Source: Flavobacteriales bacterium
GTDB lineage: Bacteria > Bacteroidota > Bacteroidia > Flavobacteriales_F > PHOS-HE28
Assembly (NCBI GenBank): GCA_026129465.1
Contig: JAHCIA010000001.1
Span: 753,964 to 817,963 of the forward strand
Direction: 5' to 3'
Length of the DNA stretch: 64,000 nucleotides
Below the pieces are notes generated by a model. The model was given only the letters and a program-made list of their open reading frames with translations, did not search any database and had not been told where the DNA came from. The translations under genes and the position numbers were made by a program. Of this stretch, positions 1 through 64,000 are shown piece after piece (positions within the stretch are counted from its first letter, which is position 1; every line of letters starts with the position of its first letter).

Positions 1-1521
1 CCCGCGTCCGAGGTCCACCGTGCGCACGATGCCATTGTCGATGCGCGACACGCCTTTCACCGTGCTGCCCACCCAGATGGTACCCTTGCTGTCGCGATAG
101 AGCGCCTTCACATGGTTGTTGGCCAGGCCCTCCGCTTCGGTGTACACCATGGGCACGGTGCCGGAGGAAGGGATGTGCCTTCGCACGCCGTTGAAGCCGC
201 CCACCCAGATCTCGCCCGATTGGCCCGCTTCGAGCGCCGTGGCCGTTCCGAAGCCCAGTCCCGCGCTGATCTCCACCTCGTTCTGGATGCGGCCGGTGCG
301 CGGATCGAAGCGCGATACGCCCGCGTTCTCCGTGCCGATCCAGATCCAGCCCTTGTCGTCCTCCACCAGGCAGCGGATGAAATTGCTGGGCAGGCCCCTG
401 CCCTGTTGCACGGTGATCGTGCTTTCGAGTTTACCACTGGGGCCCAGGATCACCAGGCCGCCATTGGTGCCGATCCAGGTGCGGCCCTGTCGGTCCTCCA
501 GCAGGGCGAAGACCTGCGGATCGGTGAGGCCGTCAGGCTCTCCGAAGCCCACGAAATATTCGCCCTTGAAGATGTCCAGGCCGTTGTCTTGCGTGCCGAT
601 GAGCAGGTTGCCTTCGCGGTCGCGCGTGATGCAGCGCACGAAGAGGCTGTGCAGGCCATTTCCGGTGTGGAAGGTGCGCGTGCCTTCCGGTCCGATCACG
701 GCGGCACCGCCATCGATGGTCCCCACCCATACACGTCCCTCGGCATCCTCGCCGAAACAGATGACCGTGGAGGAGCGCAGACCATTGGAGATGTCGTGCC
801 TGGAGGGTGCACCGCCAGCAGCGGAAAAGCGGAAAGCGCCGCCGCCTTGTGTGCCCACCCACAGGTCGTGGCGACTATCCTCATGGATCGCCGTGGGTTG
901 GAAGATGCCATGCACACCAGGCAGGTCCAGTGTGGTAAGCTTGCCATCGCGCCAGGCACGGACCTGACCGCCGTCTTCCACCAGCAGCAGGCGGCCATCG
1001 TGGGAGGTGATCACGCCCAGGAGCTTGTCACGCAGTCCTTCCGCCTGGCCCATGCGTTCGGCCTTCAGGTCATCTTCCGCGTCGGTGGGATCGAAGCGCC
1101 AGAGACCATGGCCCACGGTGGCCGCCCAAATGTGGCCCTCCGCGTCCTGCGCCAATCCGGTCACCGCGCTGTTCATGCCCGGCGCCAGGTCGAAGGCCTT
1201 GAAGGAACGGTCATTGTAGCGGGTGATGCCACCATCCAGGTGACCGGCCCACAGCATGCCATCACGATCGATGAGGATGGTGCGTGCTCCGTTGCTGGCC
1301 GCTCCCTTGTCCGTTCCGTGGTTCACCACCTCGATGCCGTCATAGCTGGCCAGACCGGTCTCCGTACCCAGCCAGACCAGGCCATGGCGGTCCTGCACAG
1401 CGGCGTACACCTTGGCCGAGAGTCCCTGCGCCACGGAGATGTTCTCGAAGAAGAAGCGTTGCGCCCCAGCGGTGAAGGCGAGCGCCGTGAGCAGGGACGT
1501 GGCGACAAGACGCTGTTTCAT
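1..1521 (-). CDS. Reg_prop beta-propeller sensor protein, N-terminal part (cut by window edge)
   Basis: The reading frame is open for 507 codons from ATG 1521 to the first base of the window, so the C-terminus is missing. It begins with a signal peptide (MKQRLVATSLLTALAFTAGA) and then carries about ten two-component-regulator propeller repeats of the form WxGTxxGLxxYDG, for example VWLGTETGLASYDG, LWAGHLDGGITRYN, LWVGTQGGGAFRF and IWIGTENAGVSRFD. In Bacteroidota such periplasmic seven-bladed propellers usually sit ahead of a Y_Y_Y domain, a membrane helix and a histidine kinase or a LuxR/LytTR output domain. Which output this protein has lies outside the window. The start overlaps the stop of the TPR/caspase gene by 4 bp (ATGA), so the two are probably translated together. 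Confidence 0.85.
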   Translation of the reverse strand, partial: MKQRLVATSLLTALAFTAGAQRFFFENISVAQGLSAKVYAAVQDRHGLVWLGTETGLASYDGIEVVNHGTDKGAASNGARTILIDRDGMLWAGHLDGGITRYNDRSFKAFDLAPGMNSAVTGLAQDAEGHIWAATVGHGLWRFDPTDAEDDLKAERMGQAEGLRDKLLGVITSHDGRLLLVEDGGQVRAWRDGKLTTLDLPGVHGIFQPTAIHEDSRHDLWVGTQGGGAFRFSAAGGAPSRHDISNGLRSSTVICFGEDAEGRVWVGTIDGGAAVIGPEGTRTFHTGNGLHSLFVRCITRDREGNLLIGTQDNGLDIFKGEYFVGFGEPDGLTDPQVFALLEDRQGRTWIGTNGGLVILGPSGKLESTITVQQGRGLPSNFIRCLVEDDKGWIWIGTENAGVSRFDPRTGRIQNEVEISAGLGFGTATALEAGQSGEIWVGGFNGVRRHIPSSGTVPMVYTEAEGLANNHVKALYRDSKGTIWVGSTVKGVSRIDNGIVRTVDLGRG

Positions 1522-3683
1522 CGCGTGAGGTCGAAGAAGGATGGATCGCCCGAGGCGGCGTCGGACACCACCACCGTGTTGTTCACGCTGTCGCTATAGT
1601 TCTGCATCTGTGCCTTCAGCGATCCGTAGTTGAAGAAGCTGTAGATGTCGTCCGGCCTTGCGTCCACCGGTATCCAGTAGGCGCGGCCGCCCACGGTTCG
1701 TCCGTGGCCGCTGTACCACACCAGGATGGTGTTCACCTTGCCCGTGCGGACCAGATCGCGCAGCTCCACGTTGAAGAGGCGCTCCATCTGCTGCTTGGTA
1801 AGATTCTTCTTGTGGATGGTGCGCTGCACGTTGTAGTTGGCGAAGGCCTTCTGCATGCGCGCGGCTTCCGCAGGTCCGTTCTGTATGCCTGGGAAAGAAC
1901 GATAGTCACCGTTTTCGATGTGCACCAGCCATGTGACGCCCGTGGCGTTGGATGGAGCGGGCGCGGCGGGTTTGACCGCCGCGACCGCCTCGGCCCTGCG
2001 CACGATGTTGAAGGTCTCCTCGGCAGTGTTGCCGTACTGGTCTTCCGCGCGGATGGTGAAGCGGTCCTTGTCCTTCACATCCAGCTTGATGCTGAAGTCG
2101 GGATCGAGCCGGTCGGAGGCGTAGCTCGCGTTCACACCGTTCACCGTAACGAGCCGGATCATGCTGGCATCCTGCACCGTGCCTTCGATGAAGAGTTCCG
2201 TGGCACCGGCACCGATGGTCACATCGCGGGCCGCACCGGGTTTGGGCGACGTGAGGGCGATCACCGGGGCCACGCCCTCCGAGCGCTCCACCCGCAGCAA
2301 TTCGGTGCTGAAGTTGTCGTAGACGTCGGTGGCCCGCACCTCGATCTCCTTGTCGGTGGGCGCGAACGGTATGGTCACCACGAAGCTGGGGTCCTTCTCG
2401 TCCTTGGCGAAGTCGGCGGGGACACCGTTCACCGTGATGCTCTTCAGCAGGCTCTTGTCTCGCACATAGCCGGAGACCTTCACATGCCGCAGCGCCGCGG
2501 ACACCTGCACCAGGTCGCCAATGCGGAAAGGCTCCACCACGTTGACCACCGGGGGGTCGCCCTCCCGGTTCATCTCATAGAGCAGTCCGGCGATCCGGTC
2601 GCGCGATGCGGCGATCTGCTGACGCTGTGCATCACTGTTCCCACCACGTTGGTCCACGGCACGCTGGGCCAGGTCCAGGTCGCGCAGCGCGCCATCGAGG
2701 TCAAGATTGGCTTCGCGGCATTCGGCGCGGAAGAGCAAGGCCTCCAGATCGTTGGGGTCCTCCAGCACCACACGGTTCAGGTCGTTCACGGCGTTCTGAT
2801 GCTGGCCATAGCCGTGGTAGTAGCGCGCCCGTTGCATATAGACGTCGCGGTCCGTGCGCTCCAACGCGATGCAGCGGCTGATGTCGTCGATGGACTTGGC
2901 GTACTCCTTCAGCTTCGCGTAGGCCTTGCTGCGCGTGAAGAGCGCGTCGGTGTACTGCGGGTCGAGTTCCAGCGCGCGTGTGCATTTCTCCACGGCCTGG
3001 TCCAGGGTGCGCATGCGCATGGCGGCCGCGGTGTACGTCTCGTGCAGGGCAAGCTTCGTTTCCGCCAGGGCCACATAGGCGGGCAGATAGAGGTGGTTCC
3101 AGGCCAGCACTTGGTCCAGGTCGGCCTCTGCGGCCTTGTAGTCGCGCATGGCCATGCGTACCAGCGCGTGCGTGTAGTGTGAATCGGTGGTGGCCTTTAG
3201 CGCCAGGGCCCGGTCGGAAGCGTTCACGGCGCGGTCCAGGTCGTTGAGCGCGAGGCTCGCACGCGTGAGCAGCAGCAACGCCCGCATGGACTTCGGGTCC
3301 CGGCGCAGGGCCTGTTCGCAGAGGTCGCGCGCCACGGTGAAGCTGTCCACCTCCATGCTGGCGTCCGCGGCATCCACGGCGAGCACGGCATCGGTGGGGC
3401 GTTGGGCCACGGCGTTGCGCAGATCGGTGGCCGCCATGTCCTTCCGGCCGAGCAGGGTGAACACTTCGGCCCGCGCACGATAGGCCTCGATCAGGCCCGG
3501 CTCCACGGCGATGGCCAACCCGTACTTCTCGGCCGCGCGTTCAAGTTCCTGCTGCTTGCGCAGGGCATGGCCCTCCTTCAGAAAGGGCTTGCCGGATTGG
3601 GCCATGGCCGAACCGGCCAGGATGAACAACAGACACACCGGCAGCAAGCGCCGGAGGACGACGTGACGTGGTGGTAGGAACAT
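1518..3683 (-). CDS. TPR protein with truncated, cysteine-less caspase-like domain
   Basis: 721 residues from ATG 3683, chosen because it opens a signal peptide (MFLPPRHVVLRRLLPVCLLF, ending GSAMAQ); the frame stays open further upstream without a leader. Roughly residues 30-370 are TPR repeats, followed by repeated modules in which ITVNGV and LVTVNGV strands recur. The last ~130 residues resemble a C14 caspase p20 domain: WLVHIENGDY, then the catalytic-His motif WYSGHG. Where homologues have DACxSGPSFY, this protein reads SDAASGDPSFF, so the nucleophile cysteine is an alanine. The protein ends four residues later without a p10 segment. Family knowledge suggests a periplasmic or surface scaffold; loss of protease activity is my inference. 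It overlaps the downstream propeller gene by 4 bp. Confidence 0.8.
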   Translation of the reverse strand: MFLPPRHVVLRRLLPVCLLFILAGSAMAQSGKPFLKEGHALRKQQELERAAEKYGLAIAVEPGLIEAYRARAEVFTLLGRKDMAATDLRNAVAQRPTDAVLAVDAADASMEVDSFTVARDLCEQALRRDPKSMRALLLLTRASLALNDLDRAVNASDRALALKATTDSHYTHALVRMAMRDYKAAEADLDQVLAWNHLYLPAYVALAETKLALHETYTAAAMRMRTLDQAVEKCTRALELDPQYTDALFTRSKAYAKLKEYAKSIDDISRCIALERTDRDVYMQRARYYHGYGQHQNAVNDLNRVVLEDPNDLEALLFRAECREANLDLDGALRDLDLAQRAVDQRGGNSDAQRQQIAASRDRIAGLLYEMNREGDPPVVNVVEPFRIGDLVQVSAALRHVKVSGYVRDKSLLKSITVNGVPADFAKDEKDPSFVVTIPFAPTDKEIEVRATDVYDNFSTELLRVERSEGVAPVIALTSPKPGAARDVTIGAGATELFIEGTVQDASMIRLVTVNGVNASYASDRLDPDFSIKLDVKDKDRFTIRAEDQYGNTAEETFNIVRRAEAVAAVKPAAPAPSNATGVTWLVHIENGDYRSFPGIQNGPAEAARMQKAFANYNVQRTIHKKNLTKQQMERLFNVELRDLVRTGKVNTILVWYSGHGRTVGGRAYWIPVDARPDDIYSFFNYGSLKAQMQNYSDSVNNTVVVSDAASGDPSFFDLTR

Positions 3684-3702
3684 CGGAACGGTGGCAGGCG
3701 AC

Positions 3703-3710
3703 CAAATGTA
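3703..3710 (-). promoter_or_regulatory. -7 box upstream of the TPR/caspase gene
   Basis: The minus strand reads TACATTTG, a full match to the Bacteroidota -7 consensus TAnnTTTG, 19 nt before ATG 3683. No clear -33 TTTG is visible. Confidence 0.5.
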
Positions 3711-3739
3711 GGCCGGAGGCACAGTTCCGCGATAGCGGC

Positions 3740-5203
3740 TCAGACCCGGAAGCGCAGGAAACCGAAGCTGTAGGAGACCATGCCGGGATCCTGGATGAAG
3801 AGCGAGAGCACGTCGCGCGTGGCGACTCCTCCCTCCCATCCGCCCTTCACGGAGCGGAAGGCGAGACCGAAGGGCACGAGAGTCTTGTACATGCCGCCCA
3901 GCCCCAGGCCGGTGTTGAGACCCAACCAGGGCGTGGCCATGAACTCACCTCCCACACCATACATGGGCGCGGTCAGGTTCCCTGGGGTCTCGTTCATGGG
4001 CACCACCACGTCGAAGCCCACCTGGGTCTTCTCCTTGATCCAGAAGGCGCCACCGGCGCGCAACTGCATGGGCATGGCCACCTGCTTTTCCTTGAGGCCC
4101 TCCCATTGCAGCACGCCATCATCACCGAAGAAGCGTTGTGCCTGGTCGTAGAAGTTGTAGTTGTCGAAACCGCCATGGTCGATCCGTTCCAGCACTTCGT
4201 CCGCAGCGGTGTAAACGTTGCCGTTCCACGTGATGGAGCCGATGTTGACGACCGCGAGCCCGAAGCGCATGGAGCCTTCCTTCTCCATGGCCAGGCCGAT
4301 ATCGCCGGAGAAGCCCTTGCCCACCGAGGTGAAACCCGAGCCCACAAGCGCGCTGGGATTGGTGAACGAGGCCGTGCCGTAGTTGATGTCATAGCCGGGT
4401 GACAAGGAGGAGTACGCCGTGAGCCTGCCGCCATCCTCACTGATCTCCATGATGCCGAGGCCCTGCAGGTAGCGCAAGGTGATGCCCGCGTGCAGGTCCC
4501 ATGCGCCCATGCGCGTCATGCGACGGCCCCAGCCCAATGCGTATTCGCGCACCCACTGGTGGGTGATGGTGCTTCCGTCCATCACCTGCGTGATGCGCCT
4601 TGGCGAACTGGCCAGCCCATAGCGGACCTGCCCGGCCTGCTCCACAGTGAGATCGGCGCGGGCCACCGTATCACCCGTGGTGAGGACCACCAGATCGAAG
4701 TAGGCCGCGTTGTAGCCCTGGAAGAGAATGCTGGAGGCCTCCCTGCCGAAAGTGCTGTACCACTGGATGCGGTCCATCACCTGGAATGCGAAGGCACCCG
4801 CGCTGTCCGTGTGCAGTGTGAACCCGATGCCGCGCACATCGATGTTGGCGGTGAAATCCTTGCCAGCGAAGGCGGTGGCCGCCATTTGCTTCTGCTGTGC
4901 GTTGAACTTGATGTTGTTGTCCTTGAGGAAATGCTCGTTGATGTCCTTGCGCGTCAAGGCGTCGCAATACACCGACCCGGAGACCTCCAGCAGACCGAAG
5001 GTGACCTTCTTGTCCTCGTAGGGCAGCTTGATGCCCAGGTTGGCCGGGTTGATGCCGATGGCCTGGTAGTCCGTGGCGAAGGCCGTGGACACCCATTTGC
5101 CGGTGTGCAGGAAGGCGGCGCCTTCCATTTGGGCGGCAACCGTGGTGGATAGGACCAGCCCCAGCACCATCAGCGCCAGGGCGGCGTAAATGCGGTGGAA
5201 CAT
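3740..5203 (-). CDS. DUF5723 family outer-membrane protein
   Basis: 487 residues with a signal peptide (MFHRIYAALALMVLG, cleaved after TTVAAQ). The mature N-terminus contains DYQAIGINPANLGIK, the hallmark of DUF5723, a Bacteroidota family predicted to form an outer-membrane beta-barrel. The rest alternates amphipathic strands with Gly/aromatic residues and ends SFGFLRFRV, a C-terminal aromatic strand of the kind BAM recognises. The biochemical role is not known. It lies 70 bp downstream of fabI and 56 bp upstream of the TPR/caspase gene, and has its own -7 box within an inverted repeat. Confidence 0.8.
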   Translation of the reverse strand: MFHRIYAALALMVLGLVLSTTVAAQMEGAAFLHTGKWVSTAFATDYQAIGINPANLGIKLPYEDKKVTFGLLEVSGSVYCDALTRKDINEHFLKDNNIKFNAQQKQMAATAFAGKDFTANIDVRGIGFTLHTDSAGAFAFQVMDRIQWYSTFGREASSILFQGYNAAYFDLVVLTTGDTVARADLTVEQAGQVRYGLASSPRRITQVMDGSTITHQWVREYALGWGRRMTRMGAWDLHAGITLRYLQGLGIMEISEDGGRLTAYSSLSPGYDINYGTASFTNPSALVGSGFTSVGKGFSGDIGLAMEKEGSMRFGLAVVNIGSITWNGNVYTAADEVLERIDHGGFDNYNFYDQAQRFFGDDGVLQWEGLKEKQVAMPMQLRAGGAFWIKEKTQVGFDVVVPMNETPGNLTAPMYGVGGEFMATPWLGLNTGLGLGGMYKTLVPFGLAFRSVKGGWEGGVATRDVLSLFIQDPGMVSYSFGFLRFRV

Positions 5204-5217
5204 GGTGGCAGGGCTTT

Positions 5218-5236
5218 GGTCTACGAAATGTAGACC
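5218..5236. promoter_or_regulatory. Perfect inverted repeat over the -7 box of the DUF5723 gene
   Basis: GGTCTAC-GAAAT-GTAGACC is a perfect 7-bp inverted repeat. It contains the minus-strand -7 element TACATTTC (5225-5232), 21 nt before ATG 5203. Its position suits a repressor operator, or a small hairpin at the start of the transcript. Confidence 0.4.
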
Positions 5237-5273
5237 GCCGCCTGCGCCGTTTCCAAGCGTTGTAACTTTTTCT

Positions 5274-6086
5274 TCAGCCGGTGAACTTGTCCATCACCTC
5301 GGGGGTAACGCCCGTGGCGCTGAAGCCGCCATCGTGGAAGAGGTTCTGCATGGTGACGTAGCGCGTGAGGTCGCTGAAGAGGGCGATGCAGTAGTTGGCG
5401 CAGGCTTCAGCAGGCGCATTGCCCAGCGGACTCATGGCCTGCGCGAATCCGAAGAAGCCGTCGAAGCCTTTCACGCCGCTGCCCGCCGTGGTCCAGGTGG
5501 GGCTCTGGCTCACGGTGTTCACACGCACCCCTTTGGCCTTGCCCAGCCGGTAGCCCCAACCGCGTGTAATGGACTCCAGGAGGGCCTTGGCGTCGGCCAT
5601 GTCACCGTAGTCTGGGAACACGCGTTGCGCGGCGATGTAGCTCAGGGCCACCACGCTGCCGCCCTGCGCCAGGGCATCGGCCTTGTGCGCCGCCTGCAGC
5701 ATGCGGTGCAGGCTCATGGCGCTCACGTCCAGCGTCTGCTTGTACCATTCATAATTCAGATCGTCGTAGCTGCGGCCCTTGCGCACATTGGGACTCATGC
5801 CGATGCTGTGCAGGATGAAATCGAGCGGACCGCCGAGTTTCTCCACCGCCCCATCGAACAGGGCCTTCAGATCGGTGTCGTTGGTGGCATCGGCGGGGAT
5901 GATGGCGCTGCCGGTGGCCTCGGCCAGTTTGTTGATCTCGCCCATGCGCATGGCCACCGGGGCATTGCTCAGCACGAAGGCGCCACCCTCTGCGTGGGCC
6001 AGTTCGGCCACCTTCCAGGCGATGCTTTGGTCGTTGAGTGCACCGGTGATGATGCCGCGTTTGCCTTTGAGGAGTCCGTAGGACAT
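5274..6086 (-). CDS. fabI: Enoyl-[acyl-carrier-protein] reductase (NADH) FabI
   Basis: 270 residues, the normal length for FabI, which catalyses the last reduction of each fatty-acid elongation cycle in the cytoplasm. The Rossmann start KRGIITGALNDQSIAWKVA has the FabI-type split glycine motif. The active site is SYIAAQRVFPDY at 149-160: Tyr150, Tyr160 and Lys167 give the characteristic Y-x6-K triad that separates FabI from ordinary SDRs. HSIGMSP (93-99) and the substrate loop near 205-230 are also recognisable. It lies 58 bp after recN and has its own -7 box. FabI is the target of triclosan-type inhibitors, and I see no FabK or FabV alternative in this window. Confidence 0.97.
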   Translation of the reverse strand: MSYGLLKGKRGIITGALNDQSIAWKVAELAHAEGGAFVLSNAPVAMRMGEINKLAEATGSAIIPADATNDTDLKALFDGAVEKLGGPLDFILHSIGMSPNVRKGRSYDDLNYEWYKQTLDVSAMSLHRMLQAAHKADALAQGGSVVALSYIAAQRVFPDYGDMADAKALLESITRGWGYRLGKAKGVRVNTVSQSPTWTTAGSGVKGFDGFFGFAQAMSPLGNAPAEACANYCIALFSDLTRYVTMQNLFHDGGFSATGVTPEVMDKFTG

Positions 6087-6105
6087 GATGTTCGATGTTG
6101 GCCGA

Positions 6106-6113
6106 CGAAGATA
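6106..6113 (-). promoter_or_regulatory. -7-like box upstream of fabI
   Basis: The minus strand reads TATCTTCG, matching TAnnTTTG at 7 of 8 positions, 19 nt before ATG 6086. Confidence 0.4.
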
Positions 6114-6144
6114 GCGGGCGTGCTCGACCGGGCCGGCCCCCGGC

Positions 6145-7800
6145 TCACCTGCCCTTCAGCAGCACGCGCGCATTCTCCAACGCCTGCTTGGTGAGCTTGC
6201 GGCCGCTGAGCATGCGTGCGATGGCCTCCACGCGACGCTCGTGGTCCAGCGGATCGATGGCGGTGCGCGTGCCGCCGGCATGCCCGTGCTTGCTCACCAG
6301 CAGGTGCTGCCGCGCCTTGCTGGCGATCTGCGGCAGGTGCGTGATGGCGATCACCTGGCGGCCTTGCGCCATGCGGGCGAGCAGATCGCCCACACGGTCG
6401 GCCACCTCGCCGCTGACACCGGTGTCGATCTCGTCGAAGAGCACCGTGGGCAGGTCGCGCGCATTGGCGCTGAGGGAGATCAGGGCCAGCATCACGCGCG
6501 ACAGCTCACCTCCGCTGGCGCCTTTCTCCAAAGGCACCGGGGGGCGATCGGCATTTGCGCTGAAGCAGGCCGCGATCCGGTCGAAGCCCTGTGGGCCGGG
6601 TTCCGGAGCGGTCGCGTGTTGGAAGATCAGCACGGCCTGCGGCATGCCCAGATCACGGAGCAGGGCCGTGGTGCGTTCACCCAGCGGACCGATTGCCGCT
6701 GCACGGGCCCTGGACAGTTCGGTGGCATGCCGCATCACGCGTTCGCGCAGAGCGGCCTCCTCGTGCTCCAGTTCCTTGATGCGATCGCCCAATGAGCCGA
6801 TGCCCGCGGCTTTCGTGGAAAGATCATCGCGCAACGCGATCAACGCCGCATTGTCCTTCACACGGTACTTCTGCTGCAGGCGCAGCAACAGGTCCAGCCG
6901 CTCGCGCAGGCGTTCGGCCTCGGCGGGATCGAGCGATACCGTGGTGGCCAGTGATGCCGACTCGGCGGCGATGTCCTTCAATTCGATCACCACACTTTCA
7001 AGCCGTGTGAACAGTGCCTTCACACCTTCATCCACACGCGCCGGCCGCAGCAGCATCTGCTTCAAACGCGCCAGCATGGACAACACGCCTTGGTCGCCGG
7101 AAAGGCCTTCATCCAGTCCGTTCAAGGCCTCGATCAGGTCCCCGGCATTGTCCGCGCGCGCCAGGGCCGATTCCAGCGGCTCCTGCTCATCGGCTTTGAT
7201 CCGCGCCTGTTCGAGCTCCGCCAGTTGGTGTTCGGTCAGGTCCAGCTCCGCGCGTGACCGGGCCTCCTCTTCGCGCATGGTCCTCAGCTGCTGTTCCGTC
7301 ACACGCCAGGCCTGGTGGATCTTCGTGTAGGCTGATGCCTCCGCCCTGCGGCCCGCATAATGGTCCACCAAGCCCAGTTGGAAGCGCGGATCGTTCAGCA
7401 ACAGGGTATGGTGCTGGCTATGCACATGCACCAGTCGCTCGGCCAGTTCGCGCAGCTGTTCCAAGCGCACGGGAGTGTCATTGATGAAAGCGCGCGAGCG
7501 GCCTCCGGGGTCGACCTGGCGGCGAAGGATGGCCGGGCTTTCCTGCGGCAGCCCCTGTTCCACGAACCAGGACGCGAGGTCCAGGCCGTCCACATCCACT
7601 TCCAACTCGATGACGCAGCGTCTTGCGGGATCGCGCAGTACACCCGCATCGGCGCGACCGCCCATGGCCAGTCCCAAGGCCCCCACCAGGATGCTCTTGC
7701 CACTGCCGGTCTCACCGGTGATGATCGTTAGACCATCGTCCAGCGCCAGGTCCAGTTCCTCGATCAGGAGGAAGTCGCGGATGTGGAGGCGGCGGAGCAT
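6145..7800 (-). CDS. recN: DNA repair protein RecN
   Basis: 551 residues, typical for RecN, an SMC-like ATPase that acts at double-strand breaks and tethers DNA ends. The N-terminal ATPase half starts LHIRDFLLIEELDLAL and has Walker A GETGSGKS at 29-36. A long central coiled-coil section (about 150-370) follows. The C-terminal half carries the ABC signature region (EKGASGGELSR), Walker B VLFDEID (453-459) with TGVSGEVA, and the H-loop AITHLPQIAS. It sits between porD and fabI. The 180 bp ahead of it hold no gene. Confidence 0.97.
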   Translation of the reverse strand: MLRRLHIRDFLLIEELDLALDDGLTIITGETGSGKSILVGALGLAMGGRADAGVLRDPARRCVIELEVDVDGLDLASWFVEQGLPQESPAILRRQVDPGGRSRAFINDTPVRLEQLRELAERLVHVHSQHHTLLLNDPRFQLGLVDHYAGRRAEASAYTKIHQAWRVTEQQLRTMREEEARSRAELDLTEHQLAELEQARIKADEQEPLESALARADNAGDLIEALNGLDEGLSGDQGVLSMLARLKQMLLRPARVDEGVKALFTRLESVVIELKDIAAESASLATTVSLDPAEAERLRERLDLLLRLQQKYRVKDNAALIALRDDLSTKAAGIGSLGDRIKELEHEEAALRERVMRHATELSRARAAAIGPLGERTTALLRDLGMPQAVLIFQHATAPEPGPQGFDRIAACFSANADRPPVPLEKGASGGELSRVMLALISLSANARDLPTVLFDEIDTGVSGEVADRVGDLLARMAQGRQVIAITHLPQIASKARQHLLVSKHGHAGGTRTAIDPLDHERRVEAIARMLSGRKLTKQALENARVLLKGR

Positions 7801-7980
7801 TTGAAGAGGACGTTGGAAGTTGGGATCCGGCCTGCCGCCTGGCAGGGTTGAGCAGTTGGATGTTGTTGGCCGTGTATCGCTTCGGCTTGCGACAGACGCA
7901 TGCGCGACGCAAACCTATTGGGAAGCGGCGTTCGACCGGGCAAAAAGAAGAAAATGGAACGGGGTGCCAGTGACGCGGGA

Positions 7981-8886
7981 TCAACTGCCGCGCATCATGT
8001 TCTGGTACTGGCTGATGTGGCCGGGGTCGATGATCTGCAAGGTGTTGAAGAGCTTCGACTTCTCCGCCGGATCGGCGGGCTTGTAGATCTCCACCAGCTC
8101 CTGGTACTTGGCGTTGAAGAAGACCTGCAGGTTGTAGCTGGCAGGCTTGGCCTGGTGCACGGTCTTGAGCTTTTCGATGCTCTGCGCAATGGTGCGGCGC
8201 GCGGCTACCACGTCCTCGGTCATGGTGTCCATGCCCTCACGGTGGTAGGTGTAGAGCAGTTCGCGGAAGGGGCGGAACACGGCCTGCACCTGGTTGTCCA
8301 TGAGCCAATAGCGGTTGCGCTCGCCTTCATAGGCCTTCCAGCCCGTTTCCGAGGCGCTCTGGGCGTTGTTCACCACCTGCTGGGCCAGGTTGTAGTAGTC
8401 CGTTCCGCCCAGGGGCGAGAAGGTGTCCCCATCCAAGCCCAGGATGAAGTAGGCATAGAAACCCAGCAAAGAGGACAGGTTGTTCAGGTGCCGCTCGGGC
8501 GTGAACTCGATCTGGGTGTTCTCCAGGAAGTTGAACTGCACCTGGTTGTCCACCAGATCCAGGATGGGGCTGGTGTAGTCTGTGCCGAACACGGGCCGCG
8601 AGTAGATCACCTGCAGGTTGCCCTCGAAGCGGTCCATGGTGGGCATGTTGGTGATGGTGAGCAGCATGTTGAGTTCGATGCGCTCGTGCGGGGCGTAATT
8701 GAAGTTGGTGAAGCGGCGGCTCTGGTAGAATTCCTTGATCGCCGTCTCCAACGACTGGAAGAAGCGCGGGGTGGCGTTGGCGATCTGCGGCGCGATGACG
8801 CTGATCTGGCAGTTGAACTCCTGGGCGCGCACCTTGGAGGTGAGCAGCACCAGGGGCAGCAGGAGGATCGGGAGTCGACGCATCAT
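7981..8886 (-). CDS. porD: DUF4835/PorD family protein (type IX secretion-associated)
   Basis: 301 residues with a signal peptide (MMRRLPILLLPLVLLTSKVRAQ). The mature part begins EFNCQISVIAP and contains conserved DUF4835 features: FNYAPHERIELNMLLTI, the Arg-Pro-Val-Phe/Asp-Tyr pair, and a helical C-terminal half (LGGTDYYNLAQQVVNNAQ). Pfam DUF4835 is now usually named PorD and is linked by genetics in Porphyromonas to T9SS cargo export; its mechanism is unclear. The start overlaps the coaBC stop by 4 bp. Three genes with T9SS sorting domains later in the window fit a working T9SS. I assign the family with confidence and the PorD name with less. Confidence 0.85.
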   Translation of the reverse strand: MMRRLPILLLPLVLLTSKVRAQEFNCQISVIAPQIANATPRFFQSLETAIKEFYQSRRFTNFNYAPHERIELNMLLTITNMPTMDRFEGNLQVIYSRPVFGTDYTSPILDLVDNQVQFNFLENTQIEFTPERHLNNLSSLLGFYAYFILGLDGDTFSPLGGTDYYNLAQQVVNNAQSASETGWKAYEGERNRYWLMDNQVQAVFRPFRELLYTYHREGMDTMTEDVVAARRTIAQSIEKLKTVHQAKPASYNLQVFFNAKYQELVEIYKPADPAEKSKLFNTLQIIDPGHISQYQNMMRGS

Positions 8887-10112
8887 GATCGCAGGGCTTC
8901 CACGCGGTCCAAGATAGCACGGGCCACATCGGCCTTGGGCATCAACGGCAGTTCGTCGGGATCCTTGCCCGGCACCAGCAGGGTCACGCGGTTGGTGTCG
9001 TGGCCGAAACCCGCCCCCGCATGGCGGAGGGAGTTGAGCACGAGCAGGTCCAGCTTTTTCCGCTGGAGCTTGTCCTGTGCATGGGCCAGTTCATCATCGG
9101 TCTCCAGCGCGAAGCCCACCAGGGTCTGGCCCCGGGGCTTGGCGGCTCCCATGGCGGCCAGGATGTCCACGGTGGGTTCCAATTCGATGAGGAGTTCGCT
9201 GTCCTGCTTCTTCATCTTGCCCGATGCGGGATACTTCGGCCGGTAGTCCGCCACGGCCGCGCACATGATCACCAGATCGCAATGCGGCGCGATGGACCCG
9301 CAAGCCCGGGCCATGTCGGCCGCGCTCCTCACATCGGAGCGGGTCACCCCGGGTCGATCCATGTCCAGGTCCACAGGGCCGGTGACGAGTTCCACTTGCG
9401 CACCCCGGGCAGCGGCCTCCTGGGCCAGGGCGAAGCCCATTTTGCCCGTACTGCGGTTGCCGATGAAGCGCACCGGATCGATCGCCTCCTGCGTGCCCCC
9501 TGCGGTCACCAGCACCCTCAGGCCGTTCAAACGGCTGGCCGAGAGCAGGTCCTCGCACAAATAGGCCACCAACGCTTCAGGCTCCGTCATGCGCCCTTCA
9601 CCCACCAGCCCACTGGCCAGTTCGCCACTTTCCGGGCCAATGGTGCGCACACCGCGCAGGCGCAGGGTCTCCAGATTGGCGCGGGTGGCGGGATCGCGGT
9701 GCATCTCCAGGTCCATGGCGGGTGCCACATACACCGGGCAGTTGGCGCTGAGGTAGCAGGCCAGCAGCAGGTTGTCGCCCTGGCCATGGGTCATTTTGGC
9801 CAGGGTGTTGGCCGTGGCCGGGGCGATGAGCATCACATCGGCCCACCGCGCCAGGTGCACATGGTCGTTCCAGCGGCCGCTGCCATCGCGCACGAAAAGG
9901 TCCGTCAACACCGGCCTGCCGCTGAGGGTGGCCAGGGTCAGCGGGGTCACGAAGTCATGCGCGGCGGGCGTCATCACCACCTGCACCTGGGCACCGGCCT
10001 TCACCAGTTGGCGCACCAGCCAGGCGCTCTTGTATGCCGCTATGCCGCCGGTGACCCCGAGCAGCACCCTGCGGTTCAGGTAGCGGCCCACGGGTATGGT
10101 CGTGGCGGCCAT
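8883..10112 (-). CDS. coaBC: Bifunctional phosphopantothenoylcysteine decarboxylase / phosphopantothenate-cysteine ligase CoaBC
   Basis: 409 residues from ATG 10112, placed 10 bp after rpoZ; an upstream in-frame start would run into rpoZ. The protein makes 4'-phosphopantetheine for coenzyme A. The N-terminal CoaC flavoprotein domain shows GVTGGIAAYK, the catalytic-His region VHLARWADVMLIAPATANT and the Bacteroidota variant PAMDLEMH of the PxMNxxMW motif. The CoaB ligase domain starts near residue 190 with LVTAGGTQEAIDPVRFIGNRSTG and ends with VLNSLRHAGAGFG and a CTP-binding lysine region. Its 3' end overlaps porD. Confidence 0.97.
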   Translation of the reverse strand: MAATTIPVGRYLNRRVLLGVTGGIAAYKSAWLVRQLVKAGAQVQVVMTPAAHDFVTPLTLATLSGRPVLTDLFVRDGSGRWNDHVHLARWADVMLIAPATANTLAKMTHGQGDNLLLACYLSANCPVYVAPAMDLEMHRDPATRANLETLRLRGVRTIGPESGELASGLVGEGRMTEPEALVAYLCEDLLSASRLNGLRVLVTAGGTQEAIDPVRFIGNRSTGKMGFALAQEAAARGAQVELVTGPVDLDMDRPGVTRSDVRSAADMARACGSIAPHCDLVIMCAAVADYRPKYPASGKMKKQDSELLIELEPTVDILAAMGAAKPRGQTLVGFALETDDELAHAQDKLQRKKLDLLVLNSLRHAGAGFGHDTNRVTLLVPGKDPDELPLMPKADVARAILDRVEALRS

Positions 10113-10122
10113 GTTGGGGCTA

Positions 10123-10467
10123 TCAGGGCTGCGGAGCCGGCTGGCCCTCCTCCTCATCGGGGCGGCGCCAGTAGAGCTTGCCCTCCTGCAGTTCCTGGAT
10201 GGCCAGGGCGGCGGGTTTGGGCATGCGCTCGTAGTGCTTGCTCACTTCGATCTGCTCGCGGTTCTCATATACCTCCTCGAGGTTCTCGCCCACCACGGCG
10301 AATTCCTCCAGCTTGGCGCCCAGCTCCTCCTTCAGCTTCAGGCTGATCTGGTTGGCGCGTTTGCCCAGCAGGGCCACAGCCTCATAGATGTTCCCGGTCT
10401 CCGTGTCCAACTCGGAGATGTCGCGGGTGATGGTGGTCTTGGCGGGCTTGATGGTCTTGGTGCTCAT
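10123..10467 (-). CDS. rpoZ: DNA-directed RNA polymerase omega subunit
   Basis: 114 residues. Omega helps fold and hold the beta' subunit of RNA polymerase. The protein carries the omega core helices TGNIYEAVALLGKRANQI and LALQELQEGK-like AIQELQEGKLYWR, in the Bacteroidota form with a long acidic insertion (ENLEEVYENREQIEV). It lies between bamD and coaBC, the usual place in this phylum, and its start overlaps the bamD stop by 4 bp. The C-terminal tail is Glu/Pro rich and likely disordered. Confidence 0.93.
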   Translation of the reverse strand: MSTKTIKPAKTTITRDISELDTETGNIYEAVALLGKRANQISLKLKEELGAKLEEFAVVGENLEEVYENREQIEVSKHYERMPKPAALAIQELQEGKLYWRRPDEEEGQPAPQP

Positions 10468-11267
10468 GGGCTTGGCGAAGTGGCGGCCGTTCCTTGGGCC
10501 GCGATGAGTTCCTTGAAGAGCCTGTCCGCGTCGGCCATCTGTCGGCTCTGCGGAAAAGCGTCGGCGAAATTATGATAACTGCGGATAGCTTCCTGGATCC
10601 GTTCGGCTTTCTTGGCTTCCACACTGTTCAAGGCCAGGTTGTGGTCGGCCCGCAGGGTGAGGATCAGGGCCTGCTCCCGGAAGCGTGAATTGGGCCAGTC
10701 GCGCAGGAAACCGCGGAAGGCCACCCCCGCCGCTTGGAAATGCCGCATGCGGTAGTACTGCATCGCCCCCTGCCAGCCCTTGAATTCCAGCTTGCCGCGC
10801 AGCCCGTCGATCAGGGTGTTGCAGCTGTCCTTCAAATTGGTGGCGGGATAGCGCACCATGAATAGCTGCAGTTGCTCGATGGCGTTGCGGGTATCGGTCT
10901 GGTCCAGGGCGTAATTCGGGGAGTTCTTGTAGAAGCAATAGGCCGAAAGAAAGGCGCACTCCTCGGCCATGGCGCTCTTGGGGAAGGTGCGGGTGAAGTT
11001 GGCCAGGTAGTAGGCGGCCAGCGTGTAGTCCTTCATGTTGAAATAGGCCTTGGCATGCAGGTAGTTCATGCGCTCGCTGCGGGCCGTGCCGCGGGTGAGC
11101 ACGATGAGTTCCTCCAGCAGGGGGATGGCCCGATCGTACGATGCCGCATCGAAGTATTTCTCGGCCATCTGGACCTTGTAGTCCAGGTCGGTGCTCTTGA
11201 GGGCCTTGTTGAAATCGCTGCAAGAGGCCAGCAGGCCGACCAAGGGGAGCAGGAGCAGGAAACGCAT
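10464..11267 (-). CDS. bamD: Outer membrane protein assembly factor BamD
   Basis: 267 residues with a lipoprotein signal: MRFLLLLPLVGLLASC, lipobox LLAS-Cys16. The mature protein consists of TPR-type helical pairs (KYFDAASYDRAIPLLEELI, YNLAAYYLANF-like segments, FKGWQGAMQYYRMRHFQAAG), matching BamD/ComL, the periplasmic lipoprotein of the BAM complex that feeds outer-membrane barrels into the membrane. It is the first gene of the minus-strand bamD-rpoZ-coaBC-porD run. A -7-like box lies 8 nt before the ATG. Confidence 0.93.
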   Translation of the reverse strand: MRFLLLLPLVGLLASCSDFNKALKSTDLDYKVQMAEKYFDAASYDRAIPLLEELIVLTRGTARSERMNYLHAKAYFNMKDYTLAAYYLANFTRTFPKSAMAEECAFLSAYCFYKNSPNYALDQTDTRNAIEQLQLFMVRYPATNLKDSCNTLIDGLRGKLEFKGWQGAMQYYRMRHFQAAGVAFRGFLRDWPNSRFREQALILTLRADHNLALNSVEAKKAERIQEAIRSYHNFADAFPQSRQMADADRLFKELIAAQGTAATSPSP

Positions 11268-11275
11268 GCGGGGTG

Positions 11276-11283
11276 CGAAGGTA
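11276..11283 (-). promoter_or_regulatory. -7-like box close to bamD start
   Basis: The minus strand reads TACCTTCG, 8 nt before ATG 11267. If it is the -7 element, the leader would be only a few nucleotides long. Confidence 0.4.
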
Positions 11284-11424
11284 CTTCAGGTCGCCAAGTT
11301 GAGGCGTTGGCTGCCGGGAAGGCGCTTCACCTGTATGAGACCATTGTCCGAACGACCCAACACCGCCTGCCCTCAAGCAGTGTGCAACCTCCAACTGCCA
11401 GTGCCCCCCATACCATGTGCCGGT

Positions 11425-11432
11425 TACTTTTG
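11425..11432 (+). promoter_or_regulatory. -7 box upstream of the alpha-oxoamine synthase gene
   Basis: TACTTTTG matches the Bacteroidota consensus TAnnTTTG and lies 43 nt before ATG 11476. The intergenic stretch is shared with the divergent bamD. Confidence 0.5.
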
Positions 11433-11475
11433 CCGGCGATGGGCCGGAACGATAGCAGCCGGCCCACCCCTCCCC

Positions 11476-12720
11476 ATGAACGACATCTTCGACAAGATCC
11501 GCAAGGACCTCGGCCCCATCGGCCGCCAAGCCAAGGACAGTCACGGTTACTTCTCCTTCCCGAAGCTGGAAGGTGAATTGGGTGCCCACATGACCTTCCG
11601 CGGCAAGCCCGTGCTGGTGTGGAGCCTGAACAACTACCTGGGCCTGGCCAACCACCCCGAGGTGCGCAAGGTGGACGCCGAGGCCGCCGCCGAGTGGGGC
11701 ATGGCCTACCCCATGGGCGCCCGCATGATGAGCGGCCAGACCAAGTACCACGAGTTGCTCGAGGACCAACTGAGCGACTTCATGCAGAAGGAGGACACCT
11801 TCCTGCTGAACTTCGGCTACCAGGGCTGCATGAGCACCATTGAGGCCCTGCTGAGCCGCCACGACGTGCTGGTGTACGACAGCGAATGCCACGCCTGCAT
11901 GGTGGACGGCGCCCGCCTCCACGCCGGCAAACGCTTCGTTTACCAGCACAACGACATGGTCAGTCTGGAGAAGCAGTTGGAACACGCGCGGAAGGTCACC
12001 GAGCGCACCGGCGGTGGTATCCTGGTCATGACCGAGGGCGTCTTCGGCATGGCCGGCGACCAGGGCAAGCTCAAGGAGATCGTGGCGCTGAAGCCCAAGT
12101 ACAACTTCCGGCTGCTGGTGGACGACGCCCACGGTTTCGGCCAGATGGGCGAGTTCGGCCGGGGAACGGGCGATGCCCAAGGCGTGCAGGACCAGATCGA
12201 CATCTACTTCGGCACCTTCGCCAAGGCCATGGCCACCATCGGCGCCTTCATCAGCGGTCCGGAGGACGTGATGATGTATCTCCGCTACAACATGCGCAGC
12301 CAGACCTTCGCCAAGAGCCTGCCCATGCCCATCGTCATCGGCGCCATCAAGCGCCTGGAGATGATGCGCACCCGCCGAGAGTTCTGCGACAAGCTTTGGG
12401 AGATCACCAATGCCCTGCAAAGCGGGCTGCGTGAAGCCGGTTTCGACCTGGGCAAGACCAACAGTTGTGTAACGCCCGTGTACATGCACGGCGGCGTGCC
12501 CGAGGCCACCAATGCCATCATCGACCTGCGCGAGAACATGGGCGTGTTCTGCAGCATCGTGGTGTATCCAGTGATCCCCAAAGGCGAGATCCTGCTGCGC
12601 TTGATCCCCACGGCCGCGCACAGCCTGGAGGATGTGAAGTACACCATCGACTCCTTCAAGAAGGTGAAAGAGAAATTGGAGGCCGGGGCGTACAAGAGCG
12701 ACAAGGTGGCGGCGGTGTGA
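11476..12720 (+). CDS. PLP-dependent alpha-oxoamine synthase (serine palmitoyltransferase / KBL type)
   Basis: 414 residues from ATG 11476; an open frame continues upstream but lacks similarity. This fold-type I PLP family condenses an amino acid with an acyl thioester. Visible features: SLNNYLGLANHP (50-61), the His that stacks on PLP in DSECHACMVDG (His139), VDDAHGFG (Asp217/His219 region) and the Schiff-base lysine in FGTFAKAMATIGAF (Lys250). In Bacteroidota the closest roles are serine palmitoyltransferase for sphingolipids, cysteate acyltransferase for sulfonolipids, or glycine C-acetyltransferase. The comA gene in this window makes the sulfonolipid route worth considering. The exact substrate cannot be read from sequence alone. 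A strong hairpin follows the stop. Confidence 0.85.
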   Translation: MNDIFDKIRKDLGPIGRQAKDSHGYFSFPKLEGELGAHMTFRGKPVLVWSLNNYLGLANHPEVRKVDAEAAAEWGMAYPMGARMMSGQTKYHELLEDQLSDFMQKEDTFLLNFGYQGCMSTIEALLSRHDVLVYDSECHACMVDGARLHAGKRFVYQHNDMVSLEKQLEHARKVTERTGGGILVMTEGVFGMAGDQGKLKEIVALKPKYNFRLLVDDAHGFGQMGEFGRGTGDAQGVQDQIDIYFGTFAKAMATIGAFISGPEDVMMYLRYNMRSQTFAKSLPMPIVIGAIKRLEMMRTRREFCDKLWEITNALQSGLREAGFDLGKTNSCVTPVYMHGGVPEATNAIIDLRENMGVFCSIVVYPVIPKGEILLRLIPTAAHSLEDVKYTIDSFKKVKEKLEAGAYKSDKVAAV

Positions 12721-12777
12721 AGTGCCGTGGGCACCCTGCCCCTGGTCGAACAAGCCCATCGCACCGGACCTTGGAGC

Positions 12778-12808
12778 AAGGACCCCGATGGCCAACATCG
12801 GGGTCCTT
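12778..12808 (+). terminator. Intrinsic terminator after the oxoamine synthase gene
   Basis: A perfect 13-bp stem (AAGGACCCCGATG / CATCGGGGTCCTT) with a 5-nt loop starts 57 bp after the stop codon. It is followed by a weak pyrimidine tract (TCATTC). Confidence 0.75.
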
Positions 12809-12849
12809 TCATTCGCATCGCGGAGATGATGCTCTTTCGCCCATACCCG

Positions 12850-12857
12850 TAGCTTTC
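12850..12857 (+). promoter_or_regulatory. -7-like box close to the AI-2E permease start
   Basis: TAGCTTTC, followed by G, lies 7 nt before ATG 12865. It resembles TAnnTTTG and leaves almost no leader. Confidence 0.35.
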
Positions 12858-12864
12858 GGTCTGC

Positions 12865-13905
12865 ATGCCTTCCTCTCCCCTCCTGCGCAACCTGCTGATC
12901 ACGCTGGCCGTGCTGGCGATCCTCTACCTGGGGCGCTACGTCTTCATCCCGCTCTTCTACAGCCTGCTGGTGGCGCTCGTGCTCTACCCCATGGTGGCGC
13001 GCCTGGAGCGCAACCAGGTTCCACGCTGGTTGGCCATAGGCATGGGATTGATGCTGGTAGGTGCGCTCTTCGGTGGGCTGGTGGCTGTCCTGCTGTGGCA
13101 GGTGAACGCCTTTCTGGGCCAGCTGCCGCAGCTTACCGGAGGTGAGGGGGCCGGCGGCTTCAAGGCGCTGTGGACCTGGATCAATGAACTGCTCAACGAC
13201 CTGGGCGATGACCACCGCGACCAATGGTGGGGACCCGCAGTGGATGCGCTGCCCACCAAGGTGGCACCCTTCGCCGGTGCGGCCGTGAACGCGCTGTTCG
13301 GCATGCTCTTCAACCTGTTCATCATCCCCATTTTCACGGCGCTGCTGTTGTACAACCGAGGCACCTACGTGGCGGCGCTCACCACCTTGGTGGCTCCTAC
13401 ATGGCGGCCTCGCCTGCCAGCGTTGCTCCAGAAAGTCGTCACCAACTACGCGCGCTTCATCGTGGGCATGGTGCAGGTGTACCTGATCGTGGGCACCTTG
13501 AACAGCGTGGGCTTCCTGTTGCTCGGCGTACCCAACGCCATCCTCTTCGGCATGCTCACGGCCGTGGCCACCATGATCCCGTACGCCGGCATCCTCTTCA
13601 GCAGCCTGCTGCCGATCACCCTGGCGTACACCACCACCGGCACCATGTGGATGCCCATCGGGGTTATCGCCGTGCTGGGCGTGGTGCAGTACCTGGAGGC
13701 CAACCTGATCTTCCCCAAGGTGGTGGGCGGCAAACTGGGCCTCAATACCATGGCCTCCCTGCTGGTGATCTTCGCCGGGGCGCTTTTCTGGGGCATGGCC
13801 GGCATGATCCTCTTCCTGCCGCTGGTGTCCATCCTGAAGCTGGTGAGCGAGGAGGTGGAGGAATGGGAGGCGGTGCGGTTGGTGCTGGGGGAAGAGAAAC
13901 GTTGA
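12865..13905 (+). CDS. AI-2E family transporter
   Basis: 346 residues, all-helical inner-membrane protein. Hydrophobic segments occupy about 8-50, 55-80, 145-175 and 195-335, the usual eight-helix pattern of the AI-2E/UPF0118 family. The C-terminal half has the family's polar motif pattern (VPNAILFGMLTAVATMIPYAG, then GVVQYLEANLIFPKVVGGKLGLN). Some members export autoinducer-2 and others act as Na+/H+ antiporters. Here the next genes are a KefF-like oxidoreductase and a Kef-type antiporter 3-4 bp apart, so a role in ion or pH homeostasis is my preferred reading. Confidence 0.88.
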   Translation: MPSSPLLRNLLITLAVLAILYLGRYVFIPLFYSLLVALVLYPMVARLERNQVPRWLAIGMGLMLVGALFGGLVAVLLWQVNAFLGQLPQLTGGEGAGGFKALWTWINELLNDLGDDHRDQWWGPAVDALPTKVAPFAGAAVNALFGMLFNLFIIPIFTALLLYNRGTYVAALTTLVAPTWRPRLPALLQKVVTNYARFIVGMVQVYLIVGTLNSVGFLLLGVPNAILFGMLTAVATMIPYAGILFSSLLPITLAYTTTGTMWMPIGVIAVLGVVQYLEANLIFPKVVGGKLGLNTMASLLVIFAGALFWGMAGMILFLPLVSILKLVSEEVEEWEAVRLVLGEEKR

Positions 13906-13908
13906 TCC

Positions 13909-14505
13909 ATGCCCCGCCTGCTCGTCCTTTTCGCCCACCCGCGCCTGGAGAAAAGCCGGGCCAACCGGGCGCTGGTCCAGCGCCTGCCGCAACACAAGCA
14001 CATCACCTTCCACGACCTCTACGAGCACTACCCCGACTTCAACATCGACGTCCGCCGGGAGCAGGCCCTGGTCGCCGCGCACGACATCCTGGTGCTGCAC
14101 CACCCCTTCTTCTGGTACAGCGTGCCACCGCTGCTGAAGCAATACATCGACCTGGTGTACAGCTTCGGCTGGGCCTATGGACCGGGTGGCACCGCATTGA
14201 AGGACAAGTACTGTTTCCATGTGCTCACCTCCGGCGGCAACGAACAGGCGTACACGCCCGAGGGCTTCCATGGTCATACACTGCACGACTTCCTGCTACC
14301 ACTGAAGCGCACCGCCACGCTCTGCGGCATGCGATGGCTGCCGCCCTTCGCCGTGCAGGGTACGCACCGCATGGGGGATGCAGGCCTTGAACTGGCCGCG
14401 GAGCAACTCGCTCTGTTGCTCACGGACCTTGCGGAGACACGGATCGACGCCGCATCGCTCTCCATGCTGGACCGCCTCAACGACCACGAGCCGATCACGC
14501 GCTGA
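13909..14505 (+). CDS. NAD(P)H-dependent quinone oxidoreductase (KefF/MdaB-like flavodoxin fold)
   Basis: 198 residues of the flavodoxin-like NAD(P)H dehydrogenase family. It begins LLVLFAHPRLEKSRANRALV, the FMN/FAD phosphate-binding loop, and has LVLHHPFFWYSVPPLLKQYIDLVYSFGWAYG, the conserved PF.WY.P..LK.W.D motif. The family includes KefF, the cytoplasmic activator of the glutathione-gated KefC channel. The gene lies 3 bp after the AI-2E permease and 3 bp before the Kef-type antiporter, so an ancillary role for that antiporter is well supported by context. Bacillithiol (see bshC) could supply the thiol signal here in place of glutathione; that is speculation. Confidence 0.88.
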   Translation: MPRLLVLFAHPRLEKSRANRALVQRLPQHKHITFHDLYEHYPDFNIDVRREQALVAAHDILVLHHPFFWYSVPPLLKQYIDLVYSFGWAYGPGGTALKDKYCFHVLTSGGNEQAYTPEGFHGHTLHDFLLPLKRTATLCGMRWLPPFAVQGTHRMGDAGLELAAEQLALLLTDLAETRIDAASLSMLDRLNDHEPITR

Positions 14506-14508
14506 CGC

Positions 14509-16374
14509 ATGGCCAACTTCCTCGCCGATGCCGTGGTCTACCTCGCCGCCGCCGTGGTGTGCGTGCCCATCGCCAAGCGGCTGGGTATGGGCAGCGTGCT
14601 GGGCTACCTGCTGGCGGGCATCGCCATTGGCCCATACGCATTGGGCTTCATCGGCGAGGAGGGCAAGGACATCATGCACTTCGCGGAGTTCGGGGTGGTG
14701 ATGATGCTCTTCCTCGTGGGTCTTGAGCTGGAACCCGCCGCCTTCTGGCGCATGCGCAAGCAGGTGCTGGGCATGGGATCGCTGCAAGTGGGCCTCACCG
14801 CAGGTCTGGTCGCGGGTATCGCACTTTTGATGGGCTTCACCTGGCAGGCGGGCCTGGCCGTGGGGCTGGCGCTGGCCATGAGTTCCACCGCCATCGCCCT
14901 GCAAAGTCTGAAGGAGAAGAACCTGATGCACACCTCCGCCGGGAAGAACAGCTTCGCCGTGCTGCTCTTCCAGGACATCGCCGTGATCCCCATCCTGGCC
15001 TTGTTGCCGCTGATGGCCATGGGCGCGGCGGATGCCACCGGCGAGCACCACTGGATCGATACGCTGCCCGGCTGGCAGCACACGCTGGTGGTGCTCGGGG
15101 CCGTGGCCGGTGTGGTGGCCGCAGGCCGTTATGTGGTGGTGCCCCTGTTGCGCATGATCGCCCGCACCCGGCTGCGGGAACTCTTCGTGGCCTCCTCGCT
15201 GCTGCTGGTGGTGGGCATCGCGTTGCTGATGGACGTGGTGGGACTGAGCCCCGCGCTGGGCACCTTTCTCGCCGGGGTGGTGCTGGCCAACAGCGAGTAC
15301 AAGCACGAACTGGAAAGCGACCTCGACCCCTTCAAAGGCCTGCTGCTCGGTCTCTTCTTCATGGCCGTGGGCGCATCCATCAACTTCGAGCTCATCACCA
15401 CACGTCCCGGCTTCATCATCGCCCTCACACTTGGCATCATGGTGCTGAAGACCGGCGTCCTGATCGGCATCGGCCGCAGGGCCCGCATGGCCTTCGACCA
15501 GCGGCTGATCCTCGGCACCGGCCTCGGACAAGTGGGCGAGTTCGCCTTCGTGCTGCTGGCCTTCATCGCCCAGCTGCGCATCCTCGATGCCACGTGGACC
15601 GACACCTTCATGGCCGTGACCGCGCTGAGCATGACCATGACCCCGCTGCTGATGCTGGCGAACGAGAAATTGGTCCTCCCCCGTTTCGGCACGCTGGAAC
15701 AGGAGGAGAAGGAAGCCGATGAAGTGGACGTGAAGAACAGGGTGATCATCGCCGGCTTCGGGCACTTTGGCAGCACGCTGGGCCGCCTGCTGCGCGCCAA
15801 CGGCGTGGAGAGCACCGTGCTGGACAACGACAGCGACCAGGTGGACCTGCTGCGCAAGCTCGGCTTCAAGGTCTTCTATGGCGATGCCACCCGGCACGAA
15901 CTGCTGGAGGCCGCAGGGGCACGCGAAGCCGAACTGTTGGTCTGCGCCATCGCACCCGAGACCGCGCCCACCCTGGTGGAAGTGGTCCACAAACACTACC
16001 CCCACCTCAAGCTCTATGTGCGGAGCCGCAACCGCAACGACGCGTACGACCTGATGGACCAGGGCGTGCTGCACGTCTACCGCGAAACATTGGACACCTC
16101 CATCCGCATGGGGGTGGACGTGCTGCGTGACCTGGGATTCCGCGCCCACAGCGCCACCCGGGCCGGGCAGGACTTCCGCCGCTACGACATCGCCGCGCTG
16201 AAAAAGCTCGCCGCGCTGCGCCACGACAAAGGCGCTTATGTGGCCGGGGCCCGTGAGAGCATCGCCGAACAAGAGGAACTCATCCGGGGCGATGCGGCCC
16301 ATGATCCATCCCATGCCGAACATGCGTGGAACAGCGAGGAGATGCGGCAGGCGGTGAACCGTTCCACGTCATGA
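14509..16374 (+). CDS. Kef-type K+/H+ antiporter (CPA2 family) with RCK domain
   Basis: 621 residues. Residues 1-385 form a 12-13 helix CPA2 exchanger domain, with motifs LLAGIAIGPYALGFI, MMLFLVGLELEP and the helix-break region SPALGTFLAGVVLANSEYKHELESDLDPFKGLLLGLFF that is typical of KefB/KefC. From about 410 a cytoplasmic RCK-N/TrkA-N domain begins with VIIAGFGHFGSTLGRLL, a GxGxxG NAD(H)-binding loop, and VLDNDSDQVD. A short charged tail follows. The protein should exchange K+ for H+ during electrophilic or pH stress. It is flanked by the KefF-like gene and overlaps the DUF998 gene by 4 bp. Confidence 0.93.
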   Translation: MANFLADAVVYLAAAVVCVPIAKRLGMGSVLGYLLAGIAIGPYALGFIGEEGKDIMHFAEFGVVMMLFLVGLELEPAAFWRMRKQVLGMGSLQVGLTAGLVAGIALLMGFTWQAGLAVGLALAMSSTAIALQSLKEKNLMHTSAGKNSFAVLLFQDIAVIPILALLPLMAMGAADATGEHHWIDTLPGWQHTLVVLGAVAGVVAAGRYVVVPLLRMIARTRLRELFVASSLLLVVGIALLMDVVGLSPALGTFLAGVVLANSEYKHELESDLDPFKGLLLGLFFMAVGASINFELITTRPGFIIALTLGIMVLKTGVLIGIGRRARMAFDQRLILGTGLGQVGEFAFVLLAFIAQLRILDATWTDTFMAVTALSMTMTPLLMLANEKLVLPRFGTLEQEEKEADEVDVKNRVIIAGFGHFGSTLGRLLRANGVESTVLDNDSDQVDLLRKLGFKVFYGDATRHELLEAAGAREAELLVCAIAPETAPTLVEVVHKHYPHLKLYVRSRNRNDAYDLMDQGVLHVYRETLDTSIRMGVDVLRDLGFRAHSATRAGQDFRRYDIAALKKLAALRHDKGAYVAGARESIAEQEELIRGDAAHDPSHAEHAWNSEEMRQAVNRSTS

Positions 16375-16973
16375 AAAAGCTGCGCGCCGCTCGGTTCCTG
16401 GCCCTCGGCACCGTGCTGTACGGGGCCCTGTTCTACACCATCGGCGCCGCGATCAAGCCAGGCTATTCCAGCGTGTCCCAGTTCATCAGCGAGTTGAATG
16501 CCACGGGTACCGCGCATGCCGAGGCCTTGGGACTTTTCGGGTTCCTGCCGGTCGGAACGTTGTTCGCCGCCTTCTTGTGGCTGGCCACGCCGGTGGCAGC
16601 GGTGGAAGGAAGCAGCCGTGTGGGCTGGTGGCTGCTGTGGTCGCATCCTGTGGCTTTCATCTCGGTCTTCCTCGCGCCCTGCGATGCAGGCTGCCCGGAG
16701 ACCGGATCGACCTCCCAGAGCATTCACAACGCGCTCGGCCTCCTCACCTATTTCGCCGGTGCGGCAGGCCTCTTCCTGGTGGCTTCAGCACCAGTGTTGC
16801 GTGGCTCGGGCGCACGCAGCTTGCTTCGCTTCACGGGCATCGCCTTCGTGGTGCTCTTCGTGGTGATGCTGATGCCGGAGGTGGCTGACGTGCGCGGCCT
16901 GCTGCAGCGTGTCGCGGATGCACTGCTGGGTGCAGCGGTGCTGGTGCTGGCGTGGCGGGTGGTGGAAAGGTGA
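16371..16973 (+). CDS. DUF998 domain-containing membrane protein
   Basis: 200 residues from ATG 16371, which overlaps the antiporter stop (ATGA). It has six predicted membrane helices and the DUF998 signatures: PGYSSVSQFISELNATGT after helix one, a GFLPVG helix start, and APCDAGCPETGSTSQSIHN in the central loop. DUF998 proteins are bacterial and archaeal membrane proteins without an assigned function. Translational coupling to the Kef-type antiporter suggests a linked membrane role. Confidence 0.85.
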   Translation: MKKLRAARFLALGTVLYGALFYTIGAAIKPGYSSVSQFISELNATGTAHAEALGLFGFLPVGTLFAAFLWLATPVAAVEGSSRVGWWLLWSHPVAFISVFLAPCDAGCPETGSTSQSIHNALGLLTYFAGAAGLFLVASAPVLRGSGARSLLRFTGIAFVVLFVVMLMPEVADVRGLLQRVADALLGAAVLVLAWRVVER

Positions 16974-17036
16974 CAGCCCCACGGGACCAATAGGTCCAGC
17001 CGCTTTCGCGAACCCGACTCGGTACCTTGCCGCTCC

Positions 17037-18812
17037 ATGATCACGCCCGACCAGCACATCGTCTTCGGCACGCTCACCGCCGTGCTGATCCTCTTCGTTT
17101 GGGGCCGTGTGCGGCACGATCTGGTGGCGTTGCTGGCCCTCTTCGCCTTGGTGGTGCTGGGCATCGTGGACGCGGGCGAGGCCTTCGCGGGCTTCGGCCA
17201 TCCCGCCGTGATCACCGTGGGCGCCGTGCTGGTGATCGGCAAGGCCCTGGAGTTCTCCGGCCTCATCGACCTGCTGGGCCGCCTGGTGACGAAAGTGGGT
17301 GATGGGCTGGTGGTGCAACTGGCGACACTATGCGTGGTCACCGGTGTGGCCTCGGCCTTCATGAACAACGTGGGGGCCCTGGCCATCCTCATGCCTGTGG
17401 CCATCCACCTGGCGCGCAGCAGCGGCCACCCCGTCTCCTACTACCTCATGCCGCTGGCCTTCGCCTCGCTGCTCGGTGGCATGACCACCTTGATCGGCAC
17501 CCCGCCCAACATCATCATCGCCGAGTTCCGCGCGGCCGAGACCGGCAGTCCATTCAGCATGTTCGACTTCGCACCGGTGGGTGGTGTCATTCTCGGTGCA
17601 GGGCTGCTGTTCACCGTGCTGCTGGGATGGCGATTGCTGCCCAAACGCGAGGCGGCCGACGATGGCACCGGTCTGTTCTCGGTGGATGACTACATCACGG
17701 AGGTGGCAGTGATACAGGATGCCAAGGTGGTGGGGACCACACTTCGCGAGATGCTTGAGAACACCAAGGCCGACGTCTCGCTGCTGGGACTCATCCGCGA
17801 TGGTGAACGCCTGCACGCCCCTCCCCGTTACCTGGCCGTGCGCAGTGGCGACATCCTCATCCTGGAGACCGACCCCGAAGAATTGAAGACCTTCATTGCG
17901 GATACAGGCACCCGGCTCATCGGCGACGAAGGGCTGGACCTCCGCGGCAAGGGTGGGCACCGCGTGGCCATTATGGAAGCCGTGGTGATGGCCGACAGTC
18001 CGTTGTTCGGAAGGACGGCGAGCGCGTTGCGGCTGCGCAACCGATACGGCATCAACCTTTTGGCGCTGGCCCGCAAGGACCAACGCATCCTGCGCCGCAT
18101 GGACCACGTGGAGTTCCGCGCCGGCGATGTGTTGTTGCTGCAGGGCTACGAGGAGAACCTGGCCGACATCGTCGCCTCGCTGGGTTGCCTTGCGCTGGCC
18201 ACACGCGAATTGCGCATCGGCTACAAGCGCAAGATCCCTCTGGCCTTGGGCATCTTCGGCCTGAGCATCGCCGCGGTGGTGGCGGGACTTCTGCCCGTGC
18301 AGGTGGCCTTCGCCATGGGCGCTGTGGCCATGGTGCTCAGCAACGTGCTGCCACTGAAGCGCATCTACACCAGCATCGACTGGCCGGTGATCGTGCTGCT
18401 GGGTGCCATGATACCGGTGGGACAAGCCTTGGAGACCACCGGTGCGGCCGGGCAGGTGGCGGGGGTCATCCAACGTCTCGCGCACGATGTTCCGCCTTGG
18501 GCCTTGCTGGCCATCATGCTGGTGGTCACCATGTTCCTGTCGGACATCATCAACAACGCCGCCACCGTGGTGCTCATGGCACCCATCGCCATCGGTGTGG
18601 CCAAAGGCGCCGGGCTCGGTGTGGACGCCTTCCTCATGGCCGTGGCCATCGGCGGCTCCAGCGCCTTCCTCACGCCCATCGGCCACCAGAGCAACACCCT
18701 GGTGATGGGGCCGGGCGGCTACCGCTTCAGCGACTACTGGCGCATGGGCCTGCCACTGGAGATCCTGATCGTGGCGGTGGGTGTGCCGCTGATCATGTGG
18801 GTGTGGGGCTGA
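17037..18812 (+). CDS. SLC13 family permease with two TrkA-C (RCK-C) domains
   Basis: 591 residues. N-terminal helices (1-200) and C-terminal helices (400-590) of the ArsB/NhaD/SLC13 fold surround a soluble section of about 210-390 with two RCK-C domains (EVAVIQDAKVVGTTLREM and VAIMEAVVMADSPLFGRTA). Key permease loops are FMNNVGALAILMPVAIHLARS, GTPPNIIIAEF and a second SDIINNAATVVLMAPIA plus GGSSAFLTPIGHQSNTLV, which are the two inverted SNT-type hairpins of this superfamily. Such RCK-C bearing members are called dicarboxylate or sulfate/Na+ carriers, but the substrate here is unknown. A second paralogue lies at 43119-44918. Confidence 0.9.
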   Translation: MITPDQHIVFGTLTAVLILFVWGRVRHDLVALLALFALVVLGIVDAGEAFAGFGHPAVITVGAVLVIGKALEFSGLIDLLGRLVTKVGDGLVVQLATLCVVTGVASAFMNNVGALAILMPVAIHLARSSGHPVSYYLMPLAFASLLGGMTTLIGTPPNIIIAEFRAAETGSPFSMFDFAPVGGVILGAGLLFTVLLGWRLLPKREAADDGTGLFSVDDYITEVAVIQDAKVVGTTLREMLENTKADVSLLGLIRDGERLHAPPRYLAVRSGDILILETDPEELKTFIADTGTRLIGDEGLDLRGKGGHRVAIMEAVVMADSPLFGRTASALRLRNRYGINLLALARKDQRILRRMDHVEFRAGDVLLLQGYEENLADIVASLGCLALATRELRIGYKRKIPLALGIFGLSIAAVVAGLLPVQVAFAMGAVAMVLSNVLPLKRIYTSIDWPVIVLLGAMIPVGQALETTGAAGQVAGVIQRLAHDVPPWALLAIMLVVTMFLSDIINNAATVVLMAPIAIGVAKGAGLGVDAFLMAVAIGGSSAFLTPIGHQSNTLVMGPGGYRFSDYWRMGLPLEILIVAVGVPLIMWVWG

Positions 18813-18816
18813 GCGG

Positions 18817-20454
18817 TCACTTCACCCGCGGCCCCGGCATCTCCTGCCCGCCTTGGTGCAGCACAAGGCTTTCCGCGCGGCCGTCCGCTCCAGGGTTGAA
18901 CACGATGCGCGCGTCCACCACCTTCAGGAAGAACTCCAGCGGACTCTTCGCATAGGCCTCGAAGCGCGGCTGACCGGTGGCCTGTACGAAGAGCTGCGTG
19001 CCCTCGCGGGTGATGCTCATGATGAAGCCCGGCGCCAGCTCGTAGTCGCCCAGCAGCCCATCGAGCTGCTGCTCGGTGACGGCCACTTCCTTGGGGGCCT
19101 CCGGCAAGGGCTTGTTGGTGCGCGTCCATTCCGTATCACCGAACACCCGGTCGTGCATGGTGAGTCCGGTGACCCTGCCCTTGCGATCGCGGCGGAAGGT
19201 CATGCTGGTGAGCGAGCCCTCGAAGGCGAAACGGTCTTTGGCGAACGGCACCAGCGTGAAGGTGCCCCCACCCTTGCGCTGACTGATGAGCTTGCCATCC
19301 ACCACGCGCAGGTAGCGCTCCCCTTGGCTGTCGTCCACATAGACACCTTCCAGGGCGGCCAGAGTCCTCGCGTGCACCGCGATGGGTATCACCGTGTACG
19401 GTTTGCCGATGGCCGTGGCCGCGAGCTTGGCGCAGAGGTCAGGCGCCAAATTGCTCTCCCGGTTGGTGAGCACCGCCACAAAGAGCGCCTCCTGCGGCAG
19501 GTACAGCGCGTGGGTGACGAAGCCGTTGATGCCGCCGCCGTGCTCCACGCTGGGCACGCCCTGGACGTTCGCGATCGACCAGCCATGGCCGTAGCGCGTA
19601 TCCTTCCCATTGGGCAGCTTGGCGGAGGTGTGGGCGCGCTTGAGCGTCTCCGGCTTGATGAGCTTTCCGGCATACAGCGCACGGGTCCAGGTATGCAGGT
19701 CGTCCACATTGCTGAAGAGTGAACCGCCCGCATAAGGCCAGGACAGGCTCAGGTACGCCGCGTTCTGGAAGCCCTTCCCATCGGGGCTGTATCCGCTCAC
19801 CCGGCCGGGGACGATGGCCTCATCGCTGCCGTAGCGGCTGTGCTTCATGCCCAGTGGCTTGAAGAATTCCTGATCCACGAATTCCGCGTAGCTCCGGCCC
19901 GTGACCCGCTCGATGAGGATGCCCAGCAGTACATAGCCCGAGTTGTTGTAACGCCACCCGGTGCCCGGCTCGAAGTCGAAGGGCTGGTCCTGGAAGAAGG
20001 CCATGATCTCCCCGGGCTTGACGTCCTTCCTCTGTACCACTCGATCGAACTCCTTCATGTCCGTATAGCTCTTGATGCCCGAGGTGTGGTTGAGCAGCAT
20101 TTCCACCGTGACACGCTTTCCTTGTGCGTTGTACTCCGGGATGTGCTTCGTGATGTCGTCATCGAGCTTCACCTTGCCCTGCTCCACCAGTTGCAGAGCG
20201 GCGACTGCGGTGAACTGCTTGGTGATGGAGCCGATGCGGAAGACGAACTCCGGCGCCATGCCCACTTCCTGTTCCATGTTCGCCATGCCACGTGCCGCCC
20301 GGTAGATCACCTCATCGCCACGCGCGATCAGAACGGCCACACCGGGTTCGTGGGGCTCGAGGGCACCGAGCAAAAGATGATCGAATGAGGCTATATCCTG
20401 CGCAGGGAGCAGGGGAGCGAACAAGAGAAGACAGGAAGCGAGCAGCAGTCTCAT
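18817..20454 (-). CDS. Serine hydrolase of the beta-lactamase / penicillin-binding-protein class C fold
   Basis: 545 residues from ATG 20454, which starts a signal peptide (MRLLLASCLLLFAPLLPAQ). The catalytic domain (25-380) has all three family motifs: SxxK as SITK (Ser76, Lys79), YxN as YNN (Tyr169, Asn171), and HGG (305-307, replacing KTG). It therefore should be an active periplasmic serine hydrolase of the AmpC/Pab87/EstB group. About 165 extra residues follow, forming a beta-rich domain similar to the C-terminal lipocalin-like extension of D-aminopeptidases. Family members act as D-peptidases or esterases; antibiotic resistance is not implied. The gene converges with the SLC13 permease, 4 bp apart. 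Confidence 0.9.
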   Translation of the reverse strand: MRLLLASCLLLFAPLLPAQDIASFDHLLLGALEPHEPGVAVLIARGDEVIYRAARGMANMEQEVGMAPEFVFRIGSITKQFTAVAALQLVEQGKVKLDDDITKHIPEYNAQGKRVTVEMLLNHTSGIKSYTDMKEFDRVVQRKDVKPGEIMAFFQDQPFDFEPGTGWRYNNSGYVLLGILIERVTGRSYAEFVDQEFFKPLGMKHSRYGSDEAIVPGRVSGYSPDGKGFQNAAYLSLSWPYAGGSLFSNVDDLHTWTRALYAGKLIKPETLKRAHTSAKLPNGKDTRYGHGWSIANVQGVPSVEHGGGINGFVTHALYLPQEALFVAVLTNRESNLAPDLCAKLAATAIGKPYTVIPIAVHARTLAALEGVYVDDSQGERYLRVVDGKLISQRKGGGTFTLVPFAKDRFAFEGSLTSMTFRRDRKGRVTGLTMHDRVFGDTEWTRTNKPLPEAPKEVAVTEQQLDGLLGDYELAPGFIMSITREGTQLFVQATGQPRFEAYAKSPLEFFLKVVDARIVFNPGADGRAESLVLHQGGQEMPGPRVK

Positions 20455-20805
20455 GATGTGCCTTGGAGTTTTCGTTGGTCCGAAGTTCGTTCGATCGGAC
20501 GCTTGGAACGAGGTTGCGGTTACAGCCTTCCGCATCCCCTCTTCCGCAGATGCCACCCTCTTCTGCCGAGCGCATGTACCCTGACCATCCACAGTGGGTG
20601 TTGCGGAAAAGCGGGCGCACCATGATGCGATGTTCCGTCATTGTCGTGGGGGGTCAGGATGCGGACACCAGGGGTGACAAGCGACCACCGGACGATGCTC
20701 GGTAATTTCGCCCCGCGGATGATGGAGTCGACGGACGGGAACAACTGCGGCGCGGGGCCTGGCGAAACATGGTCCTGCCGGATCTACAGGCGTCATCGAT
20801 CGTCG
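20455..20805. other. 351-bp divergent intergenic region
   Basis: No credible gene here. It separates the minus-strand hydrolase from the plus-strand DUF2490 gene. It holds a plus-strand TAATTTCG at 20703-20710 as a possible -7 box. It also has a 6-bp inverted repeat GTCCGA...TCGGAC just upstream of the hydrolase. An in-frame ATG pair at 20719/20722 is possible for the DUF2490 gene, but would bury its signal peptide. Confidence 0.5.
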
Positions 20806-21630
20806 ATGCGCGTATCGCTGCGCTCCACCTGTTGCTGGCCCATCATCGCAGTGGCCGTGCCCTTCCTGGCCAAAGCCCAGAGCAGCAAGGTGGTCTACCC
20901 CACACAGACCTTCTGGAGCAAGGTGGAGATCAACGACTTCGGCGAGACCGGGAAATGGGGTTACGGTGTGGACGGCATCATTCGCCGCAAGAACGAGTTC
21001 GGGGAAGGGAGCATCTTCATGAGCCCCATGCGCGAGAGCATCAGACCTTGGGCGCACTACCAATTCAGCCCGTACGCGCGGTTCAGCCTGAGCCCCCTGG
21101 GCTATATGAACACCACCGAGTACGTGGCCAAGCCCGAGGATACCCTGCGCGCGCCCTACCACGAATTGCGCACCACCTTCCAGTTCTTCCACCACCAGAA
21201 GGTGGCCAAGGGCCGCGTGATGCACACCTGGCGCTACCGTTACGAACTGCGCTGGCAGGAGCAGCCCGGGCGCGACGAGTACCGATACACGAACCGCTTC
21301 CGGTTCCGCTACCGCATCCGCTACCTGCTCAACAGCGACGATTTCTACGCGGACAAGACCATGTACCTGATGGCCTCCAACGAGATCGGCATCAACATCG
21401 GGCGCAACGTGGTGTACAACACGTTCAACCAGAACCGGCTTTACCTCGGCGTGGGCATGCGCTTCCTCACCGCCGCACGCGTGGAACTACGTTATGTGGA
21501 CCGCTTCCGCACGCGGGGCGCCACCGGCTACGAGTTCGACCTGGACCGGGGACTGATGGTCTGTGTCTACGTGGACCAATTGCGTCTGCTCGGCTCCAAG
21601 GACATACCCCAGGTGAGATTCTACGATTGA
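20806..21630 (+). CDS. DUF2490 family outer-membrane protein
   Basis: 274 residues from ATG 20806, selected because it opens a signal peptide (MRVSLRSTCCWPIIAVAVPF, cleaved after AKAQ). The rest is a pattern of alternating amphipathic strands rich in Arg, Tyr and Phe (HTWRYRYELRWQEQ, NRFRFRYRIRYLL, NNVVYNTFNQNRLYLGVG-like), characteristic of DUF2490, a predicted small beta-barrel family of Bacteroidota. No ligand is known. The MORN gene follows after one base, so the two are cotranscribed. Confidence 0.75.
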   Translation: MRVSLRSTCCWPIIAVAVPFLAKAQSSKVVYPTQTFWSKVEINDFGETGKWGYGVDGIIRRKNEFGEGSIFMSPMRESIRPWAHYQFSPYARFSLSPLGYMNTTEYVAKPEDTLRAPYHELRTTFQFFHHQKVAKGRVMHTWRYRYELRWQEQPGRDEYRYTNRFRFRYRIRYLLNSDDFYADKTMYLMASNEIGINIGRNVVYNTFNQNRLYLGVGMRFLTAARVELRYVDRFRTRGATGYEFDLDRGLMVCVYVDQLRLLGSKDIPQVRFYD

Positions 21631-21631
21631 C

Positions 21632-22507
21632 ATGAAAAGGTCCGGCATACCCATCATCCTGCTCGTCATGGTGCTGACCGCCTTGTGGGTGGCGCTGGAA
21701 AGCAGGGTACGGTGGAAAGAGCTGGCCCGGCAGCAGGAGACACGCACTGAGCGCCTGTTGGAGCGTGTGGAGGCGGATGCGAGCTTCATTGACGGGGACC
21801 ATGCCGAGGCCATGCGCCGCTATGAGGCCATCGCCGCCATCACGGGCGACACTTCCATCCTGGCGCAGCGCCGCGCTTTCCTTACCGAATGGCGGTTGCG
21901 TGGTGAGGAGGACCCCGCAGCCGCGCGTGCCCGGCTGGAAGCGAGGCTCACGCGCGCCGAACAGTTGCTGGCGCAGTACCAGGCCATGGAAGGCGATCTG
22001 CGCCGTGGACAGGAGCGCTTGAAAGTGGAGGAAAGGCAGCTGCGCGAAGTGTTCGGTTCCAGGATGGAACAGCGCACGGAGGAACTCAAGGAGGCGATGC
22101 GGACCATGGAGGCGGCAAGCGCACAACGCAGGCTCCAGTTCGCTTCCGCCAAGAACGGCGAACAGGTGATCTACGTGGGCGAGGTGGACCGCGAGATGGC
22201 CAATGGCCAGGGTTTCGGGCTCTGGAGGTCCGGCAGCCATTACGAGGGCCAATGGCGCGACAACATGCGGCACGGCAAGGGCGTGTTCCATTGGCCCGAT
22301 GGCGAACGCTACGAGGGCGACTTCGCCGACGACAGGCGCACCGGAACAGGCGTGTACCATTGGAAGAACGGGCAGCGCTGGGAGGGCCCGTGGCTGGAGG
22401 ATATGCGCCATGGTCCGGGTGTGCTGTATGAAGCCAATGGCAAGGTGCGTGTGAAAGGCGTTTGGGAGAAGGACAAGCTGGTCTCCTCCGAAAAGAACGG
22501 CCGCTGA
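21632..22507 (+). CDS. Membrane-anchored coiled-coil protein with four MORN repeats
   Basis: 291 residues. A single N-terminal membrane helix (residues 5-22, IPIILLVMVLTALWVALE) is followed by a long Arg/Glu-rich coiled coil (about 25-175) and four MORN repeats at the C-terminus: YVGEVDREMANGQGFGLW, YEGQWRDNMRHGKGVFHW, YEGDFADDRRTGTGVYHW and WEGPWLEDMRHGPGVLYE. The arrangement suggests a periplasmic or cell-envelope scaffold held by a signal anchor. MORN repeats bind lipids or proteins in other systems; the partner here is unknown. It starts one base after the DUF2490 gene. Confidence 0.8.
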   Translation: MKRSGIPIILLVMVLTALWVALESRVRWKELARQQETRTERLLERVEADASFIDGDHAEAMRRYEAIAAITGDTSILAQRRAFLTEWRLRGEEDPAAARARLEARLTRAEQLLAQYQAMEGDLRRGQERLKVEERQLREVFGSRMEQRTEELKEAMRTMEAASAQRRLQFASAKNGEQVIYVGEVDREMANGQGFGLWRSGSHYEGQWRDNMRHGKGVFHWPDGERYEGDFADDRRTGTGVYHWKNGQRWEGPWLEDMRHGPGVLYEANGKVRVKGVWEKDKLVSSEKNGR

Positions 22508-22619
22508 TCACGTCCCTGGGACAACGGTCCACCCTGCCATCGACCGTTCATCACATCGGCTGTCACATCCCACCGTGTTGATGCGTCATAGCAACGGACC
22601 ACAAGAACCGACGACGACC

Positions 22620-23672
22620 ATGAGAACACTTTCGACCCTGACCGCGATGACGACCGCCGGCCTGCTCGCCGCACAATGCGTCTTTACCCCCACCATCAGC
22701 CCGCTATCGCCGATCCTCTGCCCTGGCGAGGTGGTGGAATTGAGCACCCAGAGCTACGACGCCTACCAGTGGTACCGCGATGGCCAACCGCTGCCGGGTG
22801 CCACCCAACAAACGCTTCAGGTGGACTATTTCAACTACGCCGGCAGCAGTGTTTCGGTAGAAGCCACCCTCGACGGCTGTACCGAGATGAGCGCCTCCAA
22901 CCTGGTGGACGGCTGGGTCTTCCTGCCGCCCTTCGTGATGCACGGTGGCGATGAGCCCATCTTCTTCGGGCCATCCGGGGAATCCACCTACTGCTGGGGC
23001 GCCGATGTGCAGCTCACCCTCGGCATGCCCTACACGGCGAACATCCAGTGGTACATGGACGGTGTGTCCATCGACGGTGCCAACAGCCCCACGCTGGTGG
23101 TCACCGTGCCCGGCAGCTATACCGTGACCGCCGCTCCCGGCATTTGCCCGAATTCGATCACCAACCTCGGAGTCAGCATCGACATCGATTTCATACCACC
23201 CACGCAGCCTGTGATCGTGGCCGACGATGAACTGTTGTGCGCCATGCCACCCGGGCAATTCCACCAGTGGTACCACAACGGTTCCCCGGTGATCAGTGAC
23301 GGACTCGCCTGCATCAACGCCGACGTGCCCGGCATGTGGACCGTGTATGTGGACTATGGCTTCGGCTGCCAGGTGATGAGTGAGCCCTATCTGAGCGTGG
23401 GCTATGGTAGCATTGGTGCCATGCGGCCCTGGAACCTCTACCCGAATCCGAGCAACGGCATCGTGACGGTGGCTTGGAACGGCGCCGTGGTACCGGGCAC
23501 CTATTGGAGCGTGACCGACCTCAGCGGCCGAGAAGTGCGCAGCGGCTTCATGCCCATGAACAGCATGCTCCAACTTGAACTGGGTGATCTGGCGCACGGC
23601 ACCTACCTCTTCCAGGCGGCGCATCACCACAAGGCGCTGGGCCACGCTTCGCGCTTCACCATCATGCATTGA
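22620..23672 (+). CDS. T9SS type A sorting domain protein with Ig-like repeats
   Basis: 350 residues from ATG 22620, the start of a signal peptide (MRTLSTLTAMTTAGLLAAQC). Three Ig-like/PKD-like modules follow, each marked by a QWY segment (AYQWYRDGQPLPGATQQTL, IQWYMDGVSIDGANSPTL, HQWYHNGSPV), as in SprB-type adhesin repeats. The last ~75 residues are a type A C-terminal sorting domain: NLYPNPSNGIVTVAW, DLSGREV, then LAHGTYLFQA. The protein should be exported through the outer membrane by T9SS and cleaved or attached at the surface. Function beyond that is unknown. A terminator follows. Confidence 0.85.
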   Translation: MRTLSTLTAMTTAGLLAAQCVFTPTISPLSPILCPGEVVELSTQSYDAYQWYRDGQPLPGATQQTLQVDYFNYAGSSVSVEATLDGCTEMSASNLVDGWVFLPPFVMHGGDEPIFFGPSGESTYCWGADVQLTLGMPYTANIQWYMDGVSIDGANSPTLVVTVPGSYTVTAAPGICPNSITNLGVSIDIDFIPPTQPVIVADDELLCAMPPGQFHQWYHNGSPVISDGLACINADVPGMWTVYVDYGFGCQVMSEPYLSVGYGSIGAMRPWNLYPNPSNGIVTVAWNGAVVPGTYWSVTDLSGREVRSGFMPMNSMLQLELGDLAHGTYLFQAAHHHKALGHASRFTIMH

Positions 23673-23717
23673 CCGGCAGGATCCGCATCCCGGCGCGCCG
23701 GGTGGTCAGGACCGAAG

Positions 23718-23741
23718 GAGCGGGCGCACCCCGCTCTTTTC
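23718..23741 (+). terminator. Intrinsic terminator after the T9SS cargo gene
   Basis: Perfect 7-bp GC-rich stem GAGCGGG / CCCGCTC, 5-nt loop, then TTTT. It lies 45 bp after the stop codon at 23672. Confidence 0.75.
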
Positions 23742-23749
23742 GTTCCCGG

Positions 23750-23757
23750 TAACTTCG
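23750..23757 (+). promoter_or_regulatory. -7-like box touching the FMN reductase start
   Basis: TAACTTCG ends 4 nt before ATG 23762. If this is the -7 element the transcript would be leaderless or nearly so. Confidence 0.35.
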
Positions 23758-23761
23758 CGCC

Positions 23762-24322
23762 ATGGGCCACATCGCCATCCTTTCCGCCAGTGTCCGCAAC
23801 GGCCGCGCCAGCCACCGGGTGGCGCTCTACCTCCAGCGGCGCATCGCGGAGCACGCACACCACACCGCCGACCTCATCGACCTTCGCGAACATGACTTCC
23901 CCATCTTCCACGAGCGGCTGAAGTTCATGGATGACCCAGCACCCGACGTGGTGGCTTTCGCGGACAGGGTGCGACAGGCCGATGGGGTGATCATCGTGAC
24001 GCCGGAATACAACGGAGGCATGCCGGCGGCGCTGAAGAACGTGGTGGACCTGCTCACCCAGGACTGGCGCGGCAAGCCCATCGCCTTGGCGCCCGTGTCC
24101 GATGGGGCCTTCGGTGGCACCCAGGTGGTGACACAGCTCCTGTTCAATCTGTGGAAGATCCGCGCGTGGGTGGTGCCCGGCGCCATGCAGGTGCCCACGG
24201 TGAAGGACCAGTTCCAGGAGGACGGCACGCCGGAGGACGACAAGGCCTGGGCGCGCCGCAGTGATGCGTTGCTGGAAGGTCTGACGTGGGCCATGGAGGC
24301 CACGGCGCGCATGAAGGCCTGA
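23762..24322 (+). CDS. NADPH-dependent FMN reductase family protein
   Basis: 186 residues, close to the usual size of the SsuE/YieF/ArsH-type flavodoxin fold. The FMN phosphate loop is ILSASVRNGRASHRVALYL (6-24). The second flavin loop VTPEYNGGMPAALKNVVDLL carries the signature PEYN.s.p..LKn..D. The third loop APVSDGAFGGTQVVTQL follows. These enzymes reduce FMN, quinones or chromate with NAD(P)H in the cytoplasm. It converges with the cysteine desulfurase gene, 5 bp apart, and has a terminator and -7-like box just upstream, so it is probably transcribed alone. Confidence 0.9.
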   Translation: MGHIAILSASVRNGRASHRVALYLQRRIAEHAHHTADLIDLREHDFPIFHERLKFMDDPAPDVVAFADRVRQADGVIIVTPEYNGGMPAALKNVVDLLTQDWRGKPIALAPVSDGAFGGTQVVTQLLFNLWKIRAWVVPGAMQVPTVKDQFQEDGTPEDDKAWARRSDALLEGLTWAMEATARMKA

Positions 24323-24327
24323 GTGCT

Positions 24328-25473
24328 TCAGGCCACCACCAGGTGGAAGATGCGCTTGAGCACCTCCACCGTGCGGTCGATCTCGGCCAGGGTATTGTAG
24401 CGGCTGAAGGAGAAGCGGATGTTGGCCCCCGGAGCATCGGGCGCGATGGCCGCGAGCACGTGGCTGCCCTTGTTGCTGCCGCTGCTACAGGCGCTGCCCC
24501 CACTGCACGCGATGCCTTCGATATCCAGATTGTAGAGCAGCATCTCGGCTTTGCCATCATCCGGGAAACGAACGCTCAGCACCGTGTACAGGCTGTTCTC
24601 CGAAGTGTCGCCATTGAAGACCACGCCGGGGATCTCCTCGGAAAGGCGGGCCATCATGCGGTCCTTCAAGCCTTGGATATGCGCATGGTGGGCTTCCAGA
24701 TCGTGATAGGCGATCTCCATGGCCTTGGCCAGGCCCACGATGCCCGCCAGATTCTCCGTGCCACCCCGCATGTTCCGCTCCTGCGCACCGCCGTGGATCA
24801 ATGGCTTGATGCCGATGCCGGCACGGGTGTACAGGAATCCAACCCCTTTGGGACCATGGAACTTGTGCGCTGAGGCGGCAAGCATGTCCACCGGCAACGT
24901 CCGCAGGTCCAAGCGGTAGTGCGCCATGGTCTGCACCGTGTCGCTGTGGAAGATGGCACCGTTCGCACGGCACAGGTGGCCCAAGGCCTCCAGGTCGATG
25001 CGTGTGCCGATCTCGTTGTTGGCGTGCATCAACGACACGAGCGTGACCGCACCCGACCCCTCGCGCAGCAACTGCTCCAAGTGGCCCATGTCCACTGCGC
25101 CACGGGCATCGATGCGTACCATGCGCGTAGCCACTTTGCCCTTGTCACCGAGCTCCGCCACGGTGTGCTCCACGGCGTGGTGCTCGATGGGTGATGAGAT
25201 GATGCGCTGCACGCCCAGATCGCGCACCGCGCAGCGCAGCGCCATGTTGTCCGCCTCGGTGCCCCCGCTGGTGAAGACGATCTCGCCGGGCGAGCAGTTG
25301 AGCAGACCGGCCACGGTGCGGCGCGCCTTTTCAATGGCCGCGCGCGTGATCCGCCCATGGCCATGGATGGACGAGGGATTGCCGTAATGCTCGGTGAGCC
25401 AGGGCACCATGGCCTCGAAGACCTCCGGGGCCACGCGCGTGGTGGCGGCATTGTCCAGATAGATGCGTTCCAT
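24328..25473 (-). CDS. Cysteine desulfurase (NifS/IscS family)
   Basis: 381 residues from ATG 25473 (MERIYLDNAATTRV); the open frame upstream has no family similarity. The enzyme moves sulfur from L-cysteine to its active-site cysteine for Fe-S clusters or tRNA thiolation. PLP features: TSGGTEADNMAL (68-79), His99 in SPIEHHAV, HSDTVQTMAHYRLDL, Lys204 in ASAHKFHGPKG, and the loop cysteine Cys329 in SGGSACSSGS. This short-loop SxCxSGS pattern puts it in the NifS/IscS class I group rather than SufS. No iscU or sufU gene lies beside it. It is 20 bp downstream of the phosphohexomutase gene. Confidence 0.93.
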   Translation of the reverse strand: MERIYLDNAATTRVAPEVFEAMVPWLTEHYGNPSSIHGHGRITRAAIEKARRTVAGLLNCSPGEIVFTSGGTEADNMALRCAVRDLGVQRIISSPIEHHAVEHTVAELGDKGKVATRMVRIDARGAVDMGHLEQLLREGSGAVTLVSLMHANNEIGTRIDLEALGHLCRANGAIFHSDTVQTMAHYRLDLRTLPVDMLAASAHKFHGPKGVGFLYTRAGIGIKPLIHGGAQERNMRGGTENLAGIVGLAKAMEIAYHDLEAHHAHIQGLKDRMMARLSEEIPGVVFNGDTSENSLYTVLSVRFPDDGKAEMLLYNLDIEGIACSGGSACSSGSNKGSHVLAAIAPDAPGANIRFSFSRYNTLAEIDRTVEVLKRIFHLVVA

Positions 25474-25492
25474 CGCTCGCTGCGGCGCGAAG

Positions 25493-26899
25493 TTACCGCG
25501 CCGGTTCCGGGATGCCGGCCTCCGCCGCCAGTTCGGCCATGATCGATCGCGCGAGCGCATCGGCAGCGTCGGACGTGGGTGCTTCGGCATAGATGCGCAC
25601 AATGGGCTCGGTGTTGCTGCGGCGCAGGTGCACCCAGGTGTCACCGAACTCGATGCGCAGGCCGTCCACCGTGCTGTGCGGCATGTCCGCATGGCGGTGG
25701 CGCACCCGTTCCAGAAGCCCGTCCACGTCCATGCCGGCACGCAACGCGATCTTGTTCTTGCTGATGTGGTAGTCCGGATAGCCGCGCCTCAATGCGGAAC
25801 AGGTCCCACCACGCCGAGCGAGCAGGGTGAGGAAGAGCGCGATGCCCACGAGCGCATCGCGGCCGTAGTGCAGTTCGGCGAGGATCACCCCGCCGTTGCC
25901 CTCGCCACCGATCGGTGCTCCTGTCTCCTTCATGGTGCGTACCACGTTCACTTCGCCCACCGCGCTGGCGTGGCGCTTCCTGCCGTGCCGTGCGGCCACA
26001 TCGTCCAGCGCGCGTGTGCTGCTGAGGTTGCTCACCGTATCGCCGGGACGATGTGCCAGAACATGGTCCGCGCAGGCCACCAGGGTGTACTCCTCGCCGA
26101 AGAGGCTGCCATCCTCGCACACCAGGGCCAGTCGGTCCACATCGGGATCCACCACGATGCCGAGTTGTGCCTTGTGCTTCACCACCGCCGCGCGCAGATC
26201 GCCCAGATGCTCGGGCAGCGGCTCGGGGTCATGGGGAAAGCGACCGTCGGGCGTGCAATGGATCTTCACCACTTCGCCCACGCCAAGGGCCGTGAGCAAG
26301 GCGGGCACGCTTTCCCCGCCCACCGAATTCACACCATCCACCACCACGCGCAGGCCGGCCTGGGCGATGGCCTCGCTGTCCACCAGGTCCAGGGCCAGGA
26401 TCGCATCGATGTGGCGGCGTGTCCACCCGCTTCGCTCGGTCAGTGTGCCCAAGTCTTCCACCGGCGCGAACACGATCCCATCCGATCCCGCGAGGCGCAA
26501 CACTTCCGTACCGGTCTCGGCGCTGATGAACTCCCCATGCTCATCCAGCAGCTTCAGGGCGTTCCATTGGGCCGGGTTGTGGCTCGCGGTGAGGATGATA
26601 CCGCCCTGTGCCTTTTCACCGGTGACGGCCAACTCCACGGTGGGCGTGGCGGCAAGACCCAGGTCGATGACGTCGATGCCCAGACCACGCAAGGTGGCGG
26701 TGACCAGGTCGCGCACCATGGGACCGCTGATCCGGGCATCGCGGCCCAGCACCATGCGGGCACGGCCTCCGCCATGCTTCCGCTTCACGATTGTACCGTA
26801 GGCCGCGGTGTAGCGCACCACGTCCAGCGGCGTGAGTCCTTCGCCGGGAGATCCACCGATGGTGCCCCGGATGCCGGATATCGAAGTGATGAGTGTCAT
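25493..26899 (-). CDS. glmM: Phosphoglucosamine mutase / phosphomannomutase (alpha-D-phosphohexomutase)
   Basis: 468 residues from ATG 26899 (MTLITSISGIRGTIGG). The family interconverts 1- and 6-phosphates of hexoses; the GlmM branch makes glucosamine-1-phosphate for peptidoglycan and LPS. The phosphoserine loop is TASHNP (Ser106). The Mg2+ loop is DPDVDR (Asp251, 253, 255), the Bacteroidota form of DGDxDR. The sugar loop GEGNGGVILAE and the C-terminal phosphate loop RRSNTEPIVRIYAEA are both present. Phylum members of this length are usually annotated GlmM, but a phosphomannomutase role is possible. It has a -7-like box 13 nt upstream. Confidence 0.9.
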   Translation of the reverse strand: MTLITSISGIRGTIGGSPGEGLTPLDVVRYTAAYGTIVKRKHGGGRARMVLGRDARISGPMVRDLVTATLRGLGIDVIDLGLAATPTVELAVTGEKAQGGIILTASHNPAQWNALKLLDEHGEFISAETGTEVLRLAGSDGIVFAPVEDLGTLTERSGWTRRHIDAILALDLVDSEAIAQAGLRVVVDGVNSVGGESVPALLTALGVGEVVKIHCTPDGRFPHDPEPLPEHLGDLRAAVVKHKAQLGIVVDPDVDRLALVCEDGSLFGEEYTLVACADHVLAHRPGDTVSNLSSTRALDDVAARHGRKRHASAVGEVNVVRTMKETGAPIGGEGNGGVILAELHYGRDALVGIALFLTLLARRGGTCSALRRGYPDYHISKNKIALRAGMDVDGLLERVRHRHADMPHSTVDGLRIEFGDTWVHLRRSNTEPIVRIYAEAPTSDAADALARSIMAELAAEAGIPEPAR

Positions 26900-26912
26900 G
26901 GCTTGTGTGGCG

Positions 26913-26920
26913 CGAAGGTA
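26913..26920 (-). promoter_or_regulatory. -7-like box upstream of glmM
   Basis: The minus strand reads TACCTTCG, 13 nt before ATG 26899. Confidence 0.4.
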
Positions 26921-27045
26921 CCCGCGGCCGATGCCCACCGCACATGGGTCGCGCGCATCCTTCCACCGCATGCTGTGGAAGCGGGGATGCACCACACGCT
27001 GTTCATAACGACGGACCCTTGGACGCCCACCCTTGGGGATATCCC

Positions 27046-27053
27046 TAATTTTG
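27046..27053 (+). promoter_or_regulatory. -7 box of the TPR-comA-aroE operon
   Basis: TAATTTTG is a full match to TAnnTTTG, 28 nt before ATG 27082, the first start codon of the coupled operon. Confidence 0.55.
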
Positions 27054-27081
27054 CTCGTGCGCCTGCCCGGCGCATCCCTGT

Positions 27082-28491
27082 ATGAACGAAGGTCACCAAC
27101 CTCTTCCCGACCGCGAGGACCGCATGGATTGCGTGAAGCGGTACGAGAGCATGCTCGATCTGGACCTGCGCTACTTCTTCGATGTGGAGGAGTTCGAGGC
27201 CATCATTGAGCACTATCTGGAACAGAACGAGGCACGCAAGGCCTGGTCCGTGCTGGAGTACGCCAAGGCGCAGCATCCGCGCTCGGCGGACCTGATGTAT
27301 TGCGAAGCCCACGTGCTGATGAACCAGGGCAAGCTGAACCGTGCGCTGGAGGTGCTGGACGCCATAGGCAAGCTGGAGCCCTACGACGAGGATGTGCACC
27401 TGCACAAGGCCGGCATCTACAGCCAGTTGCGCAACTACCGCCGCGCCATCGACCACTACAAACGCGCGCTTGAACTGGCCGAGGAGGGACAGGACGACAT
27501 CCTGCTCGACCTGGCCTTCGAATACGAGAACATCGAATCCTACGACCAGGCCATTGACTGCCTGAAGCGCGCGCTGACGATCAATCCGGAGAACGAGGCG
27601 GTGCTGTACGAACTCGCCTACTGCTTCGACCTGGCCGATGCGCATCGCGCCGCGATCGTCTTCTTCCGCGAATTCACCAACGAGCACCCTTACTCCTTCG
27701 TGGGCTGGTACAATCTGGGGAACGCGCTCTCGCGCATGGAAAGGCTGGAGGAAAGCAATGAGGCGCTCGATCTCTGCCTCACCATCGAAGAGGGCTTCAC
27801 CTCGGCGTATTTCAGCAAGGCCCGCAACCTGTTGCTGATGGGCGACTACCCCGCAGCGGTGGACTGCTACCGGGAGACCATCGCGCACGACGGCCCGCAG
27901 GCGGTGACCTTCAGTTACATCGGCGAGTGCTTCGAGAAGATGGAGCGCTACGAGCAGGCCCTGATCCACTACGACCAGGCCCTGGCGCTGGACCCCAATT
28001 GGACGGACGCCTGGGTGGGCCGTGGCGTGGTGAAGGACATGCAGGGCCGCACCGCGGAGGCCGTGAAGGACCTGGAAGTGGCCGTGCGGTTGAATCCCGA
28101 GAACGGTGATGCCTGGTACTTCCTCGCCGGTGCGCTGGCCCGCGCCCGCCGCTACGACGAGTCCCTCGCCGCCTACGCGAGACTCAATGGCCAGGAGCCA
28201 GAGAACCTCGATGCCTGGCTGGACCATGCCGATCTGCTGCTGGAAGTGAAGGGCCCTGAGGCCGCGCTGCGAAAAATGCTGGAGGGCGAACAGGTGCACA
28301 AACTGAACGCGCGCTACCGCTACAGGCTGGTGAGCTACCTGCTGCGCAGCGGGCTGTTGCAACGCGCCCTCTTGGAACTGGAGGAGGCCCTGATGGCCGA
28401 CCACGCCGCGCACACCCAATTGCTGGACCACTATCCCGAGGCCGCCGCCGCCCCGCAGGTGACCCACCTGCTGGAACTCTACCGCCGATGA
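27082..28491 (+). CDS. Tetratricopeptide-repeat protein heading the comA-aroE operon
   Basis: 469 residues, no signal peptide, so probably cytoplasmic. It is built of about twelve TPR units, for example VLIQAGKLNRALEVLDAIGKL-type pairs, NYRRAIDHYKRALELAEEG, SYDQAIDCLKRALTINPEN, RYEQALIHYDQALALDPN and RTAEAVKDLEVAVRLNPEN. The N-terminus (EDRMDCVKRYESMLDLDLRYFFDVEEFEAIIEHYLEQN) is acidic and conserved in Bacteroidota homologues that precede comA or aroE. It presumably organises a protein complex. Its stop overlaps the comA start by 4 bp. Confidence 0.85.
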   Translation: MNEGHQPLPDREDRMDCVKRYESMLDLDLRYFFDVEEFEAIIEHYLEQNEARKAWSVLEYAKAQHPRSADLMYCEAHVLMNQGKLNRALEVLDAIGKLEPYDEDVHLHKAGIYSQLRNYRRAIDHYKRALELAEEGQDDILLDLAFEYENIESYDQAIDCLKRALTINPENEAVLYELAYCFDLADAHRAAIVFFREFTNEHPYSFVGWYNLGNALSRMERLEESNEALDLCLTIEEGFTSAYFSKARNLLLMGDYPAAVDCYRETIAHDGPQAVTFSYIGECFEKMERYEQALIHYDQALALDPNWTDAWVGRGVVKDMQGRTAEAVKDLEVAVRLNPENGDAWYFLAGALARARRYDESLAAYARLNGQEPENLDAWLDHADLLLEVKGPEAALRKMLEGEQVHKLNARYRYRLVSYLLRSGLLQRALLELEEALMADHAAHTQLLDHYPEAAAAPQVTHLLELYRR

Positions 28492-29294
28492 ACCACGGCC
28501 TCACCCACATTCCCGCACGGACGGAAAAGCCCCGTGAGGAAGGCATCACCATGGTCATGGACAAAGGCCTGTCCATGCGGCAGGCCGAGGACCTGATCGA
28601 GGCCAGCGGCGCGTTGACGGACCTGGTGAAGCTCGGCTTCGGCACCTCCATGGTGACGCCGAGATTGAAGGACAAGGTGAAGCTCTACCAGAAGGCCGGT
28701 ATGCGCGTCTATCTGGGCGGAACGCTCTTCGAAGCCTTCGTGGCGCGCGGGGCCTTCAAGGAATACCGCAAGCTGATCGACAAACTGGGGCTTGACACGG
28801 CGGAAGTGAGTGATGGTTCCATCACCATGACGCTGAAAGAGAAGTGCGGCTTCATCTCCAGCCTGGCCAAGCACGTGACCGTGCTGAGCGAAGTGGGCAG
28901 CAAGGAGACGGGCATCCTCATCAGCCCCGCGAAATGGGTGCGCATGATGCGTACCGAGCTCGACGCAGGCAGCTGGAAGGTGATCGCCGAGGCGCGTGAG
29001 AGCGGCACAGTGGGCATCTACAGGCCCAGCGGTCACGCGCATACCACTTTGGTGAACCGCATCCTGGCGAAGATCCCTGTGAAGGACATCCTGTGGGAGG
29101 CGCCGCAAAAAGCGCAGCAGGTGTGGTTCATCAAACAGATCGGCGCCAACGTGAACCTGGGCAACATCGCGCCCGATGAGGTCATCGCCTTGGAGACCCT
29201 GCGCCTGGGGCTGCGCGGTGACACCTTCTTCCAGTACCTGCCCGAGGAAGTGGCTGAAAAACTCCGGCAGGTGCCCCCTCAGAACAACGGTTGA
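28488..29294 (+). CDS. comA: Phosphosulfolactate synthase ComA
   Basis: 268 residues. ComA adds sulfite to phosphoenolpyruvate to give (2R)-3-phosphosulfolactate. Recognisable family blocks are KPREEGITMVMDKGLSMRQAEDLIE (14-38), DLVKLGFGTSMV (45-56), GTLFEAFVARGAF with VSDGSITM, and the C-terminal EAPQKAQQVWFIKQIGANVNLGNI. In archaea the product goes to coenzyme M. In Bacteroidota no coenzyme M is known, and sulfolactate/cysteate feeding into sulfonolipids (capnine type) is the likely use; that is inference. The oxoamine synthase at 11476 is a candidate partner enzyme. The start overlaps the TPR gene (ATGA). Confidence 0.9.
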   Translation: MNHGLTHIPARTEKPREEGITMVMDKGLSMRQAEDLIEASGALTDLVKLGFGTSMVTPRLKDKVKLYQKAGMRVYLGGTLFEAFVARGAFKEYRKLIDKLGLDTAEVSDGSITMTLKEKCGFISSLAKHVTVLSEVGSKETGILISPAKWVRMMRTELDAGSWKVIAEARESGTVGIYRPSGHAHTTLVNRILAKIPVKDILWEAPQKAQQVWFIKQIGANVNLGNIAPDEVIALETLRLGLRGDTFFQYLPEEVAEKLRQVPPQNNG

Positions 29295-29302
29295 TCCTGA
29301 CC

Positions 29303-29644
29303 ATGGGCAGCGCGCTTCTGGGGGATATCCCCTTCATCGATCCCGAAGAGTATGACCGGCGGCGCCAAGCGGGCTGGGAGCACCAGCTCATTGATGTGCG
29401 TGAACCCTATGAAGTGGAGATCTGCGGCATGGGCGGACACCACATCCCCATGGGCGAGATCCTGGACCGCCTGCACGAGATCCAGCGCGACATCCCCGTG
29501 GTGGTCCACTGCCGGGCCGGCAACCGTTCCATCGCGGTGGTGCAGGCCCTCACCTCGCGCCATGGCTTCGACAATCTCATCGACCTGCGCGGCGGCGTGA
29601 TGGCCTTCAAGGACCAGGTGGACGGCACCATGAACTGCGACTGA
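29303..29644 (+). CDS. Single-domain rhodanese-like protein
   Basis: 113 residues from ATG 29303, eight bases after the comA stop; a TTG four codons upstream is possible. The fold is recognised by LIDVREPYEVEICGMGGHHIPMGEI and the active-site loop VVHCRAGNRS, with catalytic Cys70 and a six-residue loop that fits sulfurtransferase rather than phosphatase activity. GlpE-like proteins of this size shuttle persulfide sulfur. Lying directly after comA, it may deal with reduced sulfur for sulfite supply, which is speculation. It shares one base with the DUF368 gene (TGATG). Confidence 0.9.
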   Translation: MGSALLGDIPFIDPEEYDRRRQAGWEHQLIDVREPYEVEICGMGGHHIPMGEILDRLHEIQRDIPVVVHCRAGNRSIAVVQALTSRHGFDNLIDLRGGVMAFKDQVDGTMNCD

Positions 29645-30612
29645 TGACACATCCCAGGGAACGCATCAAGTTGTTTCTGAAAGGCATGGCCATGGGCGCG
29701 GCCGACACGGTACCCGGCGTATCGGGTGGCACTATCGCCTTCATCTCCGGCATCTACGAGGAATTGATCGACTCGCTTCGCACCATAGGCCCCGGACTCA
29801 TCGGCGTGCTGCGGCGTGAAGGGATCGCCGCCGCGTGGCGGACCATGAATGGCGGCTTCCTCCTCACACTCGTGGCGGGGATCTTCACCAGCGTGCTTTT
29901 GCTCGTGCGGCCCATCACCTGGGCACTGCAACACAAGCCGGTGCTGCTCTGGAGCTTCTTCTTCGGATTGATCGCCGCCAGTGTGTGGCTCTGCGGGAAA
30001 ATGGTGCGCCGCTGGGGCGTGGGGCCGGTCATCGGACTGCTCATCGGCACCGCCATCGCCGTGGCCATCGGCATGGCGCACGCGGGGCAGGGCCAGGAAA
30101 GCCTGTGGTTCTTCTTCCTCGCCGGATCCATCGCCATCTGCGCCATGATCCTGCCGGGCATCAGCGGTTCATTCATCCTGCTCCTGATGGGCGCCTATGC
30201 CCCCGTGATGGCCGCGATCAAAGGCTTCGACCTGGGGATCATCGTTGTCTTCGGTGCCGGATGCGTGGCGGGCCTCATGGTCTTCTCTCGCTTCCTCGGC
30301 TGGATGTTCAACAAGCACCACGACCTCACCGTGGCTACCCTCACCGGATTCCTGCTGGGGTCCCTCCACATCGTGTGGCCTTGGAAGGAAGTGCTGGAGG
30401 TGCGCACCGTGCATGCCGGCAAACCCGATGAACACCTGGCGCCCTTCATCACAGGCAACGTCTGGCCCGGCGACTATACCACCATCACCGATATGGACGT
30501 TCTGCTGGGCATCACCGGCAAGGATCCCCATACCGCGATGGCCCTGGTGCTGATGGCCGCGGGCGTGCTGCTGTTGCTGGGGCTCGAACGACTGGGTGCC
30601 GGCCGCGCATGA
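29644..30612 (+). CDS. DUF368 membrane protein (PopT-type polyprenyl-phosphate transporter family)
   Basis: 322 residues with about nine membrane helices. The DUF368 signature is repeated in the two halves: GMAMGAADTVPGVSGGTIAFISGIYEELI at the N-terminus and ICAMILPGISGSFILLLMGAYAP near 165-185. This double PGxSGG re-entrant motif resembles that of DedA proteins. Published work on DUF368/PopT shows a role in recycling undecaprenyl phosphate across the inner membrane; I assign the same general role from the family. It is in a coupled operon with aroE and the TPR protein. Confidence 0.88.
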   Translation: MTHPRERIKLFLKGMAMGAADTVPGVSGGTIAFISGIYEELIDSLRTIGPGLIGVLRREGIAAAWRTMNGGFLLTLVAGIFTSVLLLVRPITWALQHKPVLLWSFFFGLIAASVWLCGKMVRRWGVGPVIGLLIGTAIAVAIGMAHAGQGQESLWFFFLAGSIAICAMILPGISGSFILLLMGAYAPVMAAIKGFDLGIIVVFGAGCVAGLMVFSRFLGWMFNKHHDLTVATLTGFLLGSLHIVWPWKEVLEVRTVHAGKPDEHLAPFITGNVWPGDYTTITDMDVLLGITGKDPHTAMALVLMAAGVLLLLGLERLGAGRA

Positions 30613-31340
30613 AGGTCTTCGGTCTCATCGGCAAGCCGCTCTCCCACAGCCAAAGCCAGCGCTTGTTCGCGGCTTTTTTCAAGCGCGAAGGCCTCGCCTT
30701 CCACCGCTACGATCTCTTCCCTTTGGACGACATCGCCGCGTTCCCGGAACTGTTGCGCGACACGCCGGGCCTCACGGGATTGAACGTGACCATCCCCTAC
30801 AAGCAGGCGGTGATGCCCCTGCTGGACGCCATCGATCCGCTGGCGGCGGCAGTGGGCGCGGTGAACACGATCACCATCCGCGATGGCCGCACCACGGGCC
30901 ACAACACCGATGTGGAAGGTTTCCGCGCAACGCTGTCGCCCCTGATCGGTGAAACGCGGCCGCGGGCCCTGGTGCTCGGCTCCGGTGGTGCCAGCCGCGC
31001 CGTGGCCTATGTGCTGCGCGAGGCGGGCATCCGCTTCCGCGTGGTGAGCCGCAGCCGCGAACGTGGCGACCTCACCTGGGACCTGCTCGACCCCACGGTG
31101 GTGAAGGTCTGCACCCTCATCATCAACACCACGCCGCTGGGCATGGCGCCACAGGTGGACCAAGCGCCTCCCCTGCCCTACGAGGCCATCGGCCCCAAGC
31201 ATGTGCTGATCGACCTGGTGTACAACCCCGCCGAAACGCTCTTCCTGCGCGAAGGATCCGCACGCGGCGCGCGCACCGCGAACGGCATGCGCATGTTGGA
31301 GGCACAGGCCATGGCGGCCTGGAAGCTGTGGCAGCAATAG
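30609..31340 (+). CDS. aroE: Shikimate dehydrogenase
   Basis: 243 residues, slightly shorter than E. coli AroE. The enzyme reduces 3-dehydroshikimate with NADPH in aromatic amino-acid synthesis. Substrate pocket: GKPLSHSQSQ (8-17), NVTIPYK with catalytic Lys65, and GHNTDVEGF with Asp101. The cofactor loop is LGSGGASRAVAYVL (123-136), and the C-terminal MLEAQAMAAWKLW matches the family end. It is the last gene of the coupled operon, overlapping the DUF368 gene by 4 bp, and it converges with the small minus-strand gene 5 bp downstream. Confidence 0.95.
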   Translation: MKVFGLIGKPLSHSQSQRLFAAFFKREGLAFHRYDLFPLDDIAAFPELLRDTPGLTGLNVTIPYKQAVMPLLDAIDPLAAAVGAVNTITIRDGRTTGHNTDVEGFRATLSPLIGETRPRALVLGSGGASRAVAYVLREAGIRFRVVSRSRERGDLTWDLLDPTVVKVCTLIINTTPLGMAPQVDQAPPLPYEAIGPKHVLIDLVYNPAETLFLREGSARGARTANGMRMLEAQAMAAWKLWQQ

Positions 31341-31345
31341 GCCGA

Positions 31346-31597
31346 TCAACGGTCGCCGAAGAAATGGCCGATATCCAGATGCACGTACTCCGTGAGGACG
31401 TCCTGGTTGCGCGCCACTTCGATCCACTCCACGCAGGAGAGACCGAGGCGCATCCACACCTCGCAGAAGAAGCCTTCCATGCGGTAGAGGTGGACCCGAT
31501 GACCGCCATGCGCGCGCGACCCCAGGTATTCCCCGTCGGCACGCACACATGCCAGCCTTTCCGTGAGGGGAAGGGCCATGAAACGTTTCTCGTCCAT
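31346..31597 (-). CDS. Small conserved hypothetical protein (83 aa)
   Basis: 83 residues from ATG 31597, two bases after the stop of the DUF6728 gene. It has no signal peptide or membrane helix. The sequence starts MDEKRFMALPLTERLACVRADGEYLGSR and continues with an alternating, strand-rich block: HRVHLYRMEGFFCEVWMRLG, then SCVEWIEVARNQDVLTEYVHLDI. That pattern suggests a compact alpha/beta protein. I do not recognise a family. Its fixed placement next to aroE and the DUF6728 gene suggests it is real. Confidence 0.7.
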   Translation of the reverse strand: MDEKRFMALPLTERLACVRADGEYLGSRAHGGHRVHLYRMEGFFCEVWMRLGLSCVEWIEVARNQDVLTEYVHLDIGHFFGDR

Positions 31598-31599
31598 GT

Positions 31600-31764
31600 T
31601 CAGCGAAAGGCCCGGATGAGCATCACCGTCAGGCAGATCAGGAAGAGGAAGATGCTGATGCGGTTGATGCCGTGCATGAAGCGCAGGTTGACATTGGCAT
31701 CGCTCCTCCCGAAGAGCGTGCGCGGATCGAGGTAGTAGAGGACGCGCTTGAGGAACATGGCCAT
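31600..31764 (-). CDS. DUF6728-like single-helix membrane microprotein (54 aa)
   Basis: A 54-residue frame from ATG 31764 (or ATG 31758) to TGA 31602-31600. It reads MAMFLKRVLYYLDPRTLF, then DANVNLRFMHGINRISIF and a hydrophobic helix LFLICLTVMLIRAFR. A basic amphipathic start, the NLRFMHGINRISI block and one C-terminal membrane helix are what I recall of DUF6728, a tiny Bacteroidota membrane protein. It is separated by two bases from the 83-residue gene. A -7-like box TAACTTTC (31787-31794, minus) lies 22 nt upstream. Confidence 0.7.
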   Translation of the reverse strand: MAMFLKRVLYYLDPRTLFGRSDANVNLRFMHGINRISIFLFLICLTVMLIRAFR

Positions 31765-31874
31765 GGGGTCTTTCGCCTGCGGCGGTGAAAGTTAGGACGT
31801 GAACACCCCGGCGTAGCTCCGGGTTCGTGGTCACCGACGGCGTGAAGCGCGATCTTCGTCCATCCCTGACCCTC

Positions 31875-32747
31875 ATGCGCGGTTTCCTTGCCCGGCCCTA
31901 CCAGTTGCAGCGCTCCACGGCCGGCCGGGTGCGATCGGCCCTGCTCTTCGGTCTCTTCGTCGCCGGTTTCCTCTATCTGTTCCGGCCATTCGGCCTGGTC
32001 TTTCTGGAAGCCATGTTGCTGCGGATCGCCCTGGGCTATGGCGCCGTGTGCGCGGGTGTGATGCTGCTGTTGAACGTGGCGGTGCCCGGGCTGGTGCCGT
32101 CCTGGTTCGAGGAAGAGCGGTGGAACGTGGGGCGCGAATTGGGCTGGACACTGGTGAACGTGGCCTGCATCGGGCTGGCGAACGCGCTGTACACCGTGGG
32201 TATCGGGCTGGCGGACCTGTCCCTGCCCACGATCCTGCTCTTCACCGGTTACACGGTGCTGATCGGTGCGTTTCCGGTGAGCGTGTCGATCCTGCTGAAC
32301 GAAGCCCGCCTCAGCAGGATCTGGCGGAGGCATTCGGAAGAGATCAATGCGGACCTGGCCGGACCGGCGTCGAAGCCTGCCGAAACCGGCCCTGCTGAAG
32401 AGATCCGGTTGCCGGCCGAGAACGCCAAGGACGAGCTGCTGCTGGGGGCCGACGACCTGGTCTTCATCCGCTCAGCGGACAACTATGTGGAGGTGCACCA
32501 CCGCACCGGGGGCCGGCCGCTACGGACCGTGCTGCGCGGCAGCCTGAAGGCGATCGAGGGCGCACTGGCCGGGAAGGAGCATTTCCTGCGCTGCCATAAA
32601 AGCCACCTGGTGGATCTGCGCAAGGTGCGGCATGTGAGCGGCAACGCACAAGGTCTGAGGCTTCACTTGGAAGGTACCGATGAGACGATACCGGTATCGC
32701 GCCAGCTCACCAGCCTGGTACGCCAGCGGCTTGCCGTTCACCCCTGA
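31875..32747 (+). CDS. Membrane-anchored LytTR family transcriptional regulator
   Basis: 290 residues from ATG 31875; an upstream GTG in the same frame would add 16 residues without features. Residues 20-150 contain four membrane helices (SALLFGLFVAGFLYLF, AVCAGVMLLLNVAVPG, TLVNVACIGLANALYTVG, LFTGYTVLIGAFPVSVSIL). The C-terminal 95 residues form a LytTR DNA-binding domain: DLVFIRSADNYVEVHHRTGG, then LRTVLRGSLKAIE, FLRCHKSHLVDLRKVRHVSGNAQGLRL. There is no receiver domain, so signal input may be through the membrane part. Targets are unknown. Confidence 0.88.
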   Translation: MRGFLARPYQLQRSTAGRVRSALLFGLFVAGFLYLFRPFGLVFLEAMLLRIALGYGAVCAGVMLLLNVAVPGLVPSWFEEERWNVGRELGWTLVNVACIGLANALYTVGIGLADLSLPTILLFTGYTVLIGAFPVSVSILLNEARLSRIWRRHSEEINADLAGPASKPAETGPAEEIRLPAENAKDELLLGADDLVFIRSADNYVEVHHRTGGRPLRTVLRGSLKAIEGALAGKEHFLRCHKSHLVDLRKVRHVSGNAQGLRLHLEGTDETIPVSRQLTSLVRQRLAVHP

Positions 32748-32863
32748 ACGCCCGCCATTGGCCCCTGGGGCCTTGCCATTGGCCACACGGCTTGTCAGTG
32801 GTCCCGGCAGGCTTGCGGAACGATCCACACCAAGGCAGTTTCGCGGCAGCAACACGCAGCACC

Positions 32864-33499
32864 ATGGAAACCGCGGCCAGCCTCCTGCTCATCCTTCACA
32901 TCACCGCCGGGTCCGCGGCTCTGGCCACCGGCACGCTCGCCATGCTGGCGCGCAAGGGCGGTACCACGCACCGGCGCAGTGGATCGGTCTTTTTCTGGTG
33001 CATGGTGGCCGTGGCCACCACCGCATTGATGTTGTCCACCATCCGAGGAAGTGCCTTCCTGTTCCACATCGGGGTATTCTCCCTGTACCAGGCGCATGGG
33101 GGCTGGCGCTCCATCCGCAACAAAGCGCTGAAGCCAACCTTCCAGGATGTGGCCATGACGGCGGTGGGCGGCATCAATGGCGGCTGGATGATCGCCACGG
33201 GCCATATGGTGCTCATGGTCTTCGGGGCCATCAGCATGTTGCTCGCCTTGCAGGATACGCGCACTTTCTTGAGGTCCGCGCGCGGTGACCAACTGCCCGC
33301 GAAGGCCTGGTTGCGACGTCACATCGGCATGATGCTCGGCACCTACATCGCCACGCTCACCGCCTTCCTGCTCACCGCGTTGCGCGAACTGGACCTGGGC
33401 GTTATCGCCTGGCTGGGCCCCACCGCCATCGGGGTGCCCTGCATCATCTACGCCACGCGCAAGTTCACAGGGCCACGCACGCGGCCTGTGGAAGCCTGA
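32864..33499 (+). CDS. Six-helix membrane protein, DUF2306-like
   Basis: 211 residues from ATG 32864. It has a chain of hydrophobic helices, with the opening motif LLILHITAGSAALATGTLAML and a THRRSGSVFFWCM loop. These resemble DUF2306-like Bacteroidota proteins that share a histidine in the first helix with cytochrome b561-type folds. Other conserved polar points are GGWRSIRNK and LRRHIGMMLGTYIATLTAFL, the last with a further histidine. Whether it binds haem is not established. It is 116 bp after the LytTR gene and converges with hpf. Confidence 0.6.
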   Translation: METAASLLLILHITAGSAALATGTLAMLARKGGTTHRRSGSVFFWCMVAVATTALMLSTIRGSAFLFHIGVFSLYQAHGGWRSIRNKALKPTFQDVAMTAVGGINGGWMIATGHMVLMVFGAISMLLALQDTRTFLRSARGDQLPAKAWLRRHIGMMLGTYIATLTAFLLTALRELDLGVIAWLGPTAIGVPCIIYATRKFTGPRTRPVEA

Positions 33500-33519
33500 C
33501 CATCGGCCCCCGGTGGTAA

Positions 33520-33834
33520 CTACCGGCTCTCGATCCTGCCCAGTTGGTTGGCGATGGCGTTGCGCAGGCGCTCAATGGCGCCGTCCAGGGCCTGTGGCAT
33601 GGTGGCCGCCTTGTGCGTAACCGCGATGGGCGGCAGGCCATTGAGCCTGGCCTCCATCACGCAGCGCTGGTCGTCCTGCCCGTTCTTGTGCGCGTTCTCG
33701 TCGTTGAGGTGCACCTCCACGCGCGTGATGCGGTCCACATGGCGTTCCAACGCACGCTGCACCTTCTCCTCCACTTCCACGATGACGTTGACGTTGCCGT
33801 CCACGTGGCCGTCCGAATTGACTTGGATGATCAT
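33520..33834 (-). CDS. hpf: Ribosome hibernation-promoting factor, HPF/RaiA family (short form)
   Basis: 104 residues from ATG 33834 (MIIQVNSDGHVDGN). The S30AE fold is shown by VEEKVQRALERHVDRITRVEVHLNDENA, the cysteine-containing strand CVMEARLNGLPPIAVTHKA, and the final helix ALDGAIERLRNAIANQLGR. It is the short form without the C-terminal dimerisation domain, so it would inactivate ribosomes like RaiA or short HPF rather than long HPF. It lies 94 bp downstream of a baeRF family 3 gene on the same strand, which points to a joint role in ribosome stasis or rescue. Confidence 0.88.
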   Translation of the reverse strand: MIIQVNSDGHVDGNVNVIVEVEEKVQRALERHVDRITRVEVHLNDENAHKNGQDDQRCVMEARLNGLPPIAVTHKAATMPQALDGAIERLRNAIANQLGRIESR

Positions 33835-33928
33835 GCTCCTGGCTTTTTCAGTGTTGTTGCTGGGCCGCTTCAACCATGGTACCACCCGGTGTCCTGGGGT
33901 TCGCGTGGCGTCAGCGGCCTTGTTGTAC

Positions 33929-35089
33929 TCAATATCGATAGGTGGCCGCCACGCCCGTTTCCGTCGGCATCACATCCCCCGGCACCACCATCACGTTGCC
34001 ACCGCGCGCCACCACCAGTTCGCCCAGGTCGTCCAGCAGGTCGTCCACGCGCGGGTCGAGCAGGCTGTCGAAGACCACCTTGCCCGTCACATGGTCCAGG
34101 CGGCCGGCGATGGCCTTGTCCGCATCCACCAGTAGCGTGGCCACCCGGCCTGCTGTCGCGGCGGCGGCCACCTCCTGGAGGTCGTCACTGCCCTGGCCTT
34201 GGGACTTGGCATCGCCATAGCGGTCCACCAGCCCCTTCACATGGGCATGGTAGCGCGGCTCCACGGCCTCCCATACCAGGCGGCGCAACTTGTCCGGATC
34301 GATGCCTGTGGGATCGATGGCCACATGCTCGGTCAGCAACCTGGGGTTGTGGCTCACGCGGCGGAATTCGCCCTGGTGCTCGGGGAGGGCCACCAGCACG
34401 AGGCTATGGCCGCTGGGCTTGGTGTGGTGTTCCATGATGGCGCGGTCCACGACCCGGAAGAAACGCTCGGTGTCCTTGTCCACCTCGTCGCTCTTGCCAC
34501 CGTGCCCGTGTCGCATCTCCCCTCCTCCGCTGCCGCCACGCCCTCCGTAGGAAGCCACGGTCTGGTGCTTTTCCGTACGCTCCTCGCCCAGGGCATCGGT
34601 GATGGTCAAAGGCACGCCGGCCGCGGGTTTGCGCTCATCCAGGGCATCGCGGGTGCCTTCGAAGAGCACGATGCGCTCGCGCGTGAGGCCCAGCACATGG
34701 AAGCGGTCCACCGTCTGCAACGCGCGGCGGATGGGCTTCAGGTGGAAGGAGTCGGCGGCCACCACCATTTCCGGCACGGCGCGCTGCATGCGCACCACCT
34801 GGAAGAAACCCGGCGCGGCGAAGACCGCCAGACCATCGAGGTTGTACTTCCAGAAATTGTTGTCCGCCAGCAAGGCCCTGAAGGGCTTGAGCAGCGTCTC
34901 GGTGGCGTCCCCGGGGTATTTCAGCCGCAACGATCCCTCCAGGGCCTTGAGCAGGTTGCCGAAGCGGATGTGGTCCTGCGCGTTGGCGGGATGCGTGCGG
35001 TGCGTGGGTTGGTACAGGCTGAGGCAGGGAGCGCGCTGCGCGGCGATCAACTCGGGCAGCACGGCATCATTCAATACGGTCATGTGCAT
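33929..35089 (-). CDS. baeRF family 3 protein (bacterial archaeo-eukaryotic release-factor-like)
   Basis: 386 residues. The N-terminal region (PCLSLYQPTHRTHPANAQDHIRFGNLLKALE) and the middle block DGLAVFAAPGFFQVVRM with SFHLKPIRRALQ are typical of the baeRF_family3 group, bacterial relatives of eRF1. A Gly-rich loop (182-198, GGRGGSGGG then HGHGG) sits where release factors carry GGQ, but no GGQ is present. The C-terminus, with ATLLVDADKAIAGRLD, resembles the eRF1 domain 3. The family is proposed to act on stalled or idle ribosomes. Adjacent hpf supports that. A good -7 box lies 19 nt upstream. Confidence 0.85.
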   Translation of the reverse strand: MHMTVLNDAVLPELIAAQRAPCLSLYQPTHRTHPANAQDHIRFGNLLKALEGSLRLKYPGDATETLLKPFRALLADNNFWKYNLDGLAVFAAPGFFQVVRMQRAVPEMVVAADSFHLKPIRRALQTVDRFHVLGLTRERIVLFEGTRDALDERKPAAGVPLTITDALGEERTEKHQTVASYGGRGGSGGGEMRHGHGGKSDEVDKDTERFFRVVDRAIMEHHTKPSGHSLVLVALPEHQGEFRRVSHNPRLLTEHVAIDPTGIDPDKLRRLVWEAVEPRYHAHVKGLVDRYGDAKSQGQGSDDLQEVAAAATAGRVATLLVDADKAIAGRLDHVTGKVVFDSLLDPRVDDLLDDLGELVVARGGNVMVVPGDVMPTETGVAATYRY

Positions 35090-35108
35090 GGATGGATCGG
35101 TGGATGGC

Positions 35109-35116
35109 CAAAGTTA
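35109..35116 (-). promoter_or_regulatory. -7 box upstream of the baeRF gene
   Basis: The minus strand reads TAACTTTG, a full match to TAnnTTTG, 19 nt before ATG 35089. Confidence 0.5.
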
Positions 35117-35126
35117 GTTCCGACCT

Positions 35127-35174
35127 GCCGGGGCCTGTACTGACCAAAGCCAGTTCATACGCCAAGGCCCCGGC
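35127..35174. repeat. Inverted repeat downstream of mrpG
   Basis: GCCGGGGCC (35127-35135) pairs perfectly with GGCCCCGGC (35166-35174) across a 30-nt loop. It begins 11 nt after the mrpG stop. It may end the Mrp transcript, although no T tract follows. Confidence 0.35.
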
Positions 35175-35185
35175 CGCCGGGTGTA

Positions 35186-35563
35186 TCAGCTTTCTTCGGC
35201 ATCGGGGTCCCCGGAGAGCGCAGGGGCCTTCCCCTCGCCCATCTCCTCCTTCAACGCGTCGTGGAAAGTGAGGTCCGTCATGGGGGTCCGGTCCTCGTAG
35301 GCGGCCAGGCCGATGACATGCGCGGCCACCGACAGGGAGAACACCAGGAAGACGAAGATCACCGTGGCCTTCAACATCACCGTGGTGTCGTTGAAATGGA
35401 AGACCACGCCCACGAGGATGAGACCCACGCCCAGGGCCACGGCCTTGGTCACGGCAGACATGCGGGTGTACACGTCGGGCATGCGGATGATGCCGATCGC
35501 GGCGATCAGGATGAAGATGATGCCGAGCCACACACAGGCCAGGGTGATGTATTGGGAGATCAT
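35186..35563 (-). CDS. mrpG: Mrp-type Na+/H+ antiporter subunit G
   Basis: 125 residues with three membrane helices. The MnhG/PhaG signature is LACVWLGIIFILIAAIGIIRMPDVYTRMSAVTKAVALGVGLIL, where RMPDVYTRxSAxTKA is conserved across the family. A charged C-terminal tail of about 35 residues (KEEMGEGKAPALSGDPDAEES) extends beyond the core. MrpG is a small accessory subunit of the multisubunit Na+/H+ antiporter in the inner membrane. It is the last gene of the operon and overlaps mrpF by 4 bp. Confidence 0.95.
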   Translation of the reverse strand: MISQYITLACVWLGIIFILIAAIGIIRMPDVYTRMSAVTKAVALGVGLILVGVVFHFNDTTVMLKATVIFVFLVFSLSVAAHVIGLAAYEDRTPMTDLTFHDALKEEMGEGKAPALSGDPDAEES

Positions 35564-35841
35564 TTCCTGCTTCTGATCTTCTTCATGTAGTACGCGAACC
35601 CGATGGCCCCGAGGAAGACCACGAAGCCCATGACGAGCACCACATCGAAATAGCGATAGTTGCTGGTGCGTATGGCGAACACGGCGAGCATGCCGATCAC
35701 CACGCAGGTGAGCACGTCGAACGCCGTGGCCCTGTCCGCGATGCTGGGTCCGCGCACGAGGCGCACCATCACCAGCCCGGCGATGAGCATCAGCGTCACC
35801 AGGGCGGTGAGCAGGGCGTTGTCATAGAATGTCTCCGTCAT
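35560..35841 (-). CDS. mrpF: Mrp-type Na+/H+ antiporter subunit F
   Basis: 93 residues, three membrane helices. The family motif is [30 protein letters not shown] (about 25-55), matching MnhF RLxRGPTxxDRxxAxD. It ends in a basic tail ([10 protein letters not shown]). MrpF is part of the antiporter core complex together with E and G. It overlaps both neighbours by 4 bp, so its translation is coupled within the operon. Confidence 0.95.
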
Positions 35842-36332
35842 CGCGCCAACCGCAGCACGCGGCGTTCGAATCCGTCCTTGATCTTGCGGCGCACGGCCGC
35901 CACGTCGCGGTCCTGCACATACATCTCATGCACGTAAAGCGTGCTTCGGTCATCGCTCACGTGCAGGCTCAATGTCCCGGGCGTGAGGGTGATGAGCACC
36001 GCGAGTGTGACGATCTCCCGGTCCGTGCGGGCGTCCAGCGGCACATCCACGATGGCGGGGCGCATGTGCGCGGTGCGTGTGAGCACGTCATAGGCCACGC
36101 GCAGGCTGGATACAAGGAGTTCCTTCAGGATGAAGCCGATGAACTCCAGCAGCAGCGGCAGCTTGCGGAAGTAGCGCCGGTCGAAGGCCCAGGAGCAGAG
36201 CCAGATCGCGAAGAAGAGCGCGTGGTACACGCCCAGGAATACCAGCGGCTCGCTGAAGCGCAGGTCCATCGTCTCTTCGATGATCCATACGCCCACGAAG
36301 GCGAGCAGCAGGTTGTAGATGAAGGTCCTCAT
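35838..36332 (-). CDS. mrpE: Mrp-type Na+/H+ antiporter subunit E
   Basis: 164 residues. Two or three N-terminal membrane helices ([34 protein letters not shown]) are followed by the MnhE cytoplasmic domain: [23 protein letters not shown], then a strand region with [19 protein letters not shown]. The LTPGTLS motif is the family hallmark. MrpE is needed for full antiporter assembly. It overlaps mrpD and mrpF by 4 bp each. Confidence 0.95.
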
Positions 36333-37822
36333 CGCCCCAGCACCGTGTTGATGTATTCGTCACGGCCCAATAGCTGGTCCGCTGTCTCGCGGGCCAGTTC
36401 GAAGATCGGCTCCGCGTGTAGACCGATCGCGAGCGTGATCGCCGTGAGCAACGCCACGGGCAGCACCATCAGCCAAAGCGGTCCAGGGCCGGGGGTGTGC
36501 GGCTCGGGGTCGCCGACCGCTTCCGGCCGGTTGGTCCAGAATACCTCGTTCCAGATCCTGGTGAGGTAGTAGAGCGTCATCAGGCTGGAGCCGATCACCA
36601 CCAGCACCAACCAGAACTCGCCCGCCTCGATACCGGCTTTCATCAGGATGAACTTGGCCCAGAAGCCGCTGAAGGGCGGCAGGCCCGCCAGGCTCAACGC
36701 CGCCACCAGGAACAGGATGCTGAGCCAGAAATGGTCGCGGTACACCCCGCCGATGTAGCGGAGCTTGAAACTGCCCTTCACGTGGTGCACGATGCCGCTG
36801 ATGAGGAAAAGACTGGTCTTCACCACCATGTTGTGCACCAGGAAGAAGACCGCGCCCGCCAGTGCCAGCGGCGTGAACAGCGCGATGCCCATCACCATGT
36901 AGCCGATCTGGCTCACGATGCTGAAGGACAGGATGCGCCTGAGATCGCCCTGCGCCGCCGCGCCCAGCACCCCGGCGAACATGGTCATCGCCGCGATGAC
37001 CATCAGCATGGTGTGCGTGTAGGGGATGTCGTGCACGAAGAGCAGTGTGAAAACACGCATCAGGGCGTACACGCCCACCTTGGTGAGCAGGCCTGAGAAG
37101 ATGGCCGCCACGGCGATGGGTGGCGTGTGGTACGAGGCCGGCAGCCAGAAGAACAGGGGGAACACGGCGGCCTTGATGCCGAAACTCACCAGGAAGAACA
37201 TGGCCACCACGGTGACGAGTCCCTTCTCCGGCACCTCGCCCAGGCGTATGGCCAGGTCGGCGAAGTTGAGCGTACCGGTGAGGCTGTAGAGGACACCCAC
37301 GCCGGCGAGGAAGATCGCCGAGGAGAGGAAGTTGATGGTGACGTACATGATGGCGCCCTCCAACTGGCGTTTCTCGCCGCCCAGGGCCAGCAGCACGAAG
37401 GAGGACATGAGCATGACCTCGAACCACACGTACAGGTTGAAGATGTCGCCCGCCAGGAAGGCGCCGGTGACACCGAATACCAGCAGATTGATCAACGGGT
37501 AATAGCCGTAGGCTTCGCGCTTCACGTCCACCGCCGGGATGGAGTAGAGCGTGACCACGAGACCGATCATGGCGGTGGTGGCGACGAGGCCCGCGCTGAG
37601 CAGGTCGGCGGCGAGCACGATGCCGAATGGCGCGTCCCAGCCGCCGGCGCGCACCACCTGGATGCCGTCCGCCCGCACCGAGAACAGCAGGCGAAGCGCC
37701 GTGCCGGCCATCACCGCGAGACCCGCCACGCTGAGCCAGCCCTGCACGCGGCGGTCCTTCCACCAGGCCAGACAGAGCACGGCCGTGATGAAAGGGATGA
37801 AGAGCGGTACGAGCAGGTTCAT
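36329..37822 (-). CDS. mrpD: Mrp-type Na+/H+ antiporter subunit D
   Basis: 497 residues with about 14 membrane helices of the complex I NuoM/N (proton-pumping) family. The broken-helix and channel lysine/glutamate motifs are visible: [22 protein letters not shown] (the key Glu in helix 5) and [22 protein letters not shown] with a conserved Lys. [14 protein letters not shown] and [18 protein letters not shown] follow. MrpD pairs with MrpA to move ions. It overlaps mrpC and mrpE. Confidence 0.95.
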
Positions 37823-38199
37823 GGCTGTTTCCCTTCAGGATCCATGGTGAAGGTGTCGTCGGCCGTCTGCAGTCGGTCCAGGTCATCGGAACGGGTCTCC
37901 TGGTGCACCCGTTTGATGAGGACGATGGCGAAGGCCTGGATGCCGAAGCCGATGACGATGGCCGTGAGGATCAGGGCCTGCGGCAGGGGATCGGCATAGG
38001 GCGGCACCACGGCATCCGCACCTGCCTCCACGAATGGCGGGCGCCCCTTGCTGAGGCGGCCCAGCGTGAAGATGCAGAGGTTGCTCGCGTGGCCCAGCAG
38101 CACCAGACCGATGATGAGCTTGGCCAGGCTGCGCCGAAGCAGCATGTAGAAGGCCGCCGCATAGAGCGTCCCGGCGAGCAGGGCGAGGAGCAGTCCCAT
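37819..38199 (-). CDS. mrpC: Mrp-type Na+/H+ antiporter subunit C
   Basis: 126 residues with three membrane helices, a NuoK-like subunit: [46 protein letters not shown], then [28 protein letters not shown]. The [13 protein letters not shown] motif is conserved in MnhC/NuoK. It shares a single base with mrpB (TGATG) and overlaps mrpD by 4 bp. Confidence 0.95.
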
Positions 38200-38609
38200 C
38201 AGTTGTCGTCAGCTATGGAGAACACGATCTTGCACACCACGCCCACCACCACCAGGTACACGCCCAGATCGAACAGCACCGGTGTGCCCGGTTTGCCCAC
38301 GATGGGGATGTACAGGTCGGTCCAGAGCGCTTCGAAAAAAGCATGGCCGAAGAACAGGGGCACCACGGCCGCGATGAAGGCCAGCGACAGCCCGGCGCCG
38401 ATCAACCGCAGCGGGGGCATGCGCAGGCGCCGCTCCCCTTCCGCCACGCCACCGGACAAGGTGACGAGGATGAAGGCCGACGCCGCCACCAATCCGCCGA
38501 TGAAGCCTCCGCCGGGCTCGTTGTGGCCGCGGAAGAGCGAAAGCAACGAGGCCACCAGCAGCAGCGGGAACAGGACCTGCACGGCCACGCGTAGGATGAT
38601 CGAGTTCAT
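38199..38609 (-). CDS. mrpB: Mrp-type Na+/H+ antiporter subunit B
   Basis: 136 residues with four membrane helices of the MnhB family: [50 protein letters not shown], where [13 protein letters not shown] is the family signature, and a final helix [20 protein letters not shown]. MrpB helps assemble the antiporter. It overlaps mrpA by 4 bp. Confidence 0.95.
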
Positions 38610-40954
38610 GGCCTGCGCGATCGTTTCGCGGCGAAGGTGCCCGCTTTCGCAGGCGCCTTGCCCAATTTCAGTTTCGCCAGCGCCAGCACGCCCAGCCCGG
38701 CGATGCTCAGCACGGTGATCTCGCCCAAGGTGTCCAGCGCGCGGAAATCGACCAGGATCACGTTCACCACGTTGCGGCCCTTGGCCAGGGGCACGCTGTT
38801 CTCCGCGTAGAAGAGCTTCAGCTCACTCACCAACGGATAGTCCGTAACCAGCAGGATGATCGTGGTCATCACGGCGCCTCCCACGAGGGCGATGGTGATG
38901 TCGCGAAAGCGATGACCACCCGAGGTGAGCAGGATGTACCTGGGCAGCTTCCACACCACGTACACGAAGACCAGCAGCGTCAGGGTCTCCACCAGGAATT
39001 GCGTCATGGCCATATCGGTTCCGCCATAGATGGCGAAGAAGAACGCCACGCCATAGCCCACCACACCAAGGATGGCGATGGCCATGAGCCGGTCGCTCGC
39101 GGCCACGGTGGCCAGCACCGCTGCCGCCACCAACAGCGCCAACAGCCATTCGTAGGGATCCACACCGGCGAAGGAGAGCTTCGGGTGGAACAGGCCGTAG
39201 TGATGTATGGGGGCGAGCAGCAGGATGAAGAAGGTGACGAGGATCACCATGATGTAGTAGCGCAGGTGGCCGCTTTGCAGCAGGGCGGTGAAGCGCGCCG
39301 CGAAGGCCGTGACCATACGCAGGCCACGCTCGTAGACCATTTCCGGCCCACGCTGTTCGGCCCACCGCACACCGCGCTTCACGCGCCGCAGACGTGGACC
39401 CAGGCGGAACAGTACGATCCCCGCCGCGATCGTCAACAGGCTCAATCCAAGCACCGGTGTGATCCCCGGCCAGGCGTGCAGTTCCATTGTTCCGGCACCG
39501 GGGCGCATGGCTTCCACCGCGCGGTGCGTCAGGGATCCGATCGCATCGGCAGGCAAGCTGCCCGCCAGCAAGCCCAAGGCGGCCAACAACACCGGACCGG
39601 ACCACATGCCTGCACCCACATCATGCGGGGAATGCGCCGTTCTGCCGCGCGGCCCAAAGAAGACCTTGCCACCGATGAGGATGGCCATGGCCGTGAATGC
39701 GGCCCCCGTCAGGAACAAGGCGGTGGTGAGCGGAACAGCCAACCAGAAGTGGTGGAGCGTGGCCTCGTAGAGCACCTCCTTCGCCACGAATCCGAGGAAG
39801 AGCGGAAAGCCCATCATGCCCAACGCCGCCAGGGCCGCCGCGAAACCGGTCCAAGGCATCACGCGGAAGAGACCGCCTAGCTGTTCCACGTTGCGGGTGC
39901 CGGTGCCATGGTCCACGTTGCCGGCCACCATGAACAACGCGCCCTTGTAGCCAGCGTGGGCCAGCAGGAAGAGGATGGCCCCGTACATCGCCAGAGTGGA
40001 CGCCAGGCCGATCGACATCACGAGCAGACCCAGCGCGGAGATGGTGGTGTAAGCGAGCACTTTCTTCAGGTCCATCTGGACCAGCGCCCACCCGGCGCCC
40101 AGCAACATGGTGATGCCACCCACGATCACGAGGGTATCGTTCCAACCGGGTATACCGCCGAAGTGCGGCGCCAGCCGGGCCAGCAGGTACACGCCCGCCT
40201 TCACCATGGTGGCCGAATGCAGATAGGCGCTCACCGGCGTGGGCGCCGCCATGGCGTTGGGCAGCCAGAAATGGAAGGGGAACTGCGCGCTCTTGGTGAA
40301 GGCCCCCAGCAGCACCAGCACCACCATGGGCGTCAGGTAGGGTGAGTTGAGCAATTCGCCTCCGCCCACGGCCCAATGGCTGATCACCGGGCTGCCCTGC
40401 GCCGTGGTGGCGAGGATGAGACCGGCCATGAGGGCCAGACCACCCATGCCCGTGACGAGCAGCGCCTGCAACGCGGCCTTGCGCGTGCCCGCGTGACCAT
40501 GGCGGTAGCCGATGAGCAGGTAGGAACTGAGGCTGGTGAGTTCCCAGAAAACGAAAAGCGCGAAGATGTTGTCCGAGAGAACCACGCCAAGCATGGAGCC
40601 CATGAACACGAAGAGGTAGGTGAAGAAGCGCGGCAGGCCGGGGTGGCGTTGCAGGTATGCGCCGCCATAGAGCACGATGAGCGTGCCGATACCGGTGATG
40701 AGCAGCGCGAACAACAGGGATAGACCATCGATGCGGAAGTCGAAATCGAAGCCCAGGCCGTTCACCCACACGTAGCCCTCGCGCAGTGGCACCCCATCGA
40801 CCACCGGAGAGACCTGGCCCGCGAACCAGACGAAAGCCCCCAGCGGGACCAACGCGAGCAGCCCAGTAGCCCAGCGCACCGGCAGCCGCTGCAGCAGGGG
40901 GGCCACCACCGCCGCCGAGAAGACCACAAGAAGCAGAATGGCTACAGGTCCCAT
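38606..40954 (-). CDS. mrpA: Mrp-type Na+/H+ antiporter subunit A
   Basis: 782 residues from ATG 40954 (MGPVAILLLVVFS); upstream in-frame ATGs would add an unlikely 29-residue leader. The N-terminal two thirds are NuoL-like, with LFVFWELTSLSSYLLIGY (essential Glu), TKSAQFPFHFWLPNAMAAPTPVSAYLHSATMVKAGVYLL and GYKGALFMVAGNVDHGTGTR. The last ~180 residues are MnhA/MbhD-type helices with a DUF4040/MrpB-like end (DFRALDTLGEITVLSIAGLGVLAL). This is the large ion-translocating subunit and first gene of the operon. A CATCTTTG at 40964-40971 (minus) is a near-match -7 box 9 nt upstream. Confidence 0.95.
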   Translation of the reverse strand: MGPVAILLLVVFSAAVVAPLLQRLPVRWATGLLALVPLGAFVWFAGQVSPVVDGVPLREGYVWVNGLGFDFDFRIDGLSLLFALLITGIGTLIVLYGGAYLQRHPGLPRFFTYLFVFMGSMLGVVLSDNIFALFVFWELTSLSSYLLIGYRHGHAGTRKAALQALLVTGMGGLALMAGLILATTAQGSPVISHWAVGGGELLNSPYLTPMVVLVLLGAFTKSAQFPFHFWLPNAMAAPTPVSAYLHSATMVKAGVYLLARLAPHFGGIPGWNDTLVIVGGITMLLGAGWALVQMDLKKVLAYTTISALGLLVMSIGLASTLAMYGAILFLLAHAGYKGALFMVAGNVDHGTGTRNVEQLGGLFRVMPWTGFAAALAALGMMGFPLFLGFVAKEVLYEATLHHFWLAVPLTTALFLTGAAFTAMAILIGGKVFFGPRGRTAHSPHDVGAGMWSGPVLLAALGLLAGSLPADAIGSLTHRAVEAMRPGAGTMELHAWPGITPVLGLSLLTIAAGIVLFRLGPRLRRVKRGVRWAEQRGPEMVYERGLRMVTAFAARFTALLQSGHLRYYIMVILVTFFILLLAPIHHYGLFHPKLSFAGVDPYEWLLALLVAAAVLATVAASDRLMAIAILGVVGYGVAFFFAIYGGTDMAMTQFLVETLTLLVFVYVVWKLPRYILLTSGGHRFRDITIALVGGAVMTTIILLVTDYPLVSELKLFYAENSVPLAKGRNVVNVILVDFRALDTLGEITVLSIAGLGVLALAKLKLGKAPAKAGTFAAKRSRRP

Positions 40955-41077
40955 GCCCGGCGACAAAGATGCGGCGGACGGCGCGGTGAACATTTGTGCA
41001 TTAGGGCCGGAACCAGTGCAGGATGTCCTTGGGTACCGCATACCTTCACGGATATGTGATCCAACAACACCCTTGAC

Positions 41078-42328
41078 ATGGCCAGGTCATTTTCACCCTA
41101 TCGCGCCTTCCAGTTCTTATTGTTGGCATCCCTGACCTCCTGCACCTCGTGCGATCCGCAAACCCGCGAGGGTATCGCCGACCTGGCCCGCAACCTCCAG
41201 GACAGCGACGGAGATGGCTGGATGGACGCGGAAACCAACCAGCGCATCGATCTGATCATCGATGAGATCTCGATCCAACCAGCACTATCACGATCCCGAT
41301 TGATCCTGGATGATCACATCGTGGCCGACATCGGGTCTCCGCTACGGCCAGGTACCGTGGCCACCACACGTTGCGCGGGCCAATGGCATGCAGGGAGGCT
41401 TCTTCACTATCGTGCCCGGCTGAAATTCGTTGAGGATGGCGACCAAGCGCTGACCTTGGAGGATCGGCTGCCCTTCCACAACCGGGACTCCACGTATCAA
41501 CAGGTCTTCAACTTCAACGGAAGGTCCATCGCGCTCTTGTATCGAACGGTCGTCACGCGCTTCGCCGACCCATCACCCGATGATGCGAATGCTGATGCGG
41601 ACGCAGATGGGATAACGGACGCGGAGGAGGCCATCCTCGCCCAGGAGAACATCCGCGTCGGAGATCCGCTCAAACGCGATCTGGTCGTGTGCGTGGGCTA
41701 TACCTCTCCCGTCTTCGCCATGACCAAGCGTGGTATGGAACGGATCACGACGGTATTCGCCGGACGCGATATCAACGTGTTGTTCGCCGATCGGACCAAC
41801 AGCCTCCCAGGCTTGCGACCCGGTCAGGTGATGTTCCCCAACAGCAATGGCGTGCGGGTGGTGCCGCCCCAGGATCGCGCTGTTGTTTCTGGTGAACTCG
41901 CCGATATCCGCGCATTCCACATGGATCCTGACCTTGCTCCGTTCACCCATTTGCTCGTTATGGCCAAGGATGTCAGGCCTGGATTCTATGGCGAAGCATC
42001 GCCCATGATCCGCTCGCTGGTGGTGGCCTCCCATTTCCAAGCCTTGGGTCCGGAACCACTTGGGATGGAGTATCAGACAAAGGTCATCATGCATGAACTG
42101 GGACACAATCTGGGTCTTTGTCATCCGAATCAAAGTGACACGTCCTGCTTGACCGGATCCATCCCGGTCGCGGAACGCGATGGTTCACTGACGGTCATGG
42201 GAAGTCCTGCGGACGACGGTGGTATCCTTTCGTTGCAAGCACTCACGAACGCTTTCAACCGCCCCTTGGACTTTACACCCACGCAATGGACCAACGCGAA
42301 CTATGCGCTGGGCCGAATGTCTCCTTGA
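41078..42328 (+). CDS. Metzincin-like zinc metalloprotease lipoprotein
   Basis: 416 residues from ATG 41078. The N-terminus is a lipoprotein signal (FQFLLLASLTSC, lipid on Cys22). A short thrombospondin-3-like Ca2+ loop (QDSDGDGWMDAE, 41-52) and a second acidic repeat (DANADADADGITDAEE, 169-184) follow. The protease motif HELGHNLGLCH (339-349) is a complete HExxHxxGxxH zinc site with Glu340 as base, and VMGS about 30 residues later may be the Met-turn. It is therefore probably an active metzincin-type protease on the outer surface or in the periplasm; the family (M43, M10 or other) I cannot settle. A TACCTTCA at 41041 may be its -7 box. Confidence 0.8.
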   Translation: MARSFSPYRAFQFLLLASLTSCTSCDPQTREGIADLARNLQDSDGDGWMDAETNQRIDLIIDEISIQPALSRSRLILDDHIVADIGSPLRPGTVATTRCAGQWHAGRLLHYRARLKFVEDGDQALTLEDRLPFHNRDSTYQQVFNFNGRSIALLYRTVVTRFADPSPDDANADADADGITDAEEAILAQENIRVGDPLKRDLVVCVGYTSPVFAMTKRGMERITTVFAGRDINVLFADRTNSLPGLRPGQVMFPNSNGVRVVPPQDRAVVSGELADIRAFHMDPDLAPFTHLLVMAKDVRPGFYGEASPMIRSLVVASHFQALGPEPLGMEYQTKVIMHELGHNLGLCHPNQSDTSCLTGSIPVAERDGSLTVMGSPADDGGILSLQALTNAFNRPLDFTPTQWTNANYALGRMSP

Positions 42329-42423
42329 GTGCGCCTCCAGAAACACCAGGGACCACGTGGCTTGGCGGTTTCCGCCTTCACGACGTACCAGGTCGTGGGT
42401 CGGCCTGGCGGTAAATTGGCCCC

Positions 42424-43131
42424 ATGCGTCCTTGTCCTGGTGTTGCGCCGCTCGGGTTCATTCTCGCTTTACTGCCGATCGCCATCGTGGCACCGCCATC
42501 GAAAGCCCAGTTCGTGGAAGGCCGCGTGCATGGCGCCTGGGGTATGAACCTGCTCACCTCGCCCGGCGAGGATCTGACCAGCAGCCCGGGACAGACGATC
42601 ATGCTCAACGGATCGATCACGCTCGCCGGGGAGAAGCGCAAGGTCCTTTTCCAACCCGCGCTGAACCTGGGTTTCAACGCCTACCGCACCCGCATGGCCT
42701 ACCGCGTGCATTTCGTCACCGAACGCACGCAACTGGGTCTTGACATGGTATTGGGCTTCCCCCAGATGAGCGGCACCATCCTCCAGGCCGGCTTCTTCGC
42801 CGCCACGGTCACCCGCGTCAACAACCGCATTGAGAACGACGCGCAGGGCGTCTTTTTCCCGCTTTACAACCAGGCCCAGTTGCAACGCGACCACTTCCAC
42901 CGGCCCGGACAGGCGGGCGTCATCCTCGGTCTGGCCGTGCCCCTGGCGCGTGAGTTCAAGTGGGGACTGGACCTGCAGTTGCGACAGCATCTCATACCCC
43001 TGGTGGAGCGGTCGCAGGAATTCGCCCTGATCAACCGGCCGCCACAGCTCATCATGGCCGAGAGCACACGCGCCACCATTCTGACGATCGGCCTCAGCTA
43101 CCGGATCGGGCAGGCGGCTCAAAAGGGATAG
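42424..43131 (+). CDS. Hypothetical outer-membrane protein (small beta-barrel type)
   Basis: 235 residues with a signal peptide (MRPCPGVAPLGFILALLPIA, ending PSKAQ). The mature part alternates short amphipathic strands with turns (QTIMLNGSITLAGEKRKVLFQPALNLGFN, MAYRVHFVTERTQLGLDMVLGF, WGLDLQLRQHLIPL) and ends in ILTIGLSYRIG, suggesting an outer-membrane barrel. No family recognised. Its 3' end overlaps the convergent SLC13 gene by 13 bp. A TAAATTGG box only 4 nt before the ATG hints at a leaderless transcript. Confidence 0.65.
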   Translation: MRPCPGVAPLGFILALLPIAIVAPPSKAQFVEGRVHGAWGMNLLTSPGEDLTSSPGQTIMLNGSITLAGEKRKVLFQPALNLGFNAYRTRMAYRVHFVTERTQLGLDMVLGFPQMSGTILQAGFFAATVTRVNNRIENDAQGVFFPLYNQAQLQRDHFHRPGQAGVILGLAVPLAREFKWGLDLQLRQHLIPLVERSQEFALINRPPQLIMAESTRATILTIGLSYRIGQAAQKG

Positions 43132-44918
43132 AACACGGGGATCAGCAGCGTGGCGATGAGCCAGAAGAGCAGCTGCAGCGGCGTTCCCACCAACAGGAAA
43201 TCTCTGGTCCGGTAGCGGCCCACGCCGTAGATCATGGTGTTGGTCTGGTAGCCGATGGGCGACATGAAGCTGGCGCTGGCCCCGAAGATCACGGCCATGA
43301 GAAAGGGCATGGGGCTCAGACCCAAAGCGGCCGCGGTGCTGATGGCGATCGGCGCCACCAGCGCCGCCGTGGCCGTATTGCTCATCACCTCGGTGAGCAG
43401 GGTGGTGAGCAGGTAGACCCCGGCCAGGATCGCGATCGGTCCGCCCCATTCGCCCACCAGATAGACCAGACCACCGGCCGCGCGGTCGGCCAGTCCGCTC
43501 TTGTGCATGGCCATGCCCAGGCTCAATGCGCCCGCCATCAGGAAGTAGATCTTCCAGTCGATCGCCTCGTAGACGTCCTTCATCGTCATGGTGCGGCCCA
43601 GTACCAAGGCCACCACACCGGCGAGCGCGGCCACCACCACGGGAATGATCTCCATGGAAGCACAGGAGACCACACCAGCGAGGATCAGTGCCACGAACAG
43701 GAAGCGCCTGCGGTTGAAGTCGGCCATGCCCTCCGTCTCGGTAAGAATGGCGAAGGGGGCATCGGACCGTGCGCCCATCTCCTTGATGCGGCGGATGAAG
43801 TGCGTCTTGATCTCCGCCAGGATCACGTCGCCGCTGCGCAGTTCAGTGTCATACAACCGCTCGTGCACCAAGGCATCGCGCTGGCGAACGGCCAGCGGCA
43901 CGGCACGGTAGCTGCGGATCAGGTCGGCGTCGCCCAGGGTCTTGCCCTCCAGCGGACTGTTGCTGGTGATCACCAGTTCCACCAGGGTGGTGCCGCGGCT
44001 GCGCATGTCGTCATTGGCCACGCGCAACGGCGGCTTCACGGAGATGTGCGCGCGCTCCTTCAAGGTGCGGATGCGGCCCACGTCGCAGCGCACCTGCAAC
44101 ATATCGCCCGCCTGCAGCACCATGTCGCCCGCCGGGAAGGTGAAGCGTTGCCCGTCGCGCCGGATCTCGATGATGTCCATCTCCAATTCCTTCACCAGGG
44201 CGCTGTCCATGATGCGTTTGCCCACACTGGGCGCATCGGCCAGCAGTTCGATCTCGGTGAGGTAGCCGCGCAGGTCGTAGCCCGTCCGCTTGTCCGTCTC
44301 CTCGCGCCGGTCGGGCAGCAACTTGCGCCCGATGAAGGCCATGTAGAGCACACCCACCAGGAGAAAGATGATCCCCAAAGGCGTCTGCTGGAACATGCGC
44401 AGCGGCCCCAATCCGCTCTCGTCCATCACACCGCTCACCACGAAGTTGGTGCTGGTGCCAATGAGCACGGTGGTGCCCCCCACGATGGAAGCGTAGCTCA
44501 ATGGGATCAACAGCTTGCTGGGCGATTGGCCCGAGGCATGGGCCGTTTGCACCACCATGGGAATGAGCAGGGCCACCACGGGCGTGTTGTTGATGAAGGC
44601 GGACAGCACGCCCACGGTGAGCATGAACAACAGCATGCCCATCACCGGCCGTTCCCGGAAATGGCGCGAGAGCCTTGGCCCCAGGGTGCTGATGGCGCCC
44701 GTACGCAGCAGCGCGGCGCTGAGCACGAACATGAAGGCGACCGTCAGGGTGGCGGCGTCGCTGAAGCCGGCGAATCCTTCACGTGGCGAGAGTACCCCGG
44801 TGAGCACCAGGCTGGCCACGATGAGCAGCGCCACCAGGTCGATCGAGACCTTTTCGGTGACGAAAAGGACCACCGCCCCGAGGGTGACGGCCAGGACGAT
44901 CCACTCGTGGGGGCTCAT
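43119..44918 (-). CDS. SLC13 family permease with two TrkA-C (RCK-C) domains, second copy
   Basis: 599 residues from ATG 44918 (MSPHEWIVLAVTLGAVVLFV); a TTG 36 bp upstream is the only earlier option. The layout matches the paralogue at 17037: permease helices, a central RCK-C pair (ELLADAPSVGKRIMDSALV; LVELVITSNSPLEGKTLGDADLI), and C-terminal helices. Hairpin motifs are INNTPVVALLIPMVVQTA, IVGGTTVLIGTSTNFVVSG, EVMSNTATAALVAPIAISTA and ASASFMSPIGYQTNTMIYGVG. The substrate is unknown; sulfate, dicarboxylates and Na+ are options. A TATCTTTC box (44933-44940, minus) lies 14 nt upstream, between it and the epimerase gene. Confidence 0.9.
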   Translation of the reverse strand: MSPHEWIVLAVTLGAVVLFVTEKVSIDLVALLIVASLVLTGVLSPREGFAGFSDAATLTVAFMFVLSAALLRTGAISTLGPRLSRHFRERPVMGMLLFMLTVGVLSAFINNTPVVALLIPMVVQTAHASGQSPSKLLIPLSYASIVGGTTVLIGTSTNFVVSGVMDESGLGPLRMFQQTPLGIIFLLVGVLYMAFIGRKLLPDRREETDKRTGYDLRGYLTEIELLADAPSVGKRIMDSALVKELEMDIIEIRRDGQRFTFPAGDMVLQAGDMLQVRCDVGRIRTLKERAHISVKPPLRVANDDMRSRGTTLVELVITSNSPLEGKTLGDADLIRSYRAVPLAVRQRDALVHERLYDTELRSGDVILAEIKTHFIRRIKEMGARSDAPFAILTETEGMADFNRRRFLFVALILAGVVSCASMEIIPVVVAALAGVVALVLGRTMTMKDVYEAIDWKIYFLMAGALSLGMAMHKSGLADRAAGGLVYLVGEWGGPIAILAGVYLLTTLLTEVMSNTATAALVAPIAISTAAALGLSPMPFLMAVIFGASASFMSPIGYQTNTMIYGVGRYRTRDFLLVGTPLQLLFWLIATLLIPVFYPF

Positions 44919-44950
44919 GGCGGGTTGCGAAGGAAAGATATCCCTGCGGT

Positions 44951-45961
44951 TCAACGCGCCACCGAAAGGAGCGGCTTGCCACCCCAGTTGCGCAGGTACC
45001 AGGGTACGGCGCGCGCCAGTCCGCTGCGCAGGTCGTGCAGGGGTACAAAGCCCAACAGCTCACGTGCCCGAGAGATATCCGCCAGCGAATCGCGCACATC
45101 GCCCTGGCGCGTTTCCACGTGCTCCACGCCCAAGGTGCCGATCACGGGATCGTACCGCGCCAATTCGCTGCGCAGGATGGCCAGCAGCTCCAAAACCGTG
45201 GTGCGCTGCCCATAGGCCACATTGAACACATTGCCCAGACAGCCCGGGTCTTCGGCGTCCATGGCGGCCAGCAGGGCCTGCACGGCATTGCCCACGTAGG
45301 TGAAGTCGCGCGACTGCTGTCCATCACCATGCACCTGGGGCGCCTCATGCCGCAGCATGCGCTGGATGAAGCGCGGGATGGCCGCGGCATAGGGGCCGTT
45401 GGGGTCCTGCCGTTCACCGAAGACGTTGAAGAAGCGCAGGCCGATGGTGCCCATGCCATGCAGGCGATGGTAGAGTCCCGCGTAGGCTTCATTCGCGGCC
45501 TTGGTCACCGCGTAGGGCGAAAGCGGCCGGCCGATCTGGTCCTCCTGCTTGGGCAGGGTGGTGCTGTCGCCATAAACGCTGGAACTGGAGGCGTAAACGA
45601 AGCGGCGCACCCCGGTGAGGCGCGCGGCCTCCAGCATGTGGAGGAAGCCGGTATTGTTCACCGCGTGGGTGGAGAGCGGATCGGCGATGGAGCGTGGCAC
45701 GGAACCCAGTGCGGCCAGATGCAGCACCACACCGGCACCCTCCACGGCGGTGCGGCAATCGTCGGCGCTGCGGATGTCCCCCTCGATGAAACGGAAGCCG
45801 GGGCGGCCCTCCAGATGTGCGATGTTGGCGCGGGATCCCGTGGCCAGGTTGTCCAAACAACGCACTTCGGCGCCGCGCTCCACCAAGGCCTCGCAGAGGT
45901 GGCTGCCAATGAAGCCCGCCCCGCCGGTGACGAGGATGGGGCGGTCGTGGTTGTTGGTCAT
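44951..45961 (-). CDS. NAD-dependent sugar-nucleotide epimerase (UDP-GlcNAc 4-epimerase-like)
   Basis: 336 residues from ATG 45961 (MTNNHDRPILVTGGAGFIGS). It is an extended SDR: NAD loop TGGAGFIGS (12-20), LDNLATGSRANIAHL, GDIRSADDC, catalytic Ser in YASSSSVYGD (about 125-127) and Tyr149-x3-Lys153 in SPYAVTKAANEAY. The substrate half has FNVFGERQDPNGPYAAAIPRFI and DGQQSRDFTYVGNAVQA, resembling WbpP/TviB-neighbour C4 epimerases acting on UDP-GlcNAc or UDP-GalNAc. It likely serves surface polysaccharide. No other sugar genes lie beside it. A perfect -7 box (TACCTTTG) lies 15 nt upstream. Confidence 0.88.
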   Translation of the reverse strand: MTNNHDRPILVTGGAGFIGSHLCEALVERGAEVRCLDNLATGSRANIAHLEGRPGFRFIEGDIRSADDCRTAVEGAGVVLHLAALGSVPRSIADPLSTHAVNNTGFLHMLEAARLTGVRRFVYASSSSVYGDSTTLPKQEDQIGRPLSPYAVTKAANEAYAGLYHRLHGMGTIGLRFFNVFGERQDPNGPYAAAIPRFIQRMLRHEAPQVHGDGQQSRDFTYVGNAVQALLAAMDAEDPGCLGNVFNVAYGQRTTVLELLAILRSELARYDPVIGTLGVEHVETRQGDVRDSLADISRARELLGFVPLHDLRSGLARAVPWYLRNWGGKPLLSVAR

Positions 45962-45976
45962 GCGCGGAGGGTCGGC

Positions 45977-45984
45977 CAAAGGTA
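45977..45984 (-). promoter_or_regulatory. -7 box upstream of the epimerase gene
   Basis: The minus strand reads TACCTTTG, a full consensus match, 15 nt before ATG 45961. Confidence 0.5.
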
Positions 45985-46166
45985 GACGCGCCCTTCAGCC
46001 CAGGGAGGCCGGCTTCCCGCCAGGCTCTTCACGATCGCTTCTTGATCGCCGCGCCATACCCTGCGCCAGATGCGAGGCACCGGTGGCTGGAGCACACATT
46101 CGAAACGCGTCAGTAGTTCGTACCACCTGTAGGAGGGGATCACCCCGGTTCCGATGGCTCCTCCGA

Positions 46167-46198
46167 TTTGGATGATCCGTATTTCGACATTAACTTCA
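46167..46198 (+). promoter_or_regulatory. Bacteroidota promoter (TTTG - 20 nt - TAACTTCA) of the interrupted T9SS gene
   Basis: A -33 TTTG (46167-46170) and a -7-like TAACTTCA (46191-46198) are 20 nt apart, as in the Bacteroidota consensus TTTG-N19-21-TAnnTTTG. This is the only place where I see both elements well spaced. It puts transcription start around 46204, ahead of ATG 46220 and well after the upstream in-frame TTG at 46168. Confidence 0.55.
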
Positions 46199-46221
46199 TT
46201 ACTCCAAAATATATCTGCCAT

Positions 46222-46261
46222 GCATACCGCATACCGCATACCGCATACCGCAGACCGCATA
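46222..46261 (+). repeat. 7-bp tandem repeat (GCATACC) at the start of the T9SS gene
   Basis: Four perfect GCATACC units (46222-46249), one variant GCAGACC and a partial GCATA. The G of ATG 46220-46222 is the first base of the array. Because 7 is not a multiple of 3, changes in unit number shift the frame between this ATG and the signal peptide that follows. Confidence 0.9.
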
Positions 46262-47080
46262 GCTTCGCCCTATGCGTGGTCATCGCTTGCTCTATGATCG
46301 AGACATCGACCGCACAGAGCTATTACATCCCACCAGATATTTATGGAGACACATCTGGACCACATGCTTTGCGGCGCAACGATGGTCAGCTATTCAACAC
46401 AGCTGGCCAGGCCCAGAATGACATCAGGTACTCCGTTGAGCAATGGCCGGTCGGGATCCATTTGAAGGACAGCAGTGCCATTTCCTTCACACTCGCATCT
46501 TCCAACGATACCCTTGTCCCGGACACGCTGTATCGTGTCGACATGCACTTTCGGAATGCCAAACGCGTAGACCCGATCGCCATCGGCGTCCCGGTCCAAG
46601 GGGTGATGAACTACTACCTGGGCAGCACCAGTGTGGAAGGTGTACCAGCGTTCGATCGGGTGCTTTATCCGCAGGCATGGGATGACATCGATGTACACAT
46701 CTATTCGGCCAGCATGGGACCCAGAATGGCTTTCGTGGTCCATCCAGGTGGCAACCCCGCACAGATCAAACTCTTCTTCGAGGGACAGGACAGCCTGAAC
46801 ATCGACTGGCAGAATGCGTTGCGCCTATATATCAGGCACAGATGGGTCAGGTTCGAGGAGGCCGTCGCCTACCAAGTGACACCTGCTGGCGCCACCATAC
46901 CACTGGGTTGGATGGCGAGCTATGTCATCCTCAACGGCACACCGGTCGTCAGCTTCTCGTTCCAGGCCCACGACCCTTCCCTGCCGCTGGTGTTCCAGAT
47001 CGGTCCGCCGCCGATGCCCCTGCAGTCAGGAGGCGATCCAAAAAATCTCCATTGGAGCACTTTCGTTGGCGGTGGCACGA

Positions 47081-47088
47081 ATGAAGAA
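47081..47088 (+). repeat. Left copy of 8-bp target-site duplication
   Basis: ATGAAGAA directly before the left inverted repeat, identical to 48908-48915. Eight base pairs is the usual duplication length for the IS1595 family. Confidence 0.92.
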
Positions 47089-47112
47089 CGGAATTATTAA
47101 GATGTTGGGCGG
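47089..47112 (+). repeat. Left terminal inverted repeat of the IS1595-type element
   Basis: 24 bp, CGGAATT...TGTTGGGCGG; 21 of 24 positions match the reverse complement of 48884-48907. Confidence 0.9.
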
Positions 47113-48074
47113 ATGGCATTTTCCACCAACGTCTCGAACATGTCGTCATGGTGCCGGTTGTTGTATTTGAAGGCGAACTCGCACACGTAGCGCGGCAGGT
47201 GTTTGGGGCTTACCTGGTGGTATTGGCCCACGATGCCGCGCTTCATGAGCGCCCAGAAACTTTCGATGGTGTTGGTGTTCACGCCCTTGTATGAGTAGGC
47301 ACGGGCGTGGTCGATCTTGATGTGGTCAATGATCCGGTCAAGGCGGGAGTAGCCCGAGTAGTTGTCCGTGATCAGCAAGGCGTCCTCGGTGGCCACGTGC
47401 CGTTCCACCATGGCCCGCAGGTTCTTGGCCGTTAGGGAGCGCATCACTTGGGCCACCACGGTGCCGTCACGCTGCACAATGCCCACCACCGGCACCTTCT
47501 TGGTGCCGCGCCCGCGCTTTACGTTGGTGGCCACCCGCGCCGGGTTGCCACGCAGGGGCCGCAGGTCGAAGCCGTCGGCCTTGGCATCCTTCACACGCTG
47601 GTTCATGGCAACGCGCTGCCCCGCCGTCATGCGTACAAGGTTGGGCTTGCGCGGCTTGCCGCCCACGAAGGTCTCGTCCATTTCCACCACGTCGTTGAGC
47701 GGGTCCATGTCGGCCTGCTCCATGGCCATAAGGTCCCGGATCTTGTGGTACATGGCCCATGCCGTTGGGTAACTTACCCCAAGGTTGCGGTGTAGCTGCA
47801 ACGCACTGAGGCCCTTCTTCGCATCGGCCACGATACCGAAGGCATAGAGCCACGTGCGCAAGGGTAACCGGGTACCCTGCAACGGGGTGCCTACGGTAAC
47901 GAAGGTGGACCGCCCACACCCAAGGCATTTGTGCCGCAGGTCTTGGTAACGAGCGCCAAGTTTGGTACCCTTGCAATAGGCACACTTCGGGCGCTTACCC
48001 CAGCGCACCCGCTCGAAATGCGCCACGGCATCGACTTCCGTGGGGAAGCGATTGGAGATCTCAACGACGTTCAT
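47097..48074 (-). CDS. IS1595 family transposase
   Basis: 325 residues. The N-terminal zinc ribbon has Cys31, Cys34, Cys50 and Cys53 (CAYC...KCLGCG), the mark of IS1595/ISXO2 transposases. A helix-turn-helix (LSALQLHRNLGVSYPTAWAMYHKIR, 89-113) follows. The catalytic core has Asp133 (VVEMDETFVGG), Asp237 (LLITDNYSGY) and Glu271 (NTNTIESFWALMKRG), with a C-terminal FAFKYNNR. All catalytic residues are present, so the enzyme should be active. The last codons and the TAA stop overlap the left inverted repeat. Confidence 0.95.
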   Translation of the reverse strand: MNVVEISNRFPTEVDAVAHFERVRWGKRPKCAYCKGTKLGARYQDLRHKCLGCGRSTFVTVGTPLQGTRLPLRTWLYAFGIVADAKKGLSALQLHRNLGVSYPTAWAMYHKIRDLMAMEQADMDPLNDVVEMDETFVGGKPRKPNLVRMTAGQRVAMNQRVKDAKADGFDLRPLRGNPARVATNVKRGRGTKKVPVVGIVQRDGTVVAQVMRSLTAKNLRAMVERHVATEDALLITDNYSGYSRLDRIIDHIKIDHARAYSYKGVNTNTIESFWALMKRGIVGQYHQVSPKHLPRYVCEFAFKYNNRHHDDMFETLVENAIRPTS

Positions 48075-48151
48075 GGGTTGTCGAAACGTTCAGTACAGTA
48101 TATCAGAAGCGCGCCAACAATAAGCCCAACTATGCAACAGAGCAAGAGTTC

Positions 48152-48868
48152 ATGAAGTGGTATCCCTCTACGGCAGTAGTAGACACCTTCACGACCCTTA
48201 ACCCGGACTGGGTTATTGCGGCATTCACAGTCATCATTACCATTGTCACATGGTGGCAGGGACGATTGATACGAAGGGCCAACATTGTTGCGCGCAATGC
48301 TGCCGATGCCGCCAAAATATCCGCCGATGCCGCCGTACAAACTGCGTCCGATATGCGGGAGGCTGAGCGCGGCAGGGTTGGGGTATCCTCCATGTCCATG
48401 GACTACACCGACACTCTTCGCATCCGCTATGCCCTTTTGAACTACGGCCGGTCCTCCATAGAAATCCGGCAGGTGAACTATCGGTATGAATTGCACGGAA
48501 GCAAAGGCGTCGTTCATGTTAGCGACATCACCCAGGGCGGATCGCTTCTCATATTGGGTTCGGGCGAAAGAATAGACAGCTCGGAACGGCGCGAAAAGGC
48601 ATCCCATTCCGGAGAGGGCCTGTTGCCTCCAATGGGTCCGTGGGATATGACCCCCGAAATGCACAACAGCATTCTGGAGAATTACGAAGGCACCCAATTG
48701 TTCATCATTGGGTGTATCGTCTATTCCACGGCATTCGGCACCTTGTACCATTGGCGCTTCCGGTTGGGGTATGAAGCAAGCCGTGGCATGTTTGCCAATG
48801 ACTTCCGAAGAGGTAATGAAGAGGTGCCTTTCACAGGCGACCCCACGCAGCCCCATCAGTGCGAGTAG
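48152..48868 (+). CDS. Passenger gene of the IS: single-pass membrane protein of unknown function
   Basis: 238 residues, read away from the transposase with 77 bp between the start codons. One N-terminal membrane helix (WVIAAFTVIITIVTWW, about 19-35) is followed by an Ala-rich coiled coil (RRANIVARNAADAAKISADAAVQTASDMREAE, about 40-72) and a soluble domain of about 160 residues with alternating strands (TLRIRYALLNYGRSSIEIRQVNYRYELHG). I recognise no family. Its codon and base composition are more AT-rich than the flanking chromosome. The helix plus coiled-coil layout resembles small phage or plasmid membrane proteins, but that is only a resemblance. Confidence 0.75.
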   Translation: MKWYPSTAVVDTFTTLNPDWVIAAFTVIITIVTWWQGRLIRRANIVARNAADAAKISADAAVQTASDMREAERGRVGVSSMSMDYTDTLRIRYALLNYGRSSIEIRQVNYRYELHGSKGVVHVSDITQGGSLLILGSGERIDSSERREKASHSGEGLLPPMGPWDMTPEMHNSILENYEGTQLFIIGCIVYSTAFGTLYHWRFRLGYEASRGMFANDFRRGNEEVPFTGDPTQPHQCE

Positions 48869-48883
48869 GCATGTTAAAAGACA

Positions 48884-48907
48884 CCGCCCAACAACTTTAC
48901 AATTCCG
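48884..48907 (-). repeat. Right terminal inverted repeat of the IS1595-type element
   Basis: 24 bp; on the minus strand CGGAATTGTAAAG then TTGTTGGGCGG, matching the left end at 21 of 24 positions. Confidence 0.9.
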
Positions 48908-48915
48908 ATGAAGAA
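48908..48915 (+). repeat. Right copy of 8-bp target-site duplication
   Basis: ATGAAGAA, identical to 47081-47088. Confidence 0.92.
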
Positions 48916-50841
48916 TTGGAAAGTGTGAAGGTGGACGAAGAGGGCAATGCCTATGCTTGTGGATACAGCCGATGGCATGACTTCCCAGTTGCGCCGGGTT
49001 CGGAAGTTTTCAACCCAAATAATGGCGAGTATGAGGGCGGGGTTGCGGCGGTGGTCATCAGGTACAATGGACACAGCAAGCAGATCCAATGGGGTACCTT
49101 CTATGGTGGGGGTACTTCATTCGATGCCCTCTCGGAGACCAAAGCGCACAAGGTCGCCTTGGGAAAAGGGTTGACAGGGGCAGGTCCATATGCTTTCGTT
49201 ACTGGGTCGACCAACAGCCACGAATTCGCGGCATACCGTGAAGGGGGTTCCATATTCCATGATGCCCATATAGATGGCTATGATGGAGGACTCCATAGAA
49301 TGTGGGTGGGAGCTTTCCGAAGATCTAATGGCATTCGAGACTGGGCCACGACCCATGGACAATCCGGCGCATCCACATGGTCTGAACATGGTATGGCCAT
49401 CGATGTGGATGAGGACGGACTACTGGCAGTGGGCGGGCACGTGAGCCATCCTGAATGGGGGCCGATCACGCAATACCCCACCGTAGCGCCCCCAGGTGCT
49501 TTCACAAGATCCGATGGTGGAGGGTTCTTCCTCGTTTTCGATGAACAGTACCAGATCAAGTGGTGTACCCAATGGGGCCAGCAAGCACCGGAGACGATGA
49601 TCAGGGACATGCGCATCGCCCCTGCGGAGGAAGGCGTCAAGCACATGTGGATCACGGGTTCCACGGCCAGTTGGTTCACCTACCCCAACAGCGCTCCCTT
49701 GGATGTGGTACCTCCAACAGGTGGCCAGGGATTCTACCAACCAACGGATCCGAGCCAATTCTCGATGTTCGTGGCCAAGCTCGACATCACACATACGCAT
49801 CAGATCGAGTTGAGCACCTATTGGGGAAGCAACAGCATTGATGTCGCCTATGCCTTGGCGTTGCATGAGGACCAGCTCTGGGTGGTGGGCAGCACATTGG
49901 CTTCAACCCTGGACCCCGATAAAGCGCCCTACCCTGGCGGGGGCAATTACCACAGGATCGTCACGAACGGTGAAACCGAGGCGGTCATCCTATGCTTCAG
50001 GACGGACCCATGGGACTTGTGGTACGGTACCTTGTACGGCGGCAGCGACAAGGACGTGATCCTGAGTGTGACATCGGACGGCGCTGGCCGGATCTACATG
50101 ATCGGCGACAGCCGCAGCCCAACAGGTACATTGGGCAGCGGCAATCCGCCAGCCTACTTTGCCATGGAGAACCATGGCATACCCTGGACGCGGGACGCCT
50201 TCCTGATCGGCATTCAGGCCCCTCCAGGCCAAGCACCGCATCTTTTCTGGCGTACCGCTTTCGGCGGTGCAGGAACCGAACGGGGCTGGGGGATCGCCGC
50301 CACATCCGACGAGGTTTTCATCTGTGGCGCCACGGCCTCGCAGCGCGCCTGGGGTGCCGGTCCCATGGATTTCCCTTTGGTGGAGTATCAACCAGGGATC
50401 CCATTGGGGTATTTCCAGTACGTGAACAACTACGGTACTGGCAGCAATCCTTTCGCGCCTTGGTACGACATGGAGTACTTCCTGGACTTCCATCCATGGA
50501 TGCTCGCCCAACCCGAAGGGATCCCATGGGGCTATGATGCCTTCATGGCCTCGTTCGACGTGTCAGCTACAGTTGGCATCCCTCCGCTCAACAGCTTGTG
50601 GGATACTGCGGGCCTTCACGCAGTACTCCTGGATCAGAATGGCCTTTGGCAATTGGACCTGCCAGGCCAGGGTCCATGGAACATCGCATTGTACGACGCT
50701 GGGGGTCGGTTGGTGGAGCAGATCCATGTCCAACACCCCCAGCCCACCATATCGTTGGTTGCCCGAGCAAGTGGGATATACGCCATCCGGGTCTTGAATA
50801 ACCACGGTGCGGTCTATTCCTCCAAGCTTTTCAAACCATGA
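48908..50841 (+). pseudogene. 3' part of the IS-split T9SS cargo gene (SBBP repeats and sorting domain)
   Basis: From 48916 the frame continues exactly where the left fragment stopped (TNEE then LESVKVDEEGNAYACGYS), so the original protein had about 930-950 residues. SBBP/beta-propeller repeats follow, marked by WGTFYGGGTSFDAL, STYWGSNSIDVAYALAL, LWYGTLYGGSDKDVIL and WRTAFGGAGTERGWGIA. The last ~85 residues are a type A sorting domain (PWNIALYDAGGRLVEQI, then ARASGIYAIRVLNNHG). Without a signal peptide this fragment cannot be exported. An accidental ATG at 48871 inside the IS could still start it, giving a useless cytosolic product. The stop overlaps the next gene by 4 bp. Confidence 0.85.
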
Positions 50842-52280
50842 GATCGGCCTTGATCCTGGTCCTGCTTGCCCTGTGTTGCGGACGCTCACAAGCTCAGTAC
50901 TGGCGTTCCTTGGGCAAGGGCAAAAGTCCCGCAGGCACACAGATCACTTGCCTATATGGCGATACGGTCCTTGACCGGCTGCTCGCTGGCGGAACATTCA
51001 TCCACATGCTGAATGCGCAGGACACAGTCCTTGCCTTGGGTGTGGCGCAATGGGATGGCGAGCGCTGGGACAGCCTCGCCCACCGGATCAACTTCTGGGA
51101 GGGGGGTTCTGTGGTTCAATCCGTGCAATGGTTCCTTCGGTTCCAGAATGACCTATACGCAACTGGGTCTTTCGCGAACTACGATCCGATCGCTGAAATT
51201 TGGGTAAGGGGTTGGGGGCGACTTGATACTACCGAGCATAGGTGGAAATGGATCCTGGATTGTGCTCTTCCGATAAACCATGGATTGTATCTACTGGGAC
51301 CCCGTATGCCACAATCCCAATTGTACTTCACCGGCTTCGCCGATACGCTGTGCGGGCCTGAGACGGCCAACGTCTTCACCTTTGATGGGCAGCAGGCCCA
51401 ACCCTGGGCACCCTTCGCGCAAGTACCACCGCACACGGGCAACTACACCGCATGGGTCTTCGATCTCCATGGCAAGACCTATGTGACCGGGCTGTACCTC
51501 AGTCCCCTTACCGGGGAGTGGACCTCCATGATGCGGTACGACCATGCCACCCAACAATGGGAAGCCGTGCCCGGCTGGAACACCATGGGGGCCGTGAAGG
51601 ACTTCACGATACGCAACGACACGCTTTGGTTGTGCGGCGCATTCCGCGAAGCCACTGGCGGTCCGGCCGATCTGGTGGTGGGCTACGACGGGGAGCAATG
51701 GATACGCTTGGGTACCGGCCTGGCCCATCTGACCCCTGCCAACGGTGCGGCTTTGAACCTGGAATGGTACCGTGATGAACTCTGGGTGTGCGGCGCTTTC
51801 CACAACGCCGGTGGCATCCCGGTGGACCGCCTGGCCAAGTGGAACGGCAACCAGTGGTGCCGGCCGCCTGGCACTTTTTCCAGCGCCGCCTACCTCAGCG
51901 ACCTGGCCGTTTGGCGCGACAGTCTCTACGTATGCGGTGGCCTCACGACCATCGATGGGGTGACCATGAATGGAGTGGCACAATGGATCGGTGGCGATGC
52001 TGTGGAAGAATGCAGCGAAGCCGTCTCCGTCCCCGCCCCGCAACACTCCTCCGAAGTGGTCCTCCACCCCAATCCGGTCACCCAGAGCTTCTTCCTTTCA
52101 GGTCTTCCGGCCCATGCCGCACAGGTGGTGGTCACCGACCTGGCCGGCCGGCCTGTCCTCCACCGGACCGCATCCCTCAACAGCATCGAAGTGGGCCGCT
52201 TGTCACCAGGACTCTACCTCGTTATGGTCTTGGATCGGCGTGGTGGACGCCTTGCGGCTTCGCGATTCGTGAAAGAGTAG
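50838..52280 (+). CDS. T9SS type A sorting domain protein with Kelch-like/propeller repeats
   Basis: 480 residues with a signal peptide (MRSALILVLLALCCGRSQAQ). The central part has repeated YDGEQWIRLGTGL / LAKWNGNQWCRPP / VAQWDGERWDSLA units paired with LWLCGAFREATGG and LWVCGAFHNAGG. This 'dashboard' pattern is typical of Bacteroidota propeller proteins. The C-terminus is a type A sorting domain: VVLHPNPVTQSFFLSG, VVTDLAGRPVLH, SPGLYLVMVLDRRGG. It overlaps the split gene's 3' part by 4 bp, so it was cotranscribed with it. The insertion upstream may have reduced its expression. Confidence 0.85.
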   Translation: MRSALILVLLALCCGRSQAQYWRSLGKGKSPAGTQITCLYGDTVLDRLLAGGTFIHMLNAQDTVLALGVAQWDGERWDSLAHRINFWEGGSVVQSVQWFLRFQNDLYATGSFANYDPIAEIWVRGWGRLDTTEHRWKWILDCALPINHGLYLLGPRMPQSQLYFTGFADTLCGPETANVFTFDGQQAQPWAPFAQVPPHTGNYTAWVFDLHGKTYVTGLYLSPLTGEWTSMMRYDHATQQWEAVPGWNTMGAVKDFTIRNDTLWLCGAFREATGGPADLVVGYDGEQWIRLGTGLAHLTPANGAALNLEWYRDELWVCGAFHNAGGIPVDRLAKWNGNQWCRPPGTFSSAAYLSDLAVWRDSLYVCGGLTTIDGVTMNGVAQWIGGDAVEECSEAVSVPAPQHSSEVVLHPNPVTQSFFLSGLPAHAAQVVVTDLAGRPVLHRTASLNSIEVGRLSPGLYLVMVLDRRGGRLAASRFVKE

Positions 52281-52287
52281 GCTCGCT

Positions 52288-53004
52288 TCAGGCCGGCGGA
52301 AATGGACCGGCGAGGGCTTCGGGCTTGATCGCCACACCATACCATACCGTGCGCCAGCGCTTTGGCACCATTGGCATCAGCAGGCCATCCAGGCGGGCGA
52401 GGAGATCGCGTTGCTTTTCGCTGCGGCCCAGATTGGCGAGCAGACCGGTGCTGCCCGTGTGCAGCTCAGCGAAGGGCGCGAAGAGGTCGCGATCGTGCAG
52501 GATGTGCAGGTATCGCCAGCGGTGTTCCCAGGCCACGAAGCGCTTCCGCAGCCAGCGATGGAGGCGGGTCCCTTGCAGGTTCTCCGCGAAGAGCAGCACC
52601 CCGCCGGGCTTCAGCACACGGTGCATCTCGCGTATGGCGCGCATCTGCTTGTCCTTGCTGCCCAGCGCCCCGATCACGCTCTTGAAGAAGACCACGTCGA
52701 AGGTGGCGTCCGCGTGCGATAGCTGCAGCACATCCTCCTGGCCATACGTGATCCGGCCATCGCCCTGGATGTCGCCGTGCGATGCAAGCGTGGCCGCCGT
52801 GAACGGATGCAGGTCGGTGCAATGGGTGTCGAAGCCGAGCGTGGCGAGCAAAAGGCTGAGACCTCCCTCCCGCTCGCCGATGCCCAGCGCGGAGGCCGGA
52901 CGATGTTTGGGCAAGTGCTGCTCCCACAGCGGCAAGGCCCGCGACCAGGTGCGCACCTCCCATTGGAAGATGTCTCTCAAGGTCGGGATACCCTGGACCG
53001 GCAT
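52288..53004 (-). CDS. Class I SAM-dependent methyltransferase
   Basis: 238 residues from ATG 53004 (MPVQGIPTLRDIF). The SAM-binding motif I is degenerate but visible (SALGIGEREGGLSLLLATLGFDTHCTDLHP). Motif II/III region is YGQEDVLQLSHADATFDVVFFKSVIGALGS, then REMHRVLKPGGVLLFAENLQG, the classic L-K-PGG loop of Methyltransf_11. A basic C-terminal helical part (RWLRKRFVAWEHRWRYLH) may bind the acceptor. The substrate is unknown. The terminator of the upstream rny gene ends only 6 bp before its start codon, so it probably needs its own promoter. Confidence 0.85.
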   Translation of the reverse strand: MPVQGIPTLRDIFQWEVRTWSRALPLWEQHLPKHRPASALGIGEREGGLSLLLATLGFDTHCTDLHPFTAATLASHGDIQGDGRITYGQEDVLQLSHADATFDVVFFKSVIGALGSKDKQMRAIREMHRVLKPGGVLLFAENLQGTRLHRWLRKRFVAWEHRWRYLHILHDRDLFAPFAELHTGSTGLLANLGRSEKQRDLLARLDGLLMPMVPKRWRTVWYGVAIKPEALAGPFPPA

Positions 53005-53010
53005 GGTGGC

Positions 53011-53039
53011 AAAGAAAAGGGGCGGCACAGTGCCGCCCC
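53011..53039 (-). terminator. Intrinsic terminator for the zapA-rny transcript
   Basis: On the minus strand a perfect 9-bp stem (GGGGCGGCA / TGCCGCCCC, 53019-53039) with a 3-nt loop is followed by TTTTCTTT. It lies about 75 bp after the rny stop, just ahead of the methyltransferase. Confidence 0.85.
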
Positions 53040-53084
53040 CTGGTTCGGGTGGGTGGTGGACGTTGGGTCGCGGGGGACGTGACC

Positions 53085-53126
53085 GTGGCCAAGTGGGCCG
53101 GTCATGACCGGCCCCTACTTGGCCAC
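53085..53126. repeat. Long near-perfect palindrome spanning the rny stop codon
   Basis: The core GGGCCGGTCATGACCGGCCC (53095-53114) is a perfect 20-bp palindrome. Its flanks GTGGCCAAGT and ACTTGGCCAC also pair, leaving only a two-base bulge. The right arm contains the end of rny, including its stop. Confidence 0.8.
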
Positions 53127-54656
53127 CGCGACCGATCGCTTCTCCCTGATCACCGTGATCTTCACCTGGCCGGGATAGGTCATCTCGTTCATGATGCGGT
53201 CGGCGATGCTCATGCTCAGCTCATCGCTCTGTTGGTCGGTGATCTTTTCGCTCTCCACCATCACGCGCAATTCGCGGCCGGCCTGGATGGCGAAGGCCTT
53301 GGTGACGCCTTGGTAGCTCATGGCCAGGCTCTCCAGGTCCTTGAGGCGCTGGATGTAGGCTTCGGTGGCCTCGCGGCGGGCACCGGGGCGGGCACCGCTG
53401 ATGGCGTCGCAGGCCTGCACGATGGGACTGAGCAGCGTGGTCATCTCGATCTCGTCGTGGTGGGCGCCGATGGCGTTGCACACGTCGGGCTTCTCGCCGT
53501 ACTTCTCGGCCAGCTTCATGCCCAGGATGGCGTGCGGCAGCTCGGGATCCTCGTCGGGCACCTTGCCGATGTCGTGCAGCAGACCCGCGCGTTTGGCCAC
53601 CTTGGGGTTGAGGCCCAGTTCGGCGGCCATGATGGCGCTGAGGTTGGCCACCTCGCGGCTGTGCTGCAGCAGGTTCTGGCCGTAGCTGCTGCGGTACTTC
53701 ATGCGGCCCACCATGCGGATGAGCTCGTTGTGCAGGCCGTGGATGCCCAGGTCGATGCAGGTGCGCTTGCCCACCTCCATGATCTCCTCCTCCAGGTGCT
53801 TGCGCGTCTTGTTCACGATCTCCTCGATGCGGGCCGGGTGGATGCGGCCGTCCTTCACCAGCTGGTGGAGGGCCAGACGGGCCACCTCGCGGCGAACGGC
53901 GTCGAAGCAGCTGAGGATGATGGCCCCTGGGGTGTCGTCCACCACGATCTCCACGCCGGTCATTTCCTCCAGCGTGCGGATGTTGCGCCCCTCGCGGCCG
54001 ATGATGCGGCCCTTGACGTCGTCGTTCTCGATGTGGAACACGCTCACGGCGTTCTCGATGGCGTGCTCGGTGGCCACCCGCTGGATGGTCTGGATGACGA
54101 TGCGCTTGGCCTCCTTGTTGGCGGTGAGGCGGGCCTCCTCCTGCGCGTCCTTGATGTGGGCCATGGCGGCGGTGCGGGCCTCGTCCTTGAGGCTCTCCAC
54201 CAATTGCTTCTTGGCCTCCTCACCATTCAGGCCGCTGATGTTCTCCAGCAGGGACACCTGCTTGGCGTGGAGTTTCTCACTTTCCTCGCGACGACGTTCC
54301 AAGCCTTCAAGCTTCTGTTCCAACTCGCCCTTCAGGCGGTCCACCTGCTTCTCCTTGTTGGCGAGTTCCTGCTGCTGGCGGCTGAGCTGGGATTCGCGCT
54401 GCTTGGCCTTCTCCTGGGCCTGCTGCACGTTGCGTTCACGCTCGCGCACCTCCTTCTCATGCTGTTCCTTCAGTTGCAGGAACTTCTCCTTGGCCTGCAG
54501 GATCTTCTCCTTCTTGAGGGCCTCGCCCTCGGCCTCCGCTTCCTTGAGGATGCCCGAGCGGCGTTTCTTCATCACGCTGTTGAGCGCGGCGAATACGATG
54601 GCCCCACCGGCCACGAGGCCGGCCAGGAGGCCGATGATGATGCTGATGATGTCCAT
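53115..54656 (-). CDS. rny: Ribonuclease Y
   Basis: 513 residues, full length. RNase Y is a membrane-bound endoribonuclease that starts mRNA decay. An N-terminal membrane helix ([20 protein letters not shown], 3-22) is followed by a long coiled coil (about 35-185), a KH domain with [10 protein letters not shown] (216-225), and an HD domain with catalytic His361-Asp362 (LLHDIGK) and GAHHDEIE downstream. It ends with [16 protein letters not shown] hairpin touches the start codon and strong hairpins follow the stop, so its mRNA level may be controlled. It lies 66 bp after zapA. Confidence 0.97.
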
Positions 54657-54680
54657 GGTCCACGTTTTTTCCGGTGGACC
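54657..54680 (-). promoter_or_regulatory. Hairpin in the rny leader, abutting the start codon
   Basis: On the minus strand GGTCCAC and GTGGACC (7-bp perfect stem) enclose a 10-nt A-rich loop. The stem ends at the base directly before ATG 54656. It should hinder initiation unless unwound or cleaved. Confidence 0.5.
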
Positions 54681-54722
54681 CCGCCGTGGGTCTCCACAAA
54701 GGCTCCAGGGGAGCGAAGGGGA

Positions 54723-55004
54723 TCAGACCCGCCGATCGGAGAGCAAGCCTTCGAGCGCGGCCACCGCCGCCTCCACTTCCGCCTCGTGCTCCGGGGTGGC
54801 GCTGTTGAGCGCGCGCACCGTCACCTCCAAGGCGGCCATGGCCAGTTGGTCCTGCCGATCGATCAGCGGGTGGCTGGCTTTGAGTCGCGAAATGCTCTCG
54901 TTGATCTCATCCACGGCCCTGCGCACGTTCACCTCTTCACCCGCATGGATGATGAGGGGGTACGCACGGCCTGCGAGTTCTATCCTTACCGATCGGTCTT
55001 CCAT
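54723..55004 (-). CDS. zapA: Cell division protein ZapA
   Basis: 93 residues, normal for ZapA, which binds FtsZ and bundles its filaments at midcell. The N-terminal globular part is VRIELAGRAYPLIIHAGEEVNVRRAVDEINESI, with the conserved two-strand start (i.. . G..y.l.. . .EE..l..aa..iN). A long C-terminal helix (QLAMAALEVTVRALNS) forms the coiled-coil tetramer. It lies 19 bp downstream of a ZapB-like coiled-coil gene and 66 bp upstream of rny, an order that recurs in Bacteroidota. Confidence 0.9.
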   Translation of the reverse strand: MEDRSVRIELAGRAYPLIIHAGEEVNVRRAVDEINESISRLKASHPLIDRQDQLAMAALEVTVRALNSATPEHEAEVEAAVAALEGLLSDRRV

Positions 55005-55023
55005 GGTCGCTCGTTCGCCGCCG

Positions 55024-55317
55024 TCAGGCCTGTATCAAAGCCAGGCAACGGTCGATCTCGTTCACCAGTTCGTCGATCTTTTCCTTCGTTCCCGTGTCGG
55101 CCGGCCGGCTGCTCGCCACCCGGGCCTTGCGGAGACCCTCGTTCTCCCTTTCCAATTCCGCCACCCGGGCCTTCAGCACATCGCACATGCGGCGATGTTC
55201 CAAGACTTCGGCCTCCAGTTCGGCCGCCTTGCGCTGCGCCTCCCCGTGTTCCCGCACCAGGCGGGTCACTTGTTCCTGGATCGCCACCAAGCGGTCCTTC
55301 AGGGGGGGTGCGGTCAT
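55024..55317 (-). CDS. Small coiled-coil protein upstream of zapA (ZapB-like)
   Basis: 97 residues from ATG 55317 (MTAPPLKDRLVAIQEQVTRL). Almost the whole protein is heptad-rich coiled coil: LVREHGEAQRKAAELEAEVLEHRRMCDVLKARVAELERENEGL, then a linker and KEKIDELVNEIDRCLALIQA, a C-terminal block conserved in the Bacteroidota proteins that precede zapA. There is no signal peptide or domain. Position suggests it works with ZapA in division, in the manner of ZapB; sequence similarity to E. coli ZapB is not required for this. A full -7 box TATCTTTG lies 32 nt upstream. Confidence 0.75.
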   Translation of the reverse strand: MTAPPLKDRLVAIQEQVTRLVREHGEAQRKAAELEAEVLEHRRMCDVLKARVAELERENEGLRKARVASSRPADTGTKEKIDELVNEIDRCLALIQA

Positions 55318-55349
55318 GGATCGGTTTCCTGATGACGAGGGTCCGAGGC

Positions 55350-55357
55350 CAAAGATA
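55350..55357 (-). promoter_or_regulatory. -7 box of the zapB-like/zapA/rny operon
   Basis: The minus strand reads TATCTTTG, a full match to TAnnTTTG, 32 nt before ATG 55317. Confidence 0.5.
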
Positions 55358-55450
55358 GAAGGCGCCTTGGACCAGCCCCTTGTTTTGTTTGAACCCCAAG
55401 CTGTTGATGCCACCGAAGAGGTTCCCGGATCGCCTGATACGGCATGGCGA

Positions 55451-55458
55451 TAGCTTCG
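55451..55458 (+). promoter_or_regulatory. -7-like box upstream of the M23 peptidase gene
   Basis: TAGCTTCG, 34 nt before ATG 55493. Confidence 0.35.
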
Positions 55459-55492
55459 GGGCCGCTTGCATCTCCACGCCGACCTGCTCCCC

Positions 55493-57232
55493 ATGCGGCC
55501 GATCCACTCCTGCGCCCCTATCATCATTCTGCTGCTGCTCAGCACCATAGCCCCATTCGCTTCACGCGCGCAACAGCCGAAGACCCACACGGGCTACATC
55601 CAGCCGATGGACATACCGCTGGACCTGAGCGGCAACTTCATGGAGCCCCGTAGCAACCACTTCCACAGCGGGCTGGATATGCGCACCCAGGGCCGGGAGG
55701 GTATTCCCGTGCGGGCCGTGGCCGATGGCTGGGTGTCCCGGATCAAGATCAGCCCCTGGGGCTATGGCAAGGCGGTCTACATCGACCATGAGGATGGCCA
55801 CACCACCGTGTACGGACACCTTCAAAGGCTGGAGGGTGCCACCGCCGAGGCCTGCCTGGATGCCCAGTACCGCGCCAAGGACTTCAGCATCGACATCTAC
55901 CCGGACAAGGGCAAGCTGCCCGTGAAGCAGGGCGAGACGATCGCCCTGAGCGGCAACACGGGCAGCAGCGGCGGTCCGCACCTGCATTTCGAGGTGCGCA
56001 AGACGGCTGGCCAACGCGCCATAGATCCCGAACTCTTCGGGTTGCGCGCCCCGGACCGCACACCGCCGGAGATCGTGGGCGTACGCATCCATCCGTTGAC
56101 GGACTCTTCGCAGGTGGCCCCCTACCCCGGCAAGGCCCTGGGCTTCGCCGCCCAAGGCGGTGGGGGGCACTACGGGCTGAAGCCCGGCGAGCGCGTGGCC
56201 GCCTTCGGCACCGTGGGCTTCTCCATCAACACCTTCGACCGTTACGACAACAGCACCTTCCGCATGGGGGTGCGCCGCATCGAACTCTTCGTGGACAGTG
56301 TGGCGGTCTTCACCACCCGCTTCGACGAGGTGGACTTCGACCACAATCGCTACTGCAACGCCCATGTGGAGTTCGGTCTCTTCAAGGAACACAAGAAGGA
56401 CTACCACCGCTGCTTCAAGCTGCCGCACAACAAGTTGCGGATCTATGGCAAGGAACCCGCCCAAGGCCGCATCGTGCCCGTGCCCGGCCGCGACCATGCC
56501 GTGCGTTTCGTGGTCACTGATGGGCGTGGGAACACTTCGGAACTGACCTTCACCCTGCATGGAGCAACGGCGGAAGAAGCCGCCTCCTGGCCCATTCCCA
56601 TGCTGGAGGGCAGCTTGTTCCGGTATGATGCCGCCAACGTGCTGGAGGAGGAAGGCGTGCGCATGACCCTTCCCGCGATGGCGCTGTACGATGATGTCTT
56701 CGTGCGTTATGCCCGCAAGCCGGCGCCCGCCAAAGCATATGGTCCGTTGCACCTGCTGCACGACCCCCTGGAGCCGATCCACGCCAACTGCGGACTGTGG
56801 ATCGCGACGCCGGACATCCCAGAGCGGCATCGAAGCAAGGCCCTCATCGTGAGCATGGAGGCCGACGGCAAGCTATCCCCACAGGGTGGCACCTGGCAGG
56901 ACGGCGGGGTGCGCGCGGAAGTGCGGGCCTTTGGCCACTACACCGTGATGCTGGACACCGTTCCACCCAAGATCGCGAACGTGGACCTGCGCGCCGAGAT
57001 GGCCAACCGCGAGGGCTTCACCATACAGATCACGGACGACCTGTCCGGGATCGCCGGTTGGCGCGGCACACTGGACGGCGAGTGGATCCTGCTGGAGTAC
57101 GACCCCAAGACCAAGACCATTTACCACCGCTTTGACAAGCATACGAAGGCGCCCGGCAGGAAGACCTTCAAGGTGCAGGTGACCGACGACCGCGGCAACC
57201 GCGCCGAGTGGGGCCAGGTGTTCAACCGCTGA
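55493..57232 (+). CDS. M23 family metallopeptidase (LytM-type)
   Basis: 579 residues from ATG 55493, the start of a signal peptide (MRPIHSCAPIIILLLLSTIA, ending SRAQ). The LytM domain is N-terminal (about 30-200). The first zinc ligands are HFHSGLD (His58, Asp62) and the second set is GPHLHFEV (His163, His165). GNFMEPRSNHFHSGLDM, WVSRIKISPWGYGKAVYIDHEDGHTTVYGHL are typical of lysostaphin-like endopeptidases that cut peptidoglycan cross-links or stems. About 380 C-terminal residues contain Ig/cadherin-like strands (DDLSGIAGWRGTLDGEWILLEYD) of unknown role, a common form in Bacteroidota. It diverges from the zapB-like gene. Confidence 0.92.
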   Translation: MRPIHSCAPIIILLLLSTIAPFASRAQQPKTHTGYIQPMDIPLDLSGNFMEPRSNHFHSGLDMRTQGREGIPVRAVADGWVSRIKISPWGYGKAVYIDHEDGHTTVYGHLQRLEGATAEACLDAQYRAKDFSIDIYPDKGKLPVKQGETIALSGNTGSSGGPHLHFEVRKTAGQRAIDPELFGLRAPDRTPPEIVGVRIHPLTDSSQVAPYPGKALGFAAQGGGGHYGLKPGERVAAFGTVGFSINTFDRYDNSTFRMGVRRIELFVDSVAVFTTRFDEVDFDHNRYCNAHVEFGLFKEHKKDYHRCFKLPHNKLRIYGKEPAQGRIVPVPGRDHAVRFVVTDGRGNTSELTFTLHGATAEEAASWPIPMLEGSLFRYDAANVLEEEGVRMTLPAMALYDDVFVRYARKPAPAKAYGPLHLLHDPLEPIHANCGLWIATPDIPERHRSKALIVSMEADGKLSPQGGTWQDGGVRAEVRAFGHYTVMLDTVPPKIANVDLRAEMANREGFTIQITDDLSGIAGWRGTLDGEWILLEYDPKTKTIYHRFDKHTKAPGRKTFKVQVTDDRGNRAEWGQVFNR

Positions 57233-57237
57233 CGCGG

Positions 57238-59079
57238 CTATGGCGCCTTCACCAGGCGATACTCCTTCTGTTGCAGCATCACCGCATACTCGTTGCGCCA
57301 GCCATTCTCAGGACCGGTGCGCGTGAGGCGGAAGCCCATGTGCAACAGGTCGTTCTGGGGAAGGTCCATGCGCACGGGTGCACCGCCGTCCGTTGCGGCC
57401 ATGGCGCGCAGGTAATGGCGGGTGACGTCGTAGCCCAGGAAGGCGTACTCGTCCACATCATGGCCGAACCGCTCCCGGAAGGTGCGCGTAAAGGCCTGCA
57501 CTCGGGCTTCGCCATGGTCCACCCAGGTGGGACTCGCGTACATGAAGCCCAACACCTCCAGGTCCGTCGCGGCCACGGTCTCCATGGTGGCCCAACTTTC
57601 CAGGCCCACCAATATGATGCGCTGCTTGGTGGCCAGGCTCTTCAACTTGCCCACCAGGTTGGTGACGAACTCCACATCATCGCTCGGCGCCACCACCACA
57701 TTCAGCCGATCGTGGCTGAGCTTGCCGGGCAGGTCACCCAGGTCACGGCGGCCGGGCCGGGCCACCAAGGCGGTATCACGAAGCCGTGAATTCTGGTTGG
57801 CCAAAGCATCCGCCAAAGCGCGGGACATCTGGTCCTGCGCATCGCGGTCGGCGTGGATGTCGGGCTTCAGCAGGATGATGTTGTCGCGGCCATGGCGCTG
57901 AGCCACGTAGCGCGCCGTGTGGCGGATGAGGTCGTTGCGCGAAGCGGTGGCCTTGCTCACGTTGGGGTGGCCCAGGATGACCTTGTTGCTCTGCGGTACC
58001 GGACACACGATGTGCGCGCCGGGATGCGCCCGCGCGAGCTGCTCGATGGCACTGCGGTGGAAGGGTCCGATGAACAGGTCCTGGCGCTGCAGTTCGGAAC
58101 GCTTCAGCACGGAGGCCCATGTGCGCGCGTCCTCACCCATGTCCAGCACGGTCACTTCCGCCAGCAGACCTTCTAGCTCCGCCGCCTCGATGGCCAAAAG
58201 CGCTCCGGCATAGAACTGCGCGGCGATGCGCGTGGCCTCGTGCAAGGGCTTGTCGCCCGGCGCCAGGCGAGCCGCACGCAGGCTGTCGTTCCGGTCCAGC
58301 GCGAAAGGCAGCATGAGCCCCACCCGGTGCATCGTGCCTCCCATCACCGGCCGGGGATCGGTCGCCACCGGAATTTCGGTCCCCGCGGGCAGCGGGATCC
58401 GCACGAAGCTGCCGGCCTTCAAGCCTTCAGGCAGGCCATTGTTGGCGGCAGCGATCCGGTCGGGCTCCACACCGTAGAGTTGACCGAGACCATAAAGCGT
58501 TTCGCCCGGCCGCACAAGATGCTCGTGCACGTTTCCTCCCTCGGCTGGCCGCAGCGCGGGATCGCGGACGTCGGTGCGCTGGGCCATGGGGATGATCACT
58601 TCCATGCCTTCGCGCAGACCGGAAGCGTTCAATTCCGGGTTCCGCTCGAGCAGGTCGTTGATGTGCAGGCCGTAGTTGCGGGCGATGCCGAAGAGCGTCT
58701 CCTTCCTCGCCACGGTGTGCAGCAGTTCGCCATCGCGCAGCAGCACCGGAGCGTTACGTACCTCCTTGCGCACCACGGCATCCTGGGGGATGAGGATCTC
58801 CTGACCGATGCTCAGTCCCTCTTTCGCCTCCGGATTGGCGGCGAGGAGGGCTTCGACCGGCACGGCATGGCTGCGGCCGATGGCGAACAGCGTCTGCCCG
58901 GCTTCCACCACATGCACCGTGTAGCGCTTGCCGGCGATGGTGCGGGTCTCCTGCGCCTGGGAAAGCATAGGCGCAAACAGGAGCCACAGGCAAGCCACCA
59001 CCAGGGCGGAACCGGAGCGTAGACCCAAGCTCGCCGAGTTGGATGCAAGGGCGCCAATCGCTTTCAACTTCACTCCCAT
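57238..59079 (-). CDS. Triple-LysM protein with periplasmic-binding-protein-like domain
   Basis: 613 residues from ATG 59079, which begins ten bases inside the end of guaA. A signal peptide ([14 protein letters not shown]... [11 protein letters not shown]) is followed by three LysM modules: about 53-98 ([16 protein letters not shown]), 120-164 ([19 protein letters not shown]) and 186-229 ([19 protein letters not shown]). The C-terminal ~370 residues, from [13 protein letters not shown] to YRLVKAP, resemble type I periplasmic binding proteins of the LivK/PBP1 fold ([17 protein letters not shown]). It probably binds peptidoglycan in the periplasm and a ligand, or acts as a regulator. Its place after guaA is common in the phylum. 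Confidence 0.85.
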
Positions 59080-60602
59080 TCTATCGTGGCCGGGGGTTTC
59101 GAGCTGATGTCGTACACCACGCGGTTCACGCCGCGCACCCGGTTGATGATGCGATTCGATATCCGTGCCAGGAACTCGTAGGGCAGGTGGCACCAATCGG
59201 CCGTCATGCCGTCGGTGCTGGTCACCGCGCGCAGGGCCACAGCGTTCTCATAGGTGCGTTCATCGCCCATCACGCCCACGCTGCGCACAGGCAGCAGGAT
59301 GGCGCCTGCCTGCCAGACCTGGTCATAGAGGCCTTCTTCCTTCAGTCCTGCGATGAAGATGTCGTCCACCTCCTGCAAGAGGGCCACCTTCTCGGCGGTG
59401 ACCTCGCCCAGGATGCGGATGGCCAGACCGGGACCGGGGAAGGGGTGGCGGCCCAGGATGATGGGATCCAGCGCCAACTCGCGGCCCACCCGGCGCACTT
59501 CGTCCTTGAACAGCAGCCGGAGCGGTTCCACCACCTGCAGCTTCATGCGCTCCGGCAGACCACCCACGTTGTGGTGGCTCTTGATGGTGACACTGGGGCC
59601 GTTCACGCTCACGCTCTCGATCACGTCGGGATAGATGGTGCCCTGCGCGAGCCACTTCACGTCCTGGATCCGGTGCGCTTCGCGGTCGAAGACCTCGATG
59701 AAGGTGCGGCCGATGGCCTTGCGCTTCTCTTCGGGATCGCCCAGGCCGCTCAGCGCCGCGAAGAACTCGGCCCTGGCGTCCACCCCTTTGATGTTGAGGC
59801 CCAGGTGACGATAGCTCTCGAGCACGCGGGCGTACTCGTCCTTGCGCAACAGGCCGTTGTCCACGAAGATGCAGTGGAGCTGGTCGCCGATGGCGCGGTC
59901 CAGGAGGAGGGCCGCCACGCTGCTGTCCACCCCACCGCTCAACGCCAGCACCACCTGGTCGCCGCCGATCTGCTCGCGCAGCCGAGCCACGGTGTTCTCC
60001 ACAAAGGCGTGGGGGGTCCAATCGCCAGCGCATCCACAGATGCCGATGACGAAGTTGTGCAGCAATTGCAGGCCATCGGTGGTGTGGTACACCTCGGGAT
60101 GGAACTGCACGGCGAAGGTCATGTGGTCGCGCAGGCGGAAGGCGGCCACGGGCACGTCGGCGGTGCTGGCGATCACTTCCATGGCCTCGCTGGGCGCGGT
60201 GATGCTGTCTCCGTGGCTCATCCACACCTGGGTGCCGGCCTGGATGCCGTCGAAGAGGTGGCTTGCCCCAAGGGTGCTGAGGTGCGCGCGGCCGTATTCG
60301 CGGGTGTTGCTGCGCTCCACGCTGGCTCCGGCGCGCTTGGCCAGCAACTGGGCACCGTAGCAGATGCCCAGTACGGGCACGCGCCCGAAGAAGCCGGTCA
60401 GGTCGGTGTCCGGCGCGTTCTTATCGTGCACGCTGCTGGGACTGCCACTGAGGATGACGCCACGCACGGCGGGGTCGTCCTTGAAACGGGAGGCCTGACT
60501 GAAAGGATGGATCTCGCAGTAGACGTTCAACTCGCGCACGCGGCGCGCGATGAGCTGGGTGTACTGCGAACCGTGGTCAAGGATGAGGATGAAGCCGGTC
60601 AC
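59070..60602 (-). CDS. guaA: GMP synthase (glutamine-hydrolysing)
   Basis: 510 residues starting with GTG 60602 ([16 protein letters not shown]). It converts XMP to GMP using glutamine. The class I amidotransferase domain has Cys81 (GICYGAQL), His168 and Glu170 (FHPEVYHT). The ATP-pyrophosphatase domain carries the P-loop SGGVDSS (222-228). The C-terminal dimerisation domain ends [21 protein letters not shown], the invariant end of bacterial GuaA. It has a -7-like box TACCTTCG at 60646-60653 on the minus strand. Confidence 0.98.
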
Positions 60603-60701
60603 GAAGCGTACGGCACCGGTGGGTCGGTTGCTGCCGATGCGTGGGCGAAGGTAGCCAGCGCGCCCGAGCGGATCTTCGAATGAACAAGGTGTTCCGGAAC
60701 G

Positions 60702-62288
60702 CTATGCCACCTCGAACACGGTGAAGCGTGGGTCCAGCGGATCGAGCCGGTCGAGCAGCAGGTCCAACACCTCATCACCCTGGTCCGCGATCAACTTGAT
60801 GAAGCTCTCCACACGTTCCTGCGGTTCGCCGCCAGGGAAGAGTTGGGCATGCGTGCGCGTGATGCGTTCGATGGTGGTGCTTTCGCGGCGCTTCACCGCG
60901 CGCAGCATGCCCTCCGCGATGCGGTCCAAACCCTTCACGGCTTCCGCGGCCCGGCCCTCCACAAGTCCGCGCAGCGTGGGATCCACGGTGGTGGCACGCG
61001 CGGCTAGCCCATCATACATGGCACGCAAGGTGGCCCGCTCCTGCTCCACCCCGATGACGTCCGACGCGCCACGCTCCACCACCTGCCGGTGCACCTCGGC
61101 CTCCGGGCGGAACAGATCGCCGATGGTCAGCTCCATATCGTGCCATTGCCGCAGTTGTTTGGCGGCAACGAATGCCGCACTGCTGCGCAGAAGCACAGCG
61201 GGCATGGGCACCCGCAGCGCTTGGAACAACCACCGCAATTGCAGCCAGTAGGCGAGCTCCCCTCCCCCTCCGATGGTGGCCACATTGGGCAGGATGTGCT
61301 CCTGGTAGATCGGGCGCATCAACACGTTTGGAGAGAAGACCTGCGGATCGTTCTCCAAGGCGGCCAGCAATTCGTCCAGGGTGAGGGCCGGACCACCATC
61401 CAGCACCTGGTAGCGGTCATCGCGCAACTCGATGCGTGAACGATGCCCCGGACGCAGGTGGAACAGGTTGATCTCGCGCACATGGGCCTGCGCGCCGTAT
61501 CGTTCACCGAGCTTGTCGTTGGCGTAGGTCACGGCCCTGAACGCGACCTGGTTCAGCAATTCCTCCCGCATCAGCGGCGCGAAGAGCTGTTTGAGCGCCG
61601 GGTCGTCGCCGTCCACGATCACCACACCGAAGCGGCCGAACACCGCGTGCAGGAAATGTCTTGTAGCCTGGGCCAACGTGCGCTCCGGTCTGTAGGCGGC
61701 ACGCAGCATCTCCACGATCGGGCCGGCATGCGAAGAGCTCCCCAAGGCGGCGATCGCCTCTTCCACCACCGCTGCGACGCCGGTCAACTTCATCACCCCT
61801 ACGGCCCCACCTGCCTCACCGGGCCATTGCACGTGCCGCCCGCCGATGGTGACGTGGTCGATCTCCGCCCGGTCGTGGTCCTCGCTGGCCATCCAGAACA
61901 CGGGCACCACGGGGCGGTCCAGCGCGGCCGACAGGTCGCGTGCCAAGCGAACAGTGTTGATGATCTTGAAGGCCACATACAGCGGTCCGCCGAAGAGGCA
62001 AAGCTGGTGGCCTGTGGCCACTGTCAACGCGCGGGGATCGGCGAGCGCTTCCAAATTGGACCGGACGGCGGGATGCGGGTCCGGATCGGCATGCTGTCGG
62101 CGCAACACCTCGCACAGCACCTGCCGTTGCGCGGGGTCGAAGCTTCTCGCGTTGGCCGAGGCCGTCAGGCCCTCCAAGGTGTGGGGATACGCCCTGAACT
62201 CCCCGATCTCCTCCGCATCGGCGAGCAGGTCCAGCACGATGCGACCGAAGCGATGCGTATCACGGTAGGGAATGCGGTGGGCCTGCAT
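60702..62288 (-). CDS. bshC: Bacillithiol biosynthesis cysteine-adding enzyme BshC
   Basis: 528 residues. BshC adds cysteine to glucosaminyl-malate, the last step of bacillithiol synthesis. The family core is present: TGHQLCLFGGPLYVAFKIINTVRLAR with a Rossmann-type start, then VPVFWMASEDHDRAEI, where xWMAxEDHDFxE is the family signature, and PNVLMRPIYQEHILPNVATIGGGGELAYWLQL. The C-terminal part is coiled coil (EGMLRAVKRRESTTIERI). The other pathway genes, bshA and bshB, are not in the window. A perfect -7 box lies 8 nt before the start. Confidence 0.93.
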   Translation of the reverse strand: MQAHRIPYRDTHRFGRIVLDLLADAEEIGEFRAYPHTLEGLTASANARSFDPAQRQVLCEVLRRQHADPDPHPAVRSNLEALADPRALTVATGHQLCLFGGPLYVAFKIINTVRLARDLSAALDRPVVPVFWMASEDHDRAEIDHVTIGGRHVQWPGEAGGAVGVMKLTGVAAVVEEAIAALGSSSHAGPIVEMLRAAYRPERTLAQATRHFLHAVFGRFGVVIVDGDDPALKQLFAPLMREELLNQVAFRAVTYANDKLGERYGAQAHVREINLFHLRPGHRSRIELRDDRYQVLDGGPALTLDELLAALENDPQVFSPNVLMRPIYQEHILPNVATIGGGGELAYWLQLRWLFQALRVPMPAVLLRSSAAFVAAKQLRQWHDMELTIGDLFRPEAEVHRQVVERGASDVIGVEQERATLRAMYDGLAARATTVDPTLRGLVEGRAAEAVKGLDRIAEGMLRAVKRRESTTIERITRTHAQLFPGGEPQERVESFIKLIADQGDEVLDLLLDRLDPLDPRFTVFEVA

Positions 62289-62296
62289 GCGGGCGG

Positions 62297-62304
62297 CAAA
62301 GGTA
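62297..62304 (-). promoter_or_regulatory. -7 box directly upstream of bshC
   Basis: The minus strand reads TACCTTTG, a full consensus match only 8 nt before ATG 62288. Confidence 0.45.
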
Positions 62305-62324
62305 GACCCGCCCCCTCAGCGCCC

Positions 62325-62666
62325 TCAGCACTTGCCCGTACCCTTGGGCTCGATGTGGATGTGAACGAAGTCGACCTTCGCGGTGATGCCGGCTTCATCG
62401 AAGAGCCTGCGGGCCATGGTCACCACATCGGCGCGTTCGCCCGTGCTGATATCGGCGAACTTCACCACCACCAAGCCGCTCCACGCGCAGCTGTACTCCA
62501 AGGTGACACCCCTGCGCGGGCCCACCTGCTTGGCCAGGTTCGCCAATTGCGCATCGTCCAGGCCGTCGATCACGGCCACGGCCATGGCATCGTATGTAGC
62601 TGCTGCGGTGGGTGGCGTGGCGAGCGGCAGGGCCAGACCCAGAAGAAAGACGATCAAGGACAGCAT
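62325..62666 (-). CDS. Small exported hypothetical protein (113 aa)
   Basis: 113 residues with a signal peptide (MLSLIVFLLGLALPLATPPTAAA). The mature part is about 90 residues with alternating strands and helices: AMAVAVIDGLDDAQLANLAKQV, TLEYSCAWSGLVVVKFADI, VVTMARRLFDEAGI, VDFVHIHIEPKG, and a C-terminal cysteine. The pattern resembles a ferredoxin-like (HMA-type) beta-alpha-beta fold, but without a CxxC metal motif. I recognise no family. It lies 36 bp upstream of bshC on the same strand and diverges from the DUF962 gene. Confidence 0.65.
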   Translation of the reverse strand: MLSLIVFLLGLALPLATPPTAAATYDAMAVAVIDGLDDAQLANLAKQVGPRRGVTLEYSCAWSGLVVVKFADISTGERADVVTMARRLFDEAGITAKVDFVHIHIEPKGTGKC

Positions 62667-62716
62667 GACGAAAGGTTTTGGTTGTGCTAATTTCGGATCG
62701 AAGCGGAGATCGCCAC

Positions 62717-63058
62717 ATGACGAAGGACAGTTCCACCGGACGATTCCGCAGCCTGCGGGAGTTCTATCCCTTCTATCTGAGCGAACACCGGCATCCGGTG
62801 AGCCGTGTGTTGCACTTCACCGGCACCAGCCTCATCGCCCTCTGGATAGCACTGGCCATCCTGCAGCGCAACGCCTGGTGGTTGTCGCTCATCCCCATCG
62901 GTGGCTATGGCTTCGCGTGGGTGGGCCACTTCTTCTTCGAGAAGAACAAGCCGGCCACCTTCCAGTACCCGGGCTACAGCCTGGCGAGCGACTTCATCCT
63001 GTGGTGGCACCTGCTCACGGGCCGCGAACGCTTCGATCCACGCGCCCAAGGGTCATGA
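62717..63058 (+). CDS. DUF962/Mpo1-like membrane protein
   Basis: 113 residues from ATG 62717. The family block is FYPFYLSEHRHPVSRVLHFTGTSLIALWIALAI, followed by helices and WVGHFFFEKNKPATFQYPGYSLASDFILWWHLLTGR. The EHxxxxxRxLHFxG and GHxxxExNxPATxxYPxxSLxxDFxM patterns are those of DUF962; the yeast homologue Mpo1 is a Fe(II)-dependent dioxygenase of 2-hydroxy fatty acids. The conserved histidines (His at ~20, 30, 74 and the WWH) are present, so activity on hydroxy fatty acids or sphingoid breakdown is plausible. It overlaps the next gene by 4 bp. Confidence 0.9.
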   Translation: MTKDSSTGRFRSLREFYPFYLSEHRHPVSRVLHFTGTSLIALWIALAILQRNAWWLSLIPIGGYGFAWVGHFFFEKNKPATFQYPGYSLASDFILWWHLLTGRERFDPRAQGS

Positions 63059-64000
63059 TGGATGACCCCGGATCGCTTGGGAAGGCACGGCCCAAGCCGC
63101 CGCCAGCGGTCGCACGGCACGCGCATGTCCTTTGGATCGCAAGCATCATGTTCTGCGGTTGCATCGGCCAGCTTGCCGCGCAACAGACCGTGGGACGCAC
63201 CATGCGGCAGCTGCCCTACTTCGCGGACAGCACCCTGCATCACACCCTCCAGCGGATCCTGGTGGAGATGGACGCCTTCAGCGCGGAACGGTCCATGGAC
63301 CTGATCGGCGATGCGCTGTTGCGCATCGATCATGACCGGGACACCGAGGCGCTCTACTACCTGCTGAGCTACCGCGCCGAAGTGCTCTACTACGAGGGCC
63401 TCTTCAATGATGCCATGCGCGACCTGGACCGCTGCATGGAACTGGCACACGAGCTGGCGGACAGCACGCTGGTGGCCAATGTGAACAACTTGCGCGGCCT
63501 GCTGCATGAGAACATCCAGGACAACCGGCAGGCCCTGCCCTATCTCCGCGAAGCCTTGGCCTGGTTCCCCCGTTCGCCCGCGGCGCGCTACCCGGTCACG
63601 GAACTGCACCACATCCATGGCAATCTGGGCAGTTACCTCACCAACCTGGGGCGCTTGGACAGTGCGGCGCTCCACCTGTGGCGCTCCCTGGAACTGGCCC
63701 GGGCTTCGGGCGCGGAACGGGCCGAGGCGGTGGCGCACTGGTCGCTGGGGAACCTCGCGCTTAGGCAGCAGCGGCCCGACAGCGCACTCCGGCACTACGA
63801 GCGATCGGCCGCCATAGCACGAAGGGCGAACGACCACGACATCGGTGTGGACGCCTTGGTGGGCCGTGCCAACGCGCTGGTAGTGGTAGGCCGGCGAAAG
63901 GATGCCGCCATGGTCCTGGACAGTGCCGAAACCTATCTGGCCACCCACCGCTCGGGGGTGGGCATGGTCACCCAAAGGAACTTCGCCCGGGTGGGTGCCA
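63055..64000 (+). CDS. TPR-repeat exported protein, N-terminal part (cut by window edge)
   Basis: Open for 315 codons from ATG 63055 to the window end, so the C-terminus is missing. A signal sequence with an unusually long basic/proline-rich n-region (MMDDPGSLGKARPKPPPAVA, then VLWIASIMFCGCIGQLAAQ) is followed by TPR pairs: EALYYLLSYRAEVLYYEGLFNDAMRDLDRCMELA, VNNLRGLLHENIQDNRQALPYLREAL, HIHGNLGSYLTNLGRLDSAALHLWRSLELA, AVAHWSLGNLALRQQRPDSALRHYERSAAIA. In Bacteroidota such exported TPR arrays often precede a membrane helix and a histidine kinase or LuxR/AraC output domain. That remains to be seen. It overlaps the DUF962 gene (ATGA). Confidence 0.75.
   Translation, partial: MMDDPGSLGKARPKPPPAVARHAHVLWIASIMFCGCIGQLAAQQTVGRTMRQLPYFADSTLHHTLQRILVEMDAFSAERSMDLIGDALLRIDHDRDTEALYYLLSYRAEVLYYEGLFNDAMRDLDRCMELAHELADSTLVANVNNLRGLLHENIQDNRQALPYLREALAWFPRSPAARYPVTELHHIHGNLGSYLTNLGRLDSAALHLWRSLELARASGAERAEAVAHWSLGNLALRQQRPDSALRHYERSAAIARRANDHDIGVDALVGRANALVVVGRRKDAAMVLDSAETYLATHRSGVGMVTQRNFARVGA

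Follow-up and report, generated by a model that had tools for sequence, protein, structure and literature searches.

A p20-only pseudo-caspase gene paired with a putative receptor adenylyl cyclase gene in a Flavobacteriales genus

Gene organization and the partner receptor

The window (the whole 64,000-nucleotide stretch of Flavobacteriales DNA that was analyzed) carries close to its first position a gene for a protein with TPR, Ig-like and caspase-like parts, followed on the same strand by the gene for a propeller receptor (Table 1). The first protein is 721 residues long when counted from the ATG at position 3683, or 773 if an in-frame upstream ATG is used, and on the hydropathy of its leader-like N-terminus it is probably exported. 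Its stop codon, TGA, and the start codon of the receptor gene share bases (ATGA). The initial annotation had described this overlap and concluded from it that the short end is not an assembly gap, a conclusion that the genus-wide comparison given below confirms.

Table 1. Features at the start of the window (positions in the window)
Feature	Position	Strand	Basis or remark
Propeller receptor, N-terminal part, continues beyond the window	1..1521	-	Full gene G000:C1:752377-755484, 1035 aa
TPR/Ig-like/pseudo-caspase protein, 721 aa	1518..3683	-	Orthologues found
Signal peptide, residues ∼1-27, hydrophobic stretch then AMA/Q	3603..3683	-	Hydropathy and sequence inspection
TPR superhelix, residues ∼30-345	2649..3596	-	Pfam; AlphaFold helices, pLDDT mostly ∼90 or more
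Two Ig-like beta domains, residues ∼376-565	1989..2558	-	AlphaFold strands; Pfam Glucodextran_B at 497-562
p20-like pseudo-caspase domain, residues 583-721, lacking the p10-equivalent C-terminal half	1521..1937	-	Pfam C14
His660, catalytic-His position, retained	1704..1706	-	Alignment
Ala710, catalytic-Cys position	1554..1556	-	Alignment
Arg721 (C-terminal) and TGA stop	1518..1523	-	Overlaps receptor ATG (1519-1521)
DUF5723 gene, next upstream	3740..5203	-	Pfam; tblastn of neighbours
Enoyl-ACP reductase (FabI-like), conserved syntenic anchor	5274..6086	-	Neighbour comparison

The complete receptor consists of a signal peptide, Reg_prop repeats, a Y_Y_Y domain, a transmembrane segment (residues ∼738–759) and a class III cyclase domain (residues 821–1002). 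By hydropathy, it has a leader-like N-terminus and one transmembrane segment. Given the two leader-like N-termini and the single receptor segment, the sensory part of the receptor and the pseudo-caspase are both probably outside the cytoplasm. The output domain, which is encoded outside the window, was identified as Pfam Guanylate_cyc in 3/3 genus receptors scanned, and it stands in place of a SpoIIE C-terminal domain. Six catalytic cyclase residues are all present in 29/29 genus receptors; they comprise two metal Asp, the Lys/Asp pair for ATP, Asn and Arg, as in class III adenylyl cyclases. The receptor appears to be a membrane adenylyl cyclase that makes cAMP. PADLOC returned as its sole matches a Pycsar cyclase, aligned to the cyclase domain, and a match to the TPR region, both taken as reflecting domain resemblance.

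Across the genus, the receptor gene lies directly downstream on the same strand in 38 of 39 cases, and in the 39th (G040) 76 aa of the receptor are visible before the contig ends. Two genomes that are 99% complete (G020 and G028) lack both genes at a locus that is otherwise syntenic, with the order Coa, the gene at 7981–8886, RecN and FabI retained. Both genes are also absent from G025, the completeness of which is only 83%. The DUF5723 gene is found at this place in only part of the genus and is probably not a member of the two-gene unit.

The caspase domain

The domain contains LVWYSGHG, including His660, so that the histidine motif reported in the initial annotation is indeed kept. The protein ends with VVVSDAASGDPSFFDLTR, followed by TGA. 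When aligned with intact relatives, the catalytic Cys column corresponds to Ala710, as the annotation had also proposed, and 11 residues follow that column, versus 104–106 in 19 paired relatives; the p10 region is therefore missing, as claimed. Note that the stop had been placed four residues beyond the motif, which is correct when counted from SFF and incorrect when counted from the Cys position.

Pfam Peptidase_C14 aligned to the isolated window domain over profile positions 7–129 of 233 only (E = 5.7e-9), versus nearly the whole profile in 5/5 domains of relatives (starts 2–5, ends 222–223). The PF00656 gathering cut-off of 21.4 bits was exceeded both by the domain alone (36.4 bits) and by the whole protein (32.5 bits). 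The protein has neither the His-Cys dyad of this family, His660 being present and the Cys position being occupied by Ala710, nor a complete C14 domain, and because it ends at Arg721 it lacks the p20 plus p10 arrangement of metacaspases. It conforms to the pseudo-orthocaspase definition found in the portion of Klemencic et al. 2019 (PMC6426788) used here: p20 homology, a broken dyad and no p10-model domain. The domain is predicted to be proteolytically inactive.

When intact relatives were scanned with Pfam as whole proteins, C14 was listed in 0/4 (G072, G186, G076 and G070); when the domain alone was scanned, it was listed in 5/5 (G072, G076, G070, G257 and G092), so the omission was taken as a filter effect. 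A PF00656 search of the window's own genome gave no match, but since it missed even the window gene, it is uninformative as to further caspases. A profile of the missing C-terminal half gave no match at E≤1 in this genome. Among 45 genus genomes, it gave matches below 1e-5 only in G042 and G039, which are separate complete caspases located elsewhere in those genomes; caspases whose tail has diverged strongly could escape such a search.

Structure models were of limited quality for this region. In the full-length AlphaFold model the caspase part had pLDDT values of ∼30–75, and the isolated domain reached 50.6. Foldseek with the latter, poor model gave as its best match a caspase-1 large-subunit chain (E = 9.5e-4), and the nearest matches were mostly cleaved caspase large-subunit chains; this result should be considered a hint only. 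With the full model, Foldseek returned mostly TPR proteins and no caspase among the best 50 matches. The best PDB profile match, MALT1 paracaspase, was not significant (E = 0.12) and had the GHG motif region aligned.

Conservation in the genus

Cys is absent from all 39 genus genes whose C-terminus could be read (37 Ala, 1 Val, 1 Ser). All 39 also terminate at the same residue, an Arg at the position of Arg721, by means of three stop codons (TGA 22, TAG 14, TAA 3). The initial annotation had named an intact relative at this locus as the sign of a decayed copy. There was none in the genus (0/39), which dispenses with the decayed copy; intact pairs do occur in other families of the class (19/19). 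The catalytic-position His is present in 36/39 genes and missing in 3/39, showing that the active-site surface is not fully constrained, and Ser715 was invariant in a 12-row alignment. Conservation is highest in the caspase part (mean identity 0.73, versus 0.61 for TPR and 0.56 for Ig), and in 13 of the 14 least diverged pairs this part also shows the lowest dN/dS. The gene is under strong purifying selection. In a phylum-wide draw of 395 genomes, it was found in one, namely this genome.

Intact relatives and the receptor tree

Other families of the class also carry this gene pair, which there encodes clearly homologous proteins with the same domain order, with Cys and His intact in 19/19 and a C-terminal half of ∼105 aa. 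The Arg aligned with Arg721 is invariant in these proteins (19/19), and their partner receptors all end in a SpoIIE-type phosphatase (19/19; by Pfam, SpoIIE in 6/6 outgroup receptors). Calling the downstream gene a propeller sensor was right as to the receptor; its output, which is not visible within the window, differs from that of the partners of intact caspases. Among paired caspases, the dead form always occurs with the cyclase and the intact form always with SpoIIE. Some intact caspases have no recognized adjoining receptor (18 of the 27 other genes retain both Cys and His), and G092 and G128 carry a related SpoIIE receptor elsewhere in the genome; genetic linkage of the pair is therefore not universal.

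Because Cys and the C-terminal half are intact in other families, the dead form is derived. In a tree of the sensory region, 14 cyclase-receptor rows were nested among caspase-linked SpoIIE receptors (SH-aLRT 99), which places loss of Cys, truncation and exchange of the output domain all on one branch. The cyclase receptors were separate from 18 propeller paralogues of the same genus. Replacement of the receptor by a propeller-cyclase paralogue from the same genus is ruled out by this tree for the sensory half.

Interpretation

The reading that we favor, with a probability of about 0.55, is that an old signaling unit was rebuilt such that a periplasmic pseudoprotease subunit regulates a receptor adenylyl cyclase. 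The exported TPR/Ig-like/caspase protein and the propeller receptor would form an old two-gene signaling unit in the organism's class, with an intact caspase and a SpoIIE-type phosphatase receptor in most lineages found. On the genus stem, the caspase would have lost its nucleophile and C-terminal half to become a p20-only pseudoprotease, and the receptor output would have become a class III adenylyl cyclase. In the periplasm, the pseudo-caspase would then bind the propeller/Y_Y_Y region of the receptor, as a co-receptor or regulatory subunit, and so set the cAMP output. We infer the physical contact, the direction of control, the ligand and cAMP production. In outline, this agrees with the initial annotation, which the evidence supports: a TPR scaffold bearing a dead caspase fold that lacks p10, with a signal receptor coupled to it. 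More tentatively, the genus may have switched from protease and phosphatase to a ligand-binding pseudoprotease on a receptor adenylyl cyclase with both changes functionally linked, in a caspase-based unit present in several Bacteroidota families; on this reading, the end directly after the Arg that is invariant in intact partners would mimic a processed p20 subunit, giving a permanently “cleaved” form. Inactivation and output exchange are a single event each on one long branch, and their link may be coincidental.

It is doubtful that the pseudo-caspase instead has a role of its own in the periplasm, as a scaffold or as a decoy for substrates, and is merely co-transcribed with the receptor. The TPR and Ig parts are binding modules, and family members without an adjoining receptor fit such a role, but the pair is retained in many families, is jointly absent from G020 and G028, and follows the strict dead-with-cyclase, intact-with-SpoIIE pattern. 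Inhibition or titration of some other, intact caspase of the cell, for which cFLIP is a precedent, is improbable: G042 and G039 do have such a caspase, but 43 of 45 genus genomes, this one included, gave no tail-profile match at E<1e-5. Activity through another nucleophile, for example Ser715, is slightly less probable again; the invariance of that residue and the His in most genes would suit it, but the half that completes the domain in relatives is absent and the His is gone in three genes. Very improbable, too, is a split enzyme with the C-terminal half supplied in trans. Truncation near the caspase p20/p10 boundary and the large-subunit chains near the poor model point that way, but Cys is absent in any case, the two genus tail matches below 1e-5 are separate complete caspases, and the tail-profile search, empty at E≤1, leads us to reject a p10 in trans for this genome. 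Decay, sequencing error or a recoded stop, which the intact relatives in other families might bring to mind, has a negligible probability and is refuted by the identical genus-wide end through three stop codons, by purifying selection and by a receptor gene that starts at once, leaving no space for the missing ∼93 aa.

Relation to known systems

Intact TPR/Ig/caspase plus propeller-SpoIIE pairs, for which no name was found, differ from the genus pair in having a full C14 domain, Cys and His, and a phosphatase output. Bacteroidota propeller/Y_Y_Y receptors include hybrid two-component systems, which share Reg_prop, Y_Y_Y and one transmembrane segment with the genus receptor and have a histidine kinase in place of its cyclase. 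MALT1 likewise combines a caspase fold with Ig domains, but is an active enzyme.

The portion of Klemencic et al. 2019 (PMC6426788) used here describes pseudo-orthocaspases as prokaryotic C14 p20 folds with a lost catalytic dyad, like the window protein, mostly from Alphaproteobacteria and Cyanobacteria and with a Tyr/Ser dyad; pseudo forms made up only 10 of 1078 Bacteroidetes sequences, and a scaffolding or signaling role was proposed. The genus protein differs in its Cys-to-Ala change, its usually retained His and its end 11 residues later. The same portion also covers Trypanosoma TbMC4, a pseudo-metacaspase processed by an active metacaspase; it too is an inactive caspase homologue kept for a function, but is eukaryotic and has a Tyr/Ser dyad. 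The words “cyclase” and “operon” have 0 occurrences in that paper. Pseudo-orthocaspases are already known; the arrangement of a dead caspase with a receptor cyclase was not found in the literature searched.

The locus offers a comparative case in which a protease became a pseudoprotease while the output of its partner receptor changed, and the intact and dead versions of one two-gene unit can be compared directly. If the two genes do form a signaling unit, bacterial caspases would have a testable role in transmembrane signaling, not in cell death.

The pseudo-caspase gene

The initial annotation had described the window protein as a caspase-like protein that lacks its nucleophile. Its His motif is WYSGHG (His660) and its Cys motif is SDAASGDPSFF, with Ala710 at the Cys position. 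The protein ends in DLTR, and its TGA stop shares bases with the start codon (ATG) of the downstream gene. The Pfam C14 match extends over profile positions 7–129 of 233 only, versus almost the full profile in five relatives (starts 2–5, ends 222–223). Thus, another residue replaces the Cys, and the domain lacks its C-terminal half. Structure prediction gave weak models for the caspase part.

Features of the pseudo-caspase, its receptor and Cys-lost relatives (G000, this genome; other G-numbers, compared genomes; L-numbers, loci)
Feature	Position	Strand	Length	Remarks
Pseudo-caspase gene	1518-3683	(-)	721 aa
Hydrophobic leader	N-terminus			ends AMA/Q; hydropathy
TPR superhelix	residues about 30-345
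Two Ig-like beta domains	residues about 376-565
Caspase-like domain	starts about residue 583
DUF5723 gene	3740-5203
Full receptor gene	G000:C1:752377-755484		1035 aa
Reg_prop repeats, Y_Y_Y (receptor)
One TM (receptor)	near 738-759
Guanylate_cyc (receptor)	821-1002
Cys-lost unpaired loci, other genera	L094, L095, L102, L104			G160, G190, G070, G111
Cys-lost unpaired loci, other genera	L181, L182, L190, L191			G246, G273, G219, G235

Conservation within the genus

One genome per species was compared. The genus set comprised 45 genomes, with a readable caspase C-terminus in 39; three gave only an N-terminal match (G001, G015, G030) and three only weak matches (G020, G025, G028). The Cys position is occupied by another residue in all 39 genes (37 Ala, Val in G014, Ser in G023), and each protein continues for exactly 11 residues beyond it and terminates in Arg. 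The stop codons differ (TGA 22, TAG 14, TAA 3). The catalytic His is kept in 36 of the 39, with Ala in G031 and G006 and Leu in G039.

Mean pairwise identity for 36 genus genes was 0.73 in the caspase part, 0.61 in the TPR, 0.56 in the Ig and 0.32 in the linker. Of the 14 gene pairs with the least divergence among all those compared, 13 have their lowest dN/dS (Nei-Gojobori; rough ratios) in the caspase part, and G021/G007 is the sole exception. In these comparisons the strongest constraint within the protein falls on the dead domain, as would be expected for a working pseudoenzyme. Note also that two genus genomes encode separate, intact caspase-like proteins, L226 (G042) and L227 (G039), which have hydrophobic N-terminal stretches, the motifs DACFSG and DACFGG, and their own tail.

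Relatives outside the genus

The genomes available for comparison included no other genus of this order. A draw of 395 genomes from the class gave matches in 58, of which 15 belong to this genus. The alignment of 87 caspase genes comprised 39 genus genes, 19 non-genus genes that adjoin a complete SpoIIE receptor, 2 with a receptor cut by a contig end and 27 without a recognized receptor, some of these at contig ends; class matches that were not fetched or that miss this part (e.g. G163, G212, G291) fall outside these counts. Both Cys and His are intact in 19/19 paired genes, 2/2 with cut receptors and 18/27 unpaired ones. All 48 non-genus caspases have 102–107 residues after the Cys position, and tail loss was seen only in this genus among the 87.

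Eight of the 27 unpaired genes have another residue at the Cys position (Thr 4, Ala 2, Gly 2) and keep the full tail, so the Cys was lost more than once in unpaired copies. By sequence, these eight proteins are a separate set of pseudo-caspases. In a caspase tree of 58 of the 87 rows, the genus forms one group (100/100) on a long stem (1.29) and falls in a clade (100/98) composed largely of paired genes.

The partner receptor

Of the 39 pseudo-caspase genes in the genus, 38 have a propeller gene immediately downstream; the contig of the remaining one (G040) stops after 76 residues that match the receptor. The cyclase domain is visible in 30 of the 38, and eight are cut by the end of the fetched stretch, for five of which (G044, G011, G027, G006, G013) the whole-genome search covers the cyclase. 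Six catalytic positions (two metal Asp, Lys and Asp for ATP, Asn and Arg) are all present in 29/29 complete genus receptors, suggesting that the adenylyl cyclase is active. The receptor query matched 10 to 39 places in each of the 45 genomes (32 in G000); many matches fall on the cyclase domain, reflecting a large class III cyclase set in the genus.

Pfam assigned Guanylate_cyc to 3/3 genus receptors and SpoIIE to 6/6 outgroup receptors tested. BLAST against one example of each output domain gave SpoIIE in 19/19 complete outgroup partners, a set whose membership was itself defined by that SpoIIE match. A receptor tree was built by a quick method from 66 sensory regions with output domains removed, after dropping 15 short or duplicate rows and thinning the genus to 14. 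The genus receptors cluster together (SH-aLRT 100) next to five caspase-linked receptors of the outgroup (99) and are nested among the SpoIIE receptors linked to caspases; 18 propeller paralogues from the same genus are placed elsewhere. Thus, the sensory half is inherited, and it is the output that has changed. In the caspase tree, the genus is sister to all other rows of its clade, not to these five families. The apparent link between caspase inactivation and output swap is based on a single branch. Two SpoIIE propeller receptors, L235 (G092:C56) and L243 (G128:C10), group with the caspase-linked ones and do not adjoin the caspase gene.

Proposed mechanism

Each protein has an export leader and the receptor a single TM, so the pseudo-caspase, TPR and propeller are probably all periplasmic. 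Co-expression is implied because the genes overlap or are closely spaced. The intact caspase may formerly have acted on or with its own receptor, and binding would be what remains of that relation in this genus. The terminal Arg of the pseudo-caspase aligns with an Arg invariant in 19/19 intact partners, and orthocaspases cleave after positively charged residues (PMC6426788). Because it ends at this Arg, the short form may, speculatively, resemble a processed large subunit.

The same paper puts pseudo-orthocaspases at 8.6%, mainly in Alphaproteobacteria and Cyanobacteria, and counts 10 pseudo forms among 1078 in Bacteroidetes. PMC3501461, which surveyed operons, gives an intact dyad in 84% and contains the word cyclase 0 times. 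Among the matches listed by full-text searches of openly available papers, no description of the caspase/propeller-receptor pair was found.

Locus and joint absence

Genome searches found neither caspase nor orthologous receptor in G020 and G028 (both 99% complete), the best receptor matches (1.4e-101 and 3.7e-104, respectively) being at paralogue level. Both genomes retain Coa, the 7981-8886 gene, RecN and FabI in their usual order, and the stretch past FabI yielded neither caspase nor receptor. The two genes are likewise missing from G025, although that genome is 83% complete and gave no FabI match. The DUF5723 gene, not found at that place in most genus genomes, lies between FabI and the caspase here and in a few others.

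Follow-up and report, generated by a model that had tools for sequence, protein, structure and literature searches.

The window, that is, the whole 64,000-nucleotide stretch of Flavobacteriales DNA analysed here, contains a complete IS1595-family transposon of 1,819 bp with two genes, a transposase and a passenger (Table 1). The transposon ends in near-perfect 24-bp terminal repeats, with 21 of the first 25 positions matching between left and right ends, and is flanked on both sides by the 8-bp direct repeat ATGAAGAA, its target-site duplication (TSD). The transposase is matched by NF033547 of NCBIfam (E 6.2e-55, 186 bits, cut-off 75) and by PF12762 of Pfam (E 2.6e-36, 125 bits, cut-off 27). 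The passenger gene is divergent from it, and 39 bp separate the passenger 3′ end from the element's right end. No sigma-70-type consensus was found in the gap between the two genes. The element interrupts a host gene: the empty site, with the element and one duplication removed (46168-50841), encodes 948 amino acids in frame. The sorting tail of the 3′ part matches TIGR04183 at E 0.0018, under the cut-off of that model.

An initial annotation, made from the sequence alone, had described a 238-residue gene inside an IS1595 element, with one membrane helix, an Ala-rich coiled coil and a strand-rich domain, and with a higher A+T content than its host. The analysis bears this description out: the coordinates and the + strand are exact, the element is established by its terminal inverted repeats (TIRs), TSD, transposase and a second copy, and the protein architecture agrees with hydropathy and with strands assigned by homology to a family model. 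G+C is 54.6% in the passenger gene, 61.2% in the transposase gene and 63.6% in the window, and just 1.6% of 714-bp segments match the low value of the passenger.

Table 1. Features of the transposon and of the interrupted host gene (positions in the window).
Feature	Coordinates	Strand	Evidence
Host gene 5′ part, DUF7948 domain	46168..47088	+	PF25778, E 1e-26
Left TSD, ATGAAGAA	47081..47088	+	
Complete IS1595-family transposon with passenger	47089..48907	.	TIRs and 8-bp TSD; second identical copy
Left TIR, CGGAATTATTAAGATGTTGGGCGG	47089..47112	+	21/25 match to right end
IS1595 family transposase, 324-325 aa, intact reading frame	47100..48074	-	NF033547, PF12762
Gap between divergent genes, 77 bp	48075..48151	.	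Sequence; putative promoter region
Passenger gene (238 aa) with membrane helix, coiled coil and predicted Ig-like domain	48152..48868	+	Family profile, 23-32 bits
Passenger membrane helix, residues about 20-40	48209..48271	+	Hydropathy and charge count
Ala-rich coiled-coil linker, residues 41-72	48272..48367	+	Sequence; helix 67-107 in family model
Predicted Ig-like beta-sandwich, residues about 73-221	48368..48814	+	Alignment, beta-domain-only profile test, family model
Right TIR, CGGAATTGTAAAGTTGTTGGGCGG	48884..48907	-	Partner of left end
Right TSD, ATGAAGAA	48908..48915	+	
Host gene 3′ part, SBBP repeat, weak T9SS sorting tail	48916..50841	+	PF06739, E 1e-6

Two copies of the transposon and the protein they carry

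The whole element is present a second time on the same contig, at ~1.91 Mb and 1.1 Mb away, identical over 1,822 bp and including the same passenger without a base difference. This copy has a TSD of its own, TTCCATTT, and five additional letters, CGGAA, between TSD and TIR on the left. Both copies interrupt genes; the second (locus L005, 3078-6499, at ~1.911 Mb) splits another repeat-rich gene of secreted type. Ends of this sort occur in the genome only four times, as the two pairs, one per copy, so that a search for further copies of the ends, proposed in the initial annotation, does bring up the same passenger. Because the gene is present in both copies, at different sites, it is a passenger of the transposon and relocates whenever the element does. 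The window transposon is a recently active transporter insertion sequence (IS), a type in which the transposase is accompanied by a gene dispensable for transposition. Among 44 other genomes of the genus the passenger was absent, the sole other match being a chance hit of 42 residues, and a search for the element ends in these congeners gave only two matches with three mismatches, versus one for a reversed control pattern. The element's history is most simply read as a recent arrival and a subsequent local jump.

The passenger protein has a single membrane segment at about residues 20-40, judged by hydropathy, and its C-terminal half is beta-rich. The charge around the helix is -2 before and +3 after, a trend shared by most members of the family described below, and these flanking charges suggest a cytoplasmic location for the C-terminal domain. 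An open reading frame (ORF) antisense to the gene (48071-48856, 261 aa) was rejected, as codon-position G+C does not favour it and the homology lies on the + strand.

A family with membrane helix, coil and predicted Ig-like domain

Direct searches with the passenger retrieved no relatives from viral contigs, genome contigs, 147 relatives of the host or a first sample of 395 genomes of the phylum, nor did tblastn against plasmids and phages. Weak matches at L015, L016 and L018 were inspected and rejected as chance or coil-only. Pfam, NCBIfam and PADLOC gave zero matches, a PHROG match covered the coil region only, and a PDB sequence search returned nothing usable. As a lead only, we presumed that the protein belongs to an unnamed membrane-anchored family marked by two motifs, the turn N-x-G-x-T-P-A and the strand G-x-[IV]-x-Y-x-D-x-F-G-x4-T-x-F. 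A degenerate motif, Y-G-R-[IV]-x-Y-x-D-x-F-G, yielded one real family member (L057), and a probe of the presumed family found nothing in plasmids. In the DNA of viral contigs the strand motif occurred in 22 stretches, the majority of which code for proteins that combine a coil, one or two membrane helices and a domain with both motifs.

Profiles built from such sequences recognise the passenger. A 16-member profile that leaves out the window protein scores it at 23.0 bits (best of 1,000 shuffles 7.4), and a 24-member profile, from which it is likewise excluded, at 32.3 bits (maximum among 4,000 controls 17.2, including 2,000 in which helix and coil were kept and only the remainder was shuffled). 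The beta domain of the passenger by itself scores 15.7-18.6 bits, with a best shuffle of 8.6. The invariant pattern of the family is N-x-G and G-x3-Y-x3-F-G-x6-F, and all seven invariant residues are found in the passenger (N97, G99, G187, Y191, F195, G196 and F203); it differs at three near-invariant positions, where Ala103, Asp193 and Thr201 are not kept. Profiles and alignment make it very probable that the passenger belongs to an uncatalogued family of proteins with a membrane helix, a coiled coil and an Ig-like domain, of which it is a divergent, remote member.

The initial annotation had recognised no family. It was right in that no catalogued family matches, and neither Pfam nor NCBIfam holds a model for this one; it fell short in that relatives exist: they form a diverse family, absent from the catalogues, whose members turn up repeatedly in IS1595-type elements. 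Family members are highly divergent, at 15-25% identity. No conserved catalytic set was seen in the family alignment, which argues against an enzyme role. Five of 17 members match the unnamed PHROG 9607 (best E 1.5e-5). The family is rare in Bacteroidota, with three solid matches and one weak match among 394 other genomes, and tblastn gave nothing in plasmids with L057, L070 and L096 as queries, or in phages with L057 and L070. Several members stand by themselves close to genes for phage structure or lysis (L072, L073 and L074). One viral contig carries three family paralogues in tandem (L061, 541-3234).

Profile search and structure prediction, the other check proposed at the outset, gave a family match by profile as described, and a poor fold for the passenger itself: predicted from its single sequence by AlphaFold, it reached a pLDDT of 44 and was left out of the fold comparison. 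The confident fold is that of a family representative, the L070 member, folded by AlphaFold2 with 21 homologues, the window protein included (mean pLDDT 84). Its model shows N-terminal helices, two of which fit membrane segments, a long helix corresponding to the coil, and a sandwich of seven strands interrupted by one short helix. Matches to this fold are many and middling, among them Kir cytoplasmic domains, TRAP subunits, WxLIP and ApaG; the best Foldseek E is 1.3e-3 and the VIA Z is at best 8.8, with many near-tied rows. The matches thus point to a predicted Ig-like sandwich and to nothing more specific, and the lack of a named family among them was not counted as evidence against one. The best structural neighbour in a library of viral models comes from Rhizobium phage RHEph01 and is labelled 'transmembrane protein' (E 9e-7).

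Recurrence beside IS1595 transposases

The neighbourhoods of family members were scanned, and an IS1595 transposase was found beside three of them, divergent every time (L065, L070 and L071). A separate scan used the end sequence CGGTATTATGNNGCAANNNNMMC alone, with the passenger motif unused, and gave 38 loci. Two of these, L096 and L109, each pair an IS1595 transposase with a family member divergent from it, and L117 does so with a weaker member; a search by ends, as the initial annotation had suggested, hence leads to related passengers in other elements. The beta domains of these three score 43, 40 and 13 bits, respectively, and no shuffle scored that high. Both TIRs and a TSD are present in L070, which has perfect 25-bp ends and the TSD GGCAACTG, and in L096, with the TSD GAAAATAG. 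The passenger family therefore occupies the same terminal, divergent place in at least five other IS1595-type loci, all on viral contigs, of which these two are complete elements. Where the adjoining end is recognisable, the passenger 3′ end lies ~95-140 bp from the terminal repeat, compared with 39 bp in the window. L121 resembles a further case by eye and by layout; it was not counted, with a profile score of just 7.8 bits.

Family genes also occur with IS1595-type ends in other arrangements. The L080 element measures 1,100 bp and has two such ends, the TSD CTTTTTTG and a family gene inside, without transposase, and at L069 and L108 one IS1595-type end adjoins a family gene. A generic search for TSDs and TIRs around lone family genes found L080 only. 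We are highly confident that the family is a recurrent cargo of IS1595 elements. Recurrence also bears on the notion that the gene was captured by chance and hitchhikes without a function under selection, or that it is an ORF arising by chance opposite another frame. The A+T-richness relative to the host and the long antisense ORF would fit such an origin; the repeated occurrence of this one family in one position, in IS1595 loci independent of each other, and conserved domain motifs on the + strand speak against it, and we consider it very improbable.

The link between family and IS1595 elements is frequent and not universal, because there are plasmid loci without the family and because the Bacteroidota members L083, L084 and L085 have no adjoining transposase. 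Twelve plasmid IS1595 loci with the nearest transposases were sampled and held no family member; many consist of a transposase and a coiled-coil gene only, and in some the cargo is different. The two relatives closest to the window transposase, L053 and L054 (53% and 51% identical, both from Bacteroidota), likewise come with different cargo. Since neither the plasmid loci nor these nearest relatives hold a member, the family is one among several cargo types of IS1595-type transposons, and a recurrent one. The neighbours of the Bacteroidota member at L084 (1396-3435) resemble, by eye only, a Panacea/SocA-type antitoxin pair.

A range of other cargo was observed near IS1595-type elements. The L054 element (1541-5726; 4,186 bp, in a Chitinophagaceae MAG) has similar ends, CGGAACTATAAACTAATTGGGC, and the TSD ATTTTTTA; a Bro-N protein and one with a PKD domain are among its cargo. 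At L053 (1-357) a truncated ORF with membrane helix and coil lies just upstream of the transposase; it is different cargo from the window passenger, with a similar N-terminal layout. A 1,213-bp element without transposase, found in two viral contigs (L098, 6234-7446, and L116, 7259-8471), has IS1595-like ends, the TSD CATAATTC and an N6/N4 DNA methylase as cargo. In a Bacteroidota genome, an AbiTii-domain gene lies directly 3′ of an IS1595 transposase (L047, 1997-2917).

Two small genes recur around these elements and are absent from the window element. A DUF6471 gene (PF20075) stands just upstream of the passenger in several elements. Genes of this type adjoin IS1595-type transposases, and are upstream of the passenger wherever one is present (L096, 1725-2081; L109, 6120-6356; L117, 3289-3510; L121, 7773-7997; L114, 3839-4063); PF20075 was confirmed in L096, L121 and L114, and the L109 and L117 genes were assigned by eye. 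An unnamed coiled-coil gene of ~110-175 aa is often found at the far end (L070, 2096-2620; L096, 3956-4375; L121, 10231-10728; L124, 480-815), and the three such genes scanned against Pfam gave no match above cut-off.

The constant place of the passenger, divergent to the transposase and adjoining one end, together with the small DUF6471 and coiled-coil genes often alongside it in viral-contig elements, could indicate an accessory or regulator of transposition that tethers the transposase or regulates it or its expression. Such a role is unlikely: the gene is missing from many IS1595 elements whose ends and transposases are similar (for example L135, 1,132 bp with a transposase alone), family members are also found away from transposases, and a membrane anchor is unusual in a transposition factor.

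Proposed role and comparison with known systems

Our best explanation for the whole, to which we assign a probability of about 0.7, is that the gene is IS1595 cargo, a remote member of the family, and encodes a membrane binding protein that gives a benefit. Transcription would start from the 77-bp divergent region. The helix would anchor the protein in the inner membrane with the sandwich on the cytoplasmic side, and the coil would make it an oligomer. The sandwich is probably a cytoplasmic binding domain, which would bind a partner instead of catalysing a reaction. The gene would be carried for an advantage to host or element, most plausibly interference with other mobile DNA at the membrane.

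The initial annotation had read an effector, immunity or regulatory role from the layout of the gene. This is not upheld, as there is no match to toxin, antitoxin, defence or regulator families, and the layout is indecisive. A reading in line with that proposal makes the passenger a toxin, an immunity protein or a component of a toxin-antitoxin pair by which the element is stabilised, and the antitoxin-like neighbours seen by eye at L084 would agree with it. The passenger itself has no partner gene in its element, where a 77-bp gap is followed by the transposase, and matches no toxin or antitoxin family; we hold this to be slightly less likely still than an accessory role.

As for interference with other mobile DNA, a membrane-anchored cargo protein could block phages or mobile DNA in the manner of a prophage moron or superinfection-exclusion protein. 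This role is favoured among the possible advantages because lone family genes lie in phage-like regions, the sequences diverge fast, and an AbiTii gene (L047) or a DNA methylase (L098) is cargo at related IS1595 loci. The family is readily met on viral contigs, a structural neighbour is a phage 'transmembrane protein', and the alignment is without a conserved catalytic set, all of which is consistent with exclusion. Against it, PADLOC matched neither the passenger nor any of 25 members (best E among these 0.017, spanning the coil end and first strand), the viral collection was the most heavily searched, which biases occurrence there, and the neighbouring cargo types are anecdotal. We therefore regard an exclusion or defence role as tentative. 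More speculative again, and rather doubtful, is the wider proposal that IS1595-type transposons of several phyla share a dedicated, fast-diverging membrane passenger family, which has a fixed place at one end, is at times moved by itself in cassettes lacking a transposase, and protects the host, and so the transposon, from competing phages or mobile elements.

Simple insertion sequences are usually regarded as carrying only the genes needed to move. In this case a single membrane-protein family that neither Pfam nor NCBIfam contains occurs repeatedly as cargo, at one and the same position, in IS1595-type transposons from unrelated bacteria, and once in a cassette without transposase; such recurrence suggests selection for the cargo. 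In the resources searched, both the family and its recurrence in IS1595 elements appear to be new; an earlier listing as 'hypothetical' in ISfinder is possible. The family is a testable candidate, and the end sequences are a means of finding more such cargo. If the passenger does exclude other mobile DNA, small transposons would arm their hosts as prophages do.

Several known systems resemble parts of this arrangement. Like the passenger family, the Kir cytoplasmic domain, TRAP subunits and WxLIP Ig-like domains have a membrane helix beside a single beta-sandwich; they differ in showing no sequence similarity to it, and middling scores are common to any Ig-like sandwich, so that this likeness between models seems to be no evidence of homology or common function. 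The elements at L070 and L096 share with the window element TIRs starting CGG-x-ATTAT, an 8-bp TSD and a transposase divergent from a terminal family member. They differ in their size of 3.6-3.7 kb, a far-end coiled-coil gene and, in L096, a DUF6471 gene, and their transposases and passengers are just remotely similar to those of the window. L080 resembles a mobile insertion cassette (MIC), with a passenger gene alone within IS1595-like ends and a TSD, whereas the window element has kept its transposase and hence is not a MIC. ISs with passenger genes are described as transporter ISs in a passage of PMC3129680, where Siguier, Gagnevin and Chandler (2009) is cited for the IS1595 family. With the IS1595 transporter ISs the window element shares the transposase, the TIRs, the 8-bp target duplication and the internal passenger, and it is set apart from them by a passenger that comes from an uncatalogued, putatively membrane-anchored Ig-like family.
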